Shown: piece after piece, positions 1 through 64,000 of the stretch | Numbering within the stretch: the first letter of the stretch is position 1 | Layout: each line of letters opens with the position of its first letter | Made by a program: the position numbers and the translations under genes | Notes under the pieces: model-generated | Told to the model about the DNA's origin: nothing | Seen by the model: the letters and a program-made list of their open reading frames with translations, nothing else | The model's database searches: none | Source of the DNA: Ignavibacteria bacterium | GTDB lineage: Bacteria; Bacteroidota; Ignavibacteria; Ignavibacteriales; Ignavibacteriaceae | NCBI GenBank assembly: GCA_021286645.1 | Contig: JAJTBZ010000079.1 | Coordinates: 1-64,000, forward strand | Length of the DNA stretch: 64,000 nt | Direction of reading: 5' to 3'

Positions 1-283
1 CAAGGACCTCTCCGCCAGAAGCGGAGCGCTCAGAGAGCTTGAGCTGTTGAAGGAATTCAAAAGCCCTGCGATAATTCTTAAAGGATTTCAGAAGTTTTTC
101 AATATGCATAGCTTCACGTTTGGTGGGGAATGGATGAGAGATGAGAATCTCCCAAACCAGATTGGTACCATAAGTAGAACCATGGTGTTTCCTGTTATGT
201 TGAGCAAGTCGTTGAGTCAGGTTAGAAGTAAAGCCAATATAATGCTTATCAGTATTTGATTTGATAATATATACATGAAACAT
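1..283 (-). CDS. GIY-YIG nuclease-domain protein, 3' end outside window
   Basis: The minus strand from an ATG at 283 stays open to base 1 (94 codons, no stop). The N-terminus FHVYIIKSNTDKHYIGFTSN has the HVYII...YIG core of GIY-YIG single-domain proteins, followed by LTQRLAQHN and REAMHIEKLLKS, which match the later conserved Arg and Glu blocks. Small proteins of this type (80-100 residues) are common in FCB genomes. They are related to the UvrC N-terminal nuclease domain but have no settled role. The last codons contain a GC-rich inverted repeat (10-26). The C-terminus cannot be seen. It lies downstream of the two tRNAs on the same strand and is separated from them by an intrinsic terminator, so it probably has its own promoter. 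Confidence 0.8.
   Translation of the reverse strand, partial: MFHVYIIKSNTDKHYIGFTSNLTQRLAQHNRKHHGSTYGTNLVWEILISHPFPTKREAMHIEKLLKSFKNYRRAFEFLQQLKLSERSASGGEVL
10..26. repeat. Short GC-rich inverted repeat
   Basis: CTCCGC at 10-15 and GCGGAG at 21-26 form a perfect 6-bp stem with a 5-nt loop. It lies inside the 3' part of the GIY-YIG reading frame. It has no T-run, so it is not a terminator by itself. Confidence 0.5.
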
Positions 284-304
284 AGTACCCCCGGAAAAGT
301 TTAA

Positions 305-333
305 AACGAAAAAACCGTCAGGGAAGACGGTTT
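305..333 (-). terminator. Rho-independent terminator after tRNA-Val
   Basis: AAACCGTC (312-319) and GACGGTTT (326-333) form an 8-bp stem with a 6-nt loop. Read on the minus strand the stem is followed by a run of T, then CG. It lies just past the 3' end of tRNA-Val, so it ends the tRNA transcript. Confidence 0.75.
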
Positions 334-340
334 CAGGAAG

Positions 341-415
341 TGGGCGCTCATGGATTCGAACCAAGGACCTTCTGCTTGTAAGGCAGACGCTCTAAACCAG
401 CTGAGCTAAGCGCCC
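341..415 (-). tRNA. tRNA-Val (anticodon TAC)
   Basis: On the minus strand the gene starts GGGCGCTTAGCTCAG and ends with the pairing AGCGCCC. The anticodon stem TCTGC/GCAGA encloses loop CTTACAA, giving anticodon TAC (valine). The T arm contains GGTTCGAATCC. The discriminator is A at 341. CCA is not encoded. Confidence 0.95.
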
Positions 416-425
416 AAATAACTAG

Positions 426-448
426 ACTGTAAAACTACAGTTTTTTTT
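426..448 (+). terminator. Terminator-like hairpin on the plus strand, without an upstream gene
   Basis: ACTGTA (426-431), loop AAAC, TACAGT (436-441), then seven further T residues. The stem is weak (6 bp, A/T-rich), but the T-run is in the plus-strand orientation. The genes on both sides are on the minus strand, so no obvious plus-strand transcript needs it. Confidence 0.4.
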
Positions 449-491
449 GAATAAATGCAAATAAAAAGAAAATATTTTTACATTTATAGAG

Positions 492-564
492 AGCGAGCAA
501 CGGGGGTCGAACCCGCGACCCTCAGCTTGGGAAGCTGATGCTCTACCAACTGAGCTACGCTCGC
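492..564 (-). tRNA. tRNA-Gly (anticodon CCC)
   Basis: The minus strand begins GCGAGCGTAGCTCAGTTGG, and the 3' acceptor strand TGCTCGC pairs with it through one G-T pair. The anticodon stem TCAGC/GCTGA encloses loop TTCCCAA, so the anticodon is CCC. The T loop reads GGTTCGACCCC. It lies 76 bp upstream of tRNA-Val on the same strand and is probably cotranscribed with it. Confidence 0.93.
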
Positions 565-632
565 ATTATTAAAAGAACTATTACAAAAGTACTGTTTTTT
601 TATCTTTCACCCAAAAGCAATGTGCACATTAA

Positions 633-1757
633 TTAATACTTCGGGTATTCTTCAATCAAATCACTAACTGTCATCATGTGGACTAGCTCAGCAAGTGAGG
701 TTTTTGCTTCCCAACCTAAAAGTTCTTTTGCTTTATTCGGATTACCAATTAACAAATCAACTTCTGTAGGGCGGTAATATTTAGGATTAACAGCAATTAC
801 TGTTTGACCGGGTTTTAGTTTTTCTAAACCTTCAACTACTCTATCGGCATGTTTAGGGGCGGCATCGCGGAAGGCAGTTGGTAATCCATTCAATTCTTTA
901 ATGATACCTATTTCATTCGCGCCTTCGCCTTGCCATTCTAAGGTGATACCATATTCGGAAAAGGTCTTCACGCAGAACTCGCGCACTGTTTGAGTTACAC
1001 CGGTAGCCAACACAAAATCTTCCGGCTCGGAGTGCTGAAGAATTCTCCACATTCCTTCGCAGTATTCTTTAGCATAGCCCCAATCGCGTTTAGCATCCAT
1101 GTTCCCCAGTGTAAGTATTTCATTACTTCCAAGAATAATGCGGGCAGCAGCTTTGGTGATCTTACGCGTTACGAAAGTTTCGCCGCGGCGGGGAGATTCA
1201 TGGTTAAATAATATTCCATTTACTGCAAATAAATTGTATGCTTCCCGATAATTTTTCACTATCCAATACCCATATAACTTTGCAACGCCATACGGCGAGC
1301 GTGGGTAAAACGGAGTGGTTTCAGATTGAGGTATTTCCTGAACTTTACCATACAATTCCGATGTGGAGGCCTGATAAAATTTTGCTTGTTTGCTTAACCC
1401 GACCTCCCGGATAGCATCGAGGAAGCGCAAAGTTCCCAGTGCATCAACCTGTGCTGTGTAATCCGGTACATCAAAAGATACTTTAACATGGCTTTGCGCT
1501 GCCAGGTTATAAATTTCATCAGGAGCAATTTTTTCGAGCAACCGATTTAGACTGCTGGTATCAACAACATCACCATAATGTAAGAATAGCCGTTTCCCCT
1601 GTATTTCCGGATTGTTATACAAGTGTTCTATCCGAGCGGTGTTAAATGAACTGCTGCGGCGAATAATTCCATGTACGATATATCCTTTTTCCAAAAGTAT
1701 TTCGGTTAAATAGCTACCATCTTGTCCGGTTATACCAGTAATTAGCGCTGTCTTCAT
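633..1757 (-). CDS. gmd: GDP-mannose 4,6-dehydratase
   Basis: A 374-residue short-chain dehydrogenase/reductase of the extended type. It converts GDP-D-mannose to GDP-4-keto-6-deoxymannose, the first step towards GDP-fucose, GDP-rhamnose or GDP-perosamine for surface polysaccharide. The NAD(P)-binding motif GITGQDG is at residues 8-14, the catalytic YGVAK motif (YxxxK) near residue 156, and the family signature [16 protein letters not shown] follows. Full length for the family. No second GDP-sugar gene adjoins it, so the final sugar is unknown. The gene runs towards the tRNAs, and about 340 bp separate its start from the divergent T9SS-cargo gene. Confidence 0.96.
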
Positions 1758-2094
1758 GTTATAAATCTAAACCTGTTGTTTTTAAATGGTAAAAATTAAA
1801 TGTTAATCCTTAAGTTACTTAAATTTTCAGCATTTATGAAACTCTTAACGCGATGCTGTGATATAGCATACTGCAATCCCACTATTCAACATGTCAAAAT
1901 AGTGAAGAATACGAGCTGAAAATGTAAAAACTTTCGGTAAACATAGGGTATCCTTCATGGATGCAGCGAAATAAGTTGTTGTGTTATTCAACACAGTGCT
2001 GGATATTTATTAATATTTGCCATTTGTTCATTGTCCGAACATTCGTATATTTATCTTGGTAATATATCACATAAACGAAAAAAATCGAGGTTTG
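1758..2094. other. Divergent intergenic region with nested inverted repeats
   Basis: No protein is visible. The region holds the promoters of gmd (minus) and the T9SS cargo gene (plus). It also contains several perfect inverted repeats: ATTTTCAGC (1823-1831) with GCTGAAAAT (1915-1923), CAGCAT (1828-1833) with ATGCTG (1853-1858), CACTATT (1880-1886) with AATAGTG (1898-1904), and TGTGTT/AACACA (1980-1995). None is followed by a T-run. Confidence 0.5.
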
Positions 2095-3798
2095 ATGAAT
2101 ATTGTTAGTTCTTTACGGAAAAGTAAACTGGCCATTGTTGCCATTGTTCTCTCATCTGTTCTAGTATATGGTTATCCCTCCGGCGTGAGTGGTTATACAT
2201 TAAAAACTTCTACTTCAAGCTGTGGTTCTTGTCATGGTACATCTGCCAATAGCAGCGTGAAAGTCGTCATTTCCGGTCCTACAAGTTTAGCAACCGGAGC
2301 CACAGGTAATTACACCTGTACAATTACGTATTCGACACTGAGTGGTACCGGTGTTGATATTGCAGCCTCCTCAGGTTCGTTAATTGCTTCAGATTCACGT
2401 TTGAAGGTACTAAGCAGTGAGTTGACACATAAAGCAAAAGTAAGTGGTTCGGGTTCTGTTGCCTTTACTTTCCAATATACCGCTCCAACAAGTGCTGGCG
2501 TTCAGACTTTATACGCAACTGGTTGTGGAGCAAAATCATATTGGAATCATGCTTCAAATTTTTCTGTAACAGTAACTGCTGCAAATTCATTAAGTTTAAT
2601 TAGTCCGGTCGGCGGTCAAAATTGGCAAGTCGGCAGTTCGCAAAATATAACATGGTCGAGTGCCGGGGTAACAAATGTGAAATTGGAATATAGCACTGAT
2701 AATGGCAGTACGTGGTCTACAATAGTAACTTCCACACCTGCTTCAACCGGTAGTTATGCCTGGACAGTACCTAATACCGCCTCAACTCAATGTAAAGTTC
2801 GTGTCAGTAATGTAGATAATTCAGCATTGAATTCAGTTTCCGCGAATACCTTCACTATTAGCGCAGTACTTTCTGTGTACCCAATCAGCCATTTACGTGC
2901 AAACGATGCCAATGGTGTTTCGGTAGATACAGGTTTAACTGTTACAATACGTGGTGTTGTGAGCGTTGGAAATGAATTCAATAGTCCTTCGTTCATTCAG
3001 GATGGAACGGGCGGAGTGGCAATTTATGGCCGCGGTACAACTGCATTTTCGGGAATGTCAAAAATCGGAGATTCTGTTTCTGTAACCGGAAAAGTGGTTA
3101 ATTATAATGGTTTAACTGAAATTAACCCTGTTTCTTCGTTTACAAAACTTGATTCAAATAAATCCATAACACCCTTGGTGGTCACTTTAAGTCAGGTAAA
3201 CACTCAAACCTGGCAGAGTAATGCCGAGCTTTATGAAGGCCGATTGATTAGAATCAAAAATGTGCATTTTAAAACTGCAACCTCAACCTGGGCCGTATCT
3301 GGTTCAGGAACCAATTTTACCGTTACCGATGGTACTGATACTCTTCAGGTACGAGTTTATGCAACAGTAACTGACTTAGCTAATCAGACTGCACCTACAG
3401 GAAATTTTGACGTTATTGGTGCTTTGGGCCAGTATAAATCAGGAGCCCCGTATTCCGGTGGGTATCAGCTACAACCACGTAATAAAAATGATATTATTTC
3501 CGGTTCGGCAGTATCGGGTGATAAGGTTGTTAACAGATCGTACAGATTAGAGCAAAATTATCCGAACCCCTTTAACCCGACAACAACGATTACCTATACA
3601 TTGTTGAACTCGGGTAAGATGAGTCTGAAACTCTACAATGTAACCGGAAATCTGGTTCAGGTTGTATCCGAGGGCGTACAATCTGCGGGTGTTCATAGTG
3701 TCCAACTGAATTGTAAAACCCTGCCTAGCGGTATCTACTTCTACACATTAGAAACCGGCGCAGGCCGTGAAACCAAAAAACTTACACTCTTGAAGTAA
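2095..3798 (+). CDS. Secreted multidomain protein with CxxCH motif and T9SS C-terminal sorting domain
   Basis: The start is the ATG at 2095, preceded by GAGG; it gives a 567-residue protein with an ordinary signal peptide (residues about 10-27). Residues 28-135 resemble the choice-of-anchor V/Reeler-like module: GVSGYT...CGSCHG, with a CxxCH heme-c-type motif at C43, C46, H47. Next is a Ser/Thr-rich Kre9/KNH-like beta module (SPVGGQNWQVGSS...ITWSS), then an OB-fold DUF5689-like region (RGVVS...IQDGTGGVAIY). The C-terminal 80 residues are a type-A T9SS sorting domain (QNYPNPFNPTTTI ... GIYFYTLETG...KKLTLLK). Export by Sec then T9SS to the surface is inferred. Whether heme binds is not shown. 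A terminator follows directly. Confidence 0.85.
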   Translation: MNIVSSLRKSKLAIVAIVLSSVLVYGYPSGVSGYTLKTSTSSCGSCHGTSANSSVKVVISGPTSLATGATGNYTCTITYSTLSGTGVDIAASSGSLIASDSRLKVLSSELTHKAKVSGSGSVAFTFQYTAPTSAGVQTLYATGCGAKSYWNHASNFSVTVTAANSLSLISPVGGQNWQVGSSQNITWSSAGVTNVKLEYSTDNGSTWSTIVTSTPASTGSYAWTVPNTASTQCKVRVSNVDNSALNSVSANTFTISAVLSVYPISHLRANDANGVSVDTGLTVTIRGVVSVGNEFNSPSFIQDGTGGVAIYGRGTTAFSGMSKIGDSVSVTGKVVNYNGLTEINPVSSFTKLDSNKSITPLVVTLSQVNTQTWQSNAELYEGRLIRIKNVHFKTATSTWAVSGSGTNFTVTDGTDTLQVRVYATVTDLANQTAPTGNFDVIGALGQYKSGAPYSGGYQLQPRNKNDIISGSAVSGDKVVNRSYRLEQNYPNPFNPTTTITYTLLNSGKMSLKLYNVTGNLVQVVSEGVQSAGVHSVQLNCKTLPSGIYFYTLETGAGRETKKLTLLK

Positions 3799-3803
3799 TC
3801 TAA

Positions 3804-3839
3804 CGGGGCTGTTTTCATAGGATACAGCCCCGCTTTTTT
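3804..3839 (+). terminator. Rho-independent terminator after the T9SS cargo gene
   Basis: CGGGGCTGT (3804-3812) pairs with ACAGCCCCG (3824-3832), a 9-bp perfect stem with an 11-nt loop. A six-T run follows at 3834-3839. Confidence 0.9.
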
Positions 3840-3977
3840 CCTCTATATAACACTTCCATCTTATAGCTTCGGAATTTTTGTATTTATAAAGAGAAAACCA
3901 GTAAATTTCATACTGGTATTCCTATGAATTAGTAATTCGTAGCAGGGAATCTTTAATCATTTCGAAACAGGTGCACA

Positions 3978-4319
3978 ATGAATATTCAGGTTGTTGGAAC
4001 AAAAAAAAGCAGCGATACAAGAAAAGCAGAACGTTACTTTAAAGAAAGAAGGATACCTTTCCATTTTCGGGATGTTTCCGAAAAACCCCTCTCTGAAGGT
4101 GAGTTAGATAATATTTGCAGGAAGATTAGCGTAGATGAGCTGGTTGATACAGAGGGTAAAGAATATCAGCGAAATAATTTGCAATATATGGTTATTGATG
4201 CCCGGAAGGAAATTCTCAGGAACTCGGAGTTAATTCGAATGCCCGTTGTGAGGAATGGAAATGAAGTTACCGTAGGCTATATGCCGGAAGTTTGGGCAAA
4301 ATGGATTTCGGCAAAATGA
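3978..4319 (+). CDS. ArsC/Spx-family thioredoxin-fold protein lacking the active-site cysteines
   Basis: 113 residues with the ArsC/Spx fold pattern: strand, the RKAERYFKERRIPFHFRDV block, and a late IRMPVVRNGNEVTVGY block matching the 'PI..' strand of the family. In Spx and ArsC the N-terminal loop carries CxxC or a single Cys; here that place reads S11-S12-D13-T14. The only Cys is in the NICRK helix. Arsenate or disulfide reductase activity by the usual mechanism is therefore unlikely, and a binding or regulatory role is possible. Its stop overlaps the ATG of the following lipoprotein gene by 4 bp, so the two are translationally coupled. Confidence 0.75.
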   Translation: MNIQVVGTKKSSDTRKAERYFKERRIPFHFRDVSEKPLSEGELDNICRKISVDELVDTEGKEYQRNNLQYMVIDARKEILRNSELIRMPVVRNGNEVTVGYMPEVWAKWISAK

Positions 4320-4939
4320 AAACTATAGTATACCTGATAATTATTTTCTGTATTCCTTTGGTTGTTTGGAACTGTAAAAAATTTACGAGAGAAGAACAAA
4401 ATTATATAGTAAGAATTGAAGAACAGCGGAAATTAAAGGACAAAGAAATGCAGTCTGATCCACAATCTCCGTTTTGTTCTGACAGCAGCGTAGTATTTCA
4501 TCCATTAAATTACTACCCTGTGGACCCGTCATTTGTCTTTCATTCACGACTTGTGTTTCAGAAATATCCCGATACCATTGTTACCTATGGCACGAAGGGA
4601 GAAGAACGGAAGTCAATAAGAATTGGTTACTTACCTTTCCGATATAACGAAGTAGAGTATAAGTTAAATGTATATGAATCATGGTCCAGAAAAGGTGTGC
4701 ACTACCATGCATTGTGGTTTACTGATAAGACTACCGGGAAAGAATCATATGGTGTTGGCAGGTATCTGGATTTTGAATTGAATAAAGACTCTCAATACGT
4801 TTATACAATAGACTTTAATCTGGCGTATAGCCCATATTGTTCATACAGCGCAAAATACTCCTGCGCTATTCCATCGAAAGAGGATTATATTGATTTAGCA
4901 ATTACAGCAGGTGAAAAAAAGTTTCACCCGGATCATTGA
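4316..4939 (+). CDS. DUF1684 family protein, probable lipoprotein
   Basis: The ATG at 4316 overlaps the previous stop (ATGA), which is why it is preferred over an upstream in-frame ATG; the protein has 207 residues. The N-terminus MKTIVYLIIIFCIPLVVWNC is a hydrophobic signal ending in Cys. Asn at -1 makes it a non-standard lipobox. The C-terminal two thirds have the DUF1684 pattern: GKESYGVGRYLDF, IDFNLAYSPYCSYS, YSCAIPSKEDYIDLAI and AGEKKF. DUF1684 proteins are widespread in Bacteroidota and have no established function. Confidence 0.85.
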   Translation: MKTIVYLIIIFCIPLVVWNCKKFTREEQNYIVRIEEQRKLKDKEMQSDPQSPFCSDSSVVFHPLNYYPVDPSFVFHSRLVFQKYPDTIVTYGTKGEERKSIRIGYLPFRYNEVEYKLNVYESWSRKGVHYHALWFTDKTTGKESYGVGRYLDFELNKDSQYVYTIDFNLAYSPYCSYSAKYSCAIPSKEDYIDLAITAGEKKFHPDH

Positions 4940-5057
4940 TAGTTGTCATTCGGCAAATTCGAGCATTATAAGACATAAAAAGCGCTTTAATTATTATTGG
5001 TTATTTACTATTTTGTAAGAATCACTTTTCGAACAAATCGGTGGTAAGAAGTATATA

Positions 5058-8000
5058 ATGGCATTAGATTCCAAAACCCTTTCAAGTATTAGATCGAATA
5101 GATTATTCGAATCAATTAATCCCGATTCACTTACTCTCCAGGTAAGCAATAAAGATATTATCCTATCGAAAGACGGGGATATTATTTATCAGATCGGCGA
5201 TAATGCAGAGCACATTTATTTGCTTCTTGAAGGTGCAGTAAAAATTAAACACACTGTTGCTATTGATGGACAGCGAATCTTTGAAAAAGGTCCCGGAGAA
5301 TTTTTTGGTGAAAGAGAATTCCTCGATAAAACAAGTCGTACGTCTTCTGCAGTAGCTATTCGGGATTCCCGTTTAGCGATAATACGCCGAAAAGAACTTA
5401 GTGAATTGTTCAACCAGCATAGAAGTATTTTGAATAATATTCAGGGTACGGGAATTCTTCAGGAAGCCTTTGATGAAAGGCGGCAAACAAGAGAAGAGTA
5501 TCCTGCTGAAATCTCTTCATTGCTTCATTCATCAGAAAGCGCTTTAGATCCTTTCGCTTACCGTTCACCCTCTCAATCCGTGGATATGTTTCAGGCCCAT
5601 AAAACTACAGCAGAACCCGAGGTTCAGAAACCTGTTGATAATCCTTCAGTGAAGATGAAAACTATCGAGGATGAATTTCCGCACCGGTTTAACAAAACTT
5701 TCGAAGATAGTTTTACATTTGGAGAGTCGACTCCGATTGCGGAGGCGATTGAGGAAATTCCGAATATACCTGAAATGCATGACGATGAAAATTCAAATAC
5801 GCCCGCAAAAGATTCCATCGCTTGGGATTTTAATACTTTAGATTTTATTGAACCACCCGTTCCTCCTATTTCGGAAGCAACAGCTACCGAACTTGAGTCG
5901 AAAGAGGAAGACACTTTTTCTATTGACTCAGGATTTCATTTTAATTTACCGGATACTTCAGAGCCTTTGGTTGAAATGCCAGAGGAAGAATCGCCAGGGC
6001 AGGGTGTAGATTTTGATAGTATCCAGAATGATTCGGTCCCGCAACTCGGATTCAAATTTCCTCATGAGACTGTGGAGATTTCCTCAAATGAGCCTGTTGA
6101 GGACAGTGGCTTAAACTGGTCATTTGAATCTCCTGAAAATGAGCAACATGTCTCGCCGGTGCCTTTTGAAGACAGCGAGCTTCCCGAAGAGGAAGAAAAA
6201 TTTACATGGGATTTCTCCATTCCGGAAGAGGATACTGGTTCGGAAAAGCATGCTCCTTCTGACGAATTACCGGTAAGACCTGCTTACAGGGCCCAAGATA
6301 GTGTAAGTGATAATACGCTTCCTCAATCCGAATCAAATGACAAAACATCGCTCGATACAGTGTCGTCTGATGATTTCCATTTTGACTTTTCTGCCCAGGC
6401 CGAAGCAGTAGTTGAAAAAATACCGGAGCCTGATTTTGCCTTCCTTGACGATGATTTAGAACTACCAATTAAAGGTGGGACGTTTGATGAGTTTGGCAAC
6501 CTGATACCGGAACTGGCTGAAGAAGAAGTTGCCAAAGAAGAAGAGACGCAAGATAATAGTTCATCACAAAATATTGATGATATTTTGGGCGCTATTCCTT
6601 TTTCAACAGATTTCCCTTTAGATAAGGTAGAAGAAGAAATAGATGATCAGTTGGATCAAGAAGATGTGCTGCCTGCTGCAATTGAAGAATCTGAGCAAGG
6701 AGAGAGCGAAAATGCTCCCGTCGCTGAAATTTTACATGACGAACAGAATATGCTGGATGATTCACTTTTAGCACGTGAAATTGCAGATGCTCAGATGTTA
6801 GTAACAGAGCTTCATGGTGAAAGCATTGGCGCGACAAATTCCACCTATGCTGATCAACAATTTGGTAAAGAGGGATTTACTTTTACTTCTCCGCTTCAGG
6901 TTAATTCACTACCGGCAGAATTGAAAATTAATGATACCGGATTAACCAGAGAGCAGCTACACTTAATTATTGAAGCGGCTCAATTGGTTAATTCGCATGT
7001 AAAACTCGATCAGGTGCTCAACCAGATTGTGCAGGCAGCCTCTGCTTTAACCGGAGCCGACAGAGGTACGCTTTACATTGTCGATAACGCGAACTGCGAG
7101 GTATGGTCAAAAGTTATCCGAGGTGACGAAATTGAAGAAATTCGATTGAAGTTTGGCCAGGGGATAGCGGGCTGGGTAGCAGAGAAAGGTGAAATTGTTA
7201 ATCAGGCCGATGTGAGTGTCGATACCAGATTTGAGCCAACGATTGATAAAGTAACCGGTTACAGAACATTAAATATGCTTTGTTATCCGATTAAAAATAA
7301 ATCAGGTATTATTGTTGCGGTTATACAGTTGCTGAATAGTCGGAATGGAAGATTTAGTGCACTGGATGAAACTTTCCTTGAGGCGCTGTCTTCACATATC
7401 GCGATTGCATTAGAAAACGCGGAATTGGTAGAACAGATTCTCAAAACTGATAGACTGAGTTCCTTAGGAAAGGTTGCGAAGTTTTTAATATCAGATATTA
7501 AAAAACCAATTTTAACTATTAAGCAACTTGCTGAACATATCAAGAAAAAAAATGTTTCACCTGAGATAAATCAAGTACTTTCACTGATGATTGAACAATC
7601 TAATATTGTGGCTGATTTAGTGCTTACAACTCTTAGCTATTCTGAGGGTAAAACTGTATTAAATAAAAAAGTACTCAGCCTTCACAGGGTATTGGATGAG
7701 TTGCTTGATTTGCTTGCGGAATACGTTGAATATCGTAAAACTAAATTATTTAAAAAATATGGCCCGGACGTGCTGGTTAATGTAGATCGCAGGGAAATGT
7801 ATCAGGCATTTTTCCAAATAACAAAAAATGCATGCGATTCGATGCCTCAGGGCGGTGATTTATATGTAAACGCTCGCCTCACTGATGCCGGAAATGTTGC
7901 CGAGATTTGTTTTAAAGATAAAGGTACCGGAATTGCCCCGGGAATTCTGGAACGAATTTTTGAACCGTTCATGTCAATAGGAAAAACTCATGGTGTTGGA

Positions 8001-8120
8001 CTCGGTTTGCCAATTACCGAGAAAATAATTAAAGAGCATGAAGGCACAATTAAAATTGAAAGCAAAGAAGGTGAAGGCACCTCTGTAACAATACTATTGC
8101 CGGTTGTTAAAGAGTTTTAA
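5058..8120 (+). CDS. cNMP-binding/GAF sensor histidine-kinase-like protein lacking the phospho-accepting His
   Basis: 1020 residues, predicted cytoplasmic, with no TM segment or signal peptide. Residues about 14-130 are a cyclic-nucleotide-binding fold (IYLLLEGAVKIKH...GEFFGEREFL...RTSSAVAI). Residues about 135-620 are strongly acidic, repeat-like and probably disordered (many FHFDF/WDFSIPEE-type segments). Residues 630-795 form a GAF domain (GADRGTLYIVD...GQGIAGWVA...DTRFEP). Then comes a dimerisation helix and a HATPase with intact N box (ITKNACDSM), G1 (DKGTGI) and G2 (GVGLGLPI). At the position of the conserved His in AHDIKNP-type H boxes the sequence reads LIS-DIKKP, with Ser812. ATP binding is likely preserved but autophosphorylation at His is not. 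Followed 12 bp later by miaA. Confidence 0.85.
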   Translation: MALDSKTLSSIRSNRLFESINPDSLTLQVSNKDIILSKDGDIIYQIGDNAEHIYLLLEGAVKIKHTVAIDGQRIFEKGPGEFFGEREFLDKTSRTSSAVAIRDSRLAIIRRKELSELFNQHRSILNNIQGTGILQEAFDERRQTREEYPAEISSLLHSSESALDPFAYRSPSQSVDMFQAHKTTAEPEVQKPVDNPSVKMKTIEDEFPHRFNKTFEDSFTFGESTPIAEAIEEIPNIPEMHDDENSNTPAKDSIAWDFNTLDFIEPPVPPISEATATELESKEEDTFSIDSGFHFNLPDTSEPLVEMPEEESPGQGVDFDSIQNDSVPQLGFKFPHETVEISSNEPVEDSGLNWSFESPENEQHVSPVPFEDSELPEEEEKFTWDFSIPEEDTGSEKHAPSDELPVRPAYRAQDSVSDNTLPQSESNDKTSLDTVSSDDFHFDFSAQAEAVVEKIPEPDFAFLDDDLELPIKGGTFDEFGNLIPELAEEEVAKEEETQDNSSSQNIDDILGAIPFSTDFPLDKVEEEIDDQLDQEDVLPAAIEESEQGESENAPVAEILHDEQNMLDDSLLAREIADAQMLVTELHGESIGATNSTYADQQFGKEGFTFTSPLQVNSLPAELKINDTGLTREQLHLIIEAAQLVNSHVKLDQVLNQIVQAASALTGADRGTLYIVDNANCEVWSKVIRGDEIEEIRLKFGQGIAGWVAEKGEIVNQADVSVDTRFEPTIDKVTGYRTLNMLCYPIKNKSGIIVAVIQLLNSRNGRFSALDETFLEALSSHIAIALENAELVEQILKTDRLSSLGKVAKFLISDIKKPILTIKQLAEHIKKKNVSPEINQVLSLMIEQSNIVADLVLTTLSYSEGKTVLNKKVLSLHRVLDELLDLLAEYVEYRKTKLFKKYGPDVLVNVDRREMYQAFFQITKNACDSMPQGGDLYVNARLTDAGNVAEICFKDKGTGIAPGILERIFEPFMSIGKTHGVGLGLPITEKIIKEHEGTIKIESKEGEGTSVTILLPVVKEF

Positions 8121-8132
8121 ATCCCCTTTTCC

Positions 8133-9038
8133 ATGAATCAAAAATTAATTACCATTTTGGGCCCCACTGCTTGCGGTAAAACCCGCTTAGCAGTGGCGCT
8201 CGCAGCTAAAATTGGCGGGGAAATAATAAGCGCCGATTCCAGACAAGTTTATCGAGGCTTAAATATTGGCTCAGGTAAAGATCTGGGAGAATACATTGCA
8301 AATAACCATGCCATACCTTACCATTTAATAGATATTGTTGACCTGCCAACTGAGTACCATATATTTTCATTCGTTACCGACTTTCGAAACGCGTTTGAAT
8401 CAATTATCAGCAGAGACAAAATCCCGATTCTAACGGGGGGGAGTGGAATGTATCTTTCAGCTATCCTGGAAGGATATGATTTGATACCTGTGGACTTTGA
8501 ATCCGAACGTGCCGCCGAGCTAAAAGAATTGAGTGTTCCGGAATTACAATTATTGCTGCGGGAAAAGGCAGAATCGCTGCATAATTCAACAGATCTGTTA
8601 CTAAAAGATCGACTGGTAAAAGCTATCCTGATCAATGAACATAAAACAGCCCATAAAAATGACGGGAGACCTGTGTATGATTCAGTAACAATTGGTATCG
8701 CGCCACCTCGTGAAATAGTGAGGGAAAGAATTACGAAGCGTCTAAAAGAACGCCTGGAGACCGGAATGATTGAAGAAGTGGCTGGCCTGATACGTAATGG
8801 CATCCAATATGATAAATTGGAATTCCTTGGTTTGGAGTATCGATATATAGGGAGATATATCAGCGGCCAGATTAGCTATGATGAGATGTTTGAACGGCTC
8901 AATATAGCCATTCACCAATTCGCAAAACGCCAAATGACCTGGTTCCGGCGAATGGAAAAGAACGGGGTGAAAATTCATTGGATTGAGAGTCCGGATAGTG
9001 AGATTGCCGAAAGCATTGTTAGAGAGGCATTCTGCTGA
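8133..9038 (+). CDS. miaA: tRNA dimethylallyltransferase
   Basis: 301 residues. It transfers a dimethylallyl group to N6 of A37 in tRNAs reading codons that start with U. The P-loop GPTACGKT is at residues 10-17, followed by the family motifs SADSRQVYRGLNIGSGK (DSRQVY binds the substrate) and LTGGSGMYL. The C-terminal half carries RERITKRLKERLETGMIEEV and the FAKRQMTWFR segment that binds tRNA. Full length. It is closely spaced after the sensor protein and before a glycosyltransferase, so this is probably a run of cotranscribed but functionally unrelated genes. Confidence 0.97.
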   Translation: MNQKLITILGPTACGKTRLAVALAAKIGGEIISADSRQVYRGLNIGSGKDLGEYIANNHAIPYHLIDIVDLPTEYHIFSFVTDFRNAFESIISRDKIPILTGGSGMYLSAILEGYDLIPVDFESERAAELKELSVPELQLLLREKAESLHNSTDLLLKDRLVKAILINEHKTAHKNDGRPVYDSVTIGIAPPREIVRERITKRLKERLETGMIEEVAGLIRNGIQYDKLEFLGLEYRYIGRYISGQISYDEMFERLNIAIHQFAKRQMTWFRRMEKNGVKIHWIESPDSEIAESIVREAFC

Positions 9039-9039
9039 T

Positions 9040-10356
9040 ATGGCCGAAAATTTTTCTGCGCGAGTAAATAAATACCTGCAAAAATATGGCAGGCCTGGCA
9101 CTTATAATTTGAATAGTTCCCCGGATTTTATTGATACTATTGTTGTAATTCCGGCATTGGCAGAACGAAATAATTTAAACGCCCTCATAAATTCTCTTGC
9201 TGAACAGGACACCGATTCATTAAACCATACAGTATTCCTTTTTGTCGTAAATAATAGCGAAGATGCAGATGAAGAAGTTATTGCGGATAATTTGGACTCA
9301 TTGAAATATTTATCGGGTTTGTTTAGCGATGTTCAATATTCAAAACTTTCTTTGGCGATAATAGATTGTTCCTCTCCTGGCCAAAGTTTACCCAAAAAGG
9401 ATGCCGGTGTTGGTCTTGCCAGAAAAATCGGACTTGATACAGCTCTTACATTATTTACACATCAAAAACCGGACAATTTATTAATTTGTCTGGATGCAGA
9501 TTGTACCGTTCCCGAAAACTATCTATTGGTTTTGCGGGATGAAATGAAATCTCACGGGGTACATGTGGCCTCCATTCAGTATGAGCACAAGCTGCCATTT
9601 GAAGATGAAATGAACCTCCGCGCGATTATATGTTATGAGCTATTTCTCCGGCATTATACGCTCGGGTTGAAATATGCCGGATCCGATTACGCGTTTCATG
9701 CAGTGGGTTCTTCAATGTGTTTTACCGCTGAGGCCTATATTAAAGCCGAGGGCATGAACAAACAAAAAGCAGGTGAAGATTTCTATTTCCTGCAAAAGGC
9801 TGCAAAATTCACTTCAATACATACGATCAATAGTACGCGAGTTTATCCATCGCCGCGAAGTTCTTTTCGGGTACCGTTTGGCACAGGTCGAAGTGTGGCA
9901 CGTTTTTATGCGGACAACAGTAACGAATATAAAGTGCATGCACTTACCAGTTTTGTAATATTGAAAAAATGGCTTGCCGTGTTTAGAAAGAATAACTTTT
10001 TAGATGGCCGGAATTTATTACTGCTTGCTGATGAAATAGATGTTCATTTGGGAGAATTTTTGCGTGAGCAAAAATTTATTACAGAATGGGATAAAATCAG
10101 GCAGTGTGGCGGAAAGCTTGAACAGCAGCAACGAATATGGTTCGACGGATTCAAAACAATGAAATTGCTGCATTATTTACGCGATTACGGATATCCTGAC
10201 ATGCCCACTTTCGAAGGGGTGGATGCTCTTCTCGGGCAGATTAGAGGCGTTCTGCCACTAACCCGAACAGAGCGGCTTCCCGATATACAAAAACAAATTG
10301 AATATTTATTGCTTATGCGAAAAATTGCTTCCGGTGAATTTAGCATAGGGAATTGA
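9040..10356 (+). CDS. Family 2 (GT-A) glycosyltransferase-like protein
   Basis: The ATG at 9040 sits 1 nt after the miaA stop with AGAGAGG upstream; 438 residues. The N-terminal half has the GT-A pattern: IVVIPALAERNNLNALINSL, a charged connector (GVGLARKIGLD), then the nucleotide-sugar/metal DxD motif in LLICLDADCTVPENYL and GEDFYFLQK, the usual acceptor-side acidic block. No TM segments are apparent. The C-terminal 130 residues are helical and unassigned. The acceptor and sugar cannot be named; a role in envelope glycan synthesis is inferred from the fold. Confidence 0.75.
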   Translation: MAENFSARVNKYLQKYGRPGTYNLNSSPDFIDTIVVIPALAERNNLNALINSLAEQDTDSLNHTVFLFVVNNSEDADEEVIADNLDSLKYLSGLFSDVQYSKLSLAIIDCSSPGQSLPKKDAGVGLARKIGLDTALTLFTHQKPDNLLICLDADCTVPENYLLVLRDEMKSHGVHVASIQYEHKLPFEDEMNLRAIICYELFLRHYTLGLKYAGSDYAFHAVGSSMCFTAEAYIKAEGMNKQKAGEDFYFLQKAAKFTSIHTINSTRVYPSPRSSFRVPFGTGRSVARFYADNSNEYKVHALTSFVILKKWLAVFRKNNFLDGRNLLLLADEIDVHLGEFLREQKFITEWDKIRQCGGKLEQQQRIWFDGFKTMKLLHYLRDYGYPDMPTFEGVDALLGQIRGVLPLTRTERLPDIQKQIEYLLLMRKIASGEFSIGN

Positions 10357-10403
10357 TACCGGGAACTATTATTTTATAGTATTAATAATCACTGATTTTG
10401 AAT

Positions 10404-10979
10404 ATGGATCCACTCAATATAATTGCTGCTGTTAATATTATTGCATTATTAAGTGCAAGTGCAACCGGAGTTAAACGGGAGTTTCGTTCACAGTTGAGTT
10501 CGGTAAAAGAAAAACCGAAAACATGGCTGCAAAATATTCCTAACTTCTCAGCTTTTATTGTGTTATTACAAATAATCTCACTGTTTCAAGTCGGGACATT
10601 TACATATTCCGATAGTAACTTTAAGATCCGGGTTGTGGCACTGGTTGTGTATGGATTTAGCAGTTGGATGCAATTTTGGAGTTTCAAATCTCTGGGTAAA
10701 TTTCATTCTCAAAATATTGTAATTATGAAAAACCATGAGCTGATGCAAAAAGGGCCATACAAAGTAGTACGACACCCACAGTATTTGTTTCAGATTATTA
10801 CTGATTTAGCTCTCTCCATAGCTATTCTTAGCTATCTGTCCTTACCTCTGGCCTTAATTCAACTGCCGTTATACATCATGCGGGCCAGCCTGGAAGAAAC
10901 GTATTTACTCCGTTATTTTGGAGAAGCTTATACCGTATATAAAAAGAAAACGGGATTCATTATTCCTTTTATTGGCTAA
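10404..10979 (+). CDS. Isoprenylcysteine-carboxyl-methyltransferase-like (ICMT/PEMT-fold) membrane protein
   Basis: The ATG at 10404 is used; an in-frame TTG two codons upstream is an alternative, and no clear Shine-Dalgarno is seen for either. 191 residues with about five hydrophobic segments. The C-terminal GPYKVVRHPQYLFQI and LRYFGEAYTVYKKKTGFIIP blocks are the SAM-binding signature of the ICMT/NnrU/PEMT superfamily (RHPxY, then E...Y..Y...). The bacterial substrate is unknown, possibly a lipid or membrane-bound thiol. Its last 60 bases lie close to the start of the next gene, an amidase. Confidence 0.75.
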   Translation: MDPLNIIAAVNIIALLSASATGVKREFRSQLSSVKEKPKTWLQNIPNFSAFIVLLQIISLFQVGTFTYSDSNFKIRVVALVVYGFSSWMQFWSFKSLGKFHSQNIVIMKNHELMQKGPYKVVRHPQYLFQIITDLALSIAILSYLSLPLALIQLPLYIMRASLEETYLLRYFGEAYTVYKKKTGFIIPFIG

Positions 10980-10983
10980 AATT

Positions 10984-12525
10984 ATGGTAAGGAAAAGTTT
11001 CATACTAATTCTTGTATTTCTGATTACCTTGAGTGTCGTAATACTTGCCCAAAAAAGTGACCACGTTGTTCTTACTCATTCCGGCAGGCAGGTTTCATAT
11101 CAGGGGTATGTAAAATCCGGTATTCAATATATTTCAATTGAAGATTTTGCAAAAAACTGTAACATTGGATGTTCTTCAAATAAGAAAGTTCATAAAACAG
11201 AGTTAAAGAATGCTTCATACATTCTAAAATTCAGTGGAAATAACCCCTTTATATCTGTTTTTAACAGAATTGATTCAACCATTTCAAATTTTCAGTTGCC
11301 AGTTTCTACCTTCCTTATAAATGATAAAATTTATGTACCTTTTACGTATACCGCTGCTTATCTGCGTAAGTATTTACAGCAGGGTATTGATACAAGTATT
11401 CAGGCCGGGCATACTCCGGTCGTACCTGTTAAGACATTGACGGAGAAAAAGAAGGCACTAAACGAGAACAATGCTCAGTTGAAAGTTGAAGAAAAAGTTA
11501 ACGGTACTCTCGTACGGCTTAATTTTCCCGGTAAGATCGGGCAGCCAACAACTGAATATTCTTCAGGGAAGATAATAGTTACTATAAAACCAGGGACACA
11601 AAATTGGAATTTGTCTTCAGAGCTTAAAAATGAAAGCATAGTTCGTGATATTTCATACAAATTCCAAAATGGGCAGGGGATTTTTACCATTGCTATAAGT
11701 GATAATTATGCTGCGCATGAATGTATTAAAACCGGGGATAAAAACTTATTGTTAACCATTCATAAGAAACAGTTTGGCGATTTTTCGCGTGCGAATGAAA
11801 CTAAAAAAGGGAAATGGAAGTTTGATGTAGTAGTGATAGATGCAGGTCATGGCGGTAAAGATTATGGAGCGATTGGAATACACAATACCGTAGAAAAAGA
11901 TGTGAATCTGGGAATAGCTCTAAAACTTGGTGCCATTATTGAATCTGAAATGAAAGATGTTAAAGTAGTTTATACACGTAAAAACGATACATTTGTTGAA
12001 CTATATAAGCGTGGTAAAATAGCAAATGAGAACAACGGGAAATTATTTATCTCTATTCATTGCAATTCAGTAGCAAGCAAATCACCACAGGCGAATGGAT
12101 ATGAAGTTTATCTTTTACGGCCAGGCAGAACAGCGGAAGCAATTTCAATAGCCGAGAGAGAGAACGGGGTGATTAGTTATGAGGATAATCCGAAAAGGTA
12201 TCAAAAGCTAACGGATGAGAATTTTATTCTTGTATCAATGGCTCACGCATCGAATATGAAATATTCTGAAAAATTCGCCGACTTGCTGGATAAGCATTTA
12301 CGCCAGAATGTATCAATTACATCGCGTGGAATTAAACAAGCCGGGTTCTATGTTCTCGTGGGGGCATCAATGCCGGGAATTTTATTTGAAACAGGATATG
12401 TTACGAACGAACACAATGCGGCATATATAAAAAGTAAAAATGGGCAGGATGAAATTGCCCGATCGATGTTTCAAGCTGTAAAGTCATTCAAAATGTTTTA
12501 TGCCCGCGAATTGGGTGATGATTAA
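10984..12525 (+). CDS. N-acetylmuramoyl-L-alanine amidase (Amidase_3) with N-terminal beta domain
   Basis: The ATG at 10984 follows the previous stop by 4 nt and starts a signal peptide (residues about 5-22); 513 residues. The middle resembles a copper-amine-oxidase-N/AMIN-like cell-wall-binding beta region. From residue about 280 the Amidase_3 catalytic domain has the zinc-site motifs VVVIDAGHGGKDYGAIG (His), EKDVNLGIALKL (Glu), FISIHCNS (His) and the late PGILFETGYVTN (catalytic Glu). It cleaves the bond between MurNAc and L-Ala in the periplasm, probably during cell separation or peptidoglycan turnover. Confidence 0.92.
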   Translation: MVRKSFILILVFLITLSVVILAQKSDHVVLTHSGRQVSYQGYVKSGIQYISIEDFAKNCNIGCSSNKKVHKTELKNASYILKFSGNNPFISVFNRIDSTISNFQLPVSTFLINDKIYVPFTYTAAYLRKYLQQGIDTSIQAGHTPVVPVKTLTEKKKALNENNAQLKVEEKVNGTLVRLNFPGKIGQPTTEYSSGKIIVTIKPGTQNWNLSSELKNESIVRDISYKFQNGQGIFTIAISDNYAAHECIKTGDKNLLLTIHKKQFGDFSRANETKKGKWKFDVVVIDAGHGGKDYGAIGIHNTVEKDVNLGIALKLGAIIESEMKDVKVVYTRKNDTFVELYKRGKIANENNGKLFISIHCNSVASKSPQANGYEVYLLRPGRTAEAISIAERENGVISYEDNPKRYQKLTDENFILVSMAHASNMKYSEKFADLLDKHLRQNVSITSRGIKQAGFYVLVGASMPGILFETGYVTNEHNAAYIKSKNGQDEIARSMFQAVKSFKMFYARELGDD

Positions 12526-12551
12526 ATAGTACTAGTTACGTAAGGAAAAAT

Positions 12552-12977
12552 ATGACAAAAGCACAGATATGGGTAGCAGGTTTTTTAGCTGCCTTTATTT
12601 TATTACTTGTATTACAAAATTTTACTACGACAGAAAATTCGCATTCTGCCGGCATGGGCGGCATGCAGCAAATGGCAGCCGGTCCGGCAAACAATCCTTC
12701 GGTTGGAGGTAAGGAACTATTAACAAATTTTAACTGTGTTACCTGCCATGGAGCCGATTTGAAAGGGACTAATTTAGCACCCGGCCTCTATGGATTAAAA
12801 GGCACGTACAGTTCGCAGATGTTGGTTAGTTATTTGAAGAATCCTCAATCATTCGAGGGAGGTGCGAGATATAAGGCATTGAAAGAAAAATATTCAAATA
12901 GAGTTATGCCTTCGTTTGGTAATCGGGACGATAAAGATCTTGAAGCAATTGCAACATATTTACTCAGTTTAGAGTGA
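12552..12977 (+). CDS. Membrane-anchored monoheme cytochrome c
   Basis: 141 residues. The N-terminal hydrophobic segment (residues 6-23, IWVAGFLAAFILLLVLQNF) is an uncleaved anchor or signal. A Met/Gly-rich linker leads to one cytochrome c domain with the heme motif CVTCH (residues about 62-66) and a likely Met axial ligand in RVMPSFGNRDDKD. The closing helix LEAIATYLLSL is typical. It is a periplasm-facing electron carrier; its redox partners are not nearby. A strong terminator follows 8 nt after the stop. Confidence 0.9.
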   Translation: MTKAQIWVAGFLAAFILLLVLQNFTTTENSHSAGMGGMQQMAAGPANNPSVGGKELLTNFNCVTCHGADLKGTNLAPGLYGLKGTYSSQMLVSYLKNPQSFEGGARYKALKEKYSNRVMPSFGNRDDKDLEAIATYLLSLE

Positions 12978-12984
12978 ACAATTA

Positions 12985-13009
12985 GGGCCCTGTGAAGGGC
13001 CCTTTTTTT
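12985..13009 (+). terminator. Rho-independent terminator after cytochrome c gene
   Basis: GGGCCC (12985-12990), loop TGTGAA, GGGCCC (12997-13002), then seven T residues (13003-13009). It separates the plus-strand block from the convergent rlmB gene, whose stop codon lies inside the T-run. Confidence 0.92.
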
Positions 13010-13736
13010 ATTCTTGTGTCCTGCTACGTAAGACCTCAAACATCATTATACCTGCCGCTACAGAAACATTCAAAGAGTTGATTTTCCCATCCATAGGGAT
13101 TTTTACCAGAAAGTCACATCCTTTTTGTATTAAAGGACGCATCCCTTTGCCCTCATTACCGAATATCAGGACAATCGGGGAATTGTAATCAACTGACCGG
13201 AAATTCTGTGTCGCGGATAATGATGAACCAATAACCCAATATCCTTTTTCCTGTAATTGCTTTAACGCTTGTGCAAGGTTATCAACCAGGCAGATATTCA
13301 TCATTTCGAGTGCGCCGGCAGAAGTCTTCAGAACAGTGTCATTGAGCGGGGCGCTATGGTGTTTGGTAAGCAATACTCCATGTACGCCGGCAGCTTCAGC
13401 GGTACGCAGTATTGCCCCGACATTATGGGGGTCTTGTATTGAATCAAGAGCAATAAGAAATGGTTTATTCACATCCTGGAGCCTGGCTATCATTGCATCC
13501 AGGGTAAGAGTTTTATAAGTGGCCCGTAAAGCAATTATTCCCTGGGTCTCCTTTTGCTTAGCCTGTAATGCAAATTTCTCGGCTGGCAACTCTTGTAGCG
13601 GAACCATATTTTTTCGGGCAATTGATTTGATTTCGGTAATCACATCGCCATGTACCCCGTACTGCAAATATATTTTAGTAATTGGGGCGCGGCTTTTCAG
13701 TGCTTCCAGCACGGGCTTTCGGCCATAAATAAGCAT
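13008..13736 (-). CDS. rlmB: TrmH-type 23S rRNA (guanosine-2'-O-)-methyltransferase RlmB
   Basis: 242 residues. The N-terminal YGRKPVLEAL block is the substrate-binding domain typical of RlmB/TrmH. The SPOUT catalytic domain has the three motifs: IALDSIQDPHNVGAILRTAEA (motif 1), IVLIFGNEGKGM (motif 2) and KIPMDGKINSLNVSVAAGIMMFE (motif 3, knot). It methylates a guanosine 2'-OH, in E. coli G2251 of 23S rRNA. RlmB is the best fit, but other TrmH-family RNA targets cannot be excluded. Confidence 0.92.
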   Translation of the reverse strand: MLIYGRKPVLEALKSRAPITKIYLQYGVHGDVITEIKSIARKNMVPLQELPAEKFALQAKQKETQGIIALRATYKTLTLDAMIARLQDVNKPFLIALDSIQDPHNVGAILRTAEAAGVHGVLLTKHHSAPLNDTVLKTSAGALEMMNICLVDNLAQALKQLQEKGYWVIGSSLSATQNFRSVDYNSPIVLIFGNEGKGMRPLIQKGCDFLVKIPMDGKINSLNVSVAAGIMMFEVLRSRTQE

Positions 13737-13848
13737 AGAATTCCTAAAAATTAATCAGCAAATCTACGGAAGTACAGGCTTGAAACAAAGAGAGAAAGGG
13801 AATGGGCAGCCAGGGGCTCAGGCTGCCCTGTAATTTGTCTGATAAATT

Positions 13849-14460
13849 CTATTTAAAGATACTAATGTCGCCTGCTCCCTCGCGGATAATTTCCGGCTCA
13901 TCGTCACTTAAGTCAATAATACTGGATGGTTTATTTGCCAGGACTCCATTCGCGAGCATCAGATCAATGAAAGGATTGAACACGTTGCGGATCTCCTCCG
14001 GGTCCGTAAAAACTTGCCCGGTTCTATTGGTTACGCTGGTGCTAACAATCGGATTCCCCAATTCACTTGCCAGTTGCAGGGCAATTTTATTGTTGGGAAC
14101 CCTGATACCCACAGTTTTACGCTTTGTCCATAGCTTTTTCGGTACTTCCCTGGCAGCAGGCAGTACAAAAGTATAAGCACCTGGCAAGAGGTGCTTCATT
14201 GTGCGATAGGCGTAGTCGGAAACTTTCGCATATTTTGATATGTCCTTCAGATCGGGGCAGACAAAACTAAATAGCTTTGTGCGGCCGTCATTTTTAATCT
14301 CAAAAATTCTATCCAGAGCAGCTTTGTTAAAAATATCGCAGCCGATTCCATAAACAGTGTCGGTCGGATAAATTATTACACCACCATTTTTCAGTGTCTC
14401 AACCGCTTTATTGATGTATCGTGCCTGCGGGGTTTCCGGATGTAATTCATAATATTCCAT
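13849..14460 (-). CDS. Sua5/YciO/YrdC family protein (threonylcarbamoyl-AMP synthase-like)
   Basis: The ATG at 14460 has GGAG 7 nt upstream and is preferred to a TTG four codons earlier; 203 residues. The YrdC fold is clear: GGVIIYPTDTVYGIGCD, the basic KNDGRTK block, LPGAYTFVLPA and the late TSVTNRTGQ motif that binds ATP/threonine. Family members make threonylcarbamoyl-AMP for t6A37 in tRNA. The FVCPDLKDISKYA segment resembles the YciO subgroup, whose activity is less certain. The t6A partners tsaE and tsaB lie 4-5 kb away on the other strand. Confidence 0.85.
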   Translation of the reverse strand: MEYYELHPETPQARYINKAVETLKNGGVIIYPTDTVYGIGCDIFNKAALDRIFEIKNDGRTKLFSFVCPDLKDISKYAKVSDYAYRTMKHLLPGAYTFVLPAAREVPKKLWTKRKTVGIRVPNNKIALQLASELGNPIVSTSVTNRTGQVFTDPEEIRNVFNPFIDLMLANGVLANKPSSIIDLSDDEPEIIREGAGDISIFK

Positions 14461-14578
14461 GTAAATCTCCAATCGGATGGTTCGTGTAACTGTTAACTAT
14501 AGCACAAGTCAAAAACAACCAGTGCCTTTTATAATATGGAGAATAAGTTTCTTATTGTCAAGTAAAAATGCGGGTACT

Positions 14579-14619
14579 TAAAAAATAATAAAAGGGAACC
14601 CTGCACTTAACGTACAGGG
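14579..14619 (-). terminator. Terminator overlapping the LD-carboxypeptidase stop codon
   Basis: CCCTG (14599-14603) and CAGGG (14615-14619) pair around an 11-nt loop that contains the TAA stop. On the minus strand the stem is followed by a T-rich stretch ending in a six-T run near 14580. The stem is short, so strength is uncertain. Confidence 0.5.
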
Positions 14620-15554
14620 CTTTCAAGCAGGGTAATTTTTCCTTTGCCGGCATTAAGCTCAATATGAGCACCATGAGGCATTGTGGCAATATCTTTAATA
14701 TGCCCATGAGGAAAGTTCCATAATATAGGCTTCCGAAGCTTTCCAAAATACTGGTCAAAAACTTGTTCCATTGTAAATGAACGTGAAGGTGTGTTAGAGT
14801 CACTATCGGTTATTTGGCCAAGAATAATACCATTTACCTTATCGAGGATTCCGGAAAGTTTTAATTGATTAAGCATTCGGTCTATTCTGTAGGGCTGTTC
14901 ACTAACATCCTCAATATACAGGATTGAGCCGGCAAAATCCGGTAAATAATCTGATCCGAGTAAAGCAACCAAAGTGGCTAAATTGCCACCAAGCAGAGGC
15001 CCGTCAACTGTACCGGCTTTCAGTGTCTCTGTTTTCCATCCTTCCGGAACCGGTATCTCATAGCCCGGTTCAATTTTCGTTACCATTTCCCAAAATACCT
15101 TTTCCGTATACGGAGCAATTTGTCCGGAAAAATCAACAGCAGGCATGGGGCCGGCGAAAGTTATCTGATTTGCTTTTTTCTGGAACGCGTTATGGAGCGA
15201 GGTAATATCGCTGTATCCAACAAAAATTTTTGGATGGCGGCGTATGAGGCTATAATCGATTCGATTAAGCAGTCTGCCGGAACCATATCCGCCCCGTAAG
15301 CAGAAAATGGCTTTTACTTCATCATCGTTGTACATTTTATGAAGGTCACTTAACCGCATATCATCCGAGCCGGCAAGGTATCCGAAATATTGTCCGAGGT
15401 AATCGCCAAGTTTAACAGCGAATCCTTTCTGAGCAAAATAATTTTGAGCTTTTTCTATACGAGTCAAATCATCCGGACTTGATGCCGGTGATATGAATCC
15501 GATTGTATCGCCAGGATACAAACATGGTGGTTTATTATAAGAATGAGAAATCAT
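14607..15554 (-). CDS. ldcA: LD-carboxypeptidase (peptidase S66)
   Basis: 315 residues. It hydrolyses the bond between meso-DAP and D-Ala in muramoyl-tetrapeptides during peptidoglycan recycling. The family motifs are present in order: PGDTIGFISPASS, CLRGGYGSGRLL, the nucleophile in FVGYSDITSLH (Ser115), GGNLATLVALLGSDYLP, the catalytic Glu in ILYIEDVSEQPYRIDRML and the His in LWNFPHGHI. No signal peptide, fitting the cytoplasmic recycling enzyme. Its ATG overlaps the stop of the DUF6986 gene by 4 bp. Confidence 0.92.
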   Translation of the reverse strand: MISHSYNKPPCLYPGDTIGFISPASSPDDLTRIEKAQNYFAQKGFAVKLGDYLGQYFGYLAGSDDMRLSDLHKMYNDDEVKAIFCLRGGYGSGRLLNRIDYSLIRRHPKIFVGYSDITSLHNAFQKKANQITFAGPMPAVDFSGQIAPYTEKVFWEMVTKIEPGYEIPVPEGWKTETLKAGTVDGPLLGGNLATLVALLGSDYLPDFAGSILYIEDVSEQPYRIDRMLNQLKLSGILDKVNGIILGQITDSDSNTPSRSFTMEQVFDQYFGKLRKPILWNFPHGHIKDIATMPHGAHIELNAGKGKITLLESPVR

Positions 15555-16888
15555 ATTTGGGCTCCGCTACTTTCGATAATATGGTCAAATGACTTCGTTA
15601 CTAATGAATGGGGTTCAATACCAGCCTGTTTAAGTTCTTCAGGAGAAAAAGCGCCGCATTCGATGCCTTTTAGCAAAAAATTAATCATTCCCTGCCCGGT
15701 GGCTGCATCGTCAAATACTCCCGAAGTTTGGACTGCTTTAGCAGCCATGGAAATAAAATTCGTAAAGCGTGAAAATAAGGTATCCCGGTCATTTAGAAAA
15801 TAGTAATATATTGCCGCCAGGCGAGCTGGTATTTGAGCGGGATGCAGATCCCATCCCTGCAATATTCCGAATCTGGCAGAATGAAGTACATTAGAAAAAT
15901 GCATTTGCCAGGCTGTCCTAATGATAGCGCTATTTTCATTGTGCTGTTGATCGGTCAATCCACTCTTCCTTTTATGTTTTTCAACCGGCAGAAATGATGT
16001 AGCCCCGTCAGATATGTTAACCCCTGTATTCGTGTGTACCGCCTGTAACTGATGACGCAAATAATCACAATTGGAATGTGTGTATAATTGATCCGGGGCA
16101 GGTACGCCAAGATCTGACATATAATCGTACAGTCCTGCATGCAGTGCATATAAGCGGGGATGGGAATTGAGTACAATTTGTTCAAGTAATGATCCGTTTG
16201 AACCAGTAGACAAAAGTGCCTGTACCTCAACCATTATTTCCGACCGTAAAAAATTTTGCGGTAATAAATATTTTTGTGTTAGCTCTTCAAGTGCTGAATG
16301 AAAAATATTCACCTGTTCGGAAGAACTTACTTTTGGCAGTGTAACAAGCAAATTCCTGGGGAGAATACCTTGAGATGCATCGAGAAAACTTTCGATAAAA
16401 GTTTCCAAAGTGGAGAAACTCCTGTCTATGAGCAATGGTGTAAGGGCTTTCACTCTGAATCCGAATAATCCGGGAAGTTTTTGTTGACTGGCTAAACGGC
16501 CTGCTGCGGATGCTGCCTGAATAGCATGTTCATGTTCCTCCTGTTTGCTTCGGTAACCATAACCATCCTCGAAATCGATACGAAAATCCTCTACAGATCC
16601 TACTTCCAGTTTTGAAATTATGCGTGTGTAAATGGTCTCAGCCAGGCAATAATTTTCCTGTAAAATCGGAAATATCGTCATTAGCGTATCAGGATCCGGG
16701 CAATAGAAGCAAAAATAATCCTTGGCTATATCGGTAATTTTCTTGATTGTGCTTTCACTAAACAAGTGTGCCCCGCCATAAACTGTATGAATCGGCTGGA
16801 AGGAGCGGGTAAATAAGCGGGTAGGCAGGGTCTGTTTCAATATCGCCTGATTCCGGCTTATATATTCGTCGTTTAACAGTTTACTCAT
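15551..16888 (-). CDS. DUF6986 / HpcH-HpaI-like aldolase-family protein
   Basis: The ATG at 16888 is chosen over a TTG two codons upstream; 445 residues. The motifs PIHTVYGGAHLF, the metal-binding-like FRIDFEDGYGYRSKQEEHEH, FGFRVKAL and LLVTLPKV, and the later GLYDYMSD segment and GWDLHPAQIPARLA fit the CitE/HpcH/PEP-mutase TIM-barrel superfamily as DUF6986, often annotated phosphoenolpyruvate kinase without biochemical support. A C-C bond-cleaving or forming enzyme on a small acid is a reasonable inference. Coupling to an LD-carboxypeptidase by ATGA overlap is curious, since no shared pathway is known. Confidence 0.75.
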   Translation of the reverse strand: MSKLLNDEYISRNQAILKQTLPTRLFTRSFQPIHTVYGGAHLFSESTIKKITDIAKDYFCFYCPDPDTLMTIFPILQENYCLAETIYTRIISKLEVGSVEDFRIDFEDGYGYRSKQEEHEHAIQAASAAGRLASQQKLPGLFGFRVKALTPLLIDRSFSTLETFIESFLDASQGILPRNLLVTLPKVSSSEQVNIFHSALEELTQKYLLPQNFLRSEIMVEVQALLSTGSNGSLLEQIVLNSHPRLYALHAGLYDYMSDLGVPAPDQLYTHSNCDYLRHQLQAVHTNTGVNISDGATSFLPVEKHKRKSGLTDQQHNENSAIIRTAWQMHFSNVLHSARFGILQGWDLHPAQIPARLAAIYYYFLNDRDTLFSRFTNFISMAAKAVQTSGVFDDAATGQGMINFLLKGIECGAFSPEELKQAGIEPHSLVTKSFDHIIESSGAQI

Positions 16889-16983
16889 ATGCAATTATTA
16901 TGGGCTTGTGAAAAAATCATAATATTATAAATTTCATTTCAATTAAATTTATATTTCTTTTTACAATTTTATTAGAGTTCTTA

Positions 16984-18555
16984 ATGAAATCAAAAAAAAT
17001 ATTGTGGGTAGATGATGAAATTGAGCTTTTCAGGTCACATATTATCCTTTTAAATGATAAAGGATACGATGTTACAACCTTAACCAATGGTGCAGACTGC
17101 CTGGATACCTTAAAAGAACAGGAATTTGACCTGGTATTTCTGGATGAAATGATGCCTGGAATGGGCGGGCTTGAAGTACTTGCACAGATTAAGGATATTT
17201 ACCCGCAATTGCCAGTAGTAATGATAACCAAAAATGAAGAAGAAGCAATCATGAATGAAGCTATAGGAAGTAAAATTCATGATTATCTTACCAAGCCGGT
17301 TAATCCCAGTCAATTATTATTGGTATGTAAAAAACTGTTCGAAGCAAAAAAAATATCCGAGCAATATGTTGCGAAAGATTATTTGCAGGACTTTAATCAG
17401 ATCGGGATGCAGGTCACAAATCGCCCTGATTTTGGTGAATGGATAGAGATATATTTAAAACTGGTAAACTGGGAAATGGAACTTGATAAACATAGTGATA
17501 CCGGTTTGCAGCAAACATTGGTTGAACAGAAAAAAGAATGTAATCAGGAATTTTCCCGGTACGTTGAAAGACATTATCTGGATTGGGTAAATACAACAAA
17601 ACGCGAAGAGCGTCCCGGGTTAAGTGTTGATGTACTTAATGATTATGTACTGCCTTCTGTGAAGGAGGGTACCGAGAGTGTATTCTATTTCGTTATTGAT
17701 TGTCTTCGTCTGGATCAATGGTTGGTAATGGAGGCATTTCTTAATGAACTCTTCACGATTAAAAAAGATTATTATTACTCGATCTTACCTACTGCAACTT
17801 CATACGCACGTAATGTACTGTTCGCCGGTTTGTATCCGCTTGATATTGAACGGCAATATCCCGATTTGTGGAAAAATGCCGACGAAGATGAAAAGAGTAT
17901 GAACAGGTTTGAGAAGGATTTTTTACAGCTTTATCTGGATAGAAAAAGAGTAAAACTGCGTAATGACTTAAAATATATTAAAATTATTGATCCCGAAGTT
18001 GGCAGGGCTTTTGAGCAGAATATTGGGTCCTATCAGAATAACCATTTAACTGCGGTAGTAGTTAATTTTCTTGATATGATCGCTCATGGCCGTTCGGATT
18101 CTGAATTGTTAAAGGAAATTGCACCTGACGAACCTGCATACAGATCTCTCACAAACAGTTGGTTCCAGCACTCATCGCTTTATGGAACATTTAAAGCTTT
18201 GGCAAAGATGAAAAATGTAAAAATTGTATTAACAACTGACCATGGTAGTGTGCGCTGTATGCGTGGTGCCAAAGTTCTTGGGGATCGCGAAACTTCCACG
18301 AATCTACGGTTCAAATTTGGAAGGAATCTAAAGGCGGATGATAAACACGCGTTGTTTATTAAGGATCCCGCTGAATATAAACTACCCCGCAGGGGATTGA
18401 CGATAAATTATATTATCGCCAAGGAAGATTATTACTTTGTTTATCCAACAGATTACCACCGCTACCTAAGTTATTATAAAGATACTTTTCAGCATGGTGG
18501 TATTTCTCTTGAAGAGATGATTTTGCCCGTGATTACCATGGAGCCGAAAAGTTGA
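16984..18555 (+). CDS. porX: PorX-type response regulator with PglZ (alkaline-phosphatase-fold) domain
   Basis: 523 residues. The receiver domain (residues 1-120) has the acidic pair D10-D11, the phospho-acceptor D54 in LVFLDEMMPG, and the late K of LTKPVNP. A helical linker follows. The C-terminal PglZ domain begins near FYFVIDCLRLDQW and carries the metal-site pattern LTTDHGS and FQHGGISLEEMILPV. This architecture is that of PorX, the regulator of the type IX secretion system in Porphyromonas, whose PglZ domain has oligonucleotide phosphodiesterase activity. It agrees with the T9SS cargo at 2.1 kb. The stop overlaps the tsaE start by 4 bp. Confidence 0.9.
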   Translation: MKSKKILWVDDEIELFRSHIILLNDKGYDVTTLTNGADCLDTLKEQEFDLVFLDEMMPGMGGLEVLAQIKDIYPQLPVVMITKNEEEAIMNEAIGSKIHDYLTKPVNPSQLLLVCKKLFEAKKISEQYVAKDYLQDFNQIGMQVTNRPDFGEWIEIYLKLVNWEMELDKHSDTGLQQTLVEQKKECNQEFSRYVERHYLDWVNTTKREERPGLSVDVLNDYVLPSVKEGTESVFYFVIDCLRLDQWLVMEAFLNELFTIKKDYYYSILPTATSYARNVLFAGLYPLDIERQYPDLWKNADEDEKSMNRFEKDFLQLYLDRKRVKLRNDLKYIKIIDPEVGRAFEQNIGSYQNNHLTAVVVNFLDMIAHGRSDSELLKEIAPDEPAYRSLTNSWFQHSSLYGTFKALAKMKNVKIVLTTDHGSVRCMRGAKVLGDRETSTNLRFKFGRNLKADDKHALFIKDPAEYKLPRRGLTINYIIAKEDYYFVYPTDYHRYLSYYKDTFQHGGISLEEMILPVITMEPKS

Positions 18556-18980
18556 GTGAGATAATTAAAACCTGGCATTCTTTAACTGAAGAAGATACCC
18601 AAAAAGCCGCCGAGGAATTTGCTAGTATAGCATCGGCAGGAATATGTGTTGGCTTCGCGGGGCAATTGGGTGCAGGTAAAACAACTTTCATAAGACATTT
18701 AGTAGCCCAATGGAATATTCGCAATGTTACCAGTCCAACTTTCGCGTTGGTAAATGTATATCATGGTACATATCCCGTTTATCACTTTGATTTTTACCGA
18801 TTAAATGATGAAGCGGAATTGTTTGAAATTGGATATTATGAATATTTGGAAGATGGGGAAGCCCTCGTGTTAATTGAATGGGCAGATATGTTTCCCGGGG
18901 CGCTGCCTCCGCAGCACTGGTATATAAATTTTGTTATTAATGAAGACGGCAGCCGCACCATAAGTCTGGCTCGCTCATAA
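18552..18980 (+). CDS. tsaE: tRNA threonylcarbamoyladenosine biosynthesis ATPase TsaE
   Basis: The reading frame starts at a TTG (18552) within the porX stop (TTGA overlap); no ATG lies near the N-terminus. 142 residues. The P-loop GQLGAGKTT is at residues 37-45, followed by the family signature NVTSPTFALVNVYHG and YHFDFYRL, and VLIEWADMF. It binds TsaB-TsaD and drives the cycle of t6A37 formation on ANN-decoding tRNAs. tsaB follows 24 bp downstream; tsaD is not in the window. Confidence 0.94.
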   Translation: MSEIIKTWHSLTEEDTQKAAEEFASIASAGICVGFAGQLGAGKTTFIRHLVAQWNIRNVTSPTFALVNVYHGTYPVYHFDFYRLNDEAELFEIGYYEYLEDGEALVLIEWADMFPGALPPQHWYINFVINEDGSRTISLARS

Positions 18981-19004
18981 AATAAATCAGGAATACTTTT
19001 ATAC

Positions 19005-19661
19005 ATGATACTTGCAATTGAGACATCGCAATCTGCCTGCGGCGCGGCCGTGTTTGAGAATGCTGATAAATATGCTGAATCAATCTTACGTAAAGAACGA
19101 AGCCATGCTTCAATGATTACGAGTGTTATTCAGGCTGCCATGATTCCATATAAAGCCTCCGTACAAGATATTAAAGCAATAGCCGTATCAGCCGGGCCGG
19201 GTTCTTTCACGGGTCTGCGAATTGGCCTAAGTACTGCAAAAGGTATGTGTTACGGGTCTCAAATATCTCTAATTATGGTGCCTACATTCGAGGCAATTGC
19301 CCTGGAAATTGTATCCACCTGCAACTACATAAATAACTTTGTTGTTATGTTTAAGGCTAACACAACTGAATTTTTCTGTGCAAAATTTTCCCGCGCTGAT
19401 GACGGGTATGCTCAGGTGACCGAAACCAAGCCGATCTCAATGGAAGAAATTGAGGATATGTTGCAAGAGGAAGATTTTTTGGTGAGTGATAAGAATTGGC
19501 TGAATGTGAAAAAATATGTAAATTTATCGGCTCCGAAGCCCCGCTTTATTGCGTCGTGGGCCGCGCAGTATGGGAAAGAAATTCCTTATACCGAAATTGA
19601 TCTGGTGGAGCCATTATATCTTAAAGATTTTATTATCAAAAGAAAAGAAGTAAAGAAATGA
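19005..19661 (+). CDS. tsaB: t6A biosynthesis protein TsaB (YeaZ)
   Basis: 218 residues, ASKHA/actin-like fold. The N-terminal ILAIETSQSACGAAVF and ERSHASMI, and the signature VSAGPGSFTGLRIGLSTAKG identify TsaB. It is the non-catalytic partner of TsaD in the t6A complex. The ATG of the downstream DUF1573 gene overlaps its stop (ATGA), so the two are cotranslated. Confidence 0.94.
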   Translation: MILAIETSQSACGAAVFENADKYAESILRKERSHASMITSVIQAAMIPYKASVQDIKAIAVSAGPGSFTGLRIGLSTAKGMCYGSQISLIMVPTFEAIALEIVSTCNYINNFVVMFKANTTEFFCAKFSRADDGYAQVTETKPISMEEIEDMLQEEDFLVSDKNWLNVKKYVNLSAPKPRFIASWAAQYGKEIPYTEIDLVEPLYLKDFIIKRKEVKK

Positions 19662-20386
19662 AGAAAATTTTCAGTTTAATTTTGCTGCTTACGTGCGCTG
19701 TATTAGCACAAATGCAAGGACCAAAAATATACTTCCCTGAGGATCAATACAATTTTGGGTTAGTCCGTCAGGGAGATACAGTTCGGCACGCCTTTATAAT
19801 TGTGAATAAAGGTGATGATACTTTGAAGATTACAAACATTATTACTTCCTGTGGTTGTACTGCGGCAACACTTGCCAATAAAATTCTGGCACCGGGTGAA
19901 TCGGTACCGTTGAGCATACAGTTTAATTCACATGGCCGGGTAGGTGAACAGGTGAAATACATCTCTATTATGTCGAACGATAAAGATAAACCGTCGGCTC
20001 AAGTAATATTAAAGGGCAGTGTCTCGGCAGATGATGCACAAAAAGTAGTTGAAATAAAGGGTCCGAAGATTGAATTTAAAGAGTTGCAATTTGATTTCGG
20101 GGCAGTTCCCGAAGGTACAATTTGTACTCACGTTTTTGAGTTTAAAAATATTGGTACTGAAATTCTTGAAATCAAAGATATAAAAACATCATGCGGCTGT
20201 ACTGCAGCAGTGGTAAGTGAAGCTTTACTTTCACCGGGTGAAACAGGTACGTTAAAAGTTGATCTCAATACAGCAGGCCGGTTTGGCAGAGTGCAGCGCG
20301 ATGTAACGATTACAACTAATGAAAAAGATACGCCGCTGAAGTCAATTAAAATTTTCTCGGAAATCATTCAGAAAGAAAAGAAATAA
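19658..20386 (+). CDS. Secreted protein with two DUF1573 domains
   Basis: 242 residues with a signal peptide (residues 1-17, cut near VLAQ). Two repeats of about 105 residues follow, each starting with an F/YNFG...G...H.F...N.G...L.I pattern and containing the conserved TSCGCTAA motif (around residues 65 and 184). The fold is Ig-like (ASPM/SPD-2/Hydin class). Such proteins are abundant in Bacteroidota and are thought to be periplasmic or surface binding modules. Function unknown. Confidence 0.9.
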   Translation: MKKIFSLILLLTCAVLAQMQGPKIYFPEDQYNFGLVRQGDTVRHAFIIVNKGDDTLKITNIITSCGCTAATLANKILAPGESVPLSIQFNSHGRVGEQVKYISIMSNDKDKPSAQVILKGSVSADDAQKVVEIKGPKIEFKELQFDFGAVPEGTICTHVFEFKNIGTEILEIKDIKTSCGCTAAVVSEALLSPGETGTLKVDLNTAGRFGRVQRDVTITTNEKDTPLKSIKIFSEIIQKEKK

Positions 20387-21225
20387 TGGCTTGGTTCAAG
20401 CGCACAAAACAAAATATTGCTGCAGATACACAGGCAAAAGATTTGCCCGATGGTTTGTGGGAAAAATGCCCGGATTGCGGTGAGATTATTCATAAGAAGC
20501 AACTGGAATTAAATTGCTGGACCTGTATTAAATGTTCACATCACTTTCGCATTGGCAGTGAAGAGTATATAAAAATTCTTATTGATGATGGAACGTTTAA
20601 AGAAATTAATAAAAAAATGCGGTCGGCTGATCCCCTGGAATTTACAGACAGTAAAAAATACACCGAAAGGGTTTCATCTACGATAAAATCAACAGGCTTG
20701 TTTGATGCCATAAAAACCGGACTTGGAGAAATTGATGGAAAGCAGGTTTGTTTAGCTGTAATGGATTTCCGTTTCATTGGCGGCAGTATGGGCTCGGTTG
20801 TAGGTGAAAAGATCTCGCGCCTTTGCGATAAAGCCCTGAAAAACAAATCACCATTGATTATTGTCTCTGCCAGCGGTGGTGCGCGTATGATGGAGGGAGC
20901 TCTTTCATTAATGCAGATGGCCAAAACTTCTGCAAAATTGGCTTTACTTGCAGATGCTCATATTCCGTACATTTCAGTTTTAACAGACCCGACCACTGGC
21001 GGCACTACAGCCAGTTATGCTATGCTGGGTGATATTAACATTGCCGAGCCTAATGCGCTTATTGGATTTGCCGGGCCGCGTGTCATTAAGCAGACTATAG
21101 GTCGGGATTTACCTCCCGGATTTCAAACATCTGAATTTTTGCAGGAACAGGGTTTTGTTGATGCAATAGTGCCGAGAAAAGAACTGAAACACAAAATATC
21201 CACATTCTTGAACTTAATCAGTTAG
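20386..21225 (+). CDS. accD: Acetyl-CoA carboxylase carboxyltransferase subunit beta
   Basis: 279 residues. It forms the carboxyltransferase with AccA, making malonyl-CoA for fatty-acid synthesis. The N-terminal four-Cys zinc ribbon is intact (CPDC...CWTCIKC, residues 25-47). The crotonase-fold core has MDFRFIGGSMGSVVGEK, SASGGARMMEGALSLMQMAKT and DPTTGGTTASYAMLGDI, with the closing PRVIKQTIGRDLPPGFQTSEFL. The start overlaps the preceding stop (TAATG). accA is not nearby. Confidence 0.97.
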   Translation: MAWFKRTKQNIAADTQAKDLPDGLWEKCPDCGEIIHKKQLELNCWTCIKCSHHFRIGSEEYIKILIDDGTFKEINKKMRSADPLEFTDSKKYTERVSSTIKSTGLFDAIKTGLGEIDGKQVCLAVMDFRFIGGSMGSVVGEKISRLCDKALKNKSPLIIVSASGGARMMEGALSLMQMAKTSAKLALLADAHIPYISVLTDPTTGGTTASYAMLGDINIAEPNALIGFAGPRVIKQTIGRDLPPGFQTSEFLQEQGFVDAIVPRKELKHKISTFLNLIS

Positions 21226-21259
21226 GTGTATTATTATTACTATTACTTCACCCGGTGAA

Positions 21260-22105
21260 TTGCGTCAGTTTATCAGGCAAAACAGGCTGGCAGGTAAGTC
21301 TATCGGCTTAGTTCCTACAATGGGTTTTCTTCATCAGGGACATATTTCTCTAGTTGAAGCTTCGAAAAAAGAGAATGATATTACGGTAGTTTCGATTTTT
21401 GTTAATCCGACACAGTTCGCTCCTAACGAGGATTTTTCCCGGTACCCCCGTGATTTTGACCGCGATGCCGCGTTACTTTTAGAGGCGGGCGCTGATGTTA
21501 TTTTCACTCCCGAAGCAGGCGATGTGTATGTTAAAAATGCACAGACTTTTATTTCTGTTGAAGACCTGAGTAAGATTGCCGAGGGAGAATTCAGGCCGAC
21601 TCATTTTCGGGGTGTAGCCACTATTGTTGCCATTCTTTTTAATCTGGTGCAACCCGATAAGGCGTATTTCGGCCAAAAAGATGCTCAGCAAACAGTTGTT
21701 CTCCGCAGAATGGTGAAAGATCTTCATATGCCGATTGAAATGGTTGTCTGCCCGATTGTTCGCGAAGCCGATGGACTGGCAATGAGTTCCCGGAATATTT
21801 ATCTGACACCTTCTCAACGAAAAGATGCACTGGTACTTTCGCGTTCACTGAAATTGGCGCAGGATTTAATTTCCAACGGAACTCGGGATGCAAAGGAAGT
21901 TATACATCAAATGAAATTACTGTATAATGGCTTGCAGGAGTGTAATCTGGATTATATCAGGATTGTTGATGCTGATACCTTTATGGAGGCCTCAGCCATA
22001 GAATTAGAAGGATGTTATTTTATTATTATCGCCTGTAAGTTTGGCACCACGAGGCTTATTGATAATTGCTTTATCTCTATGCCTAATGGTCCGATATTTC
22101 AATAA
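21260..22105 (+). CDS. panC: Pantothenate synthetase; start codon unusual
   Basis: 281 residues from TTG at 21260. It joins pantoate and beta-alanine with ATP. Motifs: LVPTMGFLHQGHISLV (HIGH-like), FVNPTQF, YFGQKDAQQ, IVREADGLAMSSRNIYL (KMSKS-like). Family alignment suggests the protein should begin about ten residues earlier: the in-frame upstream codons encode an ITITSPGEL stretch that matches the usual first strand, but no ATG, GTG or TTG is there, only ATT codons at 21230, 21233 and 21236 after an AGGTG. Either an ATT start, the TTG given here, or a base error explains it. Followed by a strong bidirectional terminator. Confidence 0.93.
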   Translation: MRQFIRQNRLAGKSIGLVPTMGFLHQGHISLVEASKKENDITVVSIFVNPTQFAPNEDFSRYPRDFDRDAALLLEAGADVIFTPEAGDVYVKNAQTFISVEDLSKIAEGEFRPTHFRGVATIVAILFNLVQPDKAYFGQKDAQQTVVLRRMVKDLHMPIEMVVCPIVREADGLAMSSRNIYLTPSQRKDALVLSRSLKLAQDLISNGTRDAKEVIHQMKLLYNGLQECNLDYIRIVDADTFMEASAIELEGCYFIIIACKFGTTRLIDNCFISMPNGPIFQ

Positions 22106-22143
22106 AAAAACGGCTCACCTTTTTGGATGAGCCGTTCTTTTTT
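22104..22143. terminator. Bidirectional terminator between panC and htpG
   Basis: AACGGCTCA (22109-22117) pairs with TGAGCCGTT (22128-22136), 9 bp with a 10-nt loop. It has T's after it on the plus strand and a run of A's before it, which is a T-run for minus-strand htpG transcripts. Confidence 0.92.
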
Positions 22144-22154
22144 ATGTCTGAATA

Positions 22155-24050
22155 CTACTTTGTAACGAACCAATCGCTTGAATCTTCAAAATAATGCAGT
22201 AACCGGTTAGCCAACGCGTGTGGATCTACCAGGTCACCTTCTGTTAACTGAGCAATTTCGTGCAACTGAATTATCATATTTTTCAAATATTCACTATTGC
22301 TATCAGTCTTGAAAATACTAATCAGATTTCTGACGAGTTTATTATTTCTGTTTACCAGAAGAATTTTTTTAGGCGCACCCATATCTTTATTTGCCATGCG
22401 CATAATTCTCTGAAAAGTGGCGGAAAAATTATCATCTTGATTTACCAGACAAATCGCGCTGTTGGTTAAGCGGTTAGATTCTTTTACTTCAAGGACTGCG
22501 TCGCCAAGAATTTCTTTCATTTTTGCCAGTAAACTTCCGAATTGCAATTCATCGTCATTACTAAGTTTTTCGAATTGAGAGGAGACTTCGTTAATATCGT
22601 CAAATTTCTCAATCTTTTCTGTATCCTTTGTATTCGCCGGGCAGAATTCCAGGTCCTTATAATTTCTTATTGAAGAGAGAACAAATTCGTCAACCGGGTC
22701 AGTAAGATACAGGATCGGGATCCCTTTGCGTTTGAAAATTTCAAGTAAGGGGTCAAATTCAATTGCAGATCGGCTGGGACCAAAAATATAGTATATCTCT
22801 TTCTGTCCATCACGCATTTTTTCTTTGTATTCTTCAAGTGAAGTTAATCCTTTTTCATCTTCATTCAATGAAGAGTTAAAACGCAATAATTCAACAAATT
22901 TATCTTTATTTTCAAAATCACCATAACCCATTTTGAAAACTTTAGCATGCTCTTTCCAGAATTCGGCATATTTATCCGGATTTTCCTTTGCCTTTTTAGC
23001 CAGGTGAGAGTAAACCTGAGAGGTAACCGCTTTGGAAATTTTTGTAAAAACAGCATTCTCCTGAAGCGTTTCGCGAGATATATTGAGTGGTAAGTCTTCG
23101 GAATCTACAATGCCTTTTACGAAACCTAAATATTCGGGCAGAAGATCCTGGTTCTTGTGTTGAATCAGCACTCTGCGAACATACAGGTCTAAACCATGTT
23201 CTTCTTTATGGAATCCGAAGATATCCATGTTTTTTTGCGGGATGAATAATAGAGCATTAAACTGAATAGGAGCATCTACAGAAACATGGATTGAATCGGC
23301 CGGTGAGGAATTATCGTATGATAAGAATTTGTAGAACTCATCATATTGTTCCTGGGTGATCTTGGACTTCGGTTCACACCACAGTGCCGCAACAGTGTTT
23401 ACTTTTTGACTTTCGAGATAAATAGGGAATGAAATAAAATTTGAATGGGTTTTGATTATTTGTTCAAGACGGTATTGCTTGGCAAATTCTGAGGCATCAT
23501 CTTTTAAATGTATTTCAATTGTAGTTCCACGGGGTGTGTCATCTGCAACATCCGCAAGAGTGTATTCACCTAATCCGTCTGAACTCCATTTGATAGCAAC
23601 CGCATCTTTTTTATAGGAGCGGGTGGTGATATTAACTTCTTTTGCGACCATAAATACACTGTAAAACCCTACACCGAATTTACCAATAATATTGCTCGCG
23701 TCTTCTTTTGCTTCGGTAAGCTTCTTTACGAAATCGGACGACCCGGATTTTGCAATAGTTCCAATATTGGATATTAGTTCTTCGCGGGTCATGCCAATAC
23801 CGGTATCGGCAATTGTTAAGATATTTTGTTTTTCGTCGAAAGTGATTTTTATTTCTAACGGAAGCTCCGGGTTGGCGTATTCTGACCCCTTTAACGATTC
23901 AAAGCGAAGCTTATCCAGGGCATCGGATGCGTTTGATACCAACTCACGGAGAAATATTTCTCTGCTGGTATAGAGTGAGTGCACCAGTATATCGAGCAAC
24001 TGCCGAATTTCGGCTTTAAACTCGAATTTATTTTGTTCATTTGTACTCAT
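22155..24050 (-). CDS. htpG: Chaperone protein HtpG (Hsp90)
   Basis: The ATG at 24050 with GGAG 7 nt upstream is preferred; other in-frame ATGs lie 6 and 36 nt further upstream. 631 residues. The N-terminal GHKL ATPase has the family signature [23 protein letters not shown], the ATP-lid motifs DTGIGMT and [13 protein letters not shown], and [11 protein letters not shown]. The middle domain ([22 protein letters not shown] with the catalytic-loop Arg) and the C-terminal dimerisation domain are complete. No heat-shock operator is evident upstream. Confidence 0.97.
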
Positions 24051-25998
<1,948 letters not shown>

Positions 25999-26006
25999 CG
26001 CCATAC

Positions 26007-27506
26007 ATGAAATTACTCTTGAAAGCCCTCTTTATTGTGTGGGCATGTACTTGCTTTCTCTTTTCTGAAGGGACCCCTGATGAATTATTGCAAGCAGGAA
26101 ATGAATACCTTTTTAATTTTGATTTCGCCCAGGCAACTCAATGTTTTGATCAGATAATTCATAATAACCCTGAGGATCCTCAGGGTTATTACGGGTATGC
26201 CCAATTATACCTGTGGAATTATATGGGAAACTCTTCATCAAAAGATTATGACCAATTTGTAAATTATTCGGGAACAGCAATCGAGAAAGCGCGTAAACAA
26301 TTAAGTGATAAAGCAAAAGCCCAGCGTGCTAATCTCTTAATTGGTAATTTGTACACGCAACGTGTAATAGCGTTCGGAAAAGCTGAGAAGTTTCTCGATA
26401 TGATTTGGGCAAGCCAAAAGGCAAATTCATTCCTTAAGGATGTATTGGAAGTTAACCCAAAAAATTATGATGCATATCTTGGCCAGGGGCTGTTTAAGTT
26501 CGCTTTATCGCAGGTTCCTGCTACATTCCGTTGGGCGCTTTCGGTTATTGGCTTTGATGCAAACTTTAAGGAGGGTATTCAATTCCTGAATACAGCAGCT
26601 CATAAAGCCGTTCTCACTAAGGTTGAATCTCAATTCTATTTCGCGCAGATATCATCCGATTACCTGATGGATTACGAAGGTAGTACAAAAGTCCTTTTGG
26701 AACTTCAAAAAAAATACCCGGCAAATGCCCTTTTCCAATATACGCTTGCCGTAGTACATATCAAGAACCATAATTTAAAATCGGCTAACGCTATACTTGG
26801 CAAGATAGTGCAAAACAAAAACATGCCATTCAGACAGCTTAAAGCATATTCGGAATTTTTACTGGGTGAAGTGCAATTTAAGCTGAACAATTTTTCGATT
26901 GCGCGGGGATATTACAATAAATTTTTAATGAGTGGTACTGATAAAAGCTATACCGGGCTTGCCGCATTACGACTGGCTATTTGTAATATTAGCTTAGGTT
27001 TGGTGAATGAAGCTGATAAATATTTTGAGAGAGCAAAGGCGGGCAATCCATCGATAGATGATGATATATTCGCCAGGAAAATGGCAGTGTATTATCAAAA
27101 AAACGGATGTGATCCTGAGGATATCAGGTTGATACAATTCAGCAACATGATCGACCAGGCCAGAGCTGCTGAGGCGGTTGATTCGTTATTTAATCTGAAA
27201 AACTCTATTAAGCATAAAGTGTTGCTTGGTGAGATCAATTACCAAATCGGGCGGGCATATTTGGAGAACCATAATGCTAAGGCCGCGTACGGTGCTTCAT
27301 CCCAAGCTGCAAAGATAACCGATTCCCGGCAAAATTGGATCGCGGCTTTTGCTCATCTGGATGCTGCCCGTGCAGCTTTTATGAGTGGCGATTCAGATCT
27401 GGGCAAAAAACACCTGAGCGAAGCGGAATCCTGTGGGGGAAATGAATATGCTGCCAGGTTTAAAATGTACCTTACCGCAGTTAAATATTCGTATAATTTG
27501 TTATAA
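26007..27506 (+). CDS. Secreted/periplasmic TPR-repeat protein
   Basis: 499 residues with an N-terminal signal peptide (LLLKALFIVWACTCFLFSEG). The rest is helical with TPR-type spacing: LLQAGNEYLFNFDFAQATQCFDQII, PEDPQGYYGYAQLYL, later LLGEVQFKLNNFSIARGYYNKFL, AALRLAICNISLGLVNEADKYFERA, and C-terminal YQIGRAYLENHNAKAAYGASSQA. It probably acts as a scaffold on the periplasmic side; the partner is unknown. A 30-bp perfect palindrome lies inside codons 52-62. It stands between pyrG and the mreB cluster. Confidence 0.8.
   Translation: MKLLLKALFIVWACTCFLFSEGTPDELLQAGNEYLFNFDFAQATQCFDQIIHNNPEDPQGYYGYAQLYLWNYMGNSSSKDYDQFVNYSGTAIEKARKQLSDKAKAQRANLLIGNLYTQRVIAFGKAEKFLDMIWASQKANSFLKDVLEVNPKNYDAYLGQGLFKFALSQVPATFRWALSVIGFDANFKEGIQFLNTAAHKAVLTKVESQFYFAQISSDYLMDYEGSTKVLLELQKKYPANALFQYTLAVVHIKNHNLKSANAILGKIVQNKNMPFRQLKAYSEFLLGEVQFKLNNFSIARGYYNKFLMSGTDKSYTGLAALRLAICNISLGLVNEADKYFERAKAGNPSIDDDIFARKMAVYYQKNGCDPEDIRLIQFSNMIDQARAAEAVDSLFNLKNSIKHKVLLGEINYQIGRAYLENHNAKAAYGASSQAAKITDSRQNWIAAFAHLDAARAAFMSGDSDLGKKHLSEAESCGGNEYAARFKMYLTAVKYSYNLL
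26162..26191. repeat. 30-bp perfect palindrome inside the TPR-protein gene
   Basis: Each base from 26162 pairs with its mirror to 26191, centred on GGATCC (26174-26179); half-site TAATAACCCTGAGGA. It encodes NNPEDPQGYY, and because of the frame the minus strand encodes the same peptide. Neither flank extends the symmetry. It has no T-run. Confidence 0.9.
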
Positions 27507-27596
27507 TTCCATAAAAAACCGAATTTTTTTCATTCGTATCAGTGAATTTTTTAGTAATTTAGTCCTTTAAATCTAAATTGCAGGAAATTGAGTTCT

Positions 27597-28622
27597 ATGG
27601 GTATTTTTGATTTGTTTTCGTCTGATATCGGGATGGATCTCGGGACGGCAAATACTCTTATTTACGTAAAAGGAAAAGGCATTGTATTAAACGAGCCTTC
27701 TATTGTTGCCTACGATAGAAGTACCAAAAAAATTATTGCATTAGGCAATCGTGCGAAAGAAATGTTGGGTAAAGAACACCGTGAGATAAGGGTTACGCGC
27801 CCGATGCGTGATGGTGTTATTGCAGATTTTGAAATTGCTGAAGGCATGATCCGGGCTTTTATTAAACAGGTAAATTCGGGTGTTGTATCGAGCCGCAGAA
27901 TTGTTATTGCAATTCCCAGTGGTATTACCGAGGTTGAAAAACGTGCTGTTCGTGATAGTGCAGAACATGCCGGTGCCAAGGAAGTTCATCTTATTGCAGA
28001 ACCTATGTCGGCCGCTATTGGTATAGGAATAGACGTTGATGCCCCAATGGGCGCTATGATTATCGATATTGGTGGTGGAACAACCGAAATCGCGGTTATT
28101 GCATTATCGGGTATTGTTACCGAGGAATCTATTCGTATAGCCGGTGATGAAATGAATAACGCGATAATCCAATACTTCAAAAAAAATTACAACATTCTTA
28201 TCGGCGAAAAAACTGCTGAAGCTATTAAATGCGAAGTAGGCTCCGCTATCCCATTGCGTGAAGAATTAACCATTCAGGTTAAAGGACGCGATCTGGTAAG
28301 TGGTGTGCCGAAAACTACTGAAGTTTCATCTGTTCATATTCGTGAAGCACTTACCGAGGCTGTGCAACAGATTATTGATGCTGTTAAACAGGCACTTGAA
28401 AGAACACCTCCGGAACTATCCGCGGATATTCTTGACCGGGGCATTATGCTTACCGGCGGCGGTGCTATGTTAAAGGGCCTTGCAGAAAGAATTCGTAAAG
28501 AAACCAACTTACCGGTGCATGTTGATGAAGATCCATTAACAGCTGTTGCGCGTGGTGTTGGTAAAGTTATTGAAAACATTAATCACTACTCCCGCGTTTT
28601 AGTTCGTAATAGAAGATTTTAA
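27597..28622 (+). CDS. mreB: Rod-shape-determining actin homologue MreB
   Basis: The ATG at 27597 (AGGA 11 nt upstream) fits the family N-terminus; a TTG three codons earlier is an alternative. 341 residues. Actin-fold nucleotide motifs: SSDIGMDLGTANTLIYVKGKG (phosphate 1), IIDIGGGTTEIAVI (phosphate 2), and ILDRGIMLTGGGAMLKGL (adenosine). It polymerises under the membrane and directs the elongasome. First gene of mreB-mreC-mreD-PBP2-rodA, with 1-nt stop/start overlaps after it. Confidence 0.98.
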   Translation: MGIFDLFSSDIGMDLGTANTLIYVKGKGIVLNEPSIVAYDRSTKKIIALGNRAKEMLGKEHREIRVTRPMRDGVIADFEIAEGMIRAFIKQVNSGVVSSRRIVIAIPSGITEVEKRAVRDSAEHAGAKEVHLIAEPMSAAIGIGIDVDAPMGAMIIDIGGGTTEIAVIALSGIVTEESIRIAGDEMNNAIIQYFKKNYNILIGEKTAEAIKCEVGSAIPLREELTIQVKGRDLVSGVPKTTEVSSVHIREALTEAVQQIIDAVKQALERTPPELSADILDRGIMLTGGGAMLKGLAERIRKETNLPVHVDEDPLTAVARGVGKVIENINHYSRVLVRNRRF

Positions 28623-29434
28623 TGTTTCGTTTCTTACAGGAGCTATGGGAATCGTTTAAAGAATATATAGTTTTATTAACTATAATTCTTGTAAGCTTAG
28701 GATTGTTGTCTCAAAACGATTCCTCCTCGATTAAACATTTCCGGACTTTTCTCTTCGGTACATTCGCGGCGGTGTCCTCTGTTACTTCAAGTGTTGTTTC
28801 ACCTGCCGGGTTACGTAGTGAAATTGAATATCTTCGTACTCGCAATGCCGAGCTTATGCTTGAGGTAAGCAAACTGAGGAAATTTTCGCTGACGCATAAA
28901 GATCTTGAATCGTTGGAAAAATTTCAGGATACCTCAACCTATAAATTGCTGCCTGTACGCATTATGATGAAATCTATGCTTAACGCTGAAAGCAATTTTA
29001 CACTGAACAAGGGAACCAATGATGGTATTCGTGTAGGGCTTCCCCTCATTACCGATGCAGGTTTAGTTGGTGTGGTATCTTTTGCCACCGGAGGTTATGC
29101 CGTTGTCCATACGTTAAAAACTTCTGAGTTGAAACTTATTGTGCAGGAGGAGAGAACGCGATATCAGGGGATTATGCGATGGAATGGTACACAATTACTC
29201 GTTTCGAATCTTCCCAAAACTGCTGATATCCGGGTGGGTGATCGTTTTGTCACTTCTGTTTCCAGTTCTATTATGAATACCCCTTGCCCGGTTGGAAGAG
29301 TTAAAAAAGTTTTGAATCCCGAGGAAGGGAATATGTATATCGTTGAACTGGAGCCTACTGCAAATCTTGAACGCGTAGAGTATGCTTTTATATTCATGAA
29401 CTATTCAACTGTAAAACCATTTGAAATACACTGA
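28622..29434 (+). CDS. mreC: Rod-shape-determining protein MreC
   Basis: 270 residues. N-terminal cytoplasmic stretch, one TM helix (residues about 16-30, IVLLTIILVSLGLLS), a periplasmic coiled coil (LRSEIEYLRTRNAELMLEVSKLRK), then two six-stranded beta barrels with NFTLNKGTNDGIRVGLPLIT and LVGVVSFATGGYAVVHTL. It links MreB to PBP2 in the periplasm. The start overlaps the mreB stop. Confidence 0.95.
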   Translation: MFRFLQELWESFKEYIVLLTIILVSLGLLSQNDSSSIKHFRTFLFGTFAAVSSVTSSVVSPAGLRSEIEYLRTRNAELMLEVSKLRKFSLTHKDLESLEKFQDTSTYKLLPVRIMMKSMLNAESNFTLNKGTNDGIRVGLPLITDAGLVGVVSFATGGYAVVHTLKTSELKLIVQEERTRYQGIMRWNGTQLLVSNLPKTADIRVGDRFVTSVSSSIMNTPCPVGRVKKVLNPEEGNMYIVELEPTANLERVEYAFIFMNYSTVKPFEIH

Positions 29435-29931
29435 TGCTACGTATTGATTTCGCTAAAATCTTTCCATATCTCCTTTATATCCCGTTGCTGATTTTACAGC
29501 TTACAGTTATTCCCATTATCAGAATCGAGGGGATAATACCGGATCTGGGAATTATTATTCTGGTATTATTCACGCTGAGGCTGGGAAGATTATGGGGATT
29601 AACCGCCGCGGCAATTTTTGGTTTCGTGTTCGATATGGTTAGTGGGTCTGCTGTTGGTGCAACAATGCTTTCTCAAAGTATAGCGATTTTTTTTATAGGT
29701 TTTTTCTACAAGGACCAGGTTTCAGAGCGCTATATCAGCAGCTACTATTTTGTTCTCATTGTTATTTTGGCAGCTACAATTAACTCTTTCCTGTTCTCGC
29801 TTATAGCCGACTTTGATGCTTCAAGCAATTTATTTATGACATTATTCAGGCAAGGTATTTTGCCCGCGATGTACACGGGGCTGGTAAGTGGATTCGTGGC
29901 AGTATTATATCCCAAAAGGAGTTCATTATGA
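29434..29931 (+). CDS. mreD: Rod-shape-determining protein MreD
   Basis: 165 residues, about five TM helices. The pattern IPIIRIEGIIPDLGIIILVLF...GLTAAAIFGFVFDMVSGSAVGATMLS is typical of MreD. Integral membrane member of the elongasome. The start shares bases with the mreC stop and its end overlaps the PBP2 start by 4 bp. Confidence 0.93.
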   Translation: MLRIDFAKIFPYLLYIPLLILQLTVIPIIRIEGIIPDLGIIILVLFTLRLGRLWGLTAAAIFGFVFDMVSGSAVGATMLSQSIAIFFIGFFYKDQVSERYISSYYFVLIVILAATINSFLFSLIADFDASSNLFMTLFRQGILPAMYTGLVSGFVAVLYPKRSSL

Positions 29932-31715
29932 AAGCGTTCTCAGGCGAAGGATATCGCAGAACGTTTGTCTATTTTATCATAATGATTTTGGGGGCTGTTT
30001 ATGGTTTGCGGTTGTTTCAGCTACAGATTGTTCAACACAGCGAATATGATGAAAAATCTGCAGAGAATAGCGTTAAGCCTATCGAGGACATTCCGCTTCG
30101 CGGGGTTTTTTATGATCGCAATATGAAGTTGCTCGTGGAAAACACTCCAACATATACCATTCGAATTGTTCCCGCTGAATATGATACTACGAAGAACTCA
30201 CTTCTCGAACAAATCTGTGGCGTTCCCGAAGGCACTGTTCGTTCATTACTGCAAAAGAATAAACAATTTTCTAGATTCGTTCCATTAAAAGTCAAACGGG
30301 GAGTTGATTTTAAGGCCGTAGGCTGGGTAGAAGAAAACTCGTCCCAATTGCCAGGTGTTAGCTATATTATTGAAATGCAACGCGGGTATTTGGATTCGGT
30401 GATGGCGTCACATGTTTATGGCTATACAAAAGAGATTTCACCAAAGCAGTTGGAAGATGATGATTATTACGCGCCCGGCGATCTGATTGGTTATAACGGT
30501 ATTGAGAGAAAGTATGAACAGGTGCTGCGAGGTGTAAAAGGGTATAAGTATGTAGTTGTTGATGCACGAAGGCGTGAAGTACACAATTTCAAGCAACTAA
30601 AGAATATTCCTTCGGTAAAGGGCGAAGATCTTGTTTTAGGATTCGATGCCAATGCTCAGAAAACTGCTGAAAAAGAGTTACGAGGAAAAATTGGAGCGGT
30701 TGTAGCAATAGAACCTTCTACAGGCGAGATTATTGCAATGGCAAGTTCGCCCACTTATGATCTTAATGAATTTTCATACTTTACTCCCAAAGAATATATC
30801 CAGCAGCTCTATACGGATCCGGCAAAGCCACTATTTAATCGTGCAACTATGGCCGCACACCCTCCGGGATCTACATTTAAAGTGTTATGTGCAATGACCG
30901 CATTGGAAGAAGGAGTGATTAATGAGTCAACAACATTGCATTGCGGCGGTTCATTTACATTTGGGCGTAGTTTTAAATGTCATGGCGCTCATGGTGCTAT
31001 AAATGTTGTATCGGCAATTGAACATTCCTGTAACGTTTTTTTCTATCAGTTGATATTTAAAATTGGCCTTGACAGGTTGAAAACGTATGCCGAAAAATTT
31101 GGACTCGGTAAGAAAACCGGCATAGACATTATGGAAGAGGCACGGGGCCTGATACCAAGTACGCAGTATTACGAGAAAATCTATGGTAAGAACTGGCCGC
31201 AAGGTATTTTGGTTAGTTTGGGAATCGGGCAAGGTGAAGTAAGCTTAACGCCATTGCAGTTAGCTTCATATTGCGGATTGATAGCAAATAACGGTAAATC
31301 GTATAAACCACACGTTGTAAAGGGGTATTTGGATGAAAAAAAACAGTATCATCCTTTTCCATTTGAACCAATAAATACCGGTATTAGTCAAAAGACATTT
31401 GATATTGTAAAAAGGGGAATGTTCCTGGTGGTTAACGGTGGTGGTACTGCAACAAATATTAAGAGAAGCGATATCATGTTTGCCGGCAAAACGGGCACTG
31501 CGCAGAATCCTCATGGAAAAGATCACTCTATTTTTATGGGATTTGCACCATTTGATAATCCAAAAATTGCTGTAGCAGTTTTAGTAGAAAATGCCGGTTT
31601 CGGAGCCACCTGGGCAGCGCCGATCGCTCAGAAAGTTATGTTAGCATACTTACTTAAGGGGCAACCTGTACAGGGCGTTACAGTTGCTAATCCTGCGCCG
31701 AATCAGGAGGATTAG
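29928..31715 (+). CDS. mrdA: Penicillin-binding protein 2 (class B transpeptidase)
   Basis: 595 residues. One N-terminal TM helix (TFVYFIIMILGAVYGLRLFQ), a pedestal domain (PLRGVFYDRNMKLL), and the transpeptidase domain with the three active-site motifs: SxxK in PPGSTFKVL, SxN in EHSCNVFF, and KTG in FAGKTGTAQNP. Cross-links peptidoglycan during elongation together with RodA, encoded next. Confidence 0.96.
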   Translation: MKAFSGEGYRRTFVYFIIMILGAVYGLRLFQLQIVQHSEYDEKSAENSVKPIEDIPLRGVFYDRNMKLLVENTPTYTIRIVPAEYDTTKNSLLEQICGVPEGTVRSLLQKNKQFSRFVPLKVKRGVDFKAVGWVEENSSQLPGVSYIIEMQRGYLDSVMASHVYGYTKEISPKQLEDDDYYAPGDLIGYNGIERKYEQVLRGVKGYKYVVVDARRREVHNFKQLKNIPSVKGEDLVLGFDANAQKTAEKELRGKIGAVVAIEPSTGEIIAMASSPTYDLNEFSYFTPKEYIQQLYTDPAKPLFNRATMAAHPPGSTFKVLCAMTALEEGVINESTTLHCGGSFTFGRSFKCHGAHGAINVVSAIEHSCNVFFYQLIFKIGLDRLKTYAEKFGLGKKTGIDIMEEARGLIPSTQYYEKIYGKNWPQGILVSLGIGQGEVSLTPLQLASYCGLIANNGKSYKPHVVKGYLDEKKQYHPFPFEPINTGISQKTFDIVKRGMFLVVNGGGTATNIKRSDIMFAGKTGTAQNPHGKDHSIFMGFAPFDNPKIAVAVLVENAGFGATWAAPIAQKVMLAYLLKGQPVQGVTVANPAPNQED

Positions 31716-32948
31716 ATGAGCCGTGTAAATTACCGTTTTCAGGATAAATTTGATCTGCCTACCTTTCTTATCGCTACTGCACTAACCTTTCTTGGGCTTT
31801 TAGCAATTTATTCTGCAACCAGAAGTACTGTAGCAGAGCATTCGAATTATATAAAGCAGGCAATTTCCTGGGGCGTAGCTTTTGTTATATTTGTTGTTGT
31901 TGTTGCACTTCCTATTCGCTGGCTTCGCGTTGTTGCCTGGCCCAGTTATGCTCTTACTCTCATTGGACTGGTGCTCGTGCTATTTATCGGTAAAGTGACC
32001 GGCGGACAGAAATGCTGGATACATCTGGGGCCGCTAAGTGTTCAACCTTCTGAATTTGCTAAATTTTCAACAGTATTGGTACTAGCTACTTTCTTAAGCA
32101 GGCACCAAACAGATATAGATAATATGAAAGATATCTCGGTGACATTGCTTTTAGGAATGCTGCCGGTTGGACTTATAATGCTCGAGCCCGATTTAGGCAG
32201 CTCGTTCGTTTTCTTTGGTATTTTGTTGGCTATGTTATATTGGCGTGGCGTCAGCTCGTTCGGGTTGTTTTTTGTACTCAGTCCCGGTGTTGTTGCTATC
32301 TCGGCATTATTCGGTACCACTTACCTGATAATTGTTCTTGTCCTCAGTGCGGTTCTTCTAATCTTTTTCCGTAAAGATATTTTCTTATCCGGATCAATTT
32401 TCGCGGTAAACCTCTCGGCCGGATTTTTTGTCGATAATGTATATAATATACTTAGTCCCCATCAAAAAAAACGTATAGCAACATTTGTTGATCCGGATTC
32501 TGACCCACTTGGAGCGGGTTATAATTCGCTACAGGCCCGAATTGCAATTGGTTCTGGCGGCTTCTGGGGTAAAGGTTTTCTTTCGGGTAATCAAACACAA
32601 CTCCATTTTATACCGGCTCAATGGACAGATTTTATTTTTTGTGTTATTGGTGAAGAATTTGGTTTTATTGGCAGTTCGGTTGTAGTAGTATTATACATTG
32701 TTATGTTTATACGCATTCTTAAAGTTGCATTGATGGTGAAGGATGAATTTTATTCTTTGGTAATTATTGGCATTCTTTCTATCTATGTCGGTCATTTTAT
32801 AATTAACCTTGGTATGGCAATAGGTTTATTGCCGGTAATTGGTATCCCTCTGCCATTTGTCAGCTATGGTGGAACCTCATTGATATTAAATATGCTGATG
32901 CTTGCCGTTGTATTAAATATTTATCGTAGTCTGCGCGATTTTTCATAA
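31716..32948 (+). CDS. rodA: Rod-shape-determining SEDS glycosyltransferase RodA
   Basis: 410 residues, ten or so TM helices. SEDS signature blocks: QKCWIHLGPLSVQPSEFAK, LEPDLGSS, the catalytic-Asp region, and GIPLPFVSYGGTSLI at the C-terminus. It polymerises lipid II with PBP2. The ATG directly follows the PBP2 stop. The last 28 bases overlap, antisense, the end of the convergent GT-C gene. Confidence 0.97.
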   Translation: MSRVNYRFQDKFDLPTFLIATALTFLGLLAIYSATRSTVAEHSNYIKQAISWGVAFVIFVVVVALPIRWLRVVAWPSYALTLIGLVLVLFIGKVTGGQKCWIHLGPLSVQPSEFAKFSTVLVLATFLSRHQTDIDNMKDISVTLLLGMLPVGLIMLEPDLGSSFVFFGILLAMLYWRGVSSFGLFFVLSPGVVAISALFGTTYLIIVLVLSAVLLIFFRKDIFLSGSIFAVNLSAGFFVDNVYNILSPHQKKRIATFVDPDSDPLGAGYNSLQARIAIGSGGFWGKGFLSGNQTQLHFIPAQWTDFIFCVIGEEFGFIGSSVVVVLYIVMFIRILKVALMVKDEFYSLVIIGILSIYVGHFIINLGMAIGLLPVIGIPLPFVSYGGTSLILNMLMLAVVLNIYRSLRDFS

Positions 32949-34207
32949 ACAATACGAGATATTTTTTGTACAAAAGGTGCGTTGAAAAAAAGCGCCTTTT
33001 CTGTATATAACTCATATATTAGCAAAACAACCACAGGAAGATATTCAAGAAAGAATAGCAGAGTGAATTCCTGCCATTTCCCCCAGACCTGATAGCTATA
33101 TACTGTCCCGATACTTAAACTTATCAGACCCGCGAAAACGACCCCGCTGCTCATTGGTATAACCGGCAGGAGAACCAGCAGCCAGAGTACATACCATTGG
33201 TGTACAACCGGAGAAAGCAGCAATAATAATATTTGCACAAAATAGAGTTTCTTTAGGAATGAAAGTGAACTGAAAAATATTGCAGAATAAGTAATTACAA
33301 AGAGAGCTCCGCAAATTAGTCGGGCTGCCTGATTATTCGCTATGCCCATAAAGGTTAGGTTGAAAACAAAACCATTAAAAGTCCAGTTTTTTGAAAACAT
33401 CAACAAGGCTGCTAATGGATTGGCAGATTGAAAAAATGGAATGAAAAGGGCTGTAACAATGAGAGCTAAAATTCCAATTATTTTTAATCGAATCGCTTTT
33501 TCGGAAACTTGCAAGTAGAGAGGCACAATTATAACCGCGGCAGGTTTTACAAGAATTGATAACGCTAAAAATATCGTAGCCGGTATGAATTTTTTGCTAA
33601 GACTAAAATACATGAATCCGGCCAAAAGCATTATTCCAAAGCCGTCTATGTGCAGGTCAACAATAATTTGGCTAACCGCAAGCGGGCTTAATAGGTACAG
33701 AAGCAAGTTTACTTTAGGCTTTTCTAAAAGATTCAAAGTTCTCCATAGGAAAAACACGGTAAATGCTTCACAAAGCAGGAATAAGATTTTTAAGCCCCAA
33801 ACAGAATACCCTCCGATGTAATACGCCAATACAAAAAATAATTGTGCGATAGGGAAGTAAATCGACTTCATCCCCGGAAAATTTACTTTTGAAGGAATAG
33901 ATTCGGTTGCATACTGTTGTAATTCAGGCGCACTTGGCGCGTATCTGTACGGATTAACTCCATGTGCAGTAATACTGCCATCCCAAATATACCGATGAAA
34001 ATCATCAGAGCCGGTGGGTTGGGCAAACAAAAACGCAATTCGCAACAGGAACCCTGCTGCCAGAAATGCATAAAGAAAGTTCACGGGTAAAATAGTTTTT
34101 CTTAATTTCCATGCCGCAAAAATATATACCACAGAACTAAGGACGAAGCATAATGAGTAAACTGCTATTGGAGAAGAAAAATCAAAAGAAAATAAAGTTA
34201 GAGACAC
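32921..34207 (-). CDS. GT-C type polyprenol-phosphate-dependent glycosyltransferase, multi-pass membrane
   Basis: 428 residues with about twelve hydrophobic segments. The first periplasmic loop reads TGSDDFHRYIWDGSITAHGVNPYRYAPSAPE when pieced together, with the acidic DD and the RYxWDG...G.NPY pattern seen in GT87-like and related mannosyltransferases that use lipid-linked sugar donors. The sugar and acceptor are unknown. It is transcribed towards rodA, and its stop lies inside the rodA coding region. Confidence 0.75.
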   Translation of the reverse strand: MSLTLFSFDFSSPIAVYSLCFVLSSVVYIFAAWKLRKTILPVNFLYAFLAAGFLLRIAFLFAQPTGSDDFHRYIWDGSITAHGVNPYRYAPSAPELQQYATESIPSKVNFPGMKSIYFPIAQLFFVLAYYIGGYSVWGLKILFLLCEAFTVFFLWRTLNLLEKPKVNLLLYLLSPLAVSQIIVDLHIDGFGIMLLAGFMYFSLSKKFIPATIFLALSILVKPAAVIIVPLYLQVSEKAIRLKIIGILALIVTALFIPFFQSANPLAALLMFSKNWTFNGFVFNLTFMGIANNQAARLICGALFVITYSAIFFSSLSFLKKLYFVQILLLLLSPVVHQWYVLWLLVLLPVIPMSSGVVFAGLISLSIGTVYSYQVWGKWQEFTLLFFLEYLPVVVLLIYELYTEKALFFNAPFVQKISRIVYEKSRRLR

Positions 34208-34474
34208 TGTACCTGCACAATTTAAATTTTATTATAAAATAATGTAAAAAAATATGGCAGGGAAATAAAAAAAAAGCTAACTTTGTGCACTATAAATGCC
34301 ATCAAATAGAAGCTTTCCATGCAGGCTTGCATATCTGTGGCTAGGGCACTGTGATTGTTCCTCATAACTAAATTGTTTTAGATCAGGTACATAATTACAT
34401 AATTGAGGCAGGGGATTAAACTTCCTGTGAAGTATTAAGTACTGGTTATAATCATTATATCGAAATTACGGAAC

Positions 34475-37400
34475 ATGATTGGATTTAGGGTTTGTGAGTG
34501 GGGATCGAAAGAGCCAGGCAATTTGAGAAATGCTCTCTTTCTTTGTGTTTGCTTATTAGTCCTTTTGTTTGTGAGTGAAGGAAAGAAAGACACTCTTCCA
34601 AATAAAACTACTAATACTCCCCAATGTGTATTCTCGAATACGATTCCTGAAAAACCAGGAACCGGCGGGCTCCTTTTACTATCGGTGTTATTTTCAATAT
34701 TTCCGCTGATCGCCGGGCATAGAACCGGTGATGAGGAAACAGAAGAAAAACGGGATAGTTTTTTGAAAGATAATTGGTTCCTTCAACAGGCCTTCGAGCA
34801 ACCCGATGAAGGAATAATGATTCTGAATGAACAGGGAGGACAGACTTTCCATAATACTGCAGCCCGGAATATTTTAGGTGATGCTTTACAGAGTTTTTAT
34901 GAAAAACATCTGAGACAACTTATAACAACAGGTTTGCCAACAGATAATATAACCCTTCCACCAAAAGGCTCTGCTAAACATTTTCAATACAGCCTTGACT
35001 TGCTGAGCGCCGAAGGAAAAATCAGATCACTACAAATTGTAACCAAGTATTTGTTTGATGAACGCGATATTTATCGGGGAATGATGGTTATCATTCGGGA
35101 TGTATCGGATTATAAGAAAGTTCAGAAAGATCTTCTGGAAGCATACACCTACCTTAATGCAGTAATACAAAATATTGATAAGAGAATTTGGGTTAAAGGG
35201 CTGGATGGCAGATATTTGTTAACGAATCCTAAGTTCAACCAGGATATGAATTTACCCGCTCAGGCTGATTTAAAGGGACTTTCAGATAAGGATTTGGGAT
35301 TTGCCGAACAGTCGCTGCAATTTTACCAGGAAGATCAAAAAGTAATACAAAGTAAAGCTGCTTTGCATATCGAAGAAAAGCGGGATATTGGCTCGGGCCC
35401 GCGCTGGTATGAAACATCCAAATATCCTATTTGTAATGAATCGGGTGAAGTAATAGCAGTTTTTGGTTTTTCAAGTGACATTACCGAAAGGAAAAATCAG
35501 GAAGAGCTATTAGTAGGAATTGCCGAAGGTATCTCTGCTGCAACAGGCAATGAATTCTTTTCGTCGGTAGCACTCCACATCGCCGGGGCAACCGGTGCGC
35601 GACAGGTATTTATTGGCAGTTTTACACCTTTTGACGAGTACGAAATTCAATCACTCGCATTTTGCCGCGAAGGTGTCATTGAAAATAATTTTTCACTCTT
35701 CATGAAAGATACCCCGCTTGCAGATATTATTTTATCTCCGCGTTCCGTGTTCGCCGATAATGTTGAGTGGTTGGTAAATATCCAAAATGGCAGAGTCGGT
35801 AAGGGGATGGCTTCATATGCAGGTATCCGGTTACTTGATTCGGCCGGTGAAGTGATCGGTATAATGTTCCTGCTGTTTGACCGTAGCGTAGTAAATACGG
35901 TATTTATTGATTCTCTCCTGCGAATTTTTTCTGCAAGAGTTGCAACAGAGCTTGAAAGGACGATTAAGGAAACTCAATTAGCTGAAAGCGAGTATAAATA
36001 TCGAACCTTAGTAGAAAATATTACTGATACAATTTTCCGACTCAATAGCAATTCTCGAATTGCTTACGTAAGTGAGAATATTAGTAACCTGTCCGGATAT
36101 ACAGCCCAGGAAATGATGGGTGAATCGATATTGCAGTATATCCATCCTCAGGATATAAGCTCGGTTCTGATGTCTGTTACGGGCGCGTTCGCGCGAATTA
36201 CCGGCCCTTTTGAATTTCGTTTGCACCAAAAAGCTGGTGGATTTTTGTGGGTTTCTGTTACCGGACAGCCGTACACGCAGGAAGGACAGGTAGTCGGCAT
36301 TCAGTGCATCATGCGTAGCGTAAATGAGCGTAAAATGGTGGAAGAAGCCTTGTTGGAAAGCCAGGAACAATTACGCGGCTTAGTAGAGAATTCCCATGAC
36401 GGTATTGTTGTTATTAATGACGAACTGAAAATAACCGAATGGAATAAAGCAATGCAATCTATTACCGGTTATGAAAAAGCTGAAGTTTTGGGTAAAGACT
36501 TTATCAGTACATCATTTCAATTCCTTGCCCCGGAATTGCGTACAAGTCAGTATTATAATTTCCTGCGTAAGCAGTACTTTAACGCAATTGAAAAAGGCAC
36601 AGATAAATGGCTGAACAAAATTCAACATCGAAAAATAGTACGCCGAAGCGGTGAAATTGGACATATTGAGGAGATAACTTATATAACTCAAACACGTGCC
36701 GGCGTATTTCTATGCACACTCATGCGCGATATAACGAACGTTCGAAAAGTAGAACAGGAAATTACCAAACTTTCCAGCGCTATTGAGCAAAACCCCGCAA
36801 CTATTATGATTACCGACGCAAAAGGCAGGATCGAATATGTTAATCCGGTTTTTTCTCAGCTAACCGGTTATTCGCGGGAAGAAGTGATTGGACGAACCCC
36901 GGGCTTCCTGAAAACCGGGCATACCTCTTCCGAAGAATATCGGTCATTGTGGGCTACAATTACCAATGGTGATATTTGGCGGGGAGAGTTCCTGAATAGA
37001 AGAAAGAACGGTGAACTGTTTTGGGAATCTTCTGCCATTTTCTCAATTAAAAACCATAATGGATTAATTACAAACTTTGTGGCGATCAAAGAAGATATTA
37101 CTCAGCGTAAAAAAATGGAAGCTGATCTCGTTGAGGCTAAAGATAAAGCGGAAGAAATGTCGAGAGTGAAATCCAGTTTCTTTGCTAACATGAGTCACGA
37201 ACTACGTACGCCAATGAACAGCATATTGGGCTATTCACAAATTCTGAAAGATGAATATCAGGAGGAAAGAGTTCATTCAATTGGCAGTACAATCTACCGG
37301 AGCGGCAGGAGGCTGCTGGATACGTTAAATTTAATATTGGATCTCTCGTTAATTGAAGCGGAAAAGGTAGATTTACAAATTACGCAATTTGATATCGTTC

Positions 37401-37867
37401 AACTTGTTGAAGATATTTTGAAACATTTTACTCCGGCCGCGCAACAGAAGAATTTGCATCTTGAATACAAACCCGAATATCCGGTAATTGAGGTTCATTC
37501 TGATGAGCGGATGATGCGTCAGGTTGTAACCAATCTTGTAAATAATGCCATAAAGTACACATTACAGGGTACTGTAACAGTTACCTTGGAATTTGTTGCC
37601 TGGAATAGGGAAACTCGTACCGAAGCTCATTGCCTTATCCATGTGAAGGATACCGGGATTGGCATTCCGGAAGAAAAATTGTCCATGATTTTTGATGAGT
37701 TCAGGCAGGTAAGCGAGGGATTTAACAGATCCTTTGAGGGGTCAGGGCTTGGATTAACCATAACCAAACGATTTGTCGAGAAACTTCATGGCGAAATTTC
37801 GGTAGAGAGTGCTATACATGAAGGATCTTGCTTTACCGTTAAAATCCCGATTAATATAACTATTTAG
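34475..37867 (+). CDS. Membrane multi-PAS/GAF sensor histidine kinase
   Basis: 1130 residues. Two N-terminal TM segments (about 19-35 and 66-80) enclose a short loop. Then PAS domains (about 100-215, 225-345), a GAF domain (350-500), three further PAS domains (510-625, 630-765, 770-890, the last with ITDAKGRIEYVNPVFSQLTGYSREE), and the kinase core: H box FFANMSHELRTPMNSILGYS with H908, N box NLVNNAIKYT, G1 DTGIGIP, G2 GSGLGLTITKRF. No receiver domain is fused and none adjoins, so the output partner is unknown. Upstream at 34278-34285 a TAACTTTG box fits the Bacteroidota -7 consensus but lacks a clear -33 partner. Confidence 0.92.
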   Translation: MIGFRVCEWGSKEPGNLRNALFLCVCLLVLLFVSEGKKDTLPNKTTNTPQCVFSNTIPEKPGTGGLLLLSVLFSIFPLIAGHRTGDEETEEKRDSFLKDNWFLQQAFEQPDEGIMILNEQGGQTFHNTAARNILGDALQSFYEKHLRQLITTGLPTDNITLPPKGSAKHFQYSLDLLSAEGKIRSLQIVTKYLFDERDIYRGMMVIIRDVSDYKKVQKDLLEAYTYLNAVIQNIDKRIWVKGLDGRYLLTNPKFNQDMNLPAQADLKGLSDKDLGFAEQSLQFYQEDQKVIQSKAALHIEEKRDIGSGPRWYETSKYPICNESGEVIAVFGFSSDITERKNQEELLVGIAEGISAATGNEFFSSVALHIAGATGARQVFIGSFTPFDEYEIQSLAFCREGVIENNFSLFMKDTPLADIILSPRSVFADNVEWLVNIQNGRVGKGMASYAGIRLLDSAGEVIGIMFLLFDRSVVNTVFIDSLLRIFSARVATELERTIKETQLAESEYKYRTLVENITDTIFRLNSNSRIAYVSENISNLSGYTAQEMMGESILQYIHPQDISSVLMSVTGAFARITGPFEFRLHQKAGGFLWVSVTGQPYTQEGQVVGIQCIMRSVNERKMVEEALLESQEQLRGLVENSHDGIVVINDELKITEWNKAMQSITGYEKAEVLGKDFISTSFQFLAPELRTSQYYNFLRKQYFNAIEKGTDKWLNKIQHRKIVRRSGEIGHIEEITYITQTRAGVFLCTLMRDITNVRKVEQEITKLSSAIEQNPATIMITDAKGRIEYVNPVFSQLTGYSREEVIGRTPGFLKTGHTSSEEYRSLWATITNGDIWRGEFLNRRKNGELFWESSAIFSIKNHNGLITNFVAIKEDITQRKKMEADLVEAKDKAEEMSRVKSSFFANMSHELRTPMNSILGYSQILKDEYQEERVHSIGSTIYRSGRRLLDTLNLILDLSLIEAEKVDLQITQFDIVQLVEDILKHFTPAAQQKNLHLEYKPEYPVIEVHSDERMMRQVVTNLVNNAIKYTLQGTVTVTLEFVAWNRETRTEAHCLIHVKDTGIGIPEEKLSMIFDEFRQVSEGFNRSFEGSGLGLTITKRFVEKLHGEISVESAIHEGSCFTVKIPINITI

Positions 37868-37927
37868 TGAAATAAATGCATAATTATGCAATTTTTCTGC
37901 GAAGCAATATTAATTTGTAATTTTTTC

Positions 37928-37956
37928 TTGATTTGGCCTTCAGCTTTTGTTATAAT
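37928..37956 (+). promoter_or_regulatory. Promoter of the his operon
   Basis: TTGATT (37928-37933), 17-nt spacer, TATAAT (37951-37956). The same bases also fit the Bacteroidota-type pattern TTG-N20-TATAATTG with one mismatch. Either reading places the transcription start around 37962-37964, at the ATG of the leader peptide. Confidence 0.7.
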
Positions 37957-37962
37957 TGATTT

Positions 37963-38028
37963 ATGAAAAATTTGAATTTACATCATGCGTTTCACCATCA
38001 TACCATGCACTTCGGGTGCCGGCGGTGA
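37963..38028 (+). CDS. hisL: Histidine operon leader peptide
   Basis: A 21-codon ORF (ATG 37963, TGA 38026-38028) that begins MKNLNLHH and continues AFHHHTMHFGCRR. Six of the ten codons 7-16 are His (CAT/CAC). It lies 82 nt upstream of hisG, between a promoter and an intrinsic terminator. Stalling at His codons when charged tRNA-His is scarce would change the folding of the downstream RNA. No Shine-Dalgarno precedes it, and the promoter position suggests a leaderless start. Confidence 0.9.
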   Translation: MKNLNLHHAFHHHTMHFGCRR

Positions 38029-38091
38029 AATACATGTTTTTTGAATACTAAATTTTCGAACATTAAGACCCCGGCTCTGCCGGGGTTTTTT
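37984..38091 (+). promoter_or_regulatory. His operon transcription attenuator
   Basis: Pause hairpin: arm 37984-37996 (CATGCGTTTCACC) pairs with 38024-38036 (GGTGAAATACATG) over 13 positions with one C-A mismatch and one G-T pair. The 5' arm carries His codons 8 and 11-12. An inner stem GCAC/GTGC (38007-38019) caps it. Possible antiterminator: GCCGG (38018-38022) with CCGGC (38071-38075) and ATGTT (38034-38038) with AACAT (38059-38063), which would disrupt the terminator's 5' arm. Confidence 0.85.
38067..38091 (+). terminator. Attenuator terminator upstream of hisG
   Basis: ACCCCGGC (38068-38075), loop TCT, GCCGGGGT (38079-38086), then a T-run to 38091. Eight base pairs, very G+C-rich, 19 nt before the hisG ATG. 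Confidence 0.93.
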
Positions 38092-38110
38092 GTTTTAAAG
38101 GATTATCATA

Positions 38111-38989
38111 ATGACAATACAAAATAACGGCAATTTGAAAATCGCTATTCAGAAAAAAGGCAGACTAACTGAAAAGTCCCTTGAACTGTTTAATCTGTGC
38201 GGCCTTCGGGTAGAGAATTACGGTGACAGGCTGGTAGTGGCCACGCCGGGATTTCCTGCTGACATATTATTTCTGAGAGATGATGATATTCCTGAATATG
38301 TTCAGGATGGTGTAGCAGATTTGGGAGTTATCGGGGAAAATGTGCTCGTGGAAAAGGAAGCTCAGGTCGTTGAACTTGAGAATCTTGGTTTCGGCGGGTG
38401 CCAACTCATGATGGCATATCCCGAATATATGGATATTCAGTTACCACAAGAACTGAACGGGAAGCGTATTGCAACTTCATATCCCCGTATAGTAAAAAAA
38501 TATCTGCAGGATAATAACATACAGGCAAAGGTGATAGAAATTTCCGGTTCTGTAGAAATTGCACCCGCGCTGGGAATAGCGGATGTAATCTGTGATATTG
38601 TTTCAACCGGCAACACATTAATGGTGAATAAGCTAAAAAAGGGTCAGGTGATTTTTAAGTCGCAGGCCGTTTTGATTGCCTCGCCTGAGTTGGAAAAAGA
38701 TTTACGTAAAACAGAAATATTAAATGATTTCCTGCGAAGGATCCGTTCTGTACAGGCCGCCCGTAGTTCTAAATATCTGATGCTTAATTTGCCGAAGACT
38801 GCTGTGGACCGTACAATTGGCTTAATACCCGCACTACGAAGCCCTACAATTGTACCGCTTGCGGACGATGAAATGGTTGCTATTCACGCGGTTATTCCCT
38901 CTGACTATATTTGGGAAATAGTCGATAAACTGAAACGGGAAGGTGCTTCAGGCATATTATTATTACCAATTGAAAACATGATTCCATAA
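38111..38989 (+). CDS. hisG: ATP phosphoribosyltransferase, long form
   Basis: 292 residues, the long form with a C-terminal regulatory ACT-like domain (from about residue 215, VPLADDEMVAIHAVIPSDYIWEIVDKLKREGASGILLLPIENM) and no need for HisZ. It condenses ATP and PRPP in the first step of histidine synthesis and is usually feedback-inhibited by histidine. The catalytic part has LKIAIQKKGRLTEKS, DLGVIGENV, and the PRPP loop EISGSVEIAPALGIADVICDIVSTG. AAAGG precedes the ATG. First structural gene after the attenuator. Confidence 0.97.
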   Translation: MTIQNNGNLKIAIQKKGRLTEKSLELFNLCGLRVENYGDRLVVATPGFPADILFLRDDDIPEYVQDGVADLGVIGENVLVEKEAQVVELENLGFGGCQLMMAYPEYMDIQLPQELNGKRIATSYPRIVKKYLQDNNIQAKVIEISGSVEIAPALGIADVICDIVSTGNTLMVNKLKKGQVIFKSQAVLIASPELEKDLRKTEILNDFLRRIRSVQAARSSKYLMLNLPKTAVDRTIGLIPALRSPTIVPLADDEMVAIHAVIPSDYIWEIVDKLKREGASGILLLPIENMIP

Positions 38990-39001
38990 TAAGAGTGAAG
39001 T

Positions 39002-40282
39002 ATGAATACAATAACAATAACGGAAATTCGAGAAAACGGTTGCAGGTTTCCACGGCCTTCTGAAAAAAATACTCTCGTTAAGAATACGGTAAAAGATATT
39101 CTGCGAACGGTACGACAGGAGGGGAGAGAAGCAGTAATATCGTTCAGCCGCCGTTTTGATATGAATGAAAGGGAATACTTACGTGTTTCGGATGAGGAAT
39201 TCAGAGAAGCCGAAAAAGAAATTTCTTTGGAATTAAAAAACGCTATTCAGCAGGCTTATACTAATATATTAACCTACCATAATAGGCAGAAACCGGAATC
39301 GTATACTGTTGAGACAATGCCGGGAGTTATGTGTCAAAGAATTTTCCGTCCTCTTGATTCAGTTGGCTTGTACATACCCGGAGGTACTGCAGTATTACCT
39401 TCGACTGTATTGATGCTTGGTGTGCCTGCGCAAATTGCCGGCTGCAGAAGAATTGTATTATGCACTCCGGCAGCTAAAAATGTTAATCCGGCAGTGCTGT
39501 ATGCCGCATCTGTATGTGGAATCAAGGAAGTCTATACTGTTGGCGGGGCTCAGGCTGTTGGTATGTTAGCATATGGCGTGGAAGGAATACCCTCGGTTGA
39601 AAAAATATTTGGCCCGGGAAATCAATTTGTAACAGAAGCAAAGATTCAGGTAAGTTCTGATCCGGATGGCTGTGCAATTGATATGCCCGCAGGCCCGAGC
39701 GAAGTAATGATTATCGCTGATGAAAGCGCGCGTGCTAATTACATTGCTGCTGATTTTCTGGCACAACTCGAACATGGATTTGATTCCCAGGCCATACTCA
39801 TTACCGATTCATCCCGTATATATAAAGAGGTTCAAATCGAAATTGAACGACAGCTACAATTTCTGCCAAGAGCCGAATATGTTCGGGGTTCACTTCAGCA
39901 CTCGTATCTGGTAAAAGTAGATAGTCTGAATGAAGCGGTTGAAATTGCCAATGATTATGCTGCGGAACATCTGATTATTCAGACAACTAAGCCTGAAGAG
40001 CTTCTTGATAAAATCTATAATGCCGGATCTGTATTTCTGGGCGATTATACTCCTGAAAGCGCCGGAGACTACGCGAGTGGCACGAACCATTCCCTGCCTA
40101 CATCGGGTTACGCGAAGGCTTTCAGTGGTGTAACAGTTGAAGCTTTTGGTAAATTCATGTCAGTTCAGCAAATCACCCGTGAAGGGCTTTCCAATTTAGA
40201 GCCTGTTATTAGCGCCCTTGCCGATGCAGAGAATCTGTTTGCCCATAAGAATGCTGTACTAATTCGTTTGGAGGGGAAATGA
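39002..40282 (+). CDS. hisD: Histidinol dehydrogenase
   Basis: 426 residues. It oxidises L-histidinol to histidine in two NAD-dependent steps with a zinc ion. Family blocks: RPLDSVGLYIPGGTAVLPSTVLML, YTVGGAQAVGMLAYG, KIFGPGNQFVTEAK, DMPAGPSEVMIIAD, and QLEHGFDSQA with the zinc-binding Gln/His. The late NHSLPTSGYAKAFSGV motif is also present. hisC starts inside its stop (ATGA). Confidence 0.98.
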   Translation: MNTITITEIRENGCRFPRPSEKNTLVKNTVKDILRTVRQEGREAVISFSRRFDMNEREYLRVSDEEFREAEKEISLELKNAIQQAYTNILTYHNRQKPESYTVETMPGVMCQRIFRPLDSVGLYIPGGTAVLPSTVLMLGVPAQIAGCRRIVLCTPAAKNVNPAVLYAASVCGIKEVYTVGGAQAVGMLAYGVEGIPSVEKIFGPGNQFVTEAKIQVSSDPDGCAIDMPAGPSEVMIIADESARANYIAADFLAQLEHGFDSQAILITDSSRIYKEVQIEIERQLQFLPRAEYVRGSLQHSYLVKVDSLNEAVEIANDYAAEHLIIQTTKPEELLDKIYNAGSVFLGDYTPESAGDYASGTNHSLPTSGYAKAFSGVTVEAFGKFMSVQQITREGLSNLEPVISALADAENLFAHKNAVLIRLEGK

Positions 40283-41364
40283 TTAGCGAGCTAATTCGAC
40301 CTCACTTAAAGTCCCTTACGCCATATCAGTCAGCAAGAGATATTTATAATAGCTCCGAAGGTATATTCCTCGATGCGAATGAATCCGCATTTGGCTCATG
40401 TTTGCCGGGGCAGGAATTTTCATTTAACCGCTACCCAGATCCGGCTCAACGCGCGATGCGCCAGGCGTTGGCAAAGTACTTACAGATAGAGGATAGTACC
40501 ATTTTTTTTGGCGTGGGATCTGATGAAATAATAAATCTGGTTATTACATTGTTTGCTGAACCATCTCTCGATAGCATCCTCGTTGTTGAACCAACGTATG
40601 GTATGTATGAAACAAGTGCCAGAATACAGAACGTGGGCGTTAAAAAGTGTTTGCTTAATAATGATTTTACACTCAATGCAGAAAATGTATTAGCATCTGT
40701 TGAAGTTAATACAAAAATTATATTCCTGTGCTCACCGAATAACCCAACCGGCAATATCCTGGAGAGAGAACAAATTCAGATGATTCTCACAAATTACCGG
40801 GGTATAGTTGTGGTAGATGAGGCATACATAGATTTTGGGTCTCCTTCAAATTCGGTAATTGATCTGGTAAAAAGTAATTCCCGGCTAATTGTACTGCGGA
40901 CTATGTCAAAGGCATGGGGGCTTGCTGCTATAAGGCTTGGATACGCGATCGCAAATGAGGAAACAATTAGTTATCTTTTTCGGATTAAAGCGCCGTATTC
41001 AATAAATGTTTCTACCGAAAAATTATTCTTACATGCAATGGCCAACATTGAATTGATGAAAAGCAATATTGTGAAAATGTGTATTGAACGTGAGTATTTA
41101 TATAAAGAGTTGCAGAAAATACTCCCGGAGGCAATCCTCTATCCGAGTGAAACAAATTACATTCTCATTCGCTATGAAGGGGCTTCTCAATTGCAAAAGG
41201 AGTTGATGAATAGAAAAATAGTAATCCGAGACAGGGGAACCCAACCCTTACTGATGGATTGTGTAAGGGTTACTGTGGGTACACGGCAGGAAAATGATGC
41301 TCTACTGAAAGGAATACAAGAATTGCTCTTGCAACGGAGGTTAAATGAAACAGGTGATAATTGA
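40279..41364 (+). CDS. hisC: Histidinol-phosphate aminotransferase
   Basis: 361 residues, PLP fold type I. Motifs: LDANESAFG, NRYPDPAQRAMRQALAKYL, CSPNNPTGNILE, VVDEAYIDFGS and the PLP lysine in LRTMSKAWGLAAIRLGYAIAN. It converts imidazole-acetol phosphate to histidinol phosphate. Overlaps hisD by 4 bp and hisB by 20 bp. Confidence 0.97.
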   Translation: MISELIRPHLKSLTPYQSARDIYNSSEGIFLDANESAFGSCLPGQEFSFNRYPDPAQRAMRQALAKYLQIEDSTIFFGVGSDEIINLVITLFAEPSLDSILVVEPTYGMYETSARIQNVGVKKCLLNNDFTLNAENVLASVEVNTKIIFLCSPNNPTGNILEREQIQMILTNYRGIVVVDEAYIDFGSPSNSVIDLVKSNSRLIVLRTMSKAWGLAAIRLGYAIANEETISYLFRIKAPYSINVSTEKLFLHAMANIELMKSNIVKMCIEREYLYKELQKILPEAILYPSETNYILIRYEGASQLQKELMNRKIVIRDRGTQPLLMDCVRVTVGTRQENDALLKGIQELLLQRRLNETGDN

Positions 41365-42175
41365 TGGTCGATTTGTTCTGGAATATCCGGAAAACCCTGT
41401 TTGCGCGGGGCTAATCGGGGTTTTGAATAAAATCGCTGAGCGAGGTTATGAAATAGTTATCTCGAGCACGATGATTAATGAAATGAACGATCTATTCTGC
41501 GCCGAGGAAATTGAAGCCCTCTGGGACCCCATGGCACAACCCGACTGTAAGTGGGCCCTAGGAACTTTGCGAGAGCAGGTCTCGAAACTATTGGAACGGA
41601 AAGCGCAATTATCCCGGGTTACAAGAGAAACAAGTATAGATTTAACGGTAAATCTTGATCAACCGGGTATGTGTATTGTTCAAACAGGTATTGGTTTTTT
41701 TGATCATATGCTGGAACAAATAGCCAGGCACGGCAATATTAGTCTTTTGGCAGAATGCAAAGGGGATTTACATGTGGACGAGCACCACACTGTTGAGGAT
41801 GTCGGCATCGTATTAGGCGAAGCACTAAATTTGGCGCTTGGCGAGAAAAAAGGAATTCAACGATACGCGTTTTCTCTCCCGATGGACGATGCTGATGCTT
41901 CCTGTCTTTTGGATTTAGGAGGTCGGGCATATTGTAATTTGGAAGTTAAATTTACCCGTGAAAAAGTTGGAGAATTTCCAACGGAACTTACAGCAGAATT
42001 CTTTAGAGCGGTAGCTATGGGACTTAAAGCCAATATACATCTGCAAGCCTCCGGGCTGAATGACCACCACAAAATAGAAGCACTGTTTAAGGCATTCGCC
42101 AAAGCATTGAATGAAGCATGCAGGGTGGATAACAGAGCAGGAGGAGCTTTACCCTCTACGAAAGGTATATTATGA
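41345..42175 (+). CDS. hisB: Imidazoleglycerol-phosphate dehydratase with short HAD-like N-terminal extension
   Basis: 276 residues. Residues about 92-276 are a normal dehydratase: RVTRETSIDLTVNLD, GIGFFDHMLEQIARHG, DEHHTVEDVGIVLGEAL, DLGGRAYC and LNDHHKIEALFKAFAKAL with the metal-binding His motifs. Residues 1-85 are extra: VIIDGRFVLEYPENP followed by LNKIAERGYEIVISST look like the first part of the HAD phosphatase domain of bifunctional HisB, but the DxD nucleophile pair is missing (IIDGR) and the rest is too short. The strong GGAGG before 41345 says the extension is translated. Confidence 0.93.
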   Translation: MKQVIIDGRFVLEYPENPVCAGLIGVLNKIAERGYEIVISSTMINEMNDLFCAEEIEALWDPMAQPDCKWALGTLREQVSKLLERKAQLSRVTRETSIDLTVNLDQPGMCIVQTGIGFFDHMLEQIARHGNISLLAECKGDLHVDEHHTVEDVGIVLGEALNLALGEKKGIQRYAFSLPMDDADASCLLDLGGRAYCNLEVKFTREKVGEFPTELTAEFFRAVAMGLKANIHLQASGLNDHHKIEALFKAFAKALNEACRVDNRAGGALPSTKGIL

Positions 42176-42762
42176 TAGGAATAATCGATTATGGCGCCGG
42201 TAACGTAGCTTCTGTTACGTACAGCCTGGAAAGACTTCATCAAAAATTTGTAATTACAAATGATGTGAAAATTCTCGAACAATGCGAGCGGATTATTTTC
42301 CCCGGCGTTGGTTATGCGAAATCTGCAATGGAGGCCATAGATAGAGAAGGTGTAGGGAGTTATTTGCAATCAACTAGTAAGCCTGTTCTTGGTATTTGTT
42401 TGGGGATGCAGTTACTTGGTGAATATTCAGATGAAGGTGATACAACTTGTCTGGGAGTAATACCCTTTCATTGTAAAAAATTTAACCAATCCGGCTTGAA
42501 AGTTCCTAATATGGGATGGTGTAGGATTCACACGAATGAAGAATCTTCTCCATTGTTTGCCGGCATTCCGCGCGGTGCATATTTTTATTTTGCCCATTCA
42601 TTTTTTGTACCCGTTACGGAAAATAGTATAGCCTTTTCTGAGCATGGGAGTATATTTACTGCGGCAGTACAGAAGAATAATTATTATGGCGTCCAGTTTC
42701 ACCCGGAAAAATCTGCTGAAGTTGGAGAGGCATTATTACGTAATTTCATAGAAATTTGTTGA
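42172..42762 (+). CDS. hisH: Imidazole glycerol phosphate synthase, glutaminase subunit
   Basis: 196 residues, class I glutamine amidotransferase. IGIIDYGAGNVASV starts the domain, the nucleophile Cys is in PVLGICLGMQLLGEYSDEG, and the His-x-Glu is in GVQFHPEKSAEVG. Supplies ammonia to HisF. The start overlaps the hisB stop (ATGA). Confidence 0.97.
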   Translation: MIGIIDYGAGNVASVTYSLERLHQKFVITNDVKILEQCERIIFPGVGYAKSAMEAIDREGVGSYLQSTSKPVLGICLGMQLLGEYSDEGDTTCLGVIPFHCKKFNQSGLKVPNMGWCRIHTNEESSPLFAGIPRGAYFYFAHSFFVPVTENSIAFSEHGSIFTAAVQKNNYYGVQFHPEKSAEVGEALLRNFIEIC

Positions 42763-42771
42763 GGCTGAGAT

Positions 42772-43491
42772 ATGGTTGTAATTCCCGCGATTGATATTCT
42801 TAATGGTAAGGCGGTACGCCTTGAGCAAGGCCGTTATGACAGAGTAACGGTATATAATGAATCTGTTCCCGCACAGGCTGAAATATTCCAATCGCTTGGT
42901 TTCGGCAGGATACATATAGTAGATTTAGCCGGCTCGCGTGATGGGATTATATCCTGTTGGGATATGCTAAAAGCCATTAAGCGGAACACACGTTTATGTA
43001 TTGAATTCGGGGGAGGAATTCGCATACTTGATGACGTGCTTCGTCTGCAGGATGTTGGAATAGATTTTATTGTTATTGGTTCGTTGGCAATAAAAGAACC
43101 GAAGCTTTTTGAACAGGTATGCAAAACTATTGGTGCCGATAAAATAATTGCTTCGGTGGATGTTAAAGGAAATAAGGTTGCCGTGCACGGTTGGCAATCG
43201 GAAAGCAATATATCTGATTATGAGCATATTAACTATTGCAGTAAATTGGGAGTTGAACAATATCTCTGTACAGATATTTCGCGTGACGGAATGTTAAGTG
43301 GAATAAATATTCAAATGTATGAAAGACTTCAAAAAGAATTTCCAGACAGGTCATTTATTGCTTCAGGCGGAGTTAAAAGTATTGAAGACATACAGGCAGC
43401 CCAAAAGATGAAATTGTATGGAATTATAATGGGTAAAGCATGGTATTCCGGTAATATTACCCATAAGGAGATTTTAGATTATGCCTGCTAA
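42772..43491 (+). CDS. hisA: Phosphoribosylformimino-AICAR ribotide isomerase
   Basis: 239 residues, TIM barrel. The catalytic Asp is in VIPAIDILNGKAVRLEQG and the second Asp in LCTDISRDGMLSG. Phosphate-binding loops IEFGGGIR and FIASGGVKSIEDI are intact. Amadori isomerase between HisI/HisE and HisFH. Its end overlaps hisF by 11 bp. Confidence 0.97.
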   Translation: MVVIPAIDILNGKAVRLEQGRYDRVTVYNESVPAQAEIFQSLGFGRIHIVDLAGSRDGIISCWDMLKAIKRNTRLCIEFGGGIRILDDVLRLQDVGIDFIVIGSLAIKEPKLFEQVCKTIGADKIIASVDVKGNKVAVHGWQSESNISDYEHINYCSKLGVEQYLCTDISRDGMLSGINIQMYERLQKEFPDRSFIASGGVKSIEDIQAAQKMKLYGIIMGKAWYSGNITHKEILDYAC

Positions 43492-44233
43492 ACGAATTAT
43501 ACCTTGTCTGGATGTAAAAGACGGACGGGTGGTTAAAGGTACAAATTTTATTAATTTAAAAGATGCAGGCGACGCTGTCGAATTGGCAGCACTCTACTCC
43601 GGTCAGGGAGCGGATGAGTTGGTATTTTTGGATATTAGTGCATCAGCCGAACGAAGAAAAACTCTGCGGGATTTTGTAGAAAAAACTGCAAGAGTAATTA
43701 GTATTCCCTTTACCGTCGGGGGCGGGATTAGCACATTGGCAGATATAGAAAGTGTATTGCGGGCAGGTGCTGATAAAGTATCGTTAAACACATCGATTGT
43801 GCAAAACCCGGAATTTATTACCGAAGCCTCCCGGCAGTTTGGTTCGCAGGCTATTGTAGCAGCTGTGGATGTATTACAGAGCGCTTCGGGCTATGAAGTA
43901 TATATTCGCGGAGGAAGGGATAAGACAGAGCTTGAAGGAATAGCCTGGTGTAAACGATGTGAAGAACTGGGTGCCGGTGAATTACTCGTAACGGCTATGC
44001 ATTGCGACGGAACCCGAAATGGATACGATATTAACCTGCTGAAAATACTTTCAAATGAATGTTCGGTACCTGTAATAGCATCTGGCGGTGCGGGTTCTGT
44101 AAATGACTTTGTTGTTGCCTTCAACGAAGGCAATGCAGATGCATGCCTTGCAGCCGGAATATTTCACTATGGCGATATCCCTCTGCCGGCACTAAAAAAT
44201 GAATTGAAACTACAAGGAATTGAAATTAGATAA
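43481..44233 (+). CDS. hisF: Imidazole glycerol phosphate synthase, cyclase subunit
   Basis: 250 residues, TIM barrel. RIIPCLDVKDGRVVKGTNF carries the catalytic Asp. Further marks are FLDISASAERR, TVGGGISTLADIESVL, GADKVSLNT, and MHCDGTRNGYD with the second catalytic Asp, followed by VIASGGAGSV. With HisH it yields imidazole glycerol phosphate and AICAR. Confidence 0.97.
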   Translation: MPAKRIIPCLDVKDGRVVKGTNFINLKDAGDAVELAALYSGQGADELVFLDISASAERRKTLRDFVEKTARVISIPFTVGGGISTLADIESVLRAGADKVSLNTSIVQNPEFITEASRQFGSQAIVAAVDVLQSASGYEVYIRGGRDKTELEGIAWCKRCEELGAGELLVTAMHCDGTRNGYDINLLKILSNECSVPVIASGGAGSVNDFVVAFNEGNADACLAAGIFHYGDIPLPALKNELKLQGIEIR

Positions 44234-44245
44234 GGACCAAATAGA

Positions 44246-44860
44246 ATGATAAACATTGAAACACTGCGGTTTGATAAATTACAGGGATTAATACCGGCAA
44301 TAATTATTCATAAAGTACATGGATCGGTGCTTATGCTTGGATTTATGAATCAGGAGGCCCTGCAAAAAACGATTCAATCAGGGTTGGTTACTTTTTATAG
44401 CCGTACCAGAAGTACGCTTTGGACAAAAGGGGAGACTTCGGGGAATTATTTACATGTAGACTCAATCGTCCCGGATTGCGACAATGATACGTTGCTTATT
44501 ACTGTGGTTCCTGAAGGAAACGTTTGCCATACAGGCGCCCCTACCTGCTTTGCTAAAGAACAGCCGGCTAATATTGAATTTCTTCAGGAACTTTACAATC
44601 TGATACTGACGCGTAAAGAACAGATGCCTGAAGGATCATATACAACGCGACTCTTTGAACGTGGAAGTGACAGGATTATCCAAAAAGTTGGAGAGGAAGC
44701 AGTTGAAAGTGTAATCGCAGCGAAGAACCGCGATACAGAGCAGGTGAAAAACGAGGTGGCGGATTTGTTTTTTCACGTATTTGTTATGCTTGCGGAGCAG
44801 GGCATAGCATTGCAGGATATCGTTGACACTTTACGGTTAAGGCACAAACCAAAGTCCTGA
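44246..44860 (+). CDS. hisI: Bifunctional phosphoribosyl-AMP cyclohydrolase/phosphoribosyl-ATP pyrophosphatase
   Basis: 204 residues, HisIE fusion. The N-terminal HisI part has MLGFMNQEAL, SRTRSTLWTKGETSGNYLHV, DCDNDTLLITV and the zinc Cys in VCHTGAPTCF. The C-terminal HisE part (from about residue 112) has LFERGSDRIIQKVGEEAVESVIAAK split by the usual acidic helix and DLFFHVFVMLAEQGI. Last gene of the operon. No terminator is evident after it. A separate histidinol-phosphatase gene is not present. Confidence 0.96.
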   Translation: MINIETLRFDKLQGLIPAIIIHKVHGSVLMLGFMNQEALQKTIQSGLVTFYSRTRSTLWTKGETSGNYLHVDSIVPDCDNDTLLITVVPEGNVCHTGAPTCFAKEQPANIEFLQELYNLILTRKEQMPEGSYTTRLFERGSDRIIQKVGEEAVESVIAAKNRDTEQVKNEVADLFFHVFVMLAEQGIALQDIVDTLRLRHKPKS

Positions 44861-44880
44861 CAATTACACGCAGGCTATGC

Positions 44881-45510
44881 TTAATTAGATCCTCTTGTGG
44901 TAAAAAGCAGATATACGGAAATTACCAGAGTAGCAGTCACAATCAGAGGTTCAGTAAGCGAAACAAAAAATGGTTCCGACGGTAATTGTTTTTGTGTTAT
45001 TTGGAAACCGGAATTCTCTATTTGGTCTTTTTGTTCGAGTTTAAGTGTATCGAGGTGTACGAATGAAAAATCCTTTTTTATTATTTGACTTCGATACACA
45101 TAACTTAAGGAACCGGAAAAAACAATAGAACGGGTGAAATAATAATTACCCAGAAATCCATCCCTGTATAACTCAGGATAGTTTAACTCAACCTTTTCCA
45201 GGTTGTAAATTATTTTGGATTTTGAGGTCGTGTCGTCAAATAAGGAACGGGCCATAAACAGGAACTTAAAATCTTCTCTTATTCTGGGTTCAAGTATTTG
45301 AGCGTGGGTTGGCGATACCAATTGCAAAGAGGGGTTCGCGTGAATCGAGTGCATAGCCGGCATGATCTGGCTGAATGCAGAATCGGCAAATGAATTGAGT
45401 ATTTCCAAATTTGATTTTACCTGAGCAAATGCACAATTGTTTTTGGAAGGTATAAATGTAATGCTCATTATCATGAGCATAGTATACGTACAAAACAAAC
45501 GGTTTTTCAT
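44881..45510 (-). CDS. Hypothetical secreted protein with C-terminal TM segment
   Basis: The ATG at 45510 begins a signal peptide (MKNRLFCTYTMLMIMSIT...FAQ); 209 residues. A C-terminal hydrophobic segment (PLIVTATLVISVYLLFTTRG) suggests membrane anchoring. The middle part is beta-rich (YYFTRSIVFSGSLSYVYRSQII) with no motif I recognise. Its start is 5 bp downstream of the SMR-gene stop, so the two are probably cotranscribed. Confidence 0.65.
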   Translation of the reverse strand: MKNRLFCTYTMLMIMSITFIPSKNNCAFAQVKSNLEILNSFADSAFSQIMPAMHSIHANPSLQLVSPTHAQILEPRIREDFKFLFMARSLFDDTTSKSKIIYNLEKVELNYPELYRDGFLGNYYFTRSIVFSGSLSYVYRSQIIKKDFSFVHLDTLKLEQKDQIENSGFQITQKQLPSEPFFVSLTEPLIVTATLVISVYLLFTTRGSN

Positions 45511-45514
45511 TCCA

Positions 45515-45841
45515 CTAGACTTTCGGGGATACATATTTAAGTCCTGCAATACCAACAATAATAAGCACAACGAAGAAAATACGCCACGGATCGCGAGATT
45601 CCTGAAAGAATATAATGCCCGCGATTGCCGTTCCGACTGCCCCTATACCTGTCCAAACAGCATAGGCAGTCCCAATTGGCAACTGTTTAACTGCAAAAGC
45701 CAGTCCGCCCATGCTAATAATCATGCCTATAACAGTAATTACACTCCACAGAGGATCCCGAAATCCTTCAGAATATTTCAAGCCCGTTGCCCATAGTATT
45801 TCGAACAGACCGGCTATCATTAATATAAACCAATAAATCAT
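45515..45841 (-). CDS. SMR-family exporter, Gdx/SugE-like
   Basis: 108 residues and four TM helices. The conserved Glu is residue 14 in [18 protein letters not shown], a motif that favours the guanidinium-exporter (Gdx/SugE) subgroup over the EmrE quaternary-ammonium subgroup. [24 protein letters not shown] is the third-helix signature. Works as an antiparallel dimer with proton exchange. I saw no guanidine riboswitch in the 146 bp before it. Confidence 0.88.
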
Positions 45842-45987
45842 TTTTCTGTAAGTAATTAATTATGGAATGTATATTATTCCAGGTTGCAAATTCAATTTTT
45901 ACTGTATAATTGCAGCACGTATTCCGTGAAAACTTCAGTTATGGTACGCAATAAATACATTCTAAAAGTAAGGAAGTAATAGTAGTA

Positions 45988-48408
45988 ATGAAAGAACGAA
46001 TTGTTTTTTTTATCGCGGTTTTTCTGGGTATACAATCCGGCATACTGGCGCAAAATAGTTTGATAACCGGGAAGGTAACAGATCGGAGAACAAAGGATGC
46101 TCTTTCTTTTGCAACAGTACGGGTTGTTGGTTCAACAAAAGGTACAACCACAAACTCACTCGGCGATTTTGAATTACGTCTTAAACCGGGGACCTATCAT
46201 TTGGTAGCTTCATTTATGGGGTATCAGAGTGATACGCAGACAGTAGTGCTTTCTGATAAGAAAACCGGACTTACCTTTTCACTCACACCTTCATCAGTTG
46301 CATTACCGGCAGTTACAATTAAACCGGGTGAAAATCCGGCGATCCATATCATTAAACAAGCGATTGCCCGAAAACATCTGAGAAATGAAAAACTCCAGGC
46401 GTACATATTCCAGGCATACACGAAGTTATCTTTTAAAACATCAGAAAAGGTAGTCACAGGTAATTCCAGTGGCGTAGGTATTCTATATGACGGACCTGAT
46501 ACAGCCAAACAAAAAATTGCAGGCATATTCGAAAATCAAAGTACCGGTTACCGAAAAGGAACAAAGAGTAAGGATATTATTATTGCCAGAAAGCAGACTG
46601 CAAATATTCCATCATATGTGAATACGCTTACAGGTGGAAGGTTAGTGCAGGATTTTTATGCCGATGAAGTGAATTTATTTGCCGGTACTGTACCAGGCCC
46701 CCTTTCAAACAATTCATTTAAATACTACTATTTCCGAATCACTGATACAGTAGCTATAGACAATCATTCGGTGTACAAGATTTCAATGACACCCGATGAT
46801 ACCCTTGATGCCGGCCTTATGGGATATATATATATAACTGCTGATACTTATGATCTGGCGAAAGTTGCAGTTGGTGTAAATAAAGCCGCGGATGCCAGTG
46901 GCTTTTTGGATTCGCTCCTGGTTGTTCAAAGTTTTTTCCCCTATGGTGTTGATAATATCTATATGCCGGTGGATTATCATATGGGCGCCAGGCTTAATCT
47001 AATGGGACTTCTTAAAGTGGGTTTTGATCTCAATACGGTTCTTTTTGATTATAATGTTAATCCCGAGATTTCAGATGATTTGTTTACAAAAGCAGTAATT
47101 ACCGTGAATACCGATGCTGATAGCAAGGATTCCACTCATTGGGCAGCCATGCAAAAAATTTCTGCAACAGAAGAGGAGACAGTCGCGTACCATCAGCTTG
47201 ATAGCATTGCTCATCAGAAGAAAACTGCGTGGGAGCGCTTTAGCGGCCTGAGCTCACGCTGGAACCTTAACGATAATTTTTCAGTCAGCTCATTATTGGG
47301 CATGTATCATTTTAACCGCGTGGAAGGGCATAGTGTTGATTTCTCATTTGCAGGATATAACTTGTTAGACGACAGAGCCCATTTTAATACAGGGTACTCA
47401 TATGGTTTTGCTGACCAGAAGTGGAAAGGGAATTTTGATGCAAAGTATATGCTCGGTGATTATCGTACTGCATATGTGAAAGGATCGATATTCCGGAGTA
47501 TCCGACCGCTAATGTCCGATGCAACTCTGCTTGGTGATTTAACCAATACTATATTGGTTTTGTTGCGTAAATATGAAGATAATACATTCTATTATTCTGA
47601 TGGTTTTCACGTAAAAACACAGGCTGAGGTATTTCCGGTTCTGGCCTTAAGTTTAGCATATTCGAGTACAACAGATCGCAGTGCGAAAAAGAATACGGAT
47701 GTTTCAATTCTTAAACCTCATGAGGCTTACAACGCGAATGGGGGAATCAATGATCTACGAATAAATGAAGTAACATTAGGTTTTACTTTTGATACCCGTG
47801 ATTATCTGGAAGATGGAAAATACCGGAGGCGCCTGGGCGATGAATCGATAACCTGCATTGTAAATGGCGCGTTTCATTTCGCAGATAAATCTTTTGGTAG
47901 TGAAATAAACACAAAACGTGCTGATTTACAAATTTCCGGCGCAGTACAAAGTCTTGGTTCCACGAGCTTTGATTACGAACTTTCCGGCAGTTATGCATTT
48001 ACCGGTTTGCCCATTCAGTCAATGACAGCTCTTACCGGTAATATTCAATCTCTGTATTCGGGAATGACTTTCCGTACTCTCGATTTCAATGAGATTTATG
48101 GCGACCGAACAGCTCAACTGCACATTCAATATTATTTTGAAAATGAATTATTCCGCCTGAGTAACATTTCATTCCTCAAAGCCTCAAATTTACGTTTAAC
48201 GGGCTTTCTTAATGCCGGGCTTTCTTCTGTTTCGAGTGATACAAGAAATATCAGCCCCCGAATTTCCGCCGAGTTTCTGCATCCTTTCTACGAAGCGGGA
48301 TTTGGCATTAGTCACCCGAAAATTCCGATCAGCCTGGAATTTGCCTGGAAACTAAACTACAGGGGAAATAATGATTATACAATCGGGTTGGCTACTTCGC
48401 TGCATTAA
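45988..48408 (+). CDS. DUF5686 outer-membrane protein with carboxypeptidase-regulatory-like domain
   Basis: 806 residues with a signal peptide (FFIAVFLGIQSGILAQ). Residues 25-110 are a CarboxypepD_reg-like beta sandwich (ITGKVTDRRTKDALSFATVRVVG...GTYHLVASFMGY). The rest matches the DUF5686 pattern: HIIKQAIARKHLRNEKLQAYIF, many beta strands with alternating hydrophobics and a C-terminal aromatic-rich region, as in outer-membrane barrels. Typical of Bacteroidota; function unknown. Convergent with argS, separated by a terminator. Confidence 0.88.
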   Translation: MKERIVFFIAVFLGIQSGILAQNSLITGKVTDRRTKDALSFATVRVVGSTKGTTTNSLGDFELRLKPGTYHLVASFMGYQSDTQTVVLSDKKTGLTFSLTPSSVALPAVTIKPGENPAIHIIKQAIARKHLRNEKLQAYIFQAYTKLSFKTSEKVVTGNSSGVGILYDGPDTAKQKIAGIFENQSTGYRKGTKSKDIIIARKQTANIPSYVNTLTGGRLVQDFYADEVNLFAGTVPGPLSNNSFKYYYFRITDTVAIDNHSVYKISMTPDDTLDAGLMGYIYITADTYDLAKVAVGVNKAADASGFLDSLLVVQSFFPYGVDNIYMPVDYHMGARLNLMGLLKVGFDLNTVLFDYNVNPEISDDLFTKAVITVNTDADSKDSTHWAAMQKISATEEETVAYHQLDSIAHQKKTAWERFSGLSSRWNLNDNFSVSSLLGMYHFNRVEGHSVDFSFAGYNLLDDRAHFNTGYSYGFADQKWKGNFDAKYMLGDYRTAYVKGSIFRSIRPLMSDATLLGDLTNTILVLLRKYEDNTFYYSDGFHVKTQAEVFPVLALSLAYSSTTDRSAKKNTDVSILKPHEAYNANGGINDLRINEVTLGFTFDTRDYLEDGKYRRRLGDESITCIVNGAFHFADKSFGSEINTKRADLQISGAVQSLGSTSFDYELSGSYAFTGLPIQSMTALTGNIQSLYSGMTFRTLDFNEIYGDRTAQLHIQYYFENELFRLSNISFLKASNLRLTGFLNAGLSSVSSDTRNISPRISAEFLHPFYEAGFGISHPKIPISLEFAWKLNYRGNNDYTIGLATSLH

Positions 48409-48429
48409 ACGAGAACGGTTATAAAAACA

Positions 48430-48467
48430 AACGGCTGCCATCTTTACCGATAGCAGCCGTTTTTTTG
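48430..48467. terminator. Bidirectional terminator between DUF5686 gene and argS
   Basis: ACGGCTGC (48431-48438) pairs with GCAGCCGT (48453-48460), with an inner ATC/GAT pairing. Seven T's follow on the plus strand. On the minus strand the stem is followed by TTTGTTTTTAT. Confidence 0.92.
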
Positions 48468-48481
48468 TACGAAAAATAATA

Positions 48482-50110
48482 TTACATGCGCTCGGGCGCT
48501 GAAACTCCAAGAATGGATAGGCCATTCCTCAGTACAGTCCGGGTTGCTATTGCAAGTGCCAATCTTGATGAAGCAATTGCCGGATCTGAACCGATAATAC
48601 GGCAGACCGTATAGAATCGATGGAAAGCCTCGGCTAATTCCATTAAGTACATCGCAAGTTTGTGTGCCTCGAAATTTTCTGCAGCATAGAGCACAATCTC
48701 TGGAAATCCATGTAACTTTTTCAGTAGTTTTAACTCTTCGGGGGCAGTAAGGTTTTCCAGATGATCCAAGGATGAATTTAATCCCTGTTCTCCGGCGACC
48801 CGAAGTATCGAGCAAATTCTGGCATGCGCGTACTGGAGGTAGAAAACAGGATTTTCATCGGATTGTTTTTTTGCCAAATCTATATCGAAGTTCATATGCG
48901 AAGATATTGAACGCATGCTAAAAAAGAAGCGAACAACATCGGCACTCGTTTCATCAATCAATTCATCCAGCGTAATATAGTTTGCTTTGCGGGTTGACAT
49001 CTTTACTATCTCTCCGCCCTGGATAATTGTTACAAATTGATGGATTAATACGGCAATACTTTCGGTAGGATAACCCATCGATTTCAAAGCTGCCAATACA
49101 TCAGGGTAGGTTGCATTGTGGTCTGAACCAAAAATATCTACAATCTTATCGTAATTACGTTCGAATTTCGTTATATGATAGGCAATATCAGGCAGCCGGT
49201 ATGTAGGCTCGCCGGTTGACTTAATAATAACTTTATCCTGCTCATTACCCAGATCGGAAAGTTTTAACCAAAGCGCGTTATCTTTTTCATAACTCAGGCC
49301 TTTGTCTTTAAATATCTGTAGTAAGGCTGTAATTTTGCCTTCTTCATACAGCGAATGTTCATTGTAGAAAACAGAATGCCTAATTCCCATTCTTTCGAGA
49401 GTCTGCTTAATATCCTGAAACATTGCTTGTTCAGCACGGTCTTTAAAAATTCCTTCCGCCGGCTCATCTTGTAACTTATCGCCATACTCGGCAACAAGTG
49501 TTTTTGCGAGGTCGGTTATATATTCACCCTGGTAATAATCTTCGGGGAATGCGATATCTTTACCAAGTGCCTGTAGGTAACGATGACGGACTGAATCGCC
49601 AAGCACCCGCATTTGCCTGCCGGCATTGTTAAAATAATATTCTCTGTCAACAGAATACCCAATCCATTCAAGCATTGTTGCTACAGTATCACCGCAAACA
49701 GCATTACGGCCGTGTCCAACAGTGAGGGGGCCGGTGGGGTTCGCGGAAACAAATTCTACATTCGCCTTCTTACCGGAGTATTTAGCAGATCTGCCAAAGG
49801 AATTTTCTTCCTGGAAAATCTGGGGAATAACCGATGCGATGAAAGCTGGTGTAAAGAAAAAATTAATAAATCCCGGTCCGGCAATTTCAACTTTTTCAAT
49901 TTCAGCCGGGTTAACTGGCAGGGCATCAATGATACGCTTTGCAACATCCCGTGGTGGCATTTTTACCTGTTTAGTAAGTGTAAGCGCCACGTTGGTTGAT
50001 AAATCACCATGACCTTCATGTTGAGGTGTGTCAAAAGAAAGTGAATAAGCAGCACCCGGGAATAGGTTTTCTATAACCGGTGAGCATAAATTATGGACAA
50101 ATTGTTTCAA
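48482..50110 (-). CDS. argS: Arginyl-tRNA synthetase
   Basis: 542 residues from a TTG at 50110 with GGAG 7 nt upstream. Class I motifs: the N-terminal Add1 domain (HEGHGDLSTNVAL), HIGH as PTGPLTVGHGRNAVCGD, DIFGSDHNATYPDVLAAL, and KMSKS as VKMSTRKANYITLDEL. The C-terminal DALR anticodon-binding helices end in the ILGVSAPERM tail. Complete. rsfS lies 15 bp upstream in the same operon. Confidence 0.97.
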   Translation of the reverse strand: MKQFVHNLCSPVIENLFPGAAYSLSFDTPQHEGHGDLSTNVALTLTKQVKMPPRDVAKRIIDALPVNPAEIEKVEIAGPGFINFFFTPAFIASVIPQIFQEENSFGRSAKYSGKKANVEFVSANPTGPLTVGHGRNAVCGDTVATMLEWIGYSVDREYYFNNAGRQMRVLGDSVRHRYLQALGKDIAFPEDYYQGEYITDLAKTLVAEYGDKLQDEPAEGIFKDRAEQAMFQDIKQTLERMGIRHSVFYNEHSLYEEGKITALLQIFKDKGLSYEKDNALWLKLSDLGNEQDKVIIKSTGEPTYRLPDIAYHITKFERNYDKIVDIFGSDHNATYPDVLAALKSMGYPTESIAVLIHQFVTIIQGGEIVKMSTRKANYITLDELIDETSADVVRFFFSMRSISSHMNFDIDLAKKQSDENPVFYLQYAHARICSILRVAGEQGLNSSLDHLENLTAPEELKLLKKLHGFPEIVLYAAENFEAHKLAMYLMELAEAFHRFYTVCRIIGSDPAIASSRLALAIATRTVLRNGLSILGVSAPERM

Positions 50111-50125
50111 CGAGTATCTCCGGGA

Positions 50126-50485
50126 TTATTTAGATTCAACTTCATCTTTAAGAATTGTTGCAGGCGCGTCGCCCCATAATTTTTCGAGATTATAGAACGC
50201 GCGGGTATCGGGTCGGAATACATGGACTACCACATCCACATAATCAAGAAGAACCCATTGCAGGGCGCGGTGTCCTTCTTTGTGCCATACCTTAATGCCT
50301 TCATCCTTTAACTGTCCTTCAACATGGTCTGCAATCGCTTTAACCTGTGTATCGGAAGCCCCGGTACAAATAATAAAATAATCGGTAATTGGAGAAACTT
50401 TATTTACTTCAAGGACTGTAACGTCATAGCCCTTCTTTTCAAAAATCAAATCCGCAATTTTACGGGTGAGTATTTCAGAATTCAA
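50126..50485 (-). CDS. rsfS: Ribosomal silencing factor RsfS
   Basis: 119 residues. The start is a TTG at 50485 with AAGGA 8 nt upstream. Pattern VTVLEVNKVSPITDYFIICTGASDTQVKAIADHV...KVWHKEGHRALQWVLLDYVDVVVHVF is diagnostic, read in two blocks. It binds ribosomal protein uL14 and blocks subunit joining. Between a LytR_C-domain gene and argS, a common arrangement. Confidence 0.95.
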   Translation of the reverse strand: MNSEILTRKIADLIFEKKGYDVTVLEVNKVSPITDYFIICTGASDTQVKAIADHVEGQLKDEGIKVWHKEGHRALQWVLLDYVDVVVHVFRPDTRAFYNLEKLWGDAPATILKDEVESK

Positions 50486-50495
50486 ATGATATTCC

Positions 50496-50981
50496 TTAGT
50501 TAGATACGGTTAATTGAGAAAAATCCTTACCGATCAGGATAGTGACATCGAGAAGATAGTCTTTGCTAATCTGGCTGATTACCCGGTTTGAGGGTATATT
50601 CAGCATCCGGGCAATATTCTCTGCTTTCTCTGTATTGCCGGTTCTGTCGATAAGTAACGTCTGCTCCAGGTCAAATGACATATAATTCTTTGCCTGGACT
50701 ACATCAATATGGTTACTACGTAGATAATTTGTAACGGTTTCTGTTGCACCCTTAATACCACAGGCATTCAGCACCTCAACCTGAATATTAAAAGTTTTAT
50801 TCACATACTTTTCCGGTTCAGCCGGTTTTTGTTTTCCTTTTAGGGAAAAATAATAAATGCCGGAAAAAGCCAACAAAAGAACCAGAACGATATTAACGAA
50901 GAAAAGCCCTCTGCGTATTGCATCCGGCTTTTTTTCTAATTGAATTTTCAATTTTTCTTTTTGATCACGAGTGCTGTTCAA
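50496..50981 (-). CDS. LytR C-terminal (LytR_C) domain membrane protein
   Basis: 161 residues from a TTG at 50981. Charged cytoplasmic N-terminus, one TM helix (residues about 25-46, GLFFVNIVLVLLLAFSGIYYF), then a LytR_C domain: IQVEVLNACGIKGATETVTNYL, LLIDRTGNTEKAENIARML and LLDVTILIGKDFSQL. The domain is periplasmic and occurs in envelope proteins. It lacks the LCP catalytic domain, so it is not a LytR transferase. Confidence 0.88.
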   Translation of the reverse strand: MNSTRDQKEKLKIQLEKKPDAIRRGLFFVNIVLVLLLAFSGIYYFSLKGKQKPAEPEKYVNKTFNIQVEVLNACGIKGATETVTNYLRSNHIDVVQAKNYMSFDLEQTLLIDRTGNTEKAENIARMLNIPSNRVISQISKDYLLDVTILIGKDFSQLTVSN

Positions 50982-50993
50982 TAATCTCAGCCT

Positions 50994-51473
50994 TTATGGT
51001 TGTGATGCGTCATACCAGCTTCCCCTGCCGAAAGGGTTTCCATACAAATATGTATGGGGGTACTGCTGATATTGGAAAACGACATTAACATTTTCCCAGG
51101 GTTGATAATTTAAACGTGCTTTGGTGATATAGATACCGTTTACACTGTTCTGAAAACTTTTGCCGAGAGAACTATAGGGCGATTGTACAATACTGGCATC
51201 AAGTTGTACATTCAGATTGTCAGCAAACCGGTACATCATCGAGTTTGTATAACTGCTCAGGGCAAATCCGTTACCGCCGAAAGCAGTATATGATAAATTA
51301 ATGCTGTGGCTCATGCTGAATTTAGCAGGATCAATGATTCCTAAAATAAAATTTGGATCAGTATTAATGATACCGTCTTTTATTGAAGGCCTCATGGTAT
51401 TATCTTCCCGGAACTGGGCTTTCCCGGTTACGGAAATCAATAAAACAAATGCTGCAATAATTAATCTTTTCAT
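50994..51473 (-). CDS. Hypothetical secreted beta-rich protein
   Basis: 159 residues with a clear signal peptide (MKRLIIAAFVLLISVTGKAQ). Alternating strands (SMSHSINLSYTAFGGN, NLNVQLDASIVQSPYSS, ITKARLNYQPWENVNVVFQY) suggest a small outer-membrane or periplasmic beta protein. No family recognised. Upstream of, and co-oriented with, the LytR_C gene, 12 bp apart. Confidence 0.7.
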   Translation of the reverse strand: MKRLIIAAFVLLISVTGKAQFREDNTMRPSIKDGIINTDPNFILGIIDPAKFSMSHSINLSYTAFGGNGFALSSYTNSMMYRFADNLNVQLDASIVQSPYSSLGKSFQNSVNGIYITKARLNYQPWENVNVVFQYQQYPHTYLYGNPFGRGSWYDASQP

Positions 51474-51612
51474 AAAAAATTCGCGTTTTGTTTAGATGTT
51501 AATAAACAATACGCCGGCTTCTCCGGCCTTATATTTCTTATCGTTAGTGAACGAGTATTTAATTTACGATAATAACAAAAATAACGAAAAAAAGAAATAC
51601 AATCTATTGTAT

Positions 51613-52968
51613 TTAATTAGACATCAGTTTCGCTATTTCGGTTTCATATCCGGTTAAATATTTTTCTGCATCCTGAGCGGTTTTTGCTTCGCAAATAATA
51701 CGCATTATGGGTTCAGTATTTGATTTCCTCATGTGAATCCAATGGTCGTTGAAATCTATACGAAGGCCATCGCTGGTGGCAATTTTTTCATCCTTATAAC
51801 GCTCGGCCATTGCTGCAATTACCCTATCGGGGTTAAATGACCCCAGTTTTACCTTTTTCTTTGAAATAGTATATTGTGGTAATGCGGCTTTTAGTTCGGC
51901 AAGCGTGCCGCCGAATTCAACCAGATGCTGCAGGGTAATAGCAATTCCTACCAGAGCGTCACGGCCGTAATGCACTGCCGGGTAAATAACGCCGCCGCTT
52001 CCTTCACCGCCAATAATTGCTCCTGTCTCTTTCATTTTCTCAACGACATTTGCTTCGCCAACCGGTGAACGGAATAGTTCACAGCCATTAGCTCGGGCAA
52101 CGTCTTCTGCAGCCCGTGAGGTGGAAAGGTTAACAACAACATTTCCCTTCTCTTTGGAAGTAATAAACTTAACGGCCTGGCTAACTGTATTTTCCTCGCT
52201 GAAGGGGAGGCCCTCATTGGTAATTAATACCAGGCGGTCAACATCCGGATCAACAACCACGGCCAAATCCACACCGGTTTCCTTCACTTTTGCCATTGTC
52301 TTTGTCAGGTTCTCCGGTAATGGTTCCGGCAGCCGGGGAAATATACCACTATCGTCACAATCCAACTCTATCACTTCGCATCCAAAATCCCGAAGTAATT
52401 CGGGAATAATTTTATAGCCGGCTCCATTCACACAATCCGCCACAACTTTGAATTTTCTTTTCCGAATTGCTTCCACATCGATATGTGGCATAGTGAGCAC
52501 TGCATTTTTATGTACTTCCAGTGCCTTTTCATAAACAGTTAACTTACCCAGTCCATTCCATGCCTGATAGCCGGTATTCTGATCGAGTTTTTCTTTCATG
52601 AGTTTATGCTCTGCGGGAGTCATAAACTGTCCGGTAGAGTTCAATAGTTTTAATGCATTCCATTCATTCGGGTTATGGCTGGCAGAAATGGCAATGCCGC
52701 CCTGCGCGCCAAGGGTTTTTACCGTAAATTGCACGGTTGGGGTGGGGCATATTCCAATTTCAACCACATCAAGGCCCTTTGCCAGCAGCGTACCTATTAC
52801 AATAGATTTAACCATGTCGCCTGAAATACGGGAATCCCGGCCGATAACTACAGTTCCTTTGCCGATAAAATCAGCATAAGCTGCCGTATATTGCACCAAA
52901 ACTTCAGGGGAGAGACCGTCTCCAACTATTCCTCGAATTCCGGATATACTTACCATTAATGTTGGCAT
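51613..52968 (-). CDS. glmM: Phosphoglucosamine mutase (phosphohexomutase family)
   Basis: The ATG at 52968 with AGGAG 9 nt upstream is preferred; 451 residues. Alpha-D-phosphohexomutase fold: the phospho-serine loop GIAISASHNPNEWNALKLL, the metal loop DPDVDRLVLI, the sugar loop GGEGSGGVIYP and the phosphate loop RKSNTEPIMRII. GISGIRGIVGDGLSPE at the start favours GlmM, which makes GlcN-1-P for peptidoglycan and LPS. A phosphomannomutase activity cannot be excluded. It is followed by a gap, not by the LPS genes it would join by function. Confidence 0.88.
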   Translation of the reverse strand: MPTLMVSISGIRGIVGDGLSPEVLVQYTAAYADFIGKGTVVIGRDSRISGDMVKSIVIGTLLAKGLDVVEIGICPTPTVQFTVKTLGAQGGIAISASHNPNEWNALKLLNSTGQFMTPAEHKLMKEKLDQNTGYQAWNGLGKLTVYEKALEVHKNAVLTMPHIDVEAIRKRKFKVVADCVNGAGYKIIPELLRDFGCEVIELDCDDSGIFPRLPEPLPENLTKTMAKVKETGVDLAVVVDPDVDRLVLITNEGLPFSEENTVSQAVKFITSKEKGNVVVNLSTSRAAEDVARANGCELFRSPVGEANVVEKMKETGAIIGGEGSGGVIYPAVHYGRDALVGIAITLQHLVEFGGTLAELKAALPQYTISKKKVKLGSFNPDRVIAAMAERYKDEKIATSDGLRIDFNDHWIHMRKSNTEPIMRIICEAKTAQDAEKYLTGYETEIAKLMSN

Positions 52969-53019
52969 ATCAAACAACTCCTTCTAATTACAATTTTATA
53001 ATGCAGCGCGTTCAGGTAA

Positions 53020-53790
53020 TTATTCATTGTACCTGTCGAGCTTAAACTTTTCGCCCAGATATAATTTACGTACCTCGCTGTCTTCTGCAAGGGCTTCGGC
53101 CGAACCTGAACGGAAGATAACGCCGTTAATAAGAATATAGGCTTTATCAACAATACTGAGAGTCTCATGTACGTTATGGTCCGTAATCAGTACACCGATA
53201 CCCCGGTTTTTTAAATTCGCAACGATATTCATAATATCTTCAACGGCAATCGGGTCCACACCGGCGAACGGCTCATCCAGAAGAATGAAACTCGGGTTCG
53301 TTGCCAGAGTACGGGCAATTTCTGTTCGGCGGCGCTCGCCTCCACTAAGTTGGTATCCCTGGCTTTTACGGATATGTGTAATACTCAAATCAATTAATAG
53401 CTGTTCCATGCGATCTTTTCGTTCTTTATCCGTAAGCTTCATCATTTGCAGAACAGCCATTATGTTATCTTCAACACTTAACTTTCTGAATACCGATGCT
53501 TCCTGCGGTAAGTAGCCGACACCCATCCGGGCACGCTTGTACATGGGAACTTTGGTGACTTCGGTCTGATCAAAGAATACCGAACCGGAATTAGGGCTTA
53601 TCATTCCCACCATCATATAGAAAGTAGTAGTTTTCCCGGCACCGTTTGGCCCGAGCAGCCCGACGATTTCTCCCTGCGCTACTTCAATTGAGACCTTATT
53701 AACGACCGTGCGTTTTTTATAAATTTTTACAAGTTCCCTGCTGCTAAAAACATGTGGACCGGCGGCAGGCGCGTTTTCCTGATTCATCAT
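53020..53790 (-). CDS. lptB: LPS export ABC transporter ATP-binding protein LptB
   Basis: 256 residues. Walker [16 protein letters not shown]-loop [17 protein letters not shown] (the LptB-type PQEAS), signature [13 protein letters not shown], Walker [17 protein letters not shown] and the H-loop DHNV. Powers LPS extraction with LptFG, which are not in the window. The ATG lies within the stop of the upstream lptA-like gene (ATGATGA). Confidence 0.96.
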
Positions 53791-55178
53791 AAAGTAAATC
53801 GACTATTAAAAAAATTTTTGAAAATAGAGTTTTTGTCCGGCCTTCCCGGTACAAGACGAAATTGGGGTAAGGTAAATGTTTTTTCTTTTCCGGCTACCAC
53901 GTTTTCCGGATGAAATTCGCTTTTCGGTTCACCGAATAGATGTACTTCATCAACCCGGCTTTCCGAAAAAACAATCTTTGCATTCTTCGCGCTGGCCTTT
54001 ACAATACCATTGGGCGATTCATCATCGTAGACATAATACATGCTGAGTACATTACCGAAAAATTCACTCGCGTGTAGCCGGCTATTCCTGAAGTGCAGTA
54101 AAACCCTTTGCCCGGTTACCTGATCAAATCGCGCGGGGAATTTTTTATTCTGCGATATAATGAGGGCGTTGACGGTTATTTCCGCAGAATTTATTTGCCT
54201 GTTGCGCAATGTTACGGTAACAGAATCTCCGGTAAGTTGTGTCGTTTCATACCATAAAACCGGCTGTGCTGTTGAATCTTTCAACCGGTATGTTACTATC
54301 TGTTCAGCATTTTTTCGGTAGATTGAGAGATCATTTTTCGAAGCAAACATACCCCGGATTATGCGCACTGAATCTGTAGCTACAAAGCGCATTGAAGAAT
54401 CGCGCCATGCTTCCATTTTCTGCGATCGGATAATCATCGTATCAATAGAAATTACGGTATCTTTCTTATCATTGTAACTTGTATCTACCTGAACGAGCAG
54501 GGGATCCTTATCAACGATGCTGTATTGTTTCTTACGGTAGTCAGCAACGTGCTGCCCGTACAAAATTGTTCGGTCTGAATTATTTTGCAAAGAAACATTG
54601 CCAAACCCAAACGTAATTTCAGCCTCCCGGAAATGCTCAATAGAATCTGCAAATATGGTGTTATCTTCGCCGACAATTTTTACCATAATATTGGCAATGG
54701 CCCTGTTCTCATGCCGGTAATACAACAAATGCTGCGCGCTAAGCGTTGTAGAGCTGTCTTTCAGTGTTACATTGTACGTAAAATCTGCTTTGGCAGTCTT
54801 GAAAAAATATTCACCTTGAACTGCTGAGAGAGTGACTTTTTTATCATCAAGTGTGACGCCCTTATTAGAGTACGCCCGCTTTTCATTACCGTAATAAAAA
54901 CCTTCCGGCGTCTTTATTGTTAAGGTATCCTGCGTAACTACAACGCGTCCGATAAGGTGAGCATTGTTTTGGGCTAAATACTGAATAGCCCGGTCACATG
55001 TTATTTTTACATTACCTTGCCGCAAAACAACATTACCCGCTACTTCGCGGACAGACATGCCATTTTCGACCCGGCCAATAAGCTCTTCACCGGTAACCGT
55101 TATAGGCTCATTTTGGGCGAGTGCCGAAAATTGTAAACAAATAAAAACAAGAATCAGGGACACAATTGATTTATTCAT
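53787..55178 (-). CDS. lptA: LptA/OstA-domain LPS transport protein, enlarged form
   Basis: 463 residues with a signal peptide ([16 protein letters not shown]). The OstA-like beta-jellyroll repeats cover much of the protein: [59 protein letters not shown]. coli LptA is about 185 residues, so this is more than twice as long, as is common in Bacteroidota. It should bridge the periplasm. The gene overlaps lptC by 8 bp upstream and lptB by 4 bp downstream. Confidence 0.88.
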
Positions 55179-55755
55179 GCAGGCTTTTAGCTGATGTTAT
55201 ATAAGTAATACGGTAGATAACGTAGTTCCTCAGGTACTGGTCAGAATTGAACCCGTATCCCTGAATACGTTCTGTGGGAGTAGTTATTGTTACGAATTTA
55301 TCGGTCACTATCTTCGCGTTTTGGTTATCCCACATTAATTCTTCAGAGTTCAGAACAACACCGCTGTCATTTTTTACAACCACGTTTTCATACGCGTACA
55401 AATTTTTCGTCCGGTCATCAACTTTCCCTTTTCGGGAAGTTAACACGGTAACAATTTTCTGTGATCGTCCATAAAAATCAACCTGCACAGAACTATCGAG
55501 CATTGTTTCCTGGCGTTGGGTAAATGATTGTAAATGCCCGGCATTCATAACGGCTTTTGTTTTACCGCTGTCAGTAAAAACAATAGTCGATTTCCAGCTT
55601 TCCTGCGCCGGTATTTCCTGTTGTTTACCTATTTGTGCCACCTGGGGTTGTACCTTTTCCGGCTGGCATCCGGTTGAGCCTGCTAAACAGGCAAAGTATG
55701 TTATGCCTGTAAATAGCATACCGAAAACCCGGGCCGGTTGAAATAGCTTTTTCAT
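55171..55755 (-). CDS. lptC: LPS export protein LptC, predicted lipoprotein
   Basis: 194 residues. The N-terminal signal ends in GSTGC, a lipobox, unlike the TM-anchored E. coli LptC. The body has the LptC/LptA jellyroll pattern: STIVFTDSGKTKAVMNAGHL, VQVDFYGRSQKIVTVLTSRKG, NVVVKNDSGVVLNSEELMWD. Overlaps kdsD by 4 bp. Confidence 0.88.
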   Translation of the reverse strand: MKKLFQPARVFGMLFTGITYFACLAGSTGCQPEKVQPQVAQIGKQQEIPAQESWKSTIVFTDSGKTKAVMNAGHLQSFTQRQETMLDSSVQVDFYGRSQKIVTVLTSRKGKVDDRTKNLYAYENVVVKNDSGVVLNSEELMWDNQNAKIVTDKFVTITTPTERIQGYGFNSDQYLRNYVIYRITYITSAKSLHE

Positions 55756-56729
55756 CGTATTTTTAACCCGATATTTACCAGGTCGTGCAAATGCACTATT
55801 CCCTGCGGTTTGTTATCTTCACCCGCTACGACAATAGAAGTAATCTTGTAATTTTCCATCATCTGTAACGCGGTTGAAGCCAGTGCTGTCGGTGATATCT
55901 TCTTAGGATTCTTTGTCATTACTTCTGTGGCCTTCAGGTTGGCCAGATCGAGCGTTCGTTCGAGCAAACGGCGGAGATCGCCATCGGTAATTATACCCAT
56001 CATTCTGCCAAGCGAATCAAGCACACAGGTTACTCCAAGCCGCTTTGATGTAATTTCGATAATCGTATCTTTTAAAGAAGTGTCTTCGTACACAATCGGC
56101 AAATCATCGCCTTTTTTCATAATTTCGCTCACGCGCAGGGAAAGCCGTTTCCCCAGGCTTCCGCCCGGGTGCAGCATAGCAAAATCCTGCTCGGTAAAAC
56201 CACGCATGTGTAAAATAGCAACAGAAAGAGCATCGCCCAGTGCAAGAGTCGCTGTTGTTGAAGCAGTCGGCGCCAAATCGAACGGGCAGGCTTCTTCAGA
56301 AACATCAACATGCAGCAGCAAATCAACTTCTTTCGCAAGCTGGCATCCTGCATCGCCAAGCATGCCAATAACCGGCACTTCCAGGCGTTTAAACATTTGC
56401 ATCAGGCTGCTAAGTTCTTCTGTAGCACCGCTTTTGGAGATGAGTATAACAACATCCTCTTTCCGAACCATGCCGAGGTCGCCATGCAGTGCGTCAGTGG
56501 GGTGCAGGTATATCGCCGGGGTTCCGGTAGAATTTAAGGTGGCTACTATTTTCCGGGCAATTAAACCGGATTTTCCCATTCCGGAAAGTACCACGCGGCC
56601 CTGGCACTGATACATCAGTTCAACCGCGCGCGAGAATGAAGCATCAAGCGTTTCTGCTACATGCAGTACTGCTTTTGCTTCTATTTCAATAACTTCTCGG
56701 CCTTTTGCAATAATCTCTGTTGTCGTCAA
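55752..56729 (-). CDS. kdsD: D-arabinose-5-phosphate isomerase (KpsF/GutQ family)
   Basis: 325 residues from a TTG at 56729 (AGGG upstream). Interconverts ribulose-5-P and arabinose-5-P, the first step towards Kdo. SIS domain: GRVVLSGMGKSGLIARKIVATLNSTG, HGDLGMV, ISKSGATEELSSL and LAPTASTTATLALGDAL. Two CBS domains follow (from about residue 210). Immediate neighbours lptC-lptA-lptB confirm the LPS context. Confidence 0.95.
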   Translation of the reverse strand: MTTTEIIAKGREVIEIEAKAVLHVAETLDASFSRAVELMYQCQGRVVLSGMGKSGLIARKIVATLNSTGTPAIYLHPTDALHGDLGMVRKEDVVILISKSGATEELSSLMQMFKRLEVPVIGMLGDAGCQLAKEVDLLLHVDVSEEACPFDLAPTASTTATLALGDALSVAILHMRGFTEQDFAMLHPGGSLGKRLSLRVSEIMKKGDDLPIVYEDTSLKDTIIEITSKRLGVTCVLDSLGRMMGIITDGDLRRLLERTLDLANLKATEVMTKNPKKISPTALASTALQMMENYKITSIVVAGEDNKPQGIVHLHDLVNIGLKIR

Positions 56730-56937
56730 ATTGAATATACCCTAAAAAAGGCTGTAAAAAATTAATTTAACCTATAATTTACGAAAAATACCAGACTTTG
56801 CCCTACTGCCACCGGGGTGAATATTCCGGGTTAAAACTGCACGCTCCTTTCGGGGTAATTTCGGGGTACCATTTGCCTAATTGCCGGGATTTGCTCATTT
56901 TCTATATGCAGTTTTAGAAACCTTGAGCATTATCCCC

Positions 56938-58962
56938 ATGAAAAAAGACAGGAAATTTTCCTTACAGGCAAATTATAAACCTTCCGGCGATCAGCCCGAT
57001 GCAATTAACGCTTTGGTTAATGGCATAGATAGTGGCGAAAAATACCAGATATTGCTGGGCGTTACCGGCAGCGGTAAAACCTTCACCATGTCAAACGTAA
57101 TAGAACGGGTAAATAAACCTACCCTGATAATCTCACATAATAAAACACTTGCCGCGCAATTATATTCCGAATTTAAAAGCTTTTTCCCGGATAACGCGGT
57201 GGAATTGTTCATCAGTTATTACGATTATTATCAACCCGAAGCCTACGTTGTTTCGAGCGACCTGTATATTGAAAAGGATATGTCGGTAAACGAAGAAATA
57301 GACCGCTTAAGATTAAAAGCAACAACTGCACTGGTTGAAGGGCGGCGCGATGTTATTATTGTTGCAAGTGTCAGTTGTATATATGGTATTGGTGCACCGC
57401 AGGAATATGCCGAGCAGATAATCTTCTTAAATAAGGGGGATGAACTGCCCAGGAAAAAACTTATGCGCAAACTTATTGACATATACTACTCCCGCAATGA
57501 CATAGAATTTGCCCGGGGTAATTTTCGAGTCAGGGGCGATGTTATTGAAATAATTCCCGCCTATGAAAATGAGGAAGCTATTCGAATCGAATATTTTGAC
57601 GATGAAATTGAACGCCTTTCAACCATAAGCGCGCTTACCGGCGAAGTGCTGCAGGAGGTGGATTCGGTAGCAATTTATCCGGCAAAATATTTTGTTACGA
57701 ACGCTGACCGGCTTCGGCAGGCAATCCTACTTATTGAAGCCGAGCTGGCGGAACAACTACAAAAGTTACGAGCAGAAGATAAGCTGCTTGAAGCGCAGCG
57801 GCTTGAGCAGCGCACCCGTTTTGATATTGAAATGATGAAAGAAGTGGGGTACTGCTCCGGTATAGAAAACTATTCTCGACATATGGATTTACGCGCGCCG
57901 GGTACACGGCCTTACTGCCTGTTCGATTATTTCCCCGATGATTATCTGCTCATCATTGATGAATCTCATGTTACACTGCCGCAAATACGGGGCATGTATA
58001 ACGGCGACAGGGCACGCAAGGAAACACTCGTGAATTTTGGCTTCCGGCTTCCTTCGGCTTTAGATAACAGGCCCATGAAATTTGAAGAGTTCTGGACAAA
58101 AATAAATCAACTCATATTTGTTTCCGCTACTCCCGGTGATTTTGAACTCTCGCAGTGCGGTGGCGTAATTATCGAACAGATTATCCGGCCAACGGGACTG
58201 TTGGACCCGGAGGTGATTATCCGACCCACGAAAGGGCAGATTGATGATTTGATTGGGGAAATTCGTGATCGCATCACCCGTAATGAACGTGTTTTGGTGA
58301 CCACGCTGACAAAAAAAATGGCAGAAGACCTGTGCGATTATCTCGACCGGCTCAATATACGTGTCCGCTATATTCATAGTGATATTGACGCGCTTGAACG
58401 GGTAGAAATTCTGCGCGATATGCGCCTCGGTGATTTTGACGTGCTGATCGGGGTTAACCTGCTTCGTGAGGGCCTCGATTTACCCGAGGTCTCGCTCGTT
58501 GCCATTATCGATGCGGATAAAGAAGGCTTCCTGCGAAGCGAAAAATCACTCATGCAAACCGCGGGACGCACAGCTCGTAACGCGAACGGAAAAGTAATTA
58601 TGTACGCCGATTCCATTACCGGCTCCATGGCACGAATGCTTGATGAAACCAACCGCCGCCGCCGCATGCAAATGGAATACAATAAAGAAAATAATATTGT
58701 ACCGAAAACAATCTTTAAAAGCGTTGATGAAATCCTTTCAGCCACTTCCATTGCAGAGTTACGAAAGAAAGATAATGAATCGGTTAATGCAAGTATTACA
58801 CGCGTGGCCGAGCCGGTAATAAAATACATGACCAACGATCAAAAACAGGAACTGGTTGAACAATTACGCGAAGAAATGTTGAAAGCCGCGCGGGATCTGG
58901 AATTTGAACGTGCAGCAGCGTTGCGCGATGAAATTGAGAAACTAAAGAAAATGATTAAATAG
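56938..58962 (+). CDS. uvrB: Excinuclease ABC subunit B
   Basis: The ATG at 56938 matches the family start ([20 protein letters not shown]); 674 residues. P-loop [14 protein letters not shown], the damage-probing beta hairpin [25 protein letters not shown] box [13 protein letters not shown], helicase motifs [20 protein letters not shown] and QTAGRTARN, and a C-terminal UVR domain ([19 protein letters not shown]) for UvrC. Complete. The convergent DUF454 gene ends 5 bp away. Confidence 0.98.
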
Positions 58963-58967
58963 CCGCT

Positions 58968-59294
58968 CTAACGGACATAATAATAACACCCGAAACCAAG
59001 TGAAATTAACAGGGCAATAATAATAAGCAATTTGGCGGCGAATGGTAGTCCCGGCCCGTGTACATAATCATGGAGGTACTTACCGAACAGGCGGTTATGT
59101 AAGATAAAGCGTAAAAAACGGCGTGAACTGCGCGCGAAAAAAAACGCAGAAACAATTACAAACAAAATACCTGGTATAAACGGGAGGATAATACCTAAAA
59201 AACCAATTCCCAGGCACGCTACACCCAGTAGAAAGTACAGAATACGCAGGGGCATATTCTCTTCTATTTTACCGTTTTTAATTGCTTCTTTCAT
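58968..59294 (-). CDS. DUF454 (YbaN-type) inner-membrane protein
   Basis: 108 residues. Two to three TM segments; the motif LGVACLGIGFLGIILPFIPGILFVIVSAFFFARSSRRF is the DUF454/YbaN pattern, split here by its own helix break. Function unknown. Confidence 0.88.
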   Translation of the reverse strand: MKEAIKNGKIEENMPLRILYFLLGVACLGIGFLGIILPFIPGILFVIVSAFFFARSSRRFLRFILHNRLFGKYLHDYVHGPGLPFAAKLLIIIALLISLGFGCYYYVR

Positions 59295-60037
59295 TCACTC
59301 AACTTCAGTTAAAGGGGGATGCACACAAATCCGTTATGCTCCATGTACAATATGCAAAAACCCATCCACTTTTGAAAGTTAAATTTCTTCTGCACCTGTT
59401 ATGTTTCAGCAAAATAGAAATGTCACAAGCAATATATCGGTTTTAAGTCTTTCATTCTAATTTTCGAGATGTCCCTTATCAGATAAATAGGCGCGTGCCT
59501 CGTTATTTGTCCAGGAGAGTTCCCCTTCTTTAGCGGTGGAACTTCTTCTTAATCTGGTTGTTATGGCTTGCTCTCACAACCATAGTAGGAGTGTTTCACG
59601 GTCTATTTGAAGATTATGTATTATACCTTGTCCCCGTTAACTTCATAGCGCCCCACCTGGGTGTAGATTAGCCGTCATCTTATTCCTAATAGTTCTAGGG
59701 CTTCCTCTTTATGTGGGATAACTCGATATGCTTCATTTTTGATCTGTATTTGATTCTGTTCTTTGGCACTCATCACAATCTGTCCTTTAAATTCCCCGAT
59801 AGCTCTTTCGCGGTAAGCTAACCAATTTCTTCTTTTGATTTTTTTGATATTTCTATTTTTTTATTAAGATATGGTAAATAGTTCCCCGTCTGCGATTGAC
59901 TATTATAATAAATTACCGTAGGTTTGCGTAATTGTGGTTCGTGTTCTCTCTAGAAAATTGCGACTGAATCACTTCTTCCTGTAGGATTACAGGCTAGCAG
60001 TGACTGGTCCCCCCGGAAGAGGCGGAGCGTCATTATC
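59295..60037. other. 743-bp region with no intact gene, holding a decayed gene
   Basis: No intact ORF on either strand. The left 160 bp are featureless. A broken minus-strand gene occupies 59457-59862. To its right is A+T-rich DNA that ends in a short G+C-rich stretch just before the accessory pair at 60038. Lowest gene density in the window and the entry to the accessory segment. Confidence 0.6.
59457..59862 (-). pseudogene. Decayed small gene, two in-frame TGA codons and one frameshift
   Basis: Read on the minus strand from 59862, the frame gives ...RRNWLAYRERAIGEF, then IKNEAYRVIPHKEEALELLGIR, a TGA at 59675-59677, then RLIYTQVGRYEVNGDKV. A shift of frame around 59620-59660 continues as GIIHNLQIDRETLLLWL, TGA, EQAITTRLRRSSTAKEGELS, WTNNEARAYLSDKGHLEN, TAG (59457-59459). 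Both TGA sites would be CGA (Arg) before a C-to-T change. The ALELLGIR..LIYTQV and DRETLLLWL.EQ patterns hint at helix-turn-helix DNA binding, unproven. The remaining intact piece is a 32-codon ORF at 59675-59773. Confidence 0.5.
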
Positions 60038-61264
60038 GTGAGCCTCATCGTTATTTTTTTAGAGGCAGTACTGGAAAGGAGGCAGGCTTTGTTGTTTGTT
60101 CTTGAGTTCCCGATAACCGATTTTCGATGTATACTTCACTCGCCATATAAACTACAGCGACCCTTTTGGCCCGTGCCTGCGGCAGGTGATATGCAGAAAA
60201 GTATCGGTTCTATAGATCGGCGTAAGAAAGGCGGGGTGCGCTCGTGGGGCGGTGAGGCAATTCATTCATCCGCCCGCCAGGCAGTTCATTACCCGGAATT
60301 AAGTAAATTCTTCATTGAAACAGGCAGCAGACATCGGTTAATAACAGAAGGCGCGTTTCGCCGGTTTTATTCTGATGGTAAATTTTTTGCCAAGTATGAA
60401 CTTGGTCTAAGCAATAACTTTGAAAATATTCTGCATGATATCGATCCTTTGGCACAGCCGGTAATTACGGGACAAATACTTAGAGACTACATTAGCATAC
60501 CTATTCATATTCCTCACCCTTCATACAATAAAACAGCCATACCCTTGTGGCAGGCCGGTACAGCCCTTTCGCAGCTTTTTTTATACTCGTCACATAGTGC
60601 GGCTGATAACAGGGCGGGGAACACGAATGTAGATCATGTGGCCTCGGGGCCGCCGGTATGTGTTGTGGAATTTGATGGCTCCATACCTGAAAGCGCGTTG
60701 CCGGCCGGGGTTTACGAGATACCCGGGTTGGCCGGGGGCGCGGTTAGCGTGTATCACATGTGGATTCGGTTAGAACAGCGTAATGATATACGTGTATGGT
60801 TTATACGGAAAAATGGAGAGAGTGCCGAAACGGATAAACTGGCACGTGAACTTCGGTTAAATCTATTGCGTCTGCACGCGGAAAAGGATATGGTAAAAAA
60901 CCTGTTCGCACTGTTGGAAAAACACTCCAGGAAAAATACTACCGCTGCCGAATTGCAACCTGAAGGTATGATTGTTTTAGGTCAGCGGTTAGAAACTCTT
61001 ACATCTAATTTACTCAGGCAAACACGTTTCGGCCTGCCGCAGGATGATATACTGCCTTTTGTTCTTCAGTTGGAAGAATTCGCGGTCCCCGGTGAGTTGG
61101 ATATATATCTTGATCTGGCCCGGCAGTTGCAAAATGTGTACGTTGAAACGAATATAAGAAAGCTGCATAGTATAACTACCAATGTAGTAGTTCAGGGCGG
61201 CAAAGTGGATTCAATAAATGTTACAGAAAAGGGAGATGTTATTATTAATGGGAACAAAAATTAA
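60038..61264 (+). CDS. Uncharacterised 408-residue protein with C-terminal G/N/V/I-rich motif (pair, upstream partner)
   Basis: GTG start at 60038; a later ATG at 60191 (AGG upstream) is an alternative. No signal peptide or TM. Recognisable but unnamed blocks: RRQALLFVLEFP, WPVPAAGDMQKSIGSIDRRK, FRRFYSDGKFFAKYELGL and PLWQAGTALSQLFLYSS. I believe similar segments occur in uncharacterised proteins of several phyla, but cannot verify this. Residues 275-375 are helical and Leu-rich. The last 28 residues (VVVQGGKVDSINVTEKGDV, then IINGNKN) form a strand-forming motif repeated at the start of the next protein. No P-loop, so not an NLR. Overlaps the next gene by 17 bp. Confidence 0.7.
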   Translation: MSLIVIFLEAVLERRQALLFVLEFPITDFRCILHSPYKLQRPFWPVPAAGDMQKSIGSIDRRKKGGVRSWGGEAIHSSARQAVHYPELSKFFIETGSRHRLITEGAFRRFYSDGKFFAKYELGLSNNFENILHDIDPLAQPVITGQILRDYISIPIHIPHPSYNKTAIPLWQAGTALSQLFLYSSHSAADNRAGNTNVDHVASGPPVCVVEFDGSIPESALPAGVYEIPGLAGGAVSVYHMWIRLEQRNDIRVWFIRKNGESAETDKLARELRLNLLRLHAEKDMVKNLFALLEKHSRKNTTAAELQPEGMIVLGQRLETLTSNLLRQTRFGLPQDDILPFVLQLEEFAVPGELDIYLDLARQLQNVYVETNIRKLHSITTNVVVQGGKVDSINVTEKGDVIINGNKN

Positions 61265-61336
61265 AGTTCAGGGTAAAGGGAAAGTAAATAGTATTAATAC
61301 CACCAAACGGGGTAATATTATTCATAATAAGGAAAA
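61190..61336. repeat. Tandem duplication across the gene junction
   Basis: GTTCAGGG at 61190-61197 and again at 61266-61273, each followed by a related stretch of about 65 nt (for example ...AAAGTGGATTCAATAAATGT against ...AAAGTAAATAGTATTAATAC). The offset is 76 nt, so the copies lie in different frames: copy 1 ends the upstream protein, copy 2 begins the downstream protein. Confidence 0.7.
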
Positions 61337-61589
61337 AGCCTACAATCCGTGGCTTACAGGCAGTTTTTATATTCTTTTATTCCTGATAATAATGGCGACC
61401 CTACTTACCGCCAATTCTATTATAGCCTGGTATATGTGGCCGGTAGTTATCATCAGTCTGCTGTTAATATTTTCAACTATCGGGGCTTTTCAGTTACGTG
61501 CCGATGAGAAATTGCAGGAAAAGAATTTTTTACAGTTAATGGGACTTACATTTAAGTACATTCCACTTCTAAGAGCACGTGGCAAATAA
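61248..61589 (+). CDS. Small two-TM membrane protein with N-terminal shared motif (pair, downstream partner)
   Basis: The ATG at 61248 lies 16 bp before the end of the upstream gene; 113 residues. Residues 5-29 (IKVQGKGKVNSINTTKRGN, then IIHNKEK) repeat the C-terminal motif of the upstream protein: 14 identities in 23 aligned positions. Two TM helices follow (WLTGSFYILLFLIIMATLL and WYMWPVVIISLLLIFSTIG), then a basic tail. No known family. The layout, interaction motif plus membrane hairpin, suggests a membrane effector recruited by its partner, but this is inference. Confidence 0.72.
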   Translation: MGTKIKVQGKGKVNSINTTKRGNIIHNKEKAYNPWLTGSFYILLFLIIMATLLTANSIIAWYMWPVVIISLLLIFSTIGAFQLRADEKLQEKNFLQLMGLTFKYIPLLRARGK

Positions 61590-61802
61590 AGCCCCGGCAG
61601 GGCGGTGCTTCTGCTGCCAGGCAATGCAGGTGGTGCATTCGCCAGGCGGGTAATTATTCGGTAAAATTGCCCGGCCGAATGTCAGAAATATCATTAGGTT
61701 TTACCAAAAAAAACAGTATATTTTACGTAGTGAAGGAAAGAAAGTTAATCAGTCCGGTTACTAGTTGAAATATTGGATGCCCAGGCATGTTGGAGGTCAA
61801 TC
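61590..61802. other. G+C-rich intergenic region with short palindromes
   Basis: Contains a G+C-rich part (61590-61680) with imperfect inverted repeats, including ATTCGG (61656-61661) with CCGAAT (61675-61680) and GCC-AGGC-type units, some of which resemble a GCCAGGC unit inside the upstream gene near 60275. The right part is A+T-rich, with the GGAGG ribosome-binding site at 61792-61796. Confidence 0.45.
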
Positions 61803-62861
61803 ATGGATGCATTCGGGAAACTGAGTGAAGCAATTCTTTCTGATGTAATTGTAATCGCTGAAAGAGCTACCGAGAAACAATACAGGCAATGGCCTGAACT
61901 TACCACGCGTTATGCTTCAATCGGGAGAGAGAAAACTCTCAACGATAATATTTTTCATTTACAACATCTGGCCTCAGCAATTCGATTTCGGCAAACAGAG
62001 CTGTTTTGTGACTATATGAACTGGTGTAAGGTGCTGTTTACCAGCCTGCATATGCCATTAGTGTATTTTACCGAAAGTATAGTGATATTACGAGATACTC
62101 TGACCCAAATGGTAGAACCTGCCGAGGCACGTATAGTTGTTCAATATGTAAATCTCGGTCTGGAATCTTTCTCCAAAAAACCTTCGGTCCCTGCGGGTAT
62201 GGTAAGTGATCCCTCGCCGGTTGCCGTAAGCGCGTATATGTTTATGAATGCTTTATTACGGCATGACAGGGTAAGCGCTTCCCAAATGATAGATGATCTG
62301 ATAGCGGGCGGCATGGGTATAAAAGACATTTATTTACAGATTTTTCAGCCAAGCCAGATAGAAATTGGTCGGTTATGGCAGGAAAATAAAATATCTGTAG
62401 CCGATGAGCATTACTGCACGGCAGCAACACAGTTAATAATGTCACGGTTATACCCGCAAATATTTACCGGCAGAAAAAACGGCCGCTCTATGCTCGCTAC
62501 CTGTGTCTCGGGAGATTTGCATGAGATCGGTATTCGCATGATAGCAGATTTTTTCGAATTGGAAGGATGGAATACAATTTATCTGGGGGCAAACACCCCG
62601 ACTGAGAGCATAGTAAAAAGCCTGCAAACGGGTACGGCTGATTTATTGGCTATTTCCTGCACTATGAGTTACCACCTGCCGAAAGTTCAGGATTTAATCG
62701 CGGCCATTCGGGCAGAAGAACAATTGCGCGGGACAGTAATAATGACCGGGGGCTACCCGTTTAATGTCGATAAGGAGCTCTATAAGAAAATTGGGGCTGA
62801 CTGTTATGCTGCAAACGCTGTTGATGCGTTGCAGGTAGTTAAAACGATAATTCCATTTTGA
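61803..62861 (+). CDS. Cobalamin-binding sensor protein with W-x9-EH light-sensing signature
   Basis: The ATG at 61803 has GGAGG 6 nt upstream, deciding it over the in-frame TTG at 61773; 352 residues. Residues 1-130: unassigned helical region. Residues about 140-230: four-helix cap of the B12-binding_2 type, with W192 and E202-H203 (LWQENKISVADEHY), exactly the W-x9-EH motif of CarH-type photoreceptors. Residues 232-350: Rossmann B12-binding domain with D238-L-H240-E-I-G243, the lower-ligand DxHxxG motif, and TGGYPF. No MerR DNA-binding domain, so the output is likely through a partner protein. The histidine kinase follows 10 bp later. Confidence 0.88.
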   Translation: MDAFGKLSEAILSDVIVIAERATEKQYRQWPELTTRYASIGREKTLNDNIFHLQHLASAIRFRQTELFCDYMNWCKVLFTSLHMPLVYFTESIVILRDTLTQMVEPAEARIVVQYVNLGLESFSKKPSVPAGMVSDPSPVAVSAYMFMNALLRHDRVSASQMIDDLIAGGMGIKDIYLQIFQPSQIEIGRLWQENKISVADEHYCTAATQLIMSRLYPQIFTGRKNGRSMLATCVSGDLHEIGIRMIADFFELEGWNTIYLGANTPTESIVKSLQTGTADLLAISCTMSYHLPKVQDLIAAIRAEEQLRGTVIMTGGYPFNVDKELYKKIGADCYAANAVDALQVVKTIIPF

Positions 62862-62871
62862 GGCGGTTTGG

Positions 62872-64000
62872 ATGATGCAGCAAAATATAAACGGGTTTGG
62901 GCTGTTATGTACTCCTGAGGGCGAAATAGTTACCGTATATCGTGAAGAGTATGATCAGGTAAGTCAGATAGTTCCCGGGTATAATTTTACAGAATTTATT
63001 CACGAAACGGATAGATATAAAGCAGGGGAGTTTTTGCAGCAGGTTAGTACTCGTGGTTTGGCAGCTAAGTTCGCGCTGCATACATATATAGACGATGAGA
63101 TCTTATTATTCTATTATACCGGGGTTAAGCAGGGCACTGTACTGCTTATTACCGGAGTTACCCAGGAAACCGGCTTTGTAAAAACATGTGATGAGTTGTT
63201 GGAAATAAATAACGTGCAAATCAATTCGCACAGGGATATCGTGAGCGGATTAATTAAGGTGCCCCTGCATAAAGAAATTAGCCCGGAATCAGAACTGTTT
63301 GAGTTGTCTCGGGTAAATAATGAATTGGTAAACACCCGCCGGGAGCTTGTTAAGCGAAATGTAGAATTGGCGCAGTTAATTACGCAACAGCAGTATTTGC
63401 TTGGCATGGCAGCTCACGATCTGCGAAATCCACTGGGGATAATACACAATTTCTGTGAATTCCTGCGCGAAGATAATGCGGATACCATGAGCGAAGAGAG
63501 TATGGGCTTTTTGGAAATGATTGGTTCATCCAGTATTTCTATGCTGCATCTTATTGACGATATGCTGGACTACACGGCAATTTCTACCGGCAACCTTCAT
63601 CTTCATCTGGAATCGGGTGATTTGACAGAGTGCATGCTGAATAACCTGAAGACAAACCGGATACTTGCCCGTCAGAAAAATATTTCTCTGGTATTTACGC
63701 CTCCAACGGGGCCTGTAAATGTAAAATTTGATAAAAGAAAAATAGATCAGGTGCTGAGTAATTTCATTGGCAACGCGGTTAAGTATTCCGATCCCGGAAC
63801 CGAAGTGGTTGTTAGCGTTGAAATCCGGAATGAAGAAGCATGTGTATCAATTACCGACCACGGTATTGGAATTCGTCAGGAAGACTTAACAAAACTATTC
63901 AATGCTTTTACAGTAACGGGTAATAAGCCGACCGCGGGGGAGAAAAGTACAGGGCTGGGACTGTTGATAGTGAAGCGGGTTATTGATGAGCATTGCGGAA
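62872..64000 (+). CDS. Sensor histidine kinase, 3' end outside window
   Basis: ATG ATG at 62872 after GAGG; open to the window end (376 codons). Residues about 5-110 are a PAS-like domain (GFGLLCTPEGEIVTVYREEY...), then a coiled coil (ELSRVNNELVNTRRELVKRN) and the kinase core: H box MAAHDLRNPLGIIHNF with H182, N box NFIGNAVKYS, G1 DHGIGI, G2 STGLGLLIVKRVIDEH. All catalytic motifs are intact. No TM. Only the very C-terminus is missing. Coupled to the cobalamin sensor gene, from which it probably receives its signal. Confidence 0.92.
   Translation, partial: MMQQNINGFGLLCTPEGEIVTVYREEYDQVSQIVPGYNFTEFIHETDRYKAGEFLQQVSTRGLAAKFALHTYIDDEILLFYYTGVKQGTVLLITGVTQETGFVKTCDELLEINNVQINSHRDIVSGLIKVPLHKEISPESELFELSRVNNELVNTRRELVKRNVELAQLITQQQYLLGMAAHDLRNPLGIIHNFCEFLREDNADTMSEESMGFLEMIGSSSISMLHLIDDMLDYTAISTGNLHLHLESGDLTECMLNNLKTNRILARQKNISLVFTPPTGPVNVKFDKRKIDQVLSNFIGNAVKYSDPGTEVVVSVEIRNEEACVSITDHGIGIRQEDLTKLFNAFTVTGNKPTAGEKSTGLGLLIVKRVIDEHCG

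Follow-up and report, generated by a model that had tools for sequence, protein, structure and literature searches.

At the end of the window (by which we mean the whole stretch of 64,000 nucleotides of Ignavibacteria DNA analysed here), a gene for a cobalamin-binding protein is followed by one for a histidine kinase, and the locus raises the question of how a B12 photoreceptor that lacks any DNA-binding domain might pass on what it senses. An earlier note on this DNA proposed that the protein signals to the adjoining kinase, and this proposal is supported at the level of sequence, because the two genes are linked in a conserved manner and co-occur across genomes. Our preferred reading, to which we assign a probability of roughly 0.7, is that the locus encodes a stand-alone photocobilin and a dedicated PAS histidine kinase engaged in light-driven signalling in trans.

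A photocobilin with its globin placed first

The photoreceptor gene and its parts lie on the forward strand as follows.

61792 to 61796, + strand: GGAGG ribosome-binding site of the photoreceptor gene (from the sequence, 6 nt ahead of the ATG at 61803)
61803 to 62861, + strand: photocobilin photoreceptor gene, 352 aa (open reading frame; Pfam; best PDB matches are photocobilins)
61803 to 62186, + strand: phycobilin-type globin domain at the N-terminus (aa 1-128), carrying D48 and W74 (AlphaFold model; allophycocyanin B match; residues)
62217 to 62468, + strand: cobalamin domain, four-helix cap (aa 139-222), bearing G189, W192, Q193 and E202-H203 (B12-binding_2; model; conservation)
62475 to 62858, + strand: Rossmann cobalamin-binding domain, aa 225-352, with the lower-ligand H240 and GxxxP (G262-P266) (PF02310; structure match)

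On sequence and predicted structure, the 352-aa protein is a stand-alone photocobilin with the globin placed first, because its closest PDB matches by sequence are the photocobilin structures 8J2W, 8J2X and 8J2Y (SasPcob and AbDPcob; Zhang et al. 2024, PMC10979010), a profile built from 77 homologues recovers them in two stretches (along with allophycocyanins), and its model aligns structurally in two parts. In that AlphaFold model (mean pLDDT 94), aa 138-350 superpose on SasPcob (Z 26.9, rmsd 1.8) and the first 126 residues on allophycocyanin B (Z 18.2, rmsd 1.8). The globin also matches smURFP (Z 17.9), and the cobalamin domain matches the AppA-PpsR2 complex (Z 20.3) and AerR (Z 21.9). Pfam assigns aa 230-343 to B12-binding (PF02310, E 2.7e-23) and aa 149-216 to B12-binding_2 (E 1.5e-13), with a weak Phycobilisome match below the cut-off at aa 18-116 (E 0.021). 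These E-values, together with the invariance of W192, E202, H203, H240 and G243 in the alignment of the 77 homologues, show that the match is not due to chance. No DNA-binding or other output domain was found in the photoreceptor by Pfam or in the AlphaFold model, and Pfam, model and fold match agree that a MerR N-terminal domain is absent and that the globin occupies aa 1-128. The description of this gene as a stand-alone cobalamin protein was thus correct as to the missing DNA-binding domain but overlooked the globin, and its assignment to the CarH/LitR type, apt for the W-x9-EH pocket, gives way to a different one: the protein is not CarH-like alone and belongs with the photocobilins, an already published type of B12 photoreceptor. 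Against the NCBIfam model of the CarH family it scores 50.9 bits (cut-off 400).

Every motif residue named in the earlier note is present with the numbering given there (W192, Q193, E202, H203, D238, H240 and G243), nine residues separating W192 from E202. The published SignatureFinder signature of light-responsive cobalamin domains, GxxW, EH, GxxH and GxxxP (PMC11796333), is complete, in the form of G189-W192, E202-H203, G237-H240 and G262-P266. The Gln that follows W192, which had been flagged as a departure from Thermus CarH, is indeed there but is not unusual: position 193 is Gln in 70 of the 77 homologues and His in four, and in a sequence alignment Gln likewise follows the Trp of SasPcob, whose light state is a water- or hydroxide-ligated cobalamin, the bis-His state known from CarH being absent (PMC10979010).

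In the globin, Asp48 and Trp74 align with SasPcob chain residues 265 and 291, which are Asp270 and Trp296 in the numbering of the published work (an offset of 5, checked via Trp61 and His108); this segment of the alignment is weak on its own and is backed by the structure match. Asp270 of SasPcob makes key contacts with biliverdin rings A-C and Trp296 sets ring D, while AbPcob, with a His replacing the Asp, binds biliverdin weakly (PMC10979010). Asp48 is kept in 76 of the 77 homologues and Trp74 in all 77. Three residues before Asp48, at position 45, the window protein has Thr and 26 of the 77 homologues have Cys; the CxxD of these homologues resembles the CxRD of phycobiliproteins and could permit covalent bilin attachment. 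Upstream of the photoreceptor gene, a 408-aa open reading frame (window 60038-61264) has no Pfam match.

The partner kinase and its conserved pairing

The kinase gene opens with an ATG at 62872, after a gap of 10 bp, as had been read from the sequence before, and its parts are listed below.

62872 to 64000, + strand: PAS histidine kinase gene, 405 aa, of which 376 aa lie in the window, with the stop at contig position 64089 (open reading frame; Pfam; conservation)
62872 to 63168, + strand: PAS-fold domain at the N-terminus of the kinase (aa 1-99; model, fold matches, conservation; without a Pfam match)
63277 to 63381, + strand: signalling helix, kinase aa 136-170, ...ELSRVNNELVNTRRELVKRNVELAQ (conservation; also present in the fused form and in partners that lack PAS)
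63388 to 63588, + strand: HisKA dimerisation/phosphoacceptor domain, with H182 (Pfam; invariant among orthologues)
63730 to 64000, + strand: HATPase_c domain of the kinase, running beyond the window end (Pfam)

The kinase had been called intact, which holds for its HisKA domain, its HATPase_c domain and its predicted PAS fold, but the gene overruns the window. H182, the N box, the G boxes and the F box are invariant among nine orthologues. No Pfam model matches a PAS domain in the kinase; its first ~100 residues are nevertheless predicted to form a PAS fold (model pLDDT 82), with Z values of about 14 against the PAS-B domains of ARNT and HIF and with PpsR among the Foldseek matches. The signalling helix has the family consensus LYDELSRLNNELVNxQRELAKKNxELE, its N149 and R157 being invariant across 55 sequences, and no membrane part was seen in the kinase.

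The contig is 69,005 bases long, and the genes beyond the window are legible. The earlier note had suggested looking there for a response regulator; no simple regulator is present, but a 764-aa REC-PAS-PAS-HisKA-HATPase-REC hybrid kinase with two receiver domains begins 5 bp past the kinase stop (contig 64095-66389), followed by a gene that reads by eye as miaB. The hybrid kinase has no DNA-binding domain, and no DNA-binding regulator adjoins the kinase. Judged by eye, the hybrid kinase seemingly has Gln (YIVQPI) in its N-terminal receiver at the position of the usual conserved Lys, and its C-terminal receiver retains the Lys (SKP). A 'B12-binding' match at contig 64134-64370 was rejected, as it corresponds to a REC domain of the hybrid kinase.

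The link between photoreceptor and kinase is strong. We compared 88 loci from many bacterial phyla and from archaea, namely the window, seven relatives and 80 loci from a contig database, and located partner genes by six-frame search. A partner carrying the PAS-helix unit or the helix alone was found at 85 of the 88 loci (83 directly downstream, one upstream and one fused, at L072), a count in which the 80 database loci are the best matches to the window protein, biased to close relatives, and in which related genomes are not independent of one another. Three loci are partnerless, one of them on a contig that stops at the photoreceptor; L089 and L102 hold a photocobilin without a partner nearby. 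The 83 downstream partners divide into 60 PAS-helix kinases, ten kinases that have the helix without PAS, four PAS-helix-GGDEF proteins and nine for which the frame read shows no complete output. Of these nine, five, in Adhaeribacter and Rufibacter, stop after the helix, and the others are apparently cut by a contig end or split. The pairs commonly overlap by 4 bp.

A comparable picture emerges closer to home, where the adjacency that the earlier note had asked to be checked is borne out. At all eight other photocobilin loci from the same taxonomic order, the photocobilin gene is followed by a full-length orthologue of this kinase (30-38% identity). When 59 related genomes are compared, a full-length PAS-helix domain is present, as a single copy, in exactly the nine that have a full-length photocobilin gene (the one in G010 being interrupted by a stop), a perfect co-occurrence. 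The sole other match in the 59 genomes is a 34-residue helix in the REC-helix-kinase of G028, given which the idea that the signalling helix is unique to photocobilin partners does not hold absolutely. This recurring two-gene pair suggests a purpose for free-standing photocobilins.

Several individual loci are described here in their own right. The PAS-helix stands alone in Adhaeribacter and Rufibacter at L057:9051-9566, L066, L069, L081:8941-9510 and L104, and a GGDEF diguanylate cyclase replaces the kinase at L064:9035-10072, L109:3592-4584, L117:8957-10453 and L118:2703-3794. On a Verrucomicrobiales contig (L072), two long fusions start with a photocobilin (7980-11825 and 4697-7297), of which the 1281-aa one carries PAS, histidine kinase, receivers and Hpt at its C-terminal end. 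In G010, the photocobilin gene (L046:8839-9902) is interrupted by a stop codon and its kinase neighbour is intact.

Chromophore supply and heme context

A PduO-type corrinoid adenosyltransferase is present in the genome. Heme oxygenase of family PF01126, which does not include every bilin-making enzyme, was not found in the genome itself or in its eight relatives (9/9 genomes of the order); among 50 other photocobilin genomes, the only kind counted, it was found in four and not found in 46. The window's own genome also has no PF03992 (ABM) protein and no phytochrome PHY domain. Because no heme oxygenase, ABM protein or phytochrome was found in this genome, a bilin may be absent from the globin of the window protein, which may sense green light through AdoCbl only.

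Elsewhere, a ~99-aa ABM-family (PF03992) protein adjoins the photocobilin gene at 26 of the 80 database loci, in most cases directly upstream (for example L057:7674-7973, L081:7638-7937 and L055:7563-7910) and in two on the other strand. These ABM proteins are nearest in sequence to heme-degrading enzymes of the IsdI/HmoB/HmuQ type, at scores below the NCBIfam cut-offs. The catalytic residues of IsdG are Asn, Trp and His; all 26 ABM proteins have Trp65 and His75, with an invariant Ser at the position of HmoB's Asn. The Cys found three residues before Asp48 coincides with an adjoining ABM gene (Fisher p 7e-5), yet only four independent pairs remain on the tree, and because of this we rejected the association as unsupported beyond shared ancestry.

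In G035 (L042:5091-18195), the photocobilin-kinase pair ends a heme operon consisting of hemC, hemD, hemE, hemN, ferrochelatase and protoporphyrinogen oxidase, then a kinase, and the gene sizes and order of the G010 region (L046) match this operon. In both genomes, kaiB and a hybrid kinase come after the pair. Light control of porphyrin synthesis is plausible in G035 and G010. No heme-gene neighbour was seen in the window's genome.

Proposed signalling in trans, alternatives and known systems

In the dark, the photoreceptor would bind AdoCbl with His240 as lower ligand and with the adenosyl group packed on Trp192 and on the helix of Glu202-His203. Illumination with green light, or with longer wavelengths should the globin hold a bilin, would break the Co-C bond and let the adenosyl group depart, its loss shifting the four-helix cap and the oligomeric state. 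The changed photoreceptor would then act in trans on the PAS domain and signalling helix of the kinase and alter autophosphorylation, and phosphate would pass to receiver domains, for example those of the following hybrid kinase, whose part as phospho-acceptor is a guess. To our knowledge, phototrophy is not known for this group of organisms. We infer AdoCbl photolysis as the trigger from homology to SasPcob and AbPcob. Such photolysis has been described for photocobilins, which also modulate an enzyme domain on a separate protein, apparently via protein contact (PMC10979010). The contact site on the kinase is suggested by conservation and by analogy with AppA-PpsR: in purple bacteria, the SCHIC domain of AppA binds to the Q-linker, a long helix next to the PAS domain of PpsR, and AerR has been modelled on CrtJ in the same manner (PMC9144470). 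Because partners that lack PAS still have the signalling helix, as does the fusion, this helix is the leading candidate for the site of contact or for passing on the signal.

The same genes could be read without light. The photoreceptor might sense AdoCbl supply or tetrapyrrole status and report its cofactor state to the kinase, in which case the globin would hold a heme-derived or porphyrin-type ligand. The heme operon to which the pair belongs in G035 and G010, the IsdG-like protein adjoining at 26 loci and the many hosts from anaerobic lineages without PF01126 heme oxygenase all fit such a sensor. However, linkage to heme genes also fits light control of porphyrins, nearly all of the 77 homologues preserve the full photolysis pocket (W192, E202-H203, H240, GxxxP), and assayed proteins with this light signature respond to green light, all of which makes a cofactor-status sensor unlikely. 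The highest-ranking NCBIfam matches include the MtgC, MtbC and pyl_corrinoid models, which would point instead to a corrinoid methyl carrier serving a methyltransferase (MtbC/MtgC-like), but the scores fall far under the cut-offs (74.3 versus 370 bits and 59.5 versus 350), the neighbours examined are signalling genes, uvrB and miaB, and we give this reading hardly any credence. We know of no methyl carrier marked by a globin domain and a W-x9-EH pocket.

It could also be that photocobilin and kinase are inherited together without touching, the photocobilin acting elsewhere and the kinase sensing a PAS ligand of its own. The kinase does have a PAS domain itself, and L089 and L102 are two loci where a photocobilin has no partner nearby. 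Near-universal pairing and exact co-occurrence in 59 genomes weigh against such independence, as do the several output types found on one PAS-helix, the ten partners that lost PAS and kept the helix, and the existence of a fusion; we regard it as improbable. We therefore retain light-driven signalling from the photocobilin to its PAS kinase as the preferred reading.

The function of stand-alone photocobilins has been called 'less clear' (PMC10979010), and the conserved PAS kinase or cyclase partner offers a concrete target for them in many phyla. B12 photobiology would thereby widen beyond control by repressors and take in two-component and c-di-GMP signalling, and the locus would provide a light-switchable pair built of two separate proteins. 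More tentatively, and at somewhat less than even odds, the loci may represent a widespread new two-gene light system, in which a diffusible photocobilin acts on a PAS-helix receiver (with a kinase, a diguanylate cyclase or no output) in mostly heme-oxygenase-less bacteria and archaea, its globin holding another linear tetrapyrrole or none. In about a third of the loci, the alternative tetrapyrrole perhaps comes from the adjoining IsdG-like enzyme. This raises the question of which pigment, if any, fills a conserved bilin-type pocket in organisms that gave no match to the usual biliverdin-making enzyme.

The conserved trans partner appears to be undescribed in the literature searched, outside which lies the photoglobin study of Schneider et al. 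2022 (CSBJ 20:261). Photoglobin is reportedly a globin coupled to a B12-binding domain and has been proposed for signal transduction. The globin of the window protein is of the same lineage as photoglobin and the BBAG-2 globins (PMC10151467), a lineage linked to B12-binding domains. With SasPcob and AbDPcob it shares the combination of a B12 domain and a bilin-type globin, W-x9-EH, the lower-ligand His and the biliverdin-contact Asp and Trp, and with SasPcob also the Gln after the Trp and a stand-alone form. The globin comes last in SasPcob and is N-terminal here, and the AdoCbl domain of photocobilins can sit at either end (PMC10979010). Whereas AbDPcob is fused to a cyclase and a partner for SasPcob was only suggested from networks, here a separate, dedicated PAS kinase gene follows the photocobilin gene. 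CarH and LitR share the W-x9-EH type of AdoCbl photoreceptor domain (Z about 20), but the window protein lacks their MerR DNA-binding domain, has an extra globin and carries Gln in place of the His of the bis-His state. In AppA-PpsR and AerR-CrtJ, a separate protein with a cobalamin-type domain likewise acts on a partner made of PAS and a long helix; AppA has an additional flavin BLUF domain, neither AppA nor AerR has a globin, and the partner there is a DNA-binding repressor, in contrast to the histidine kinase or cyclase found here.
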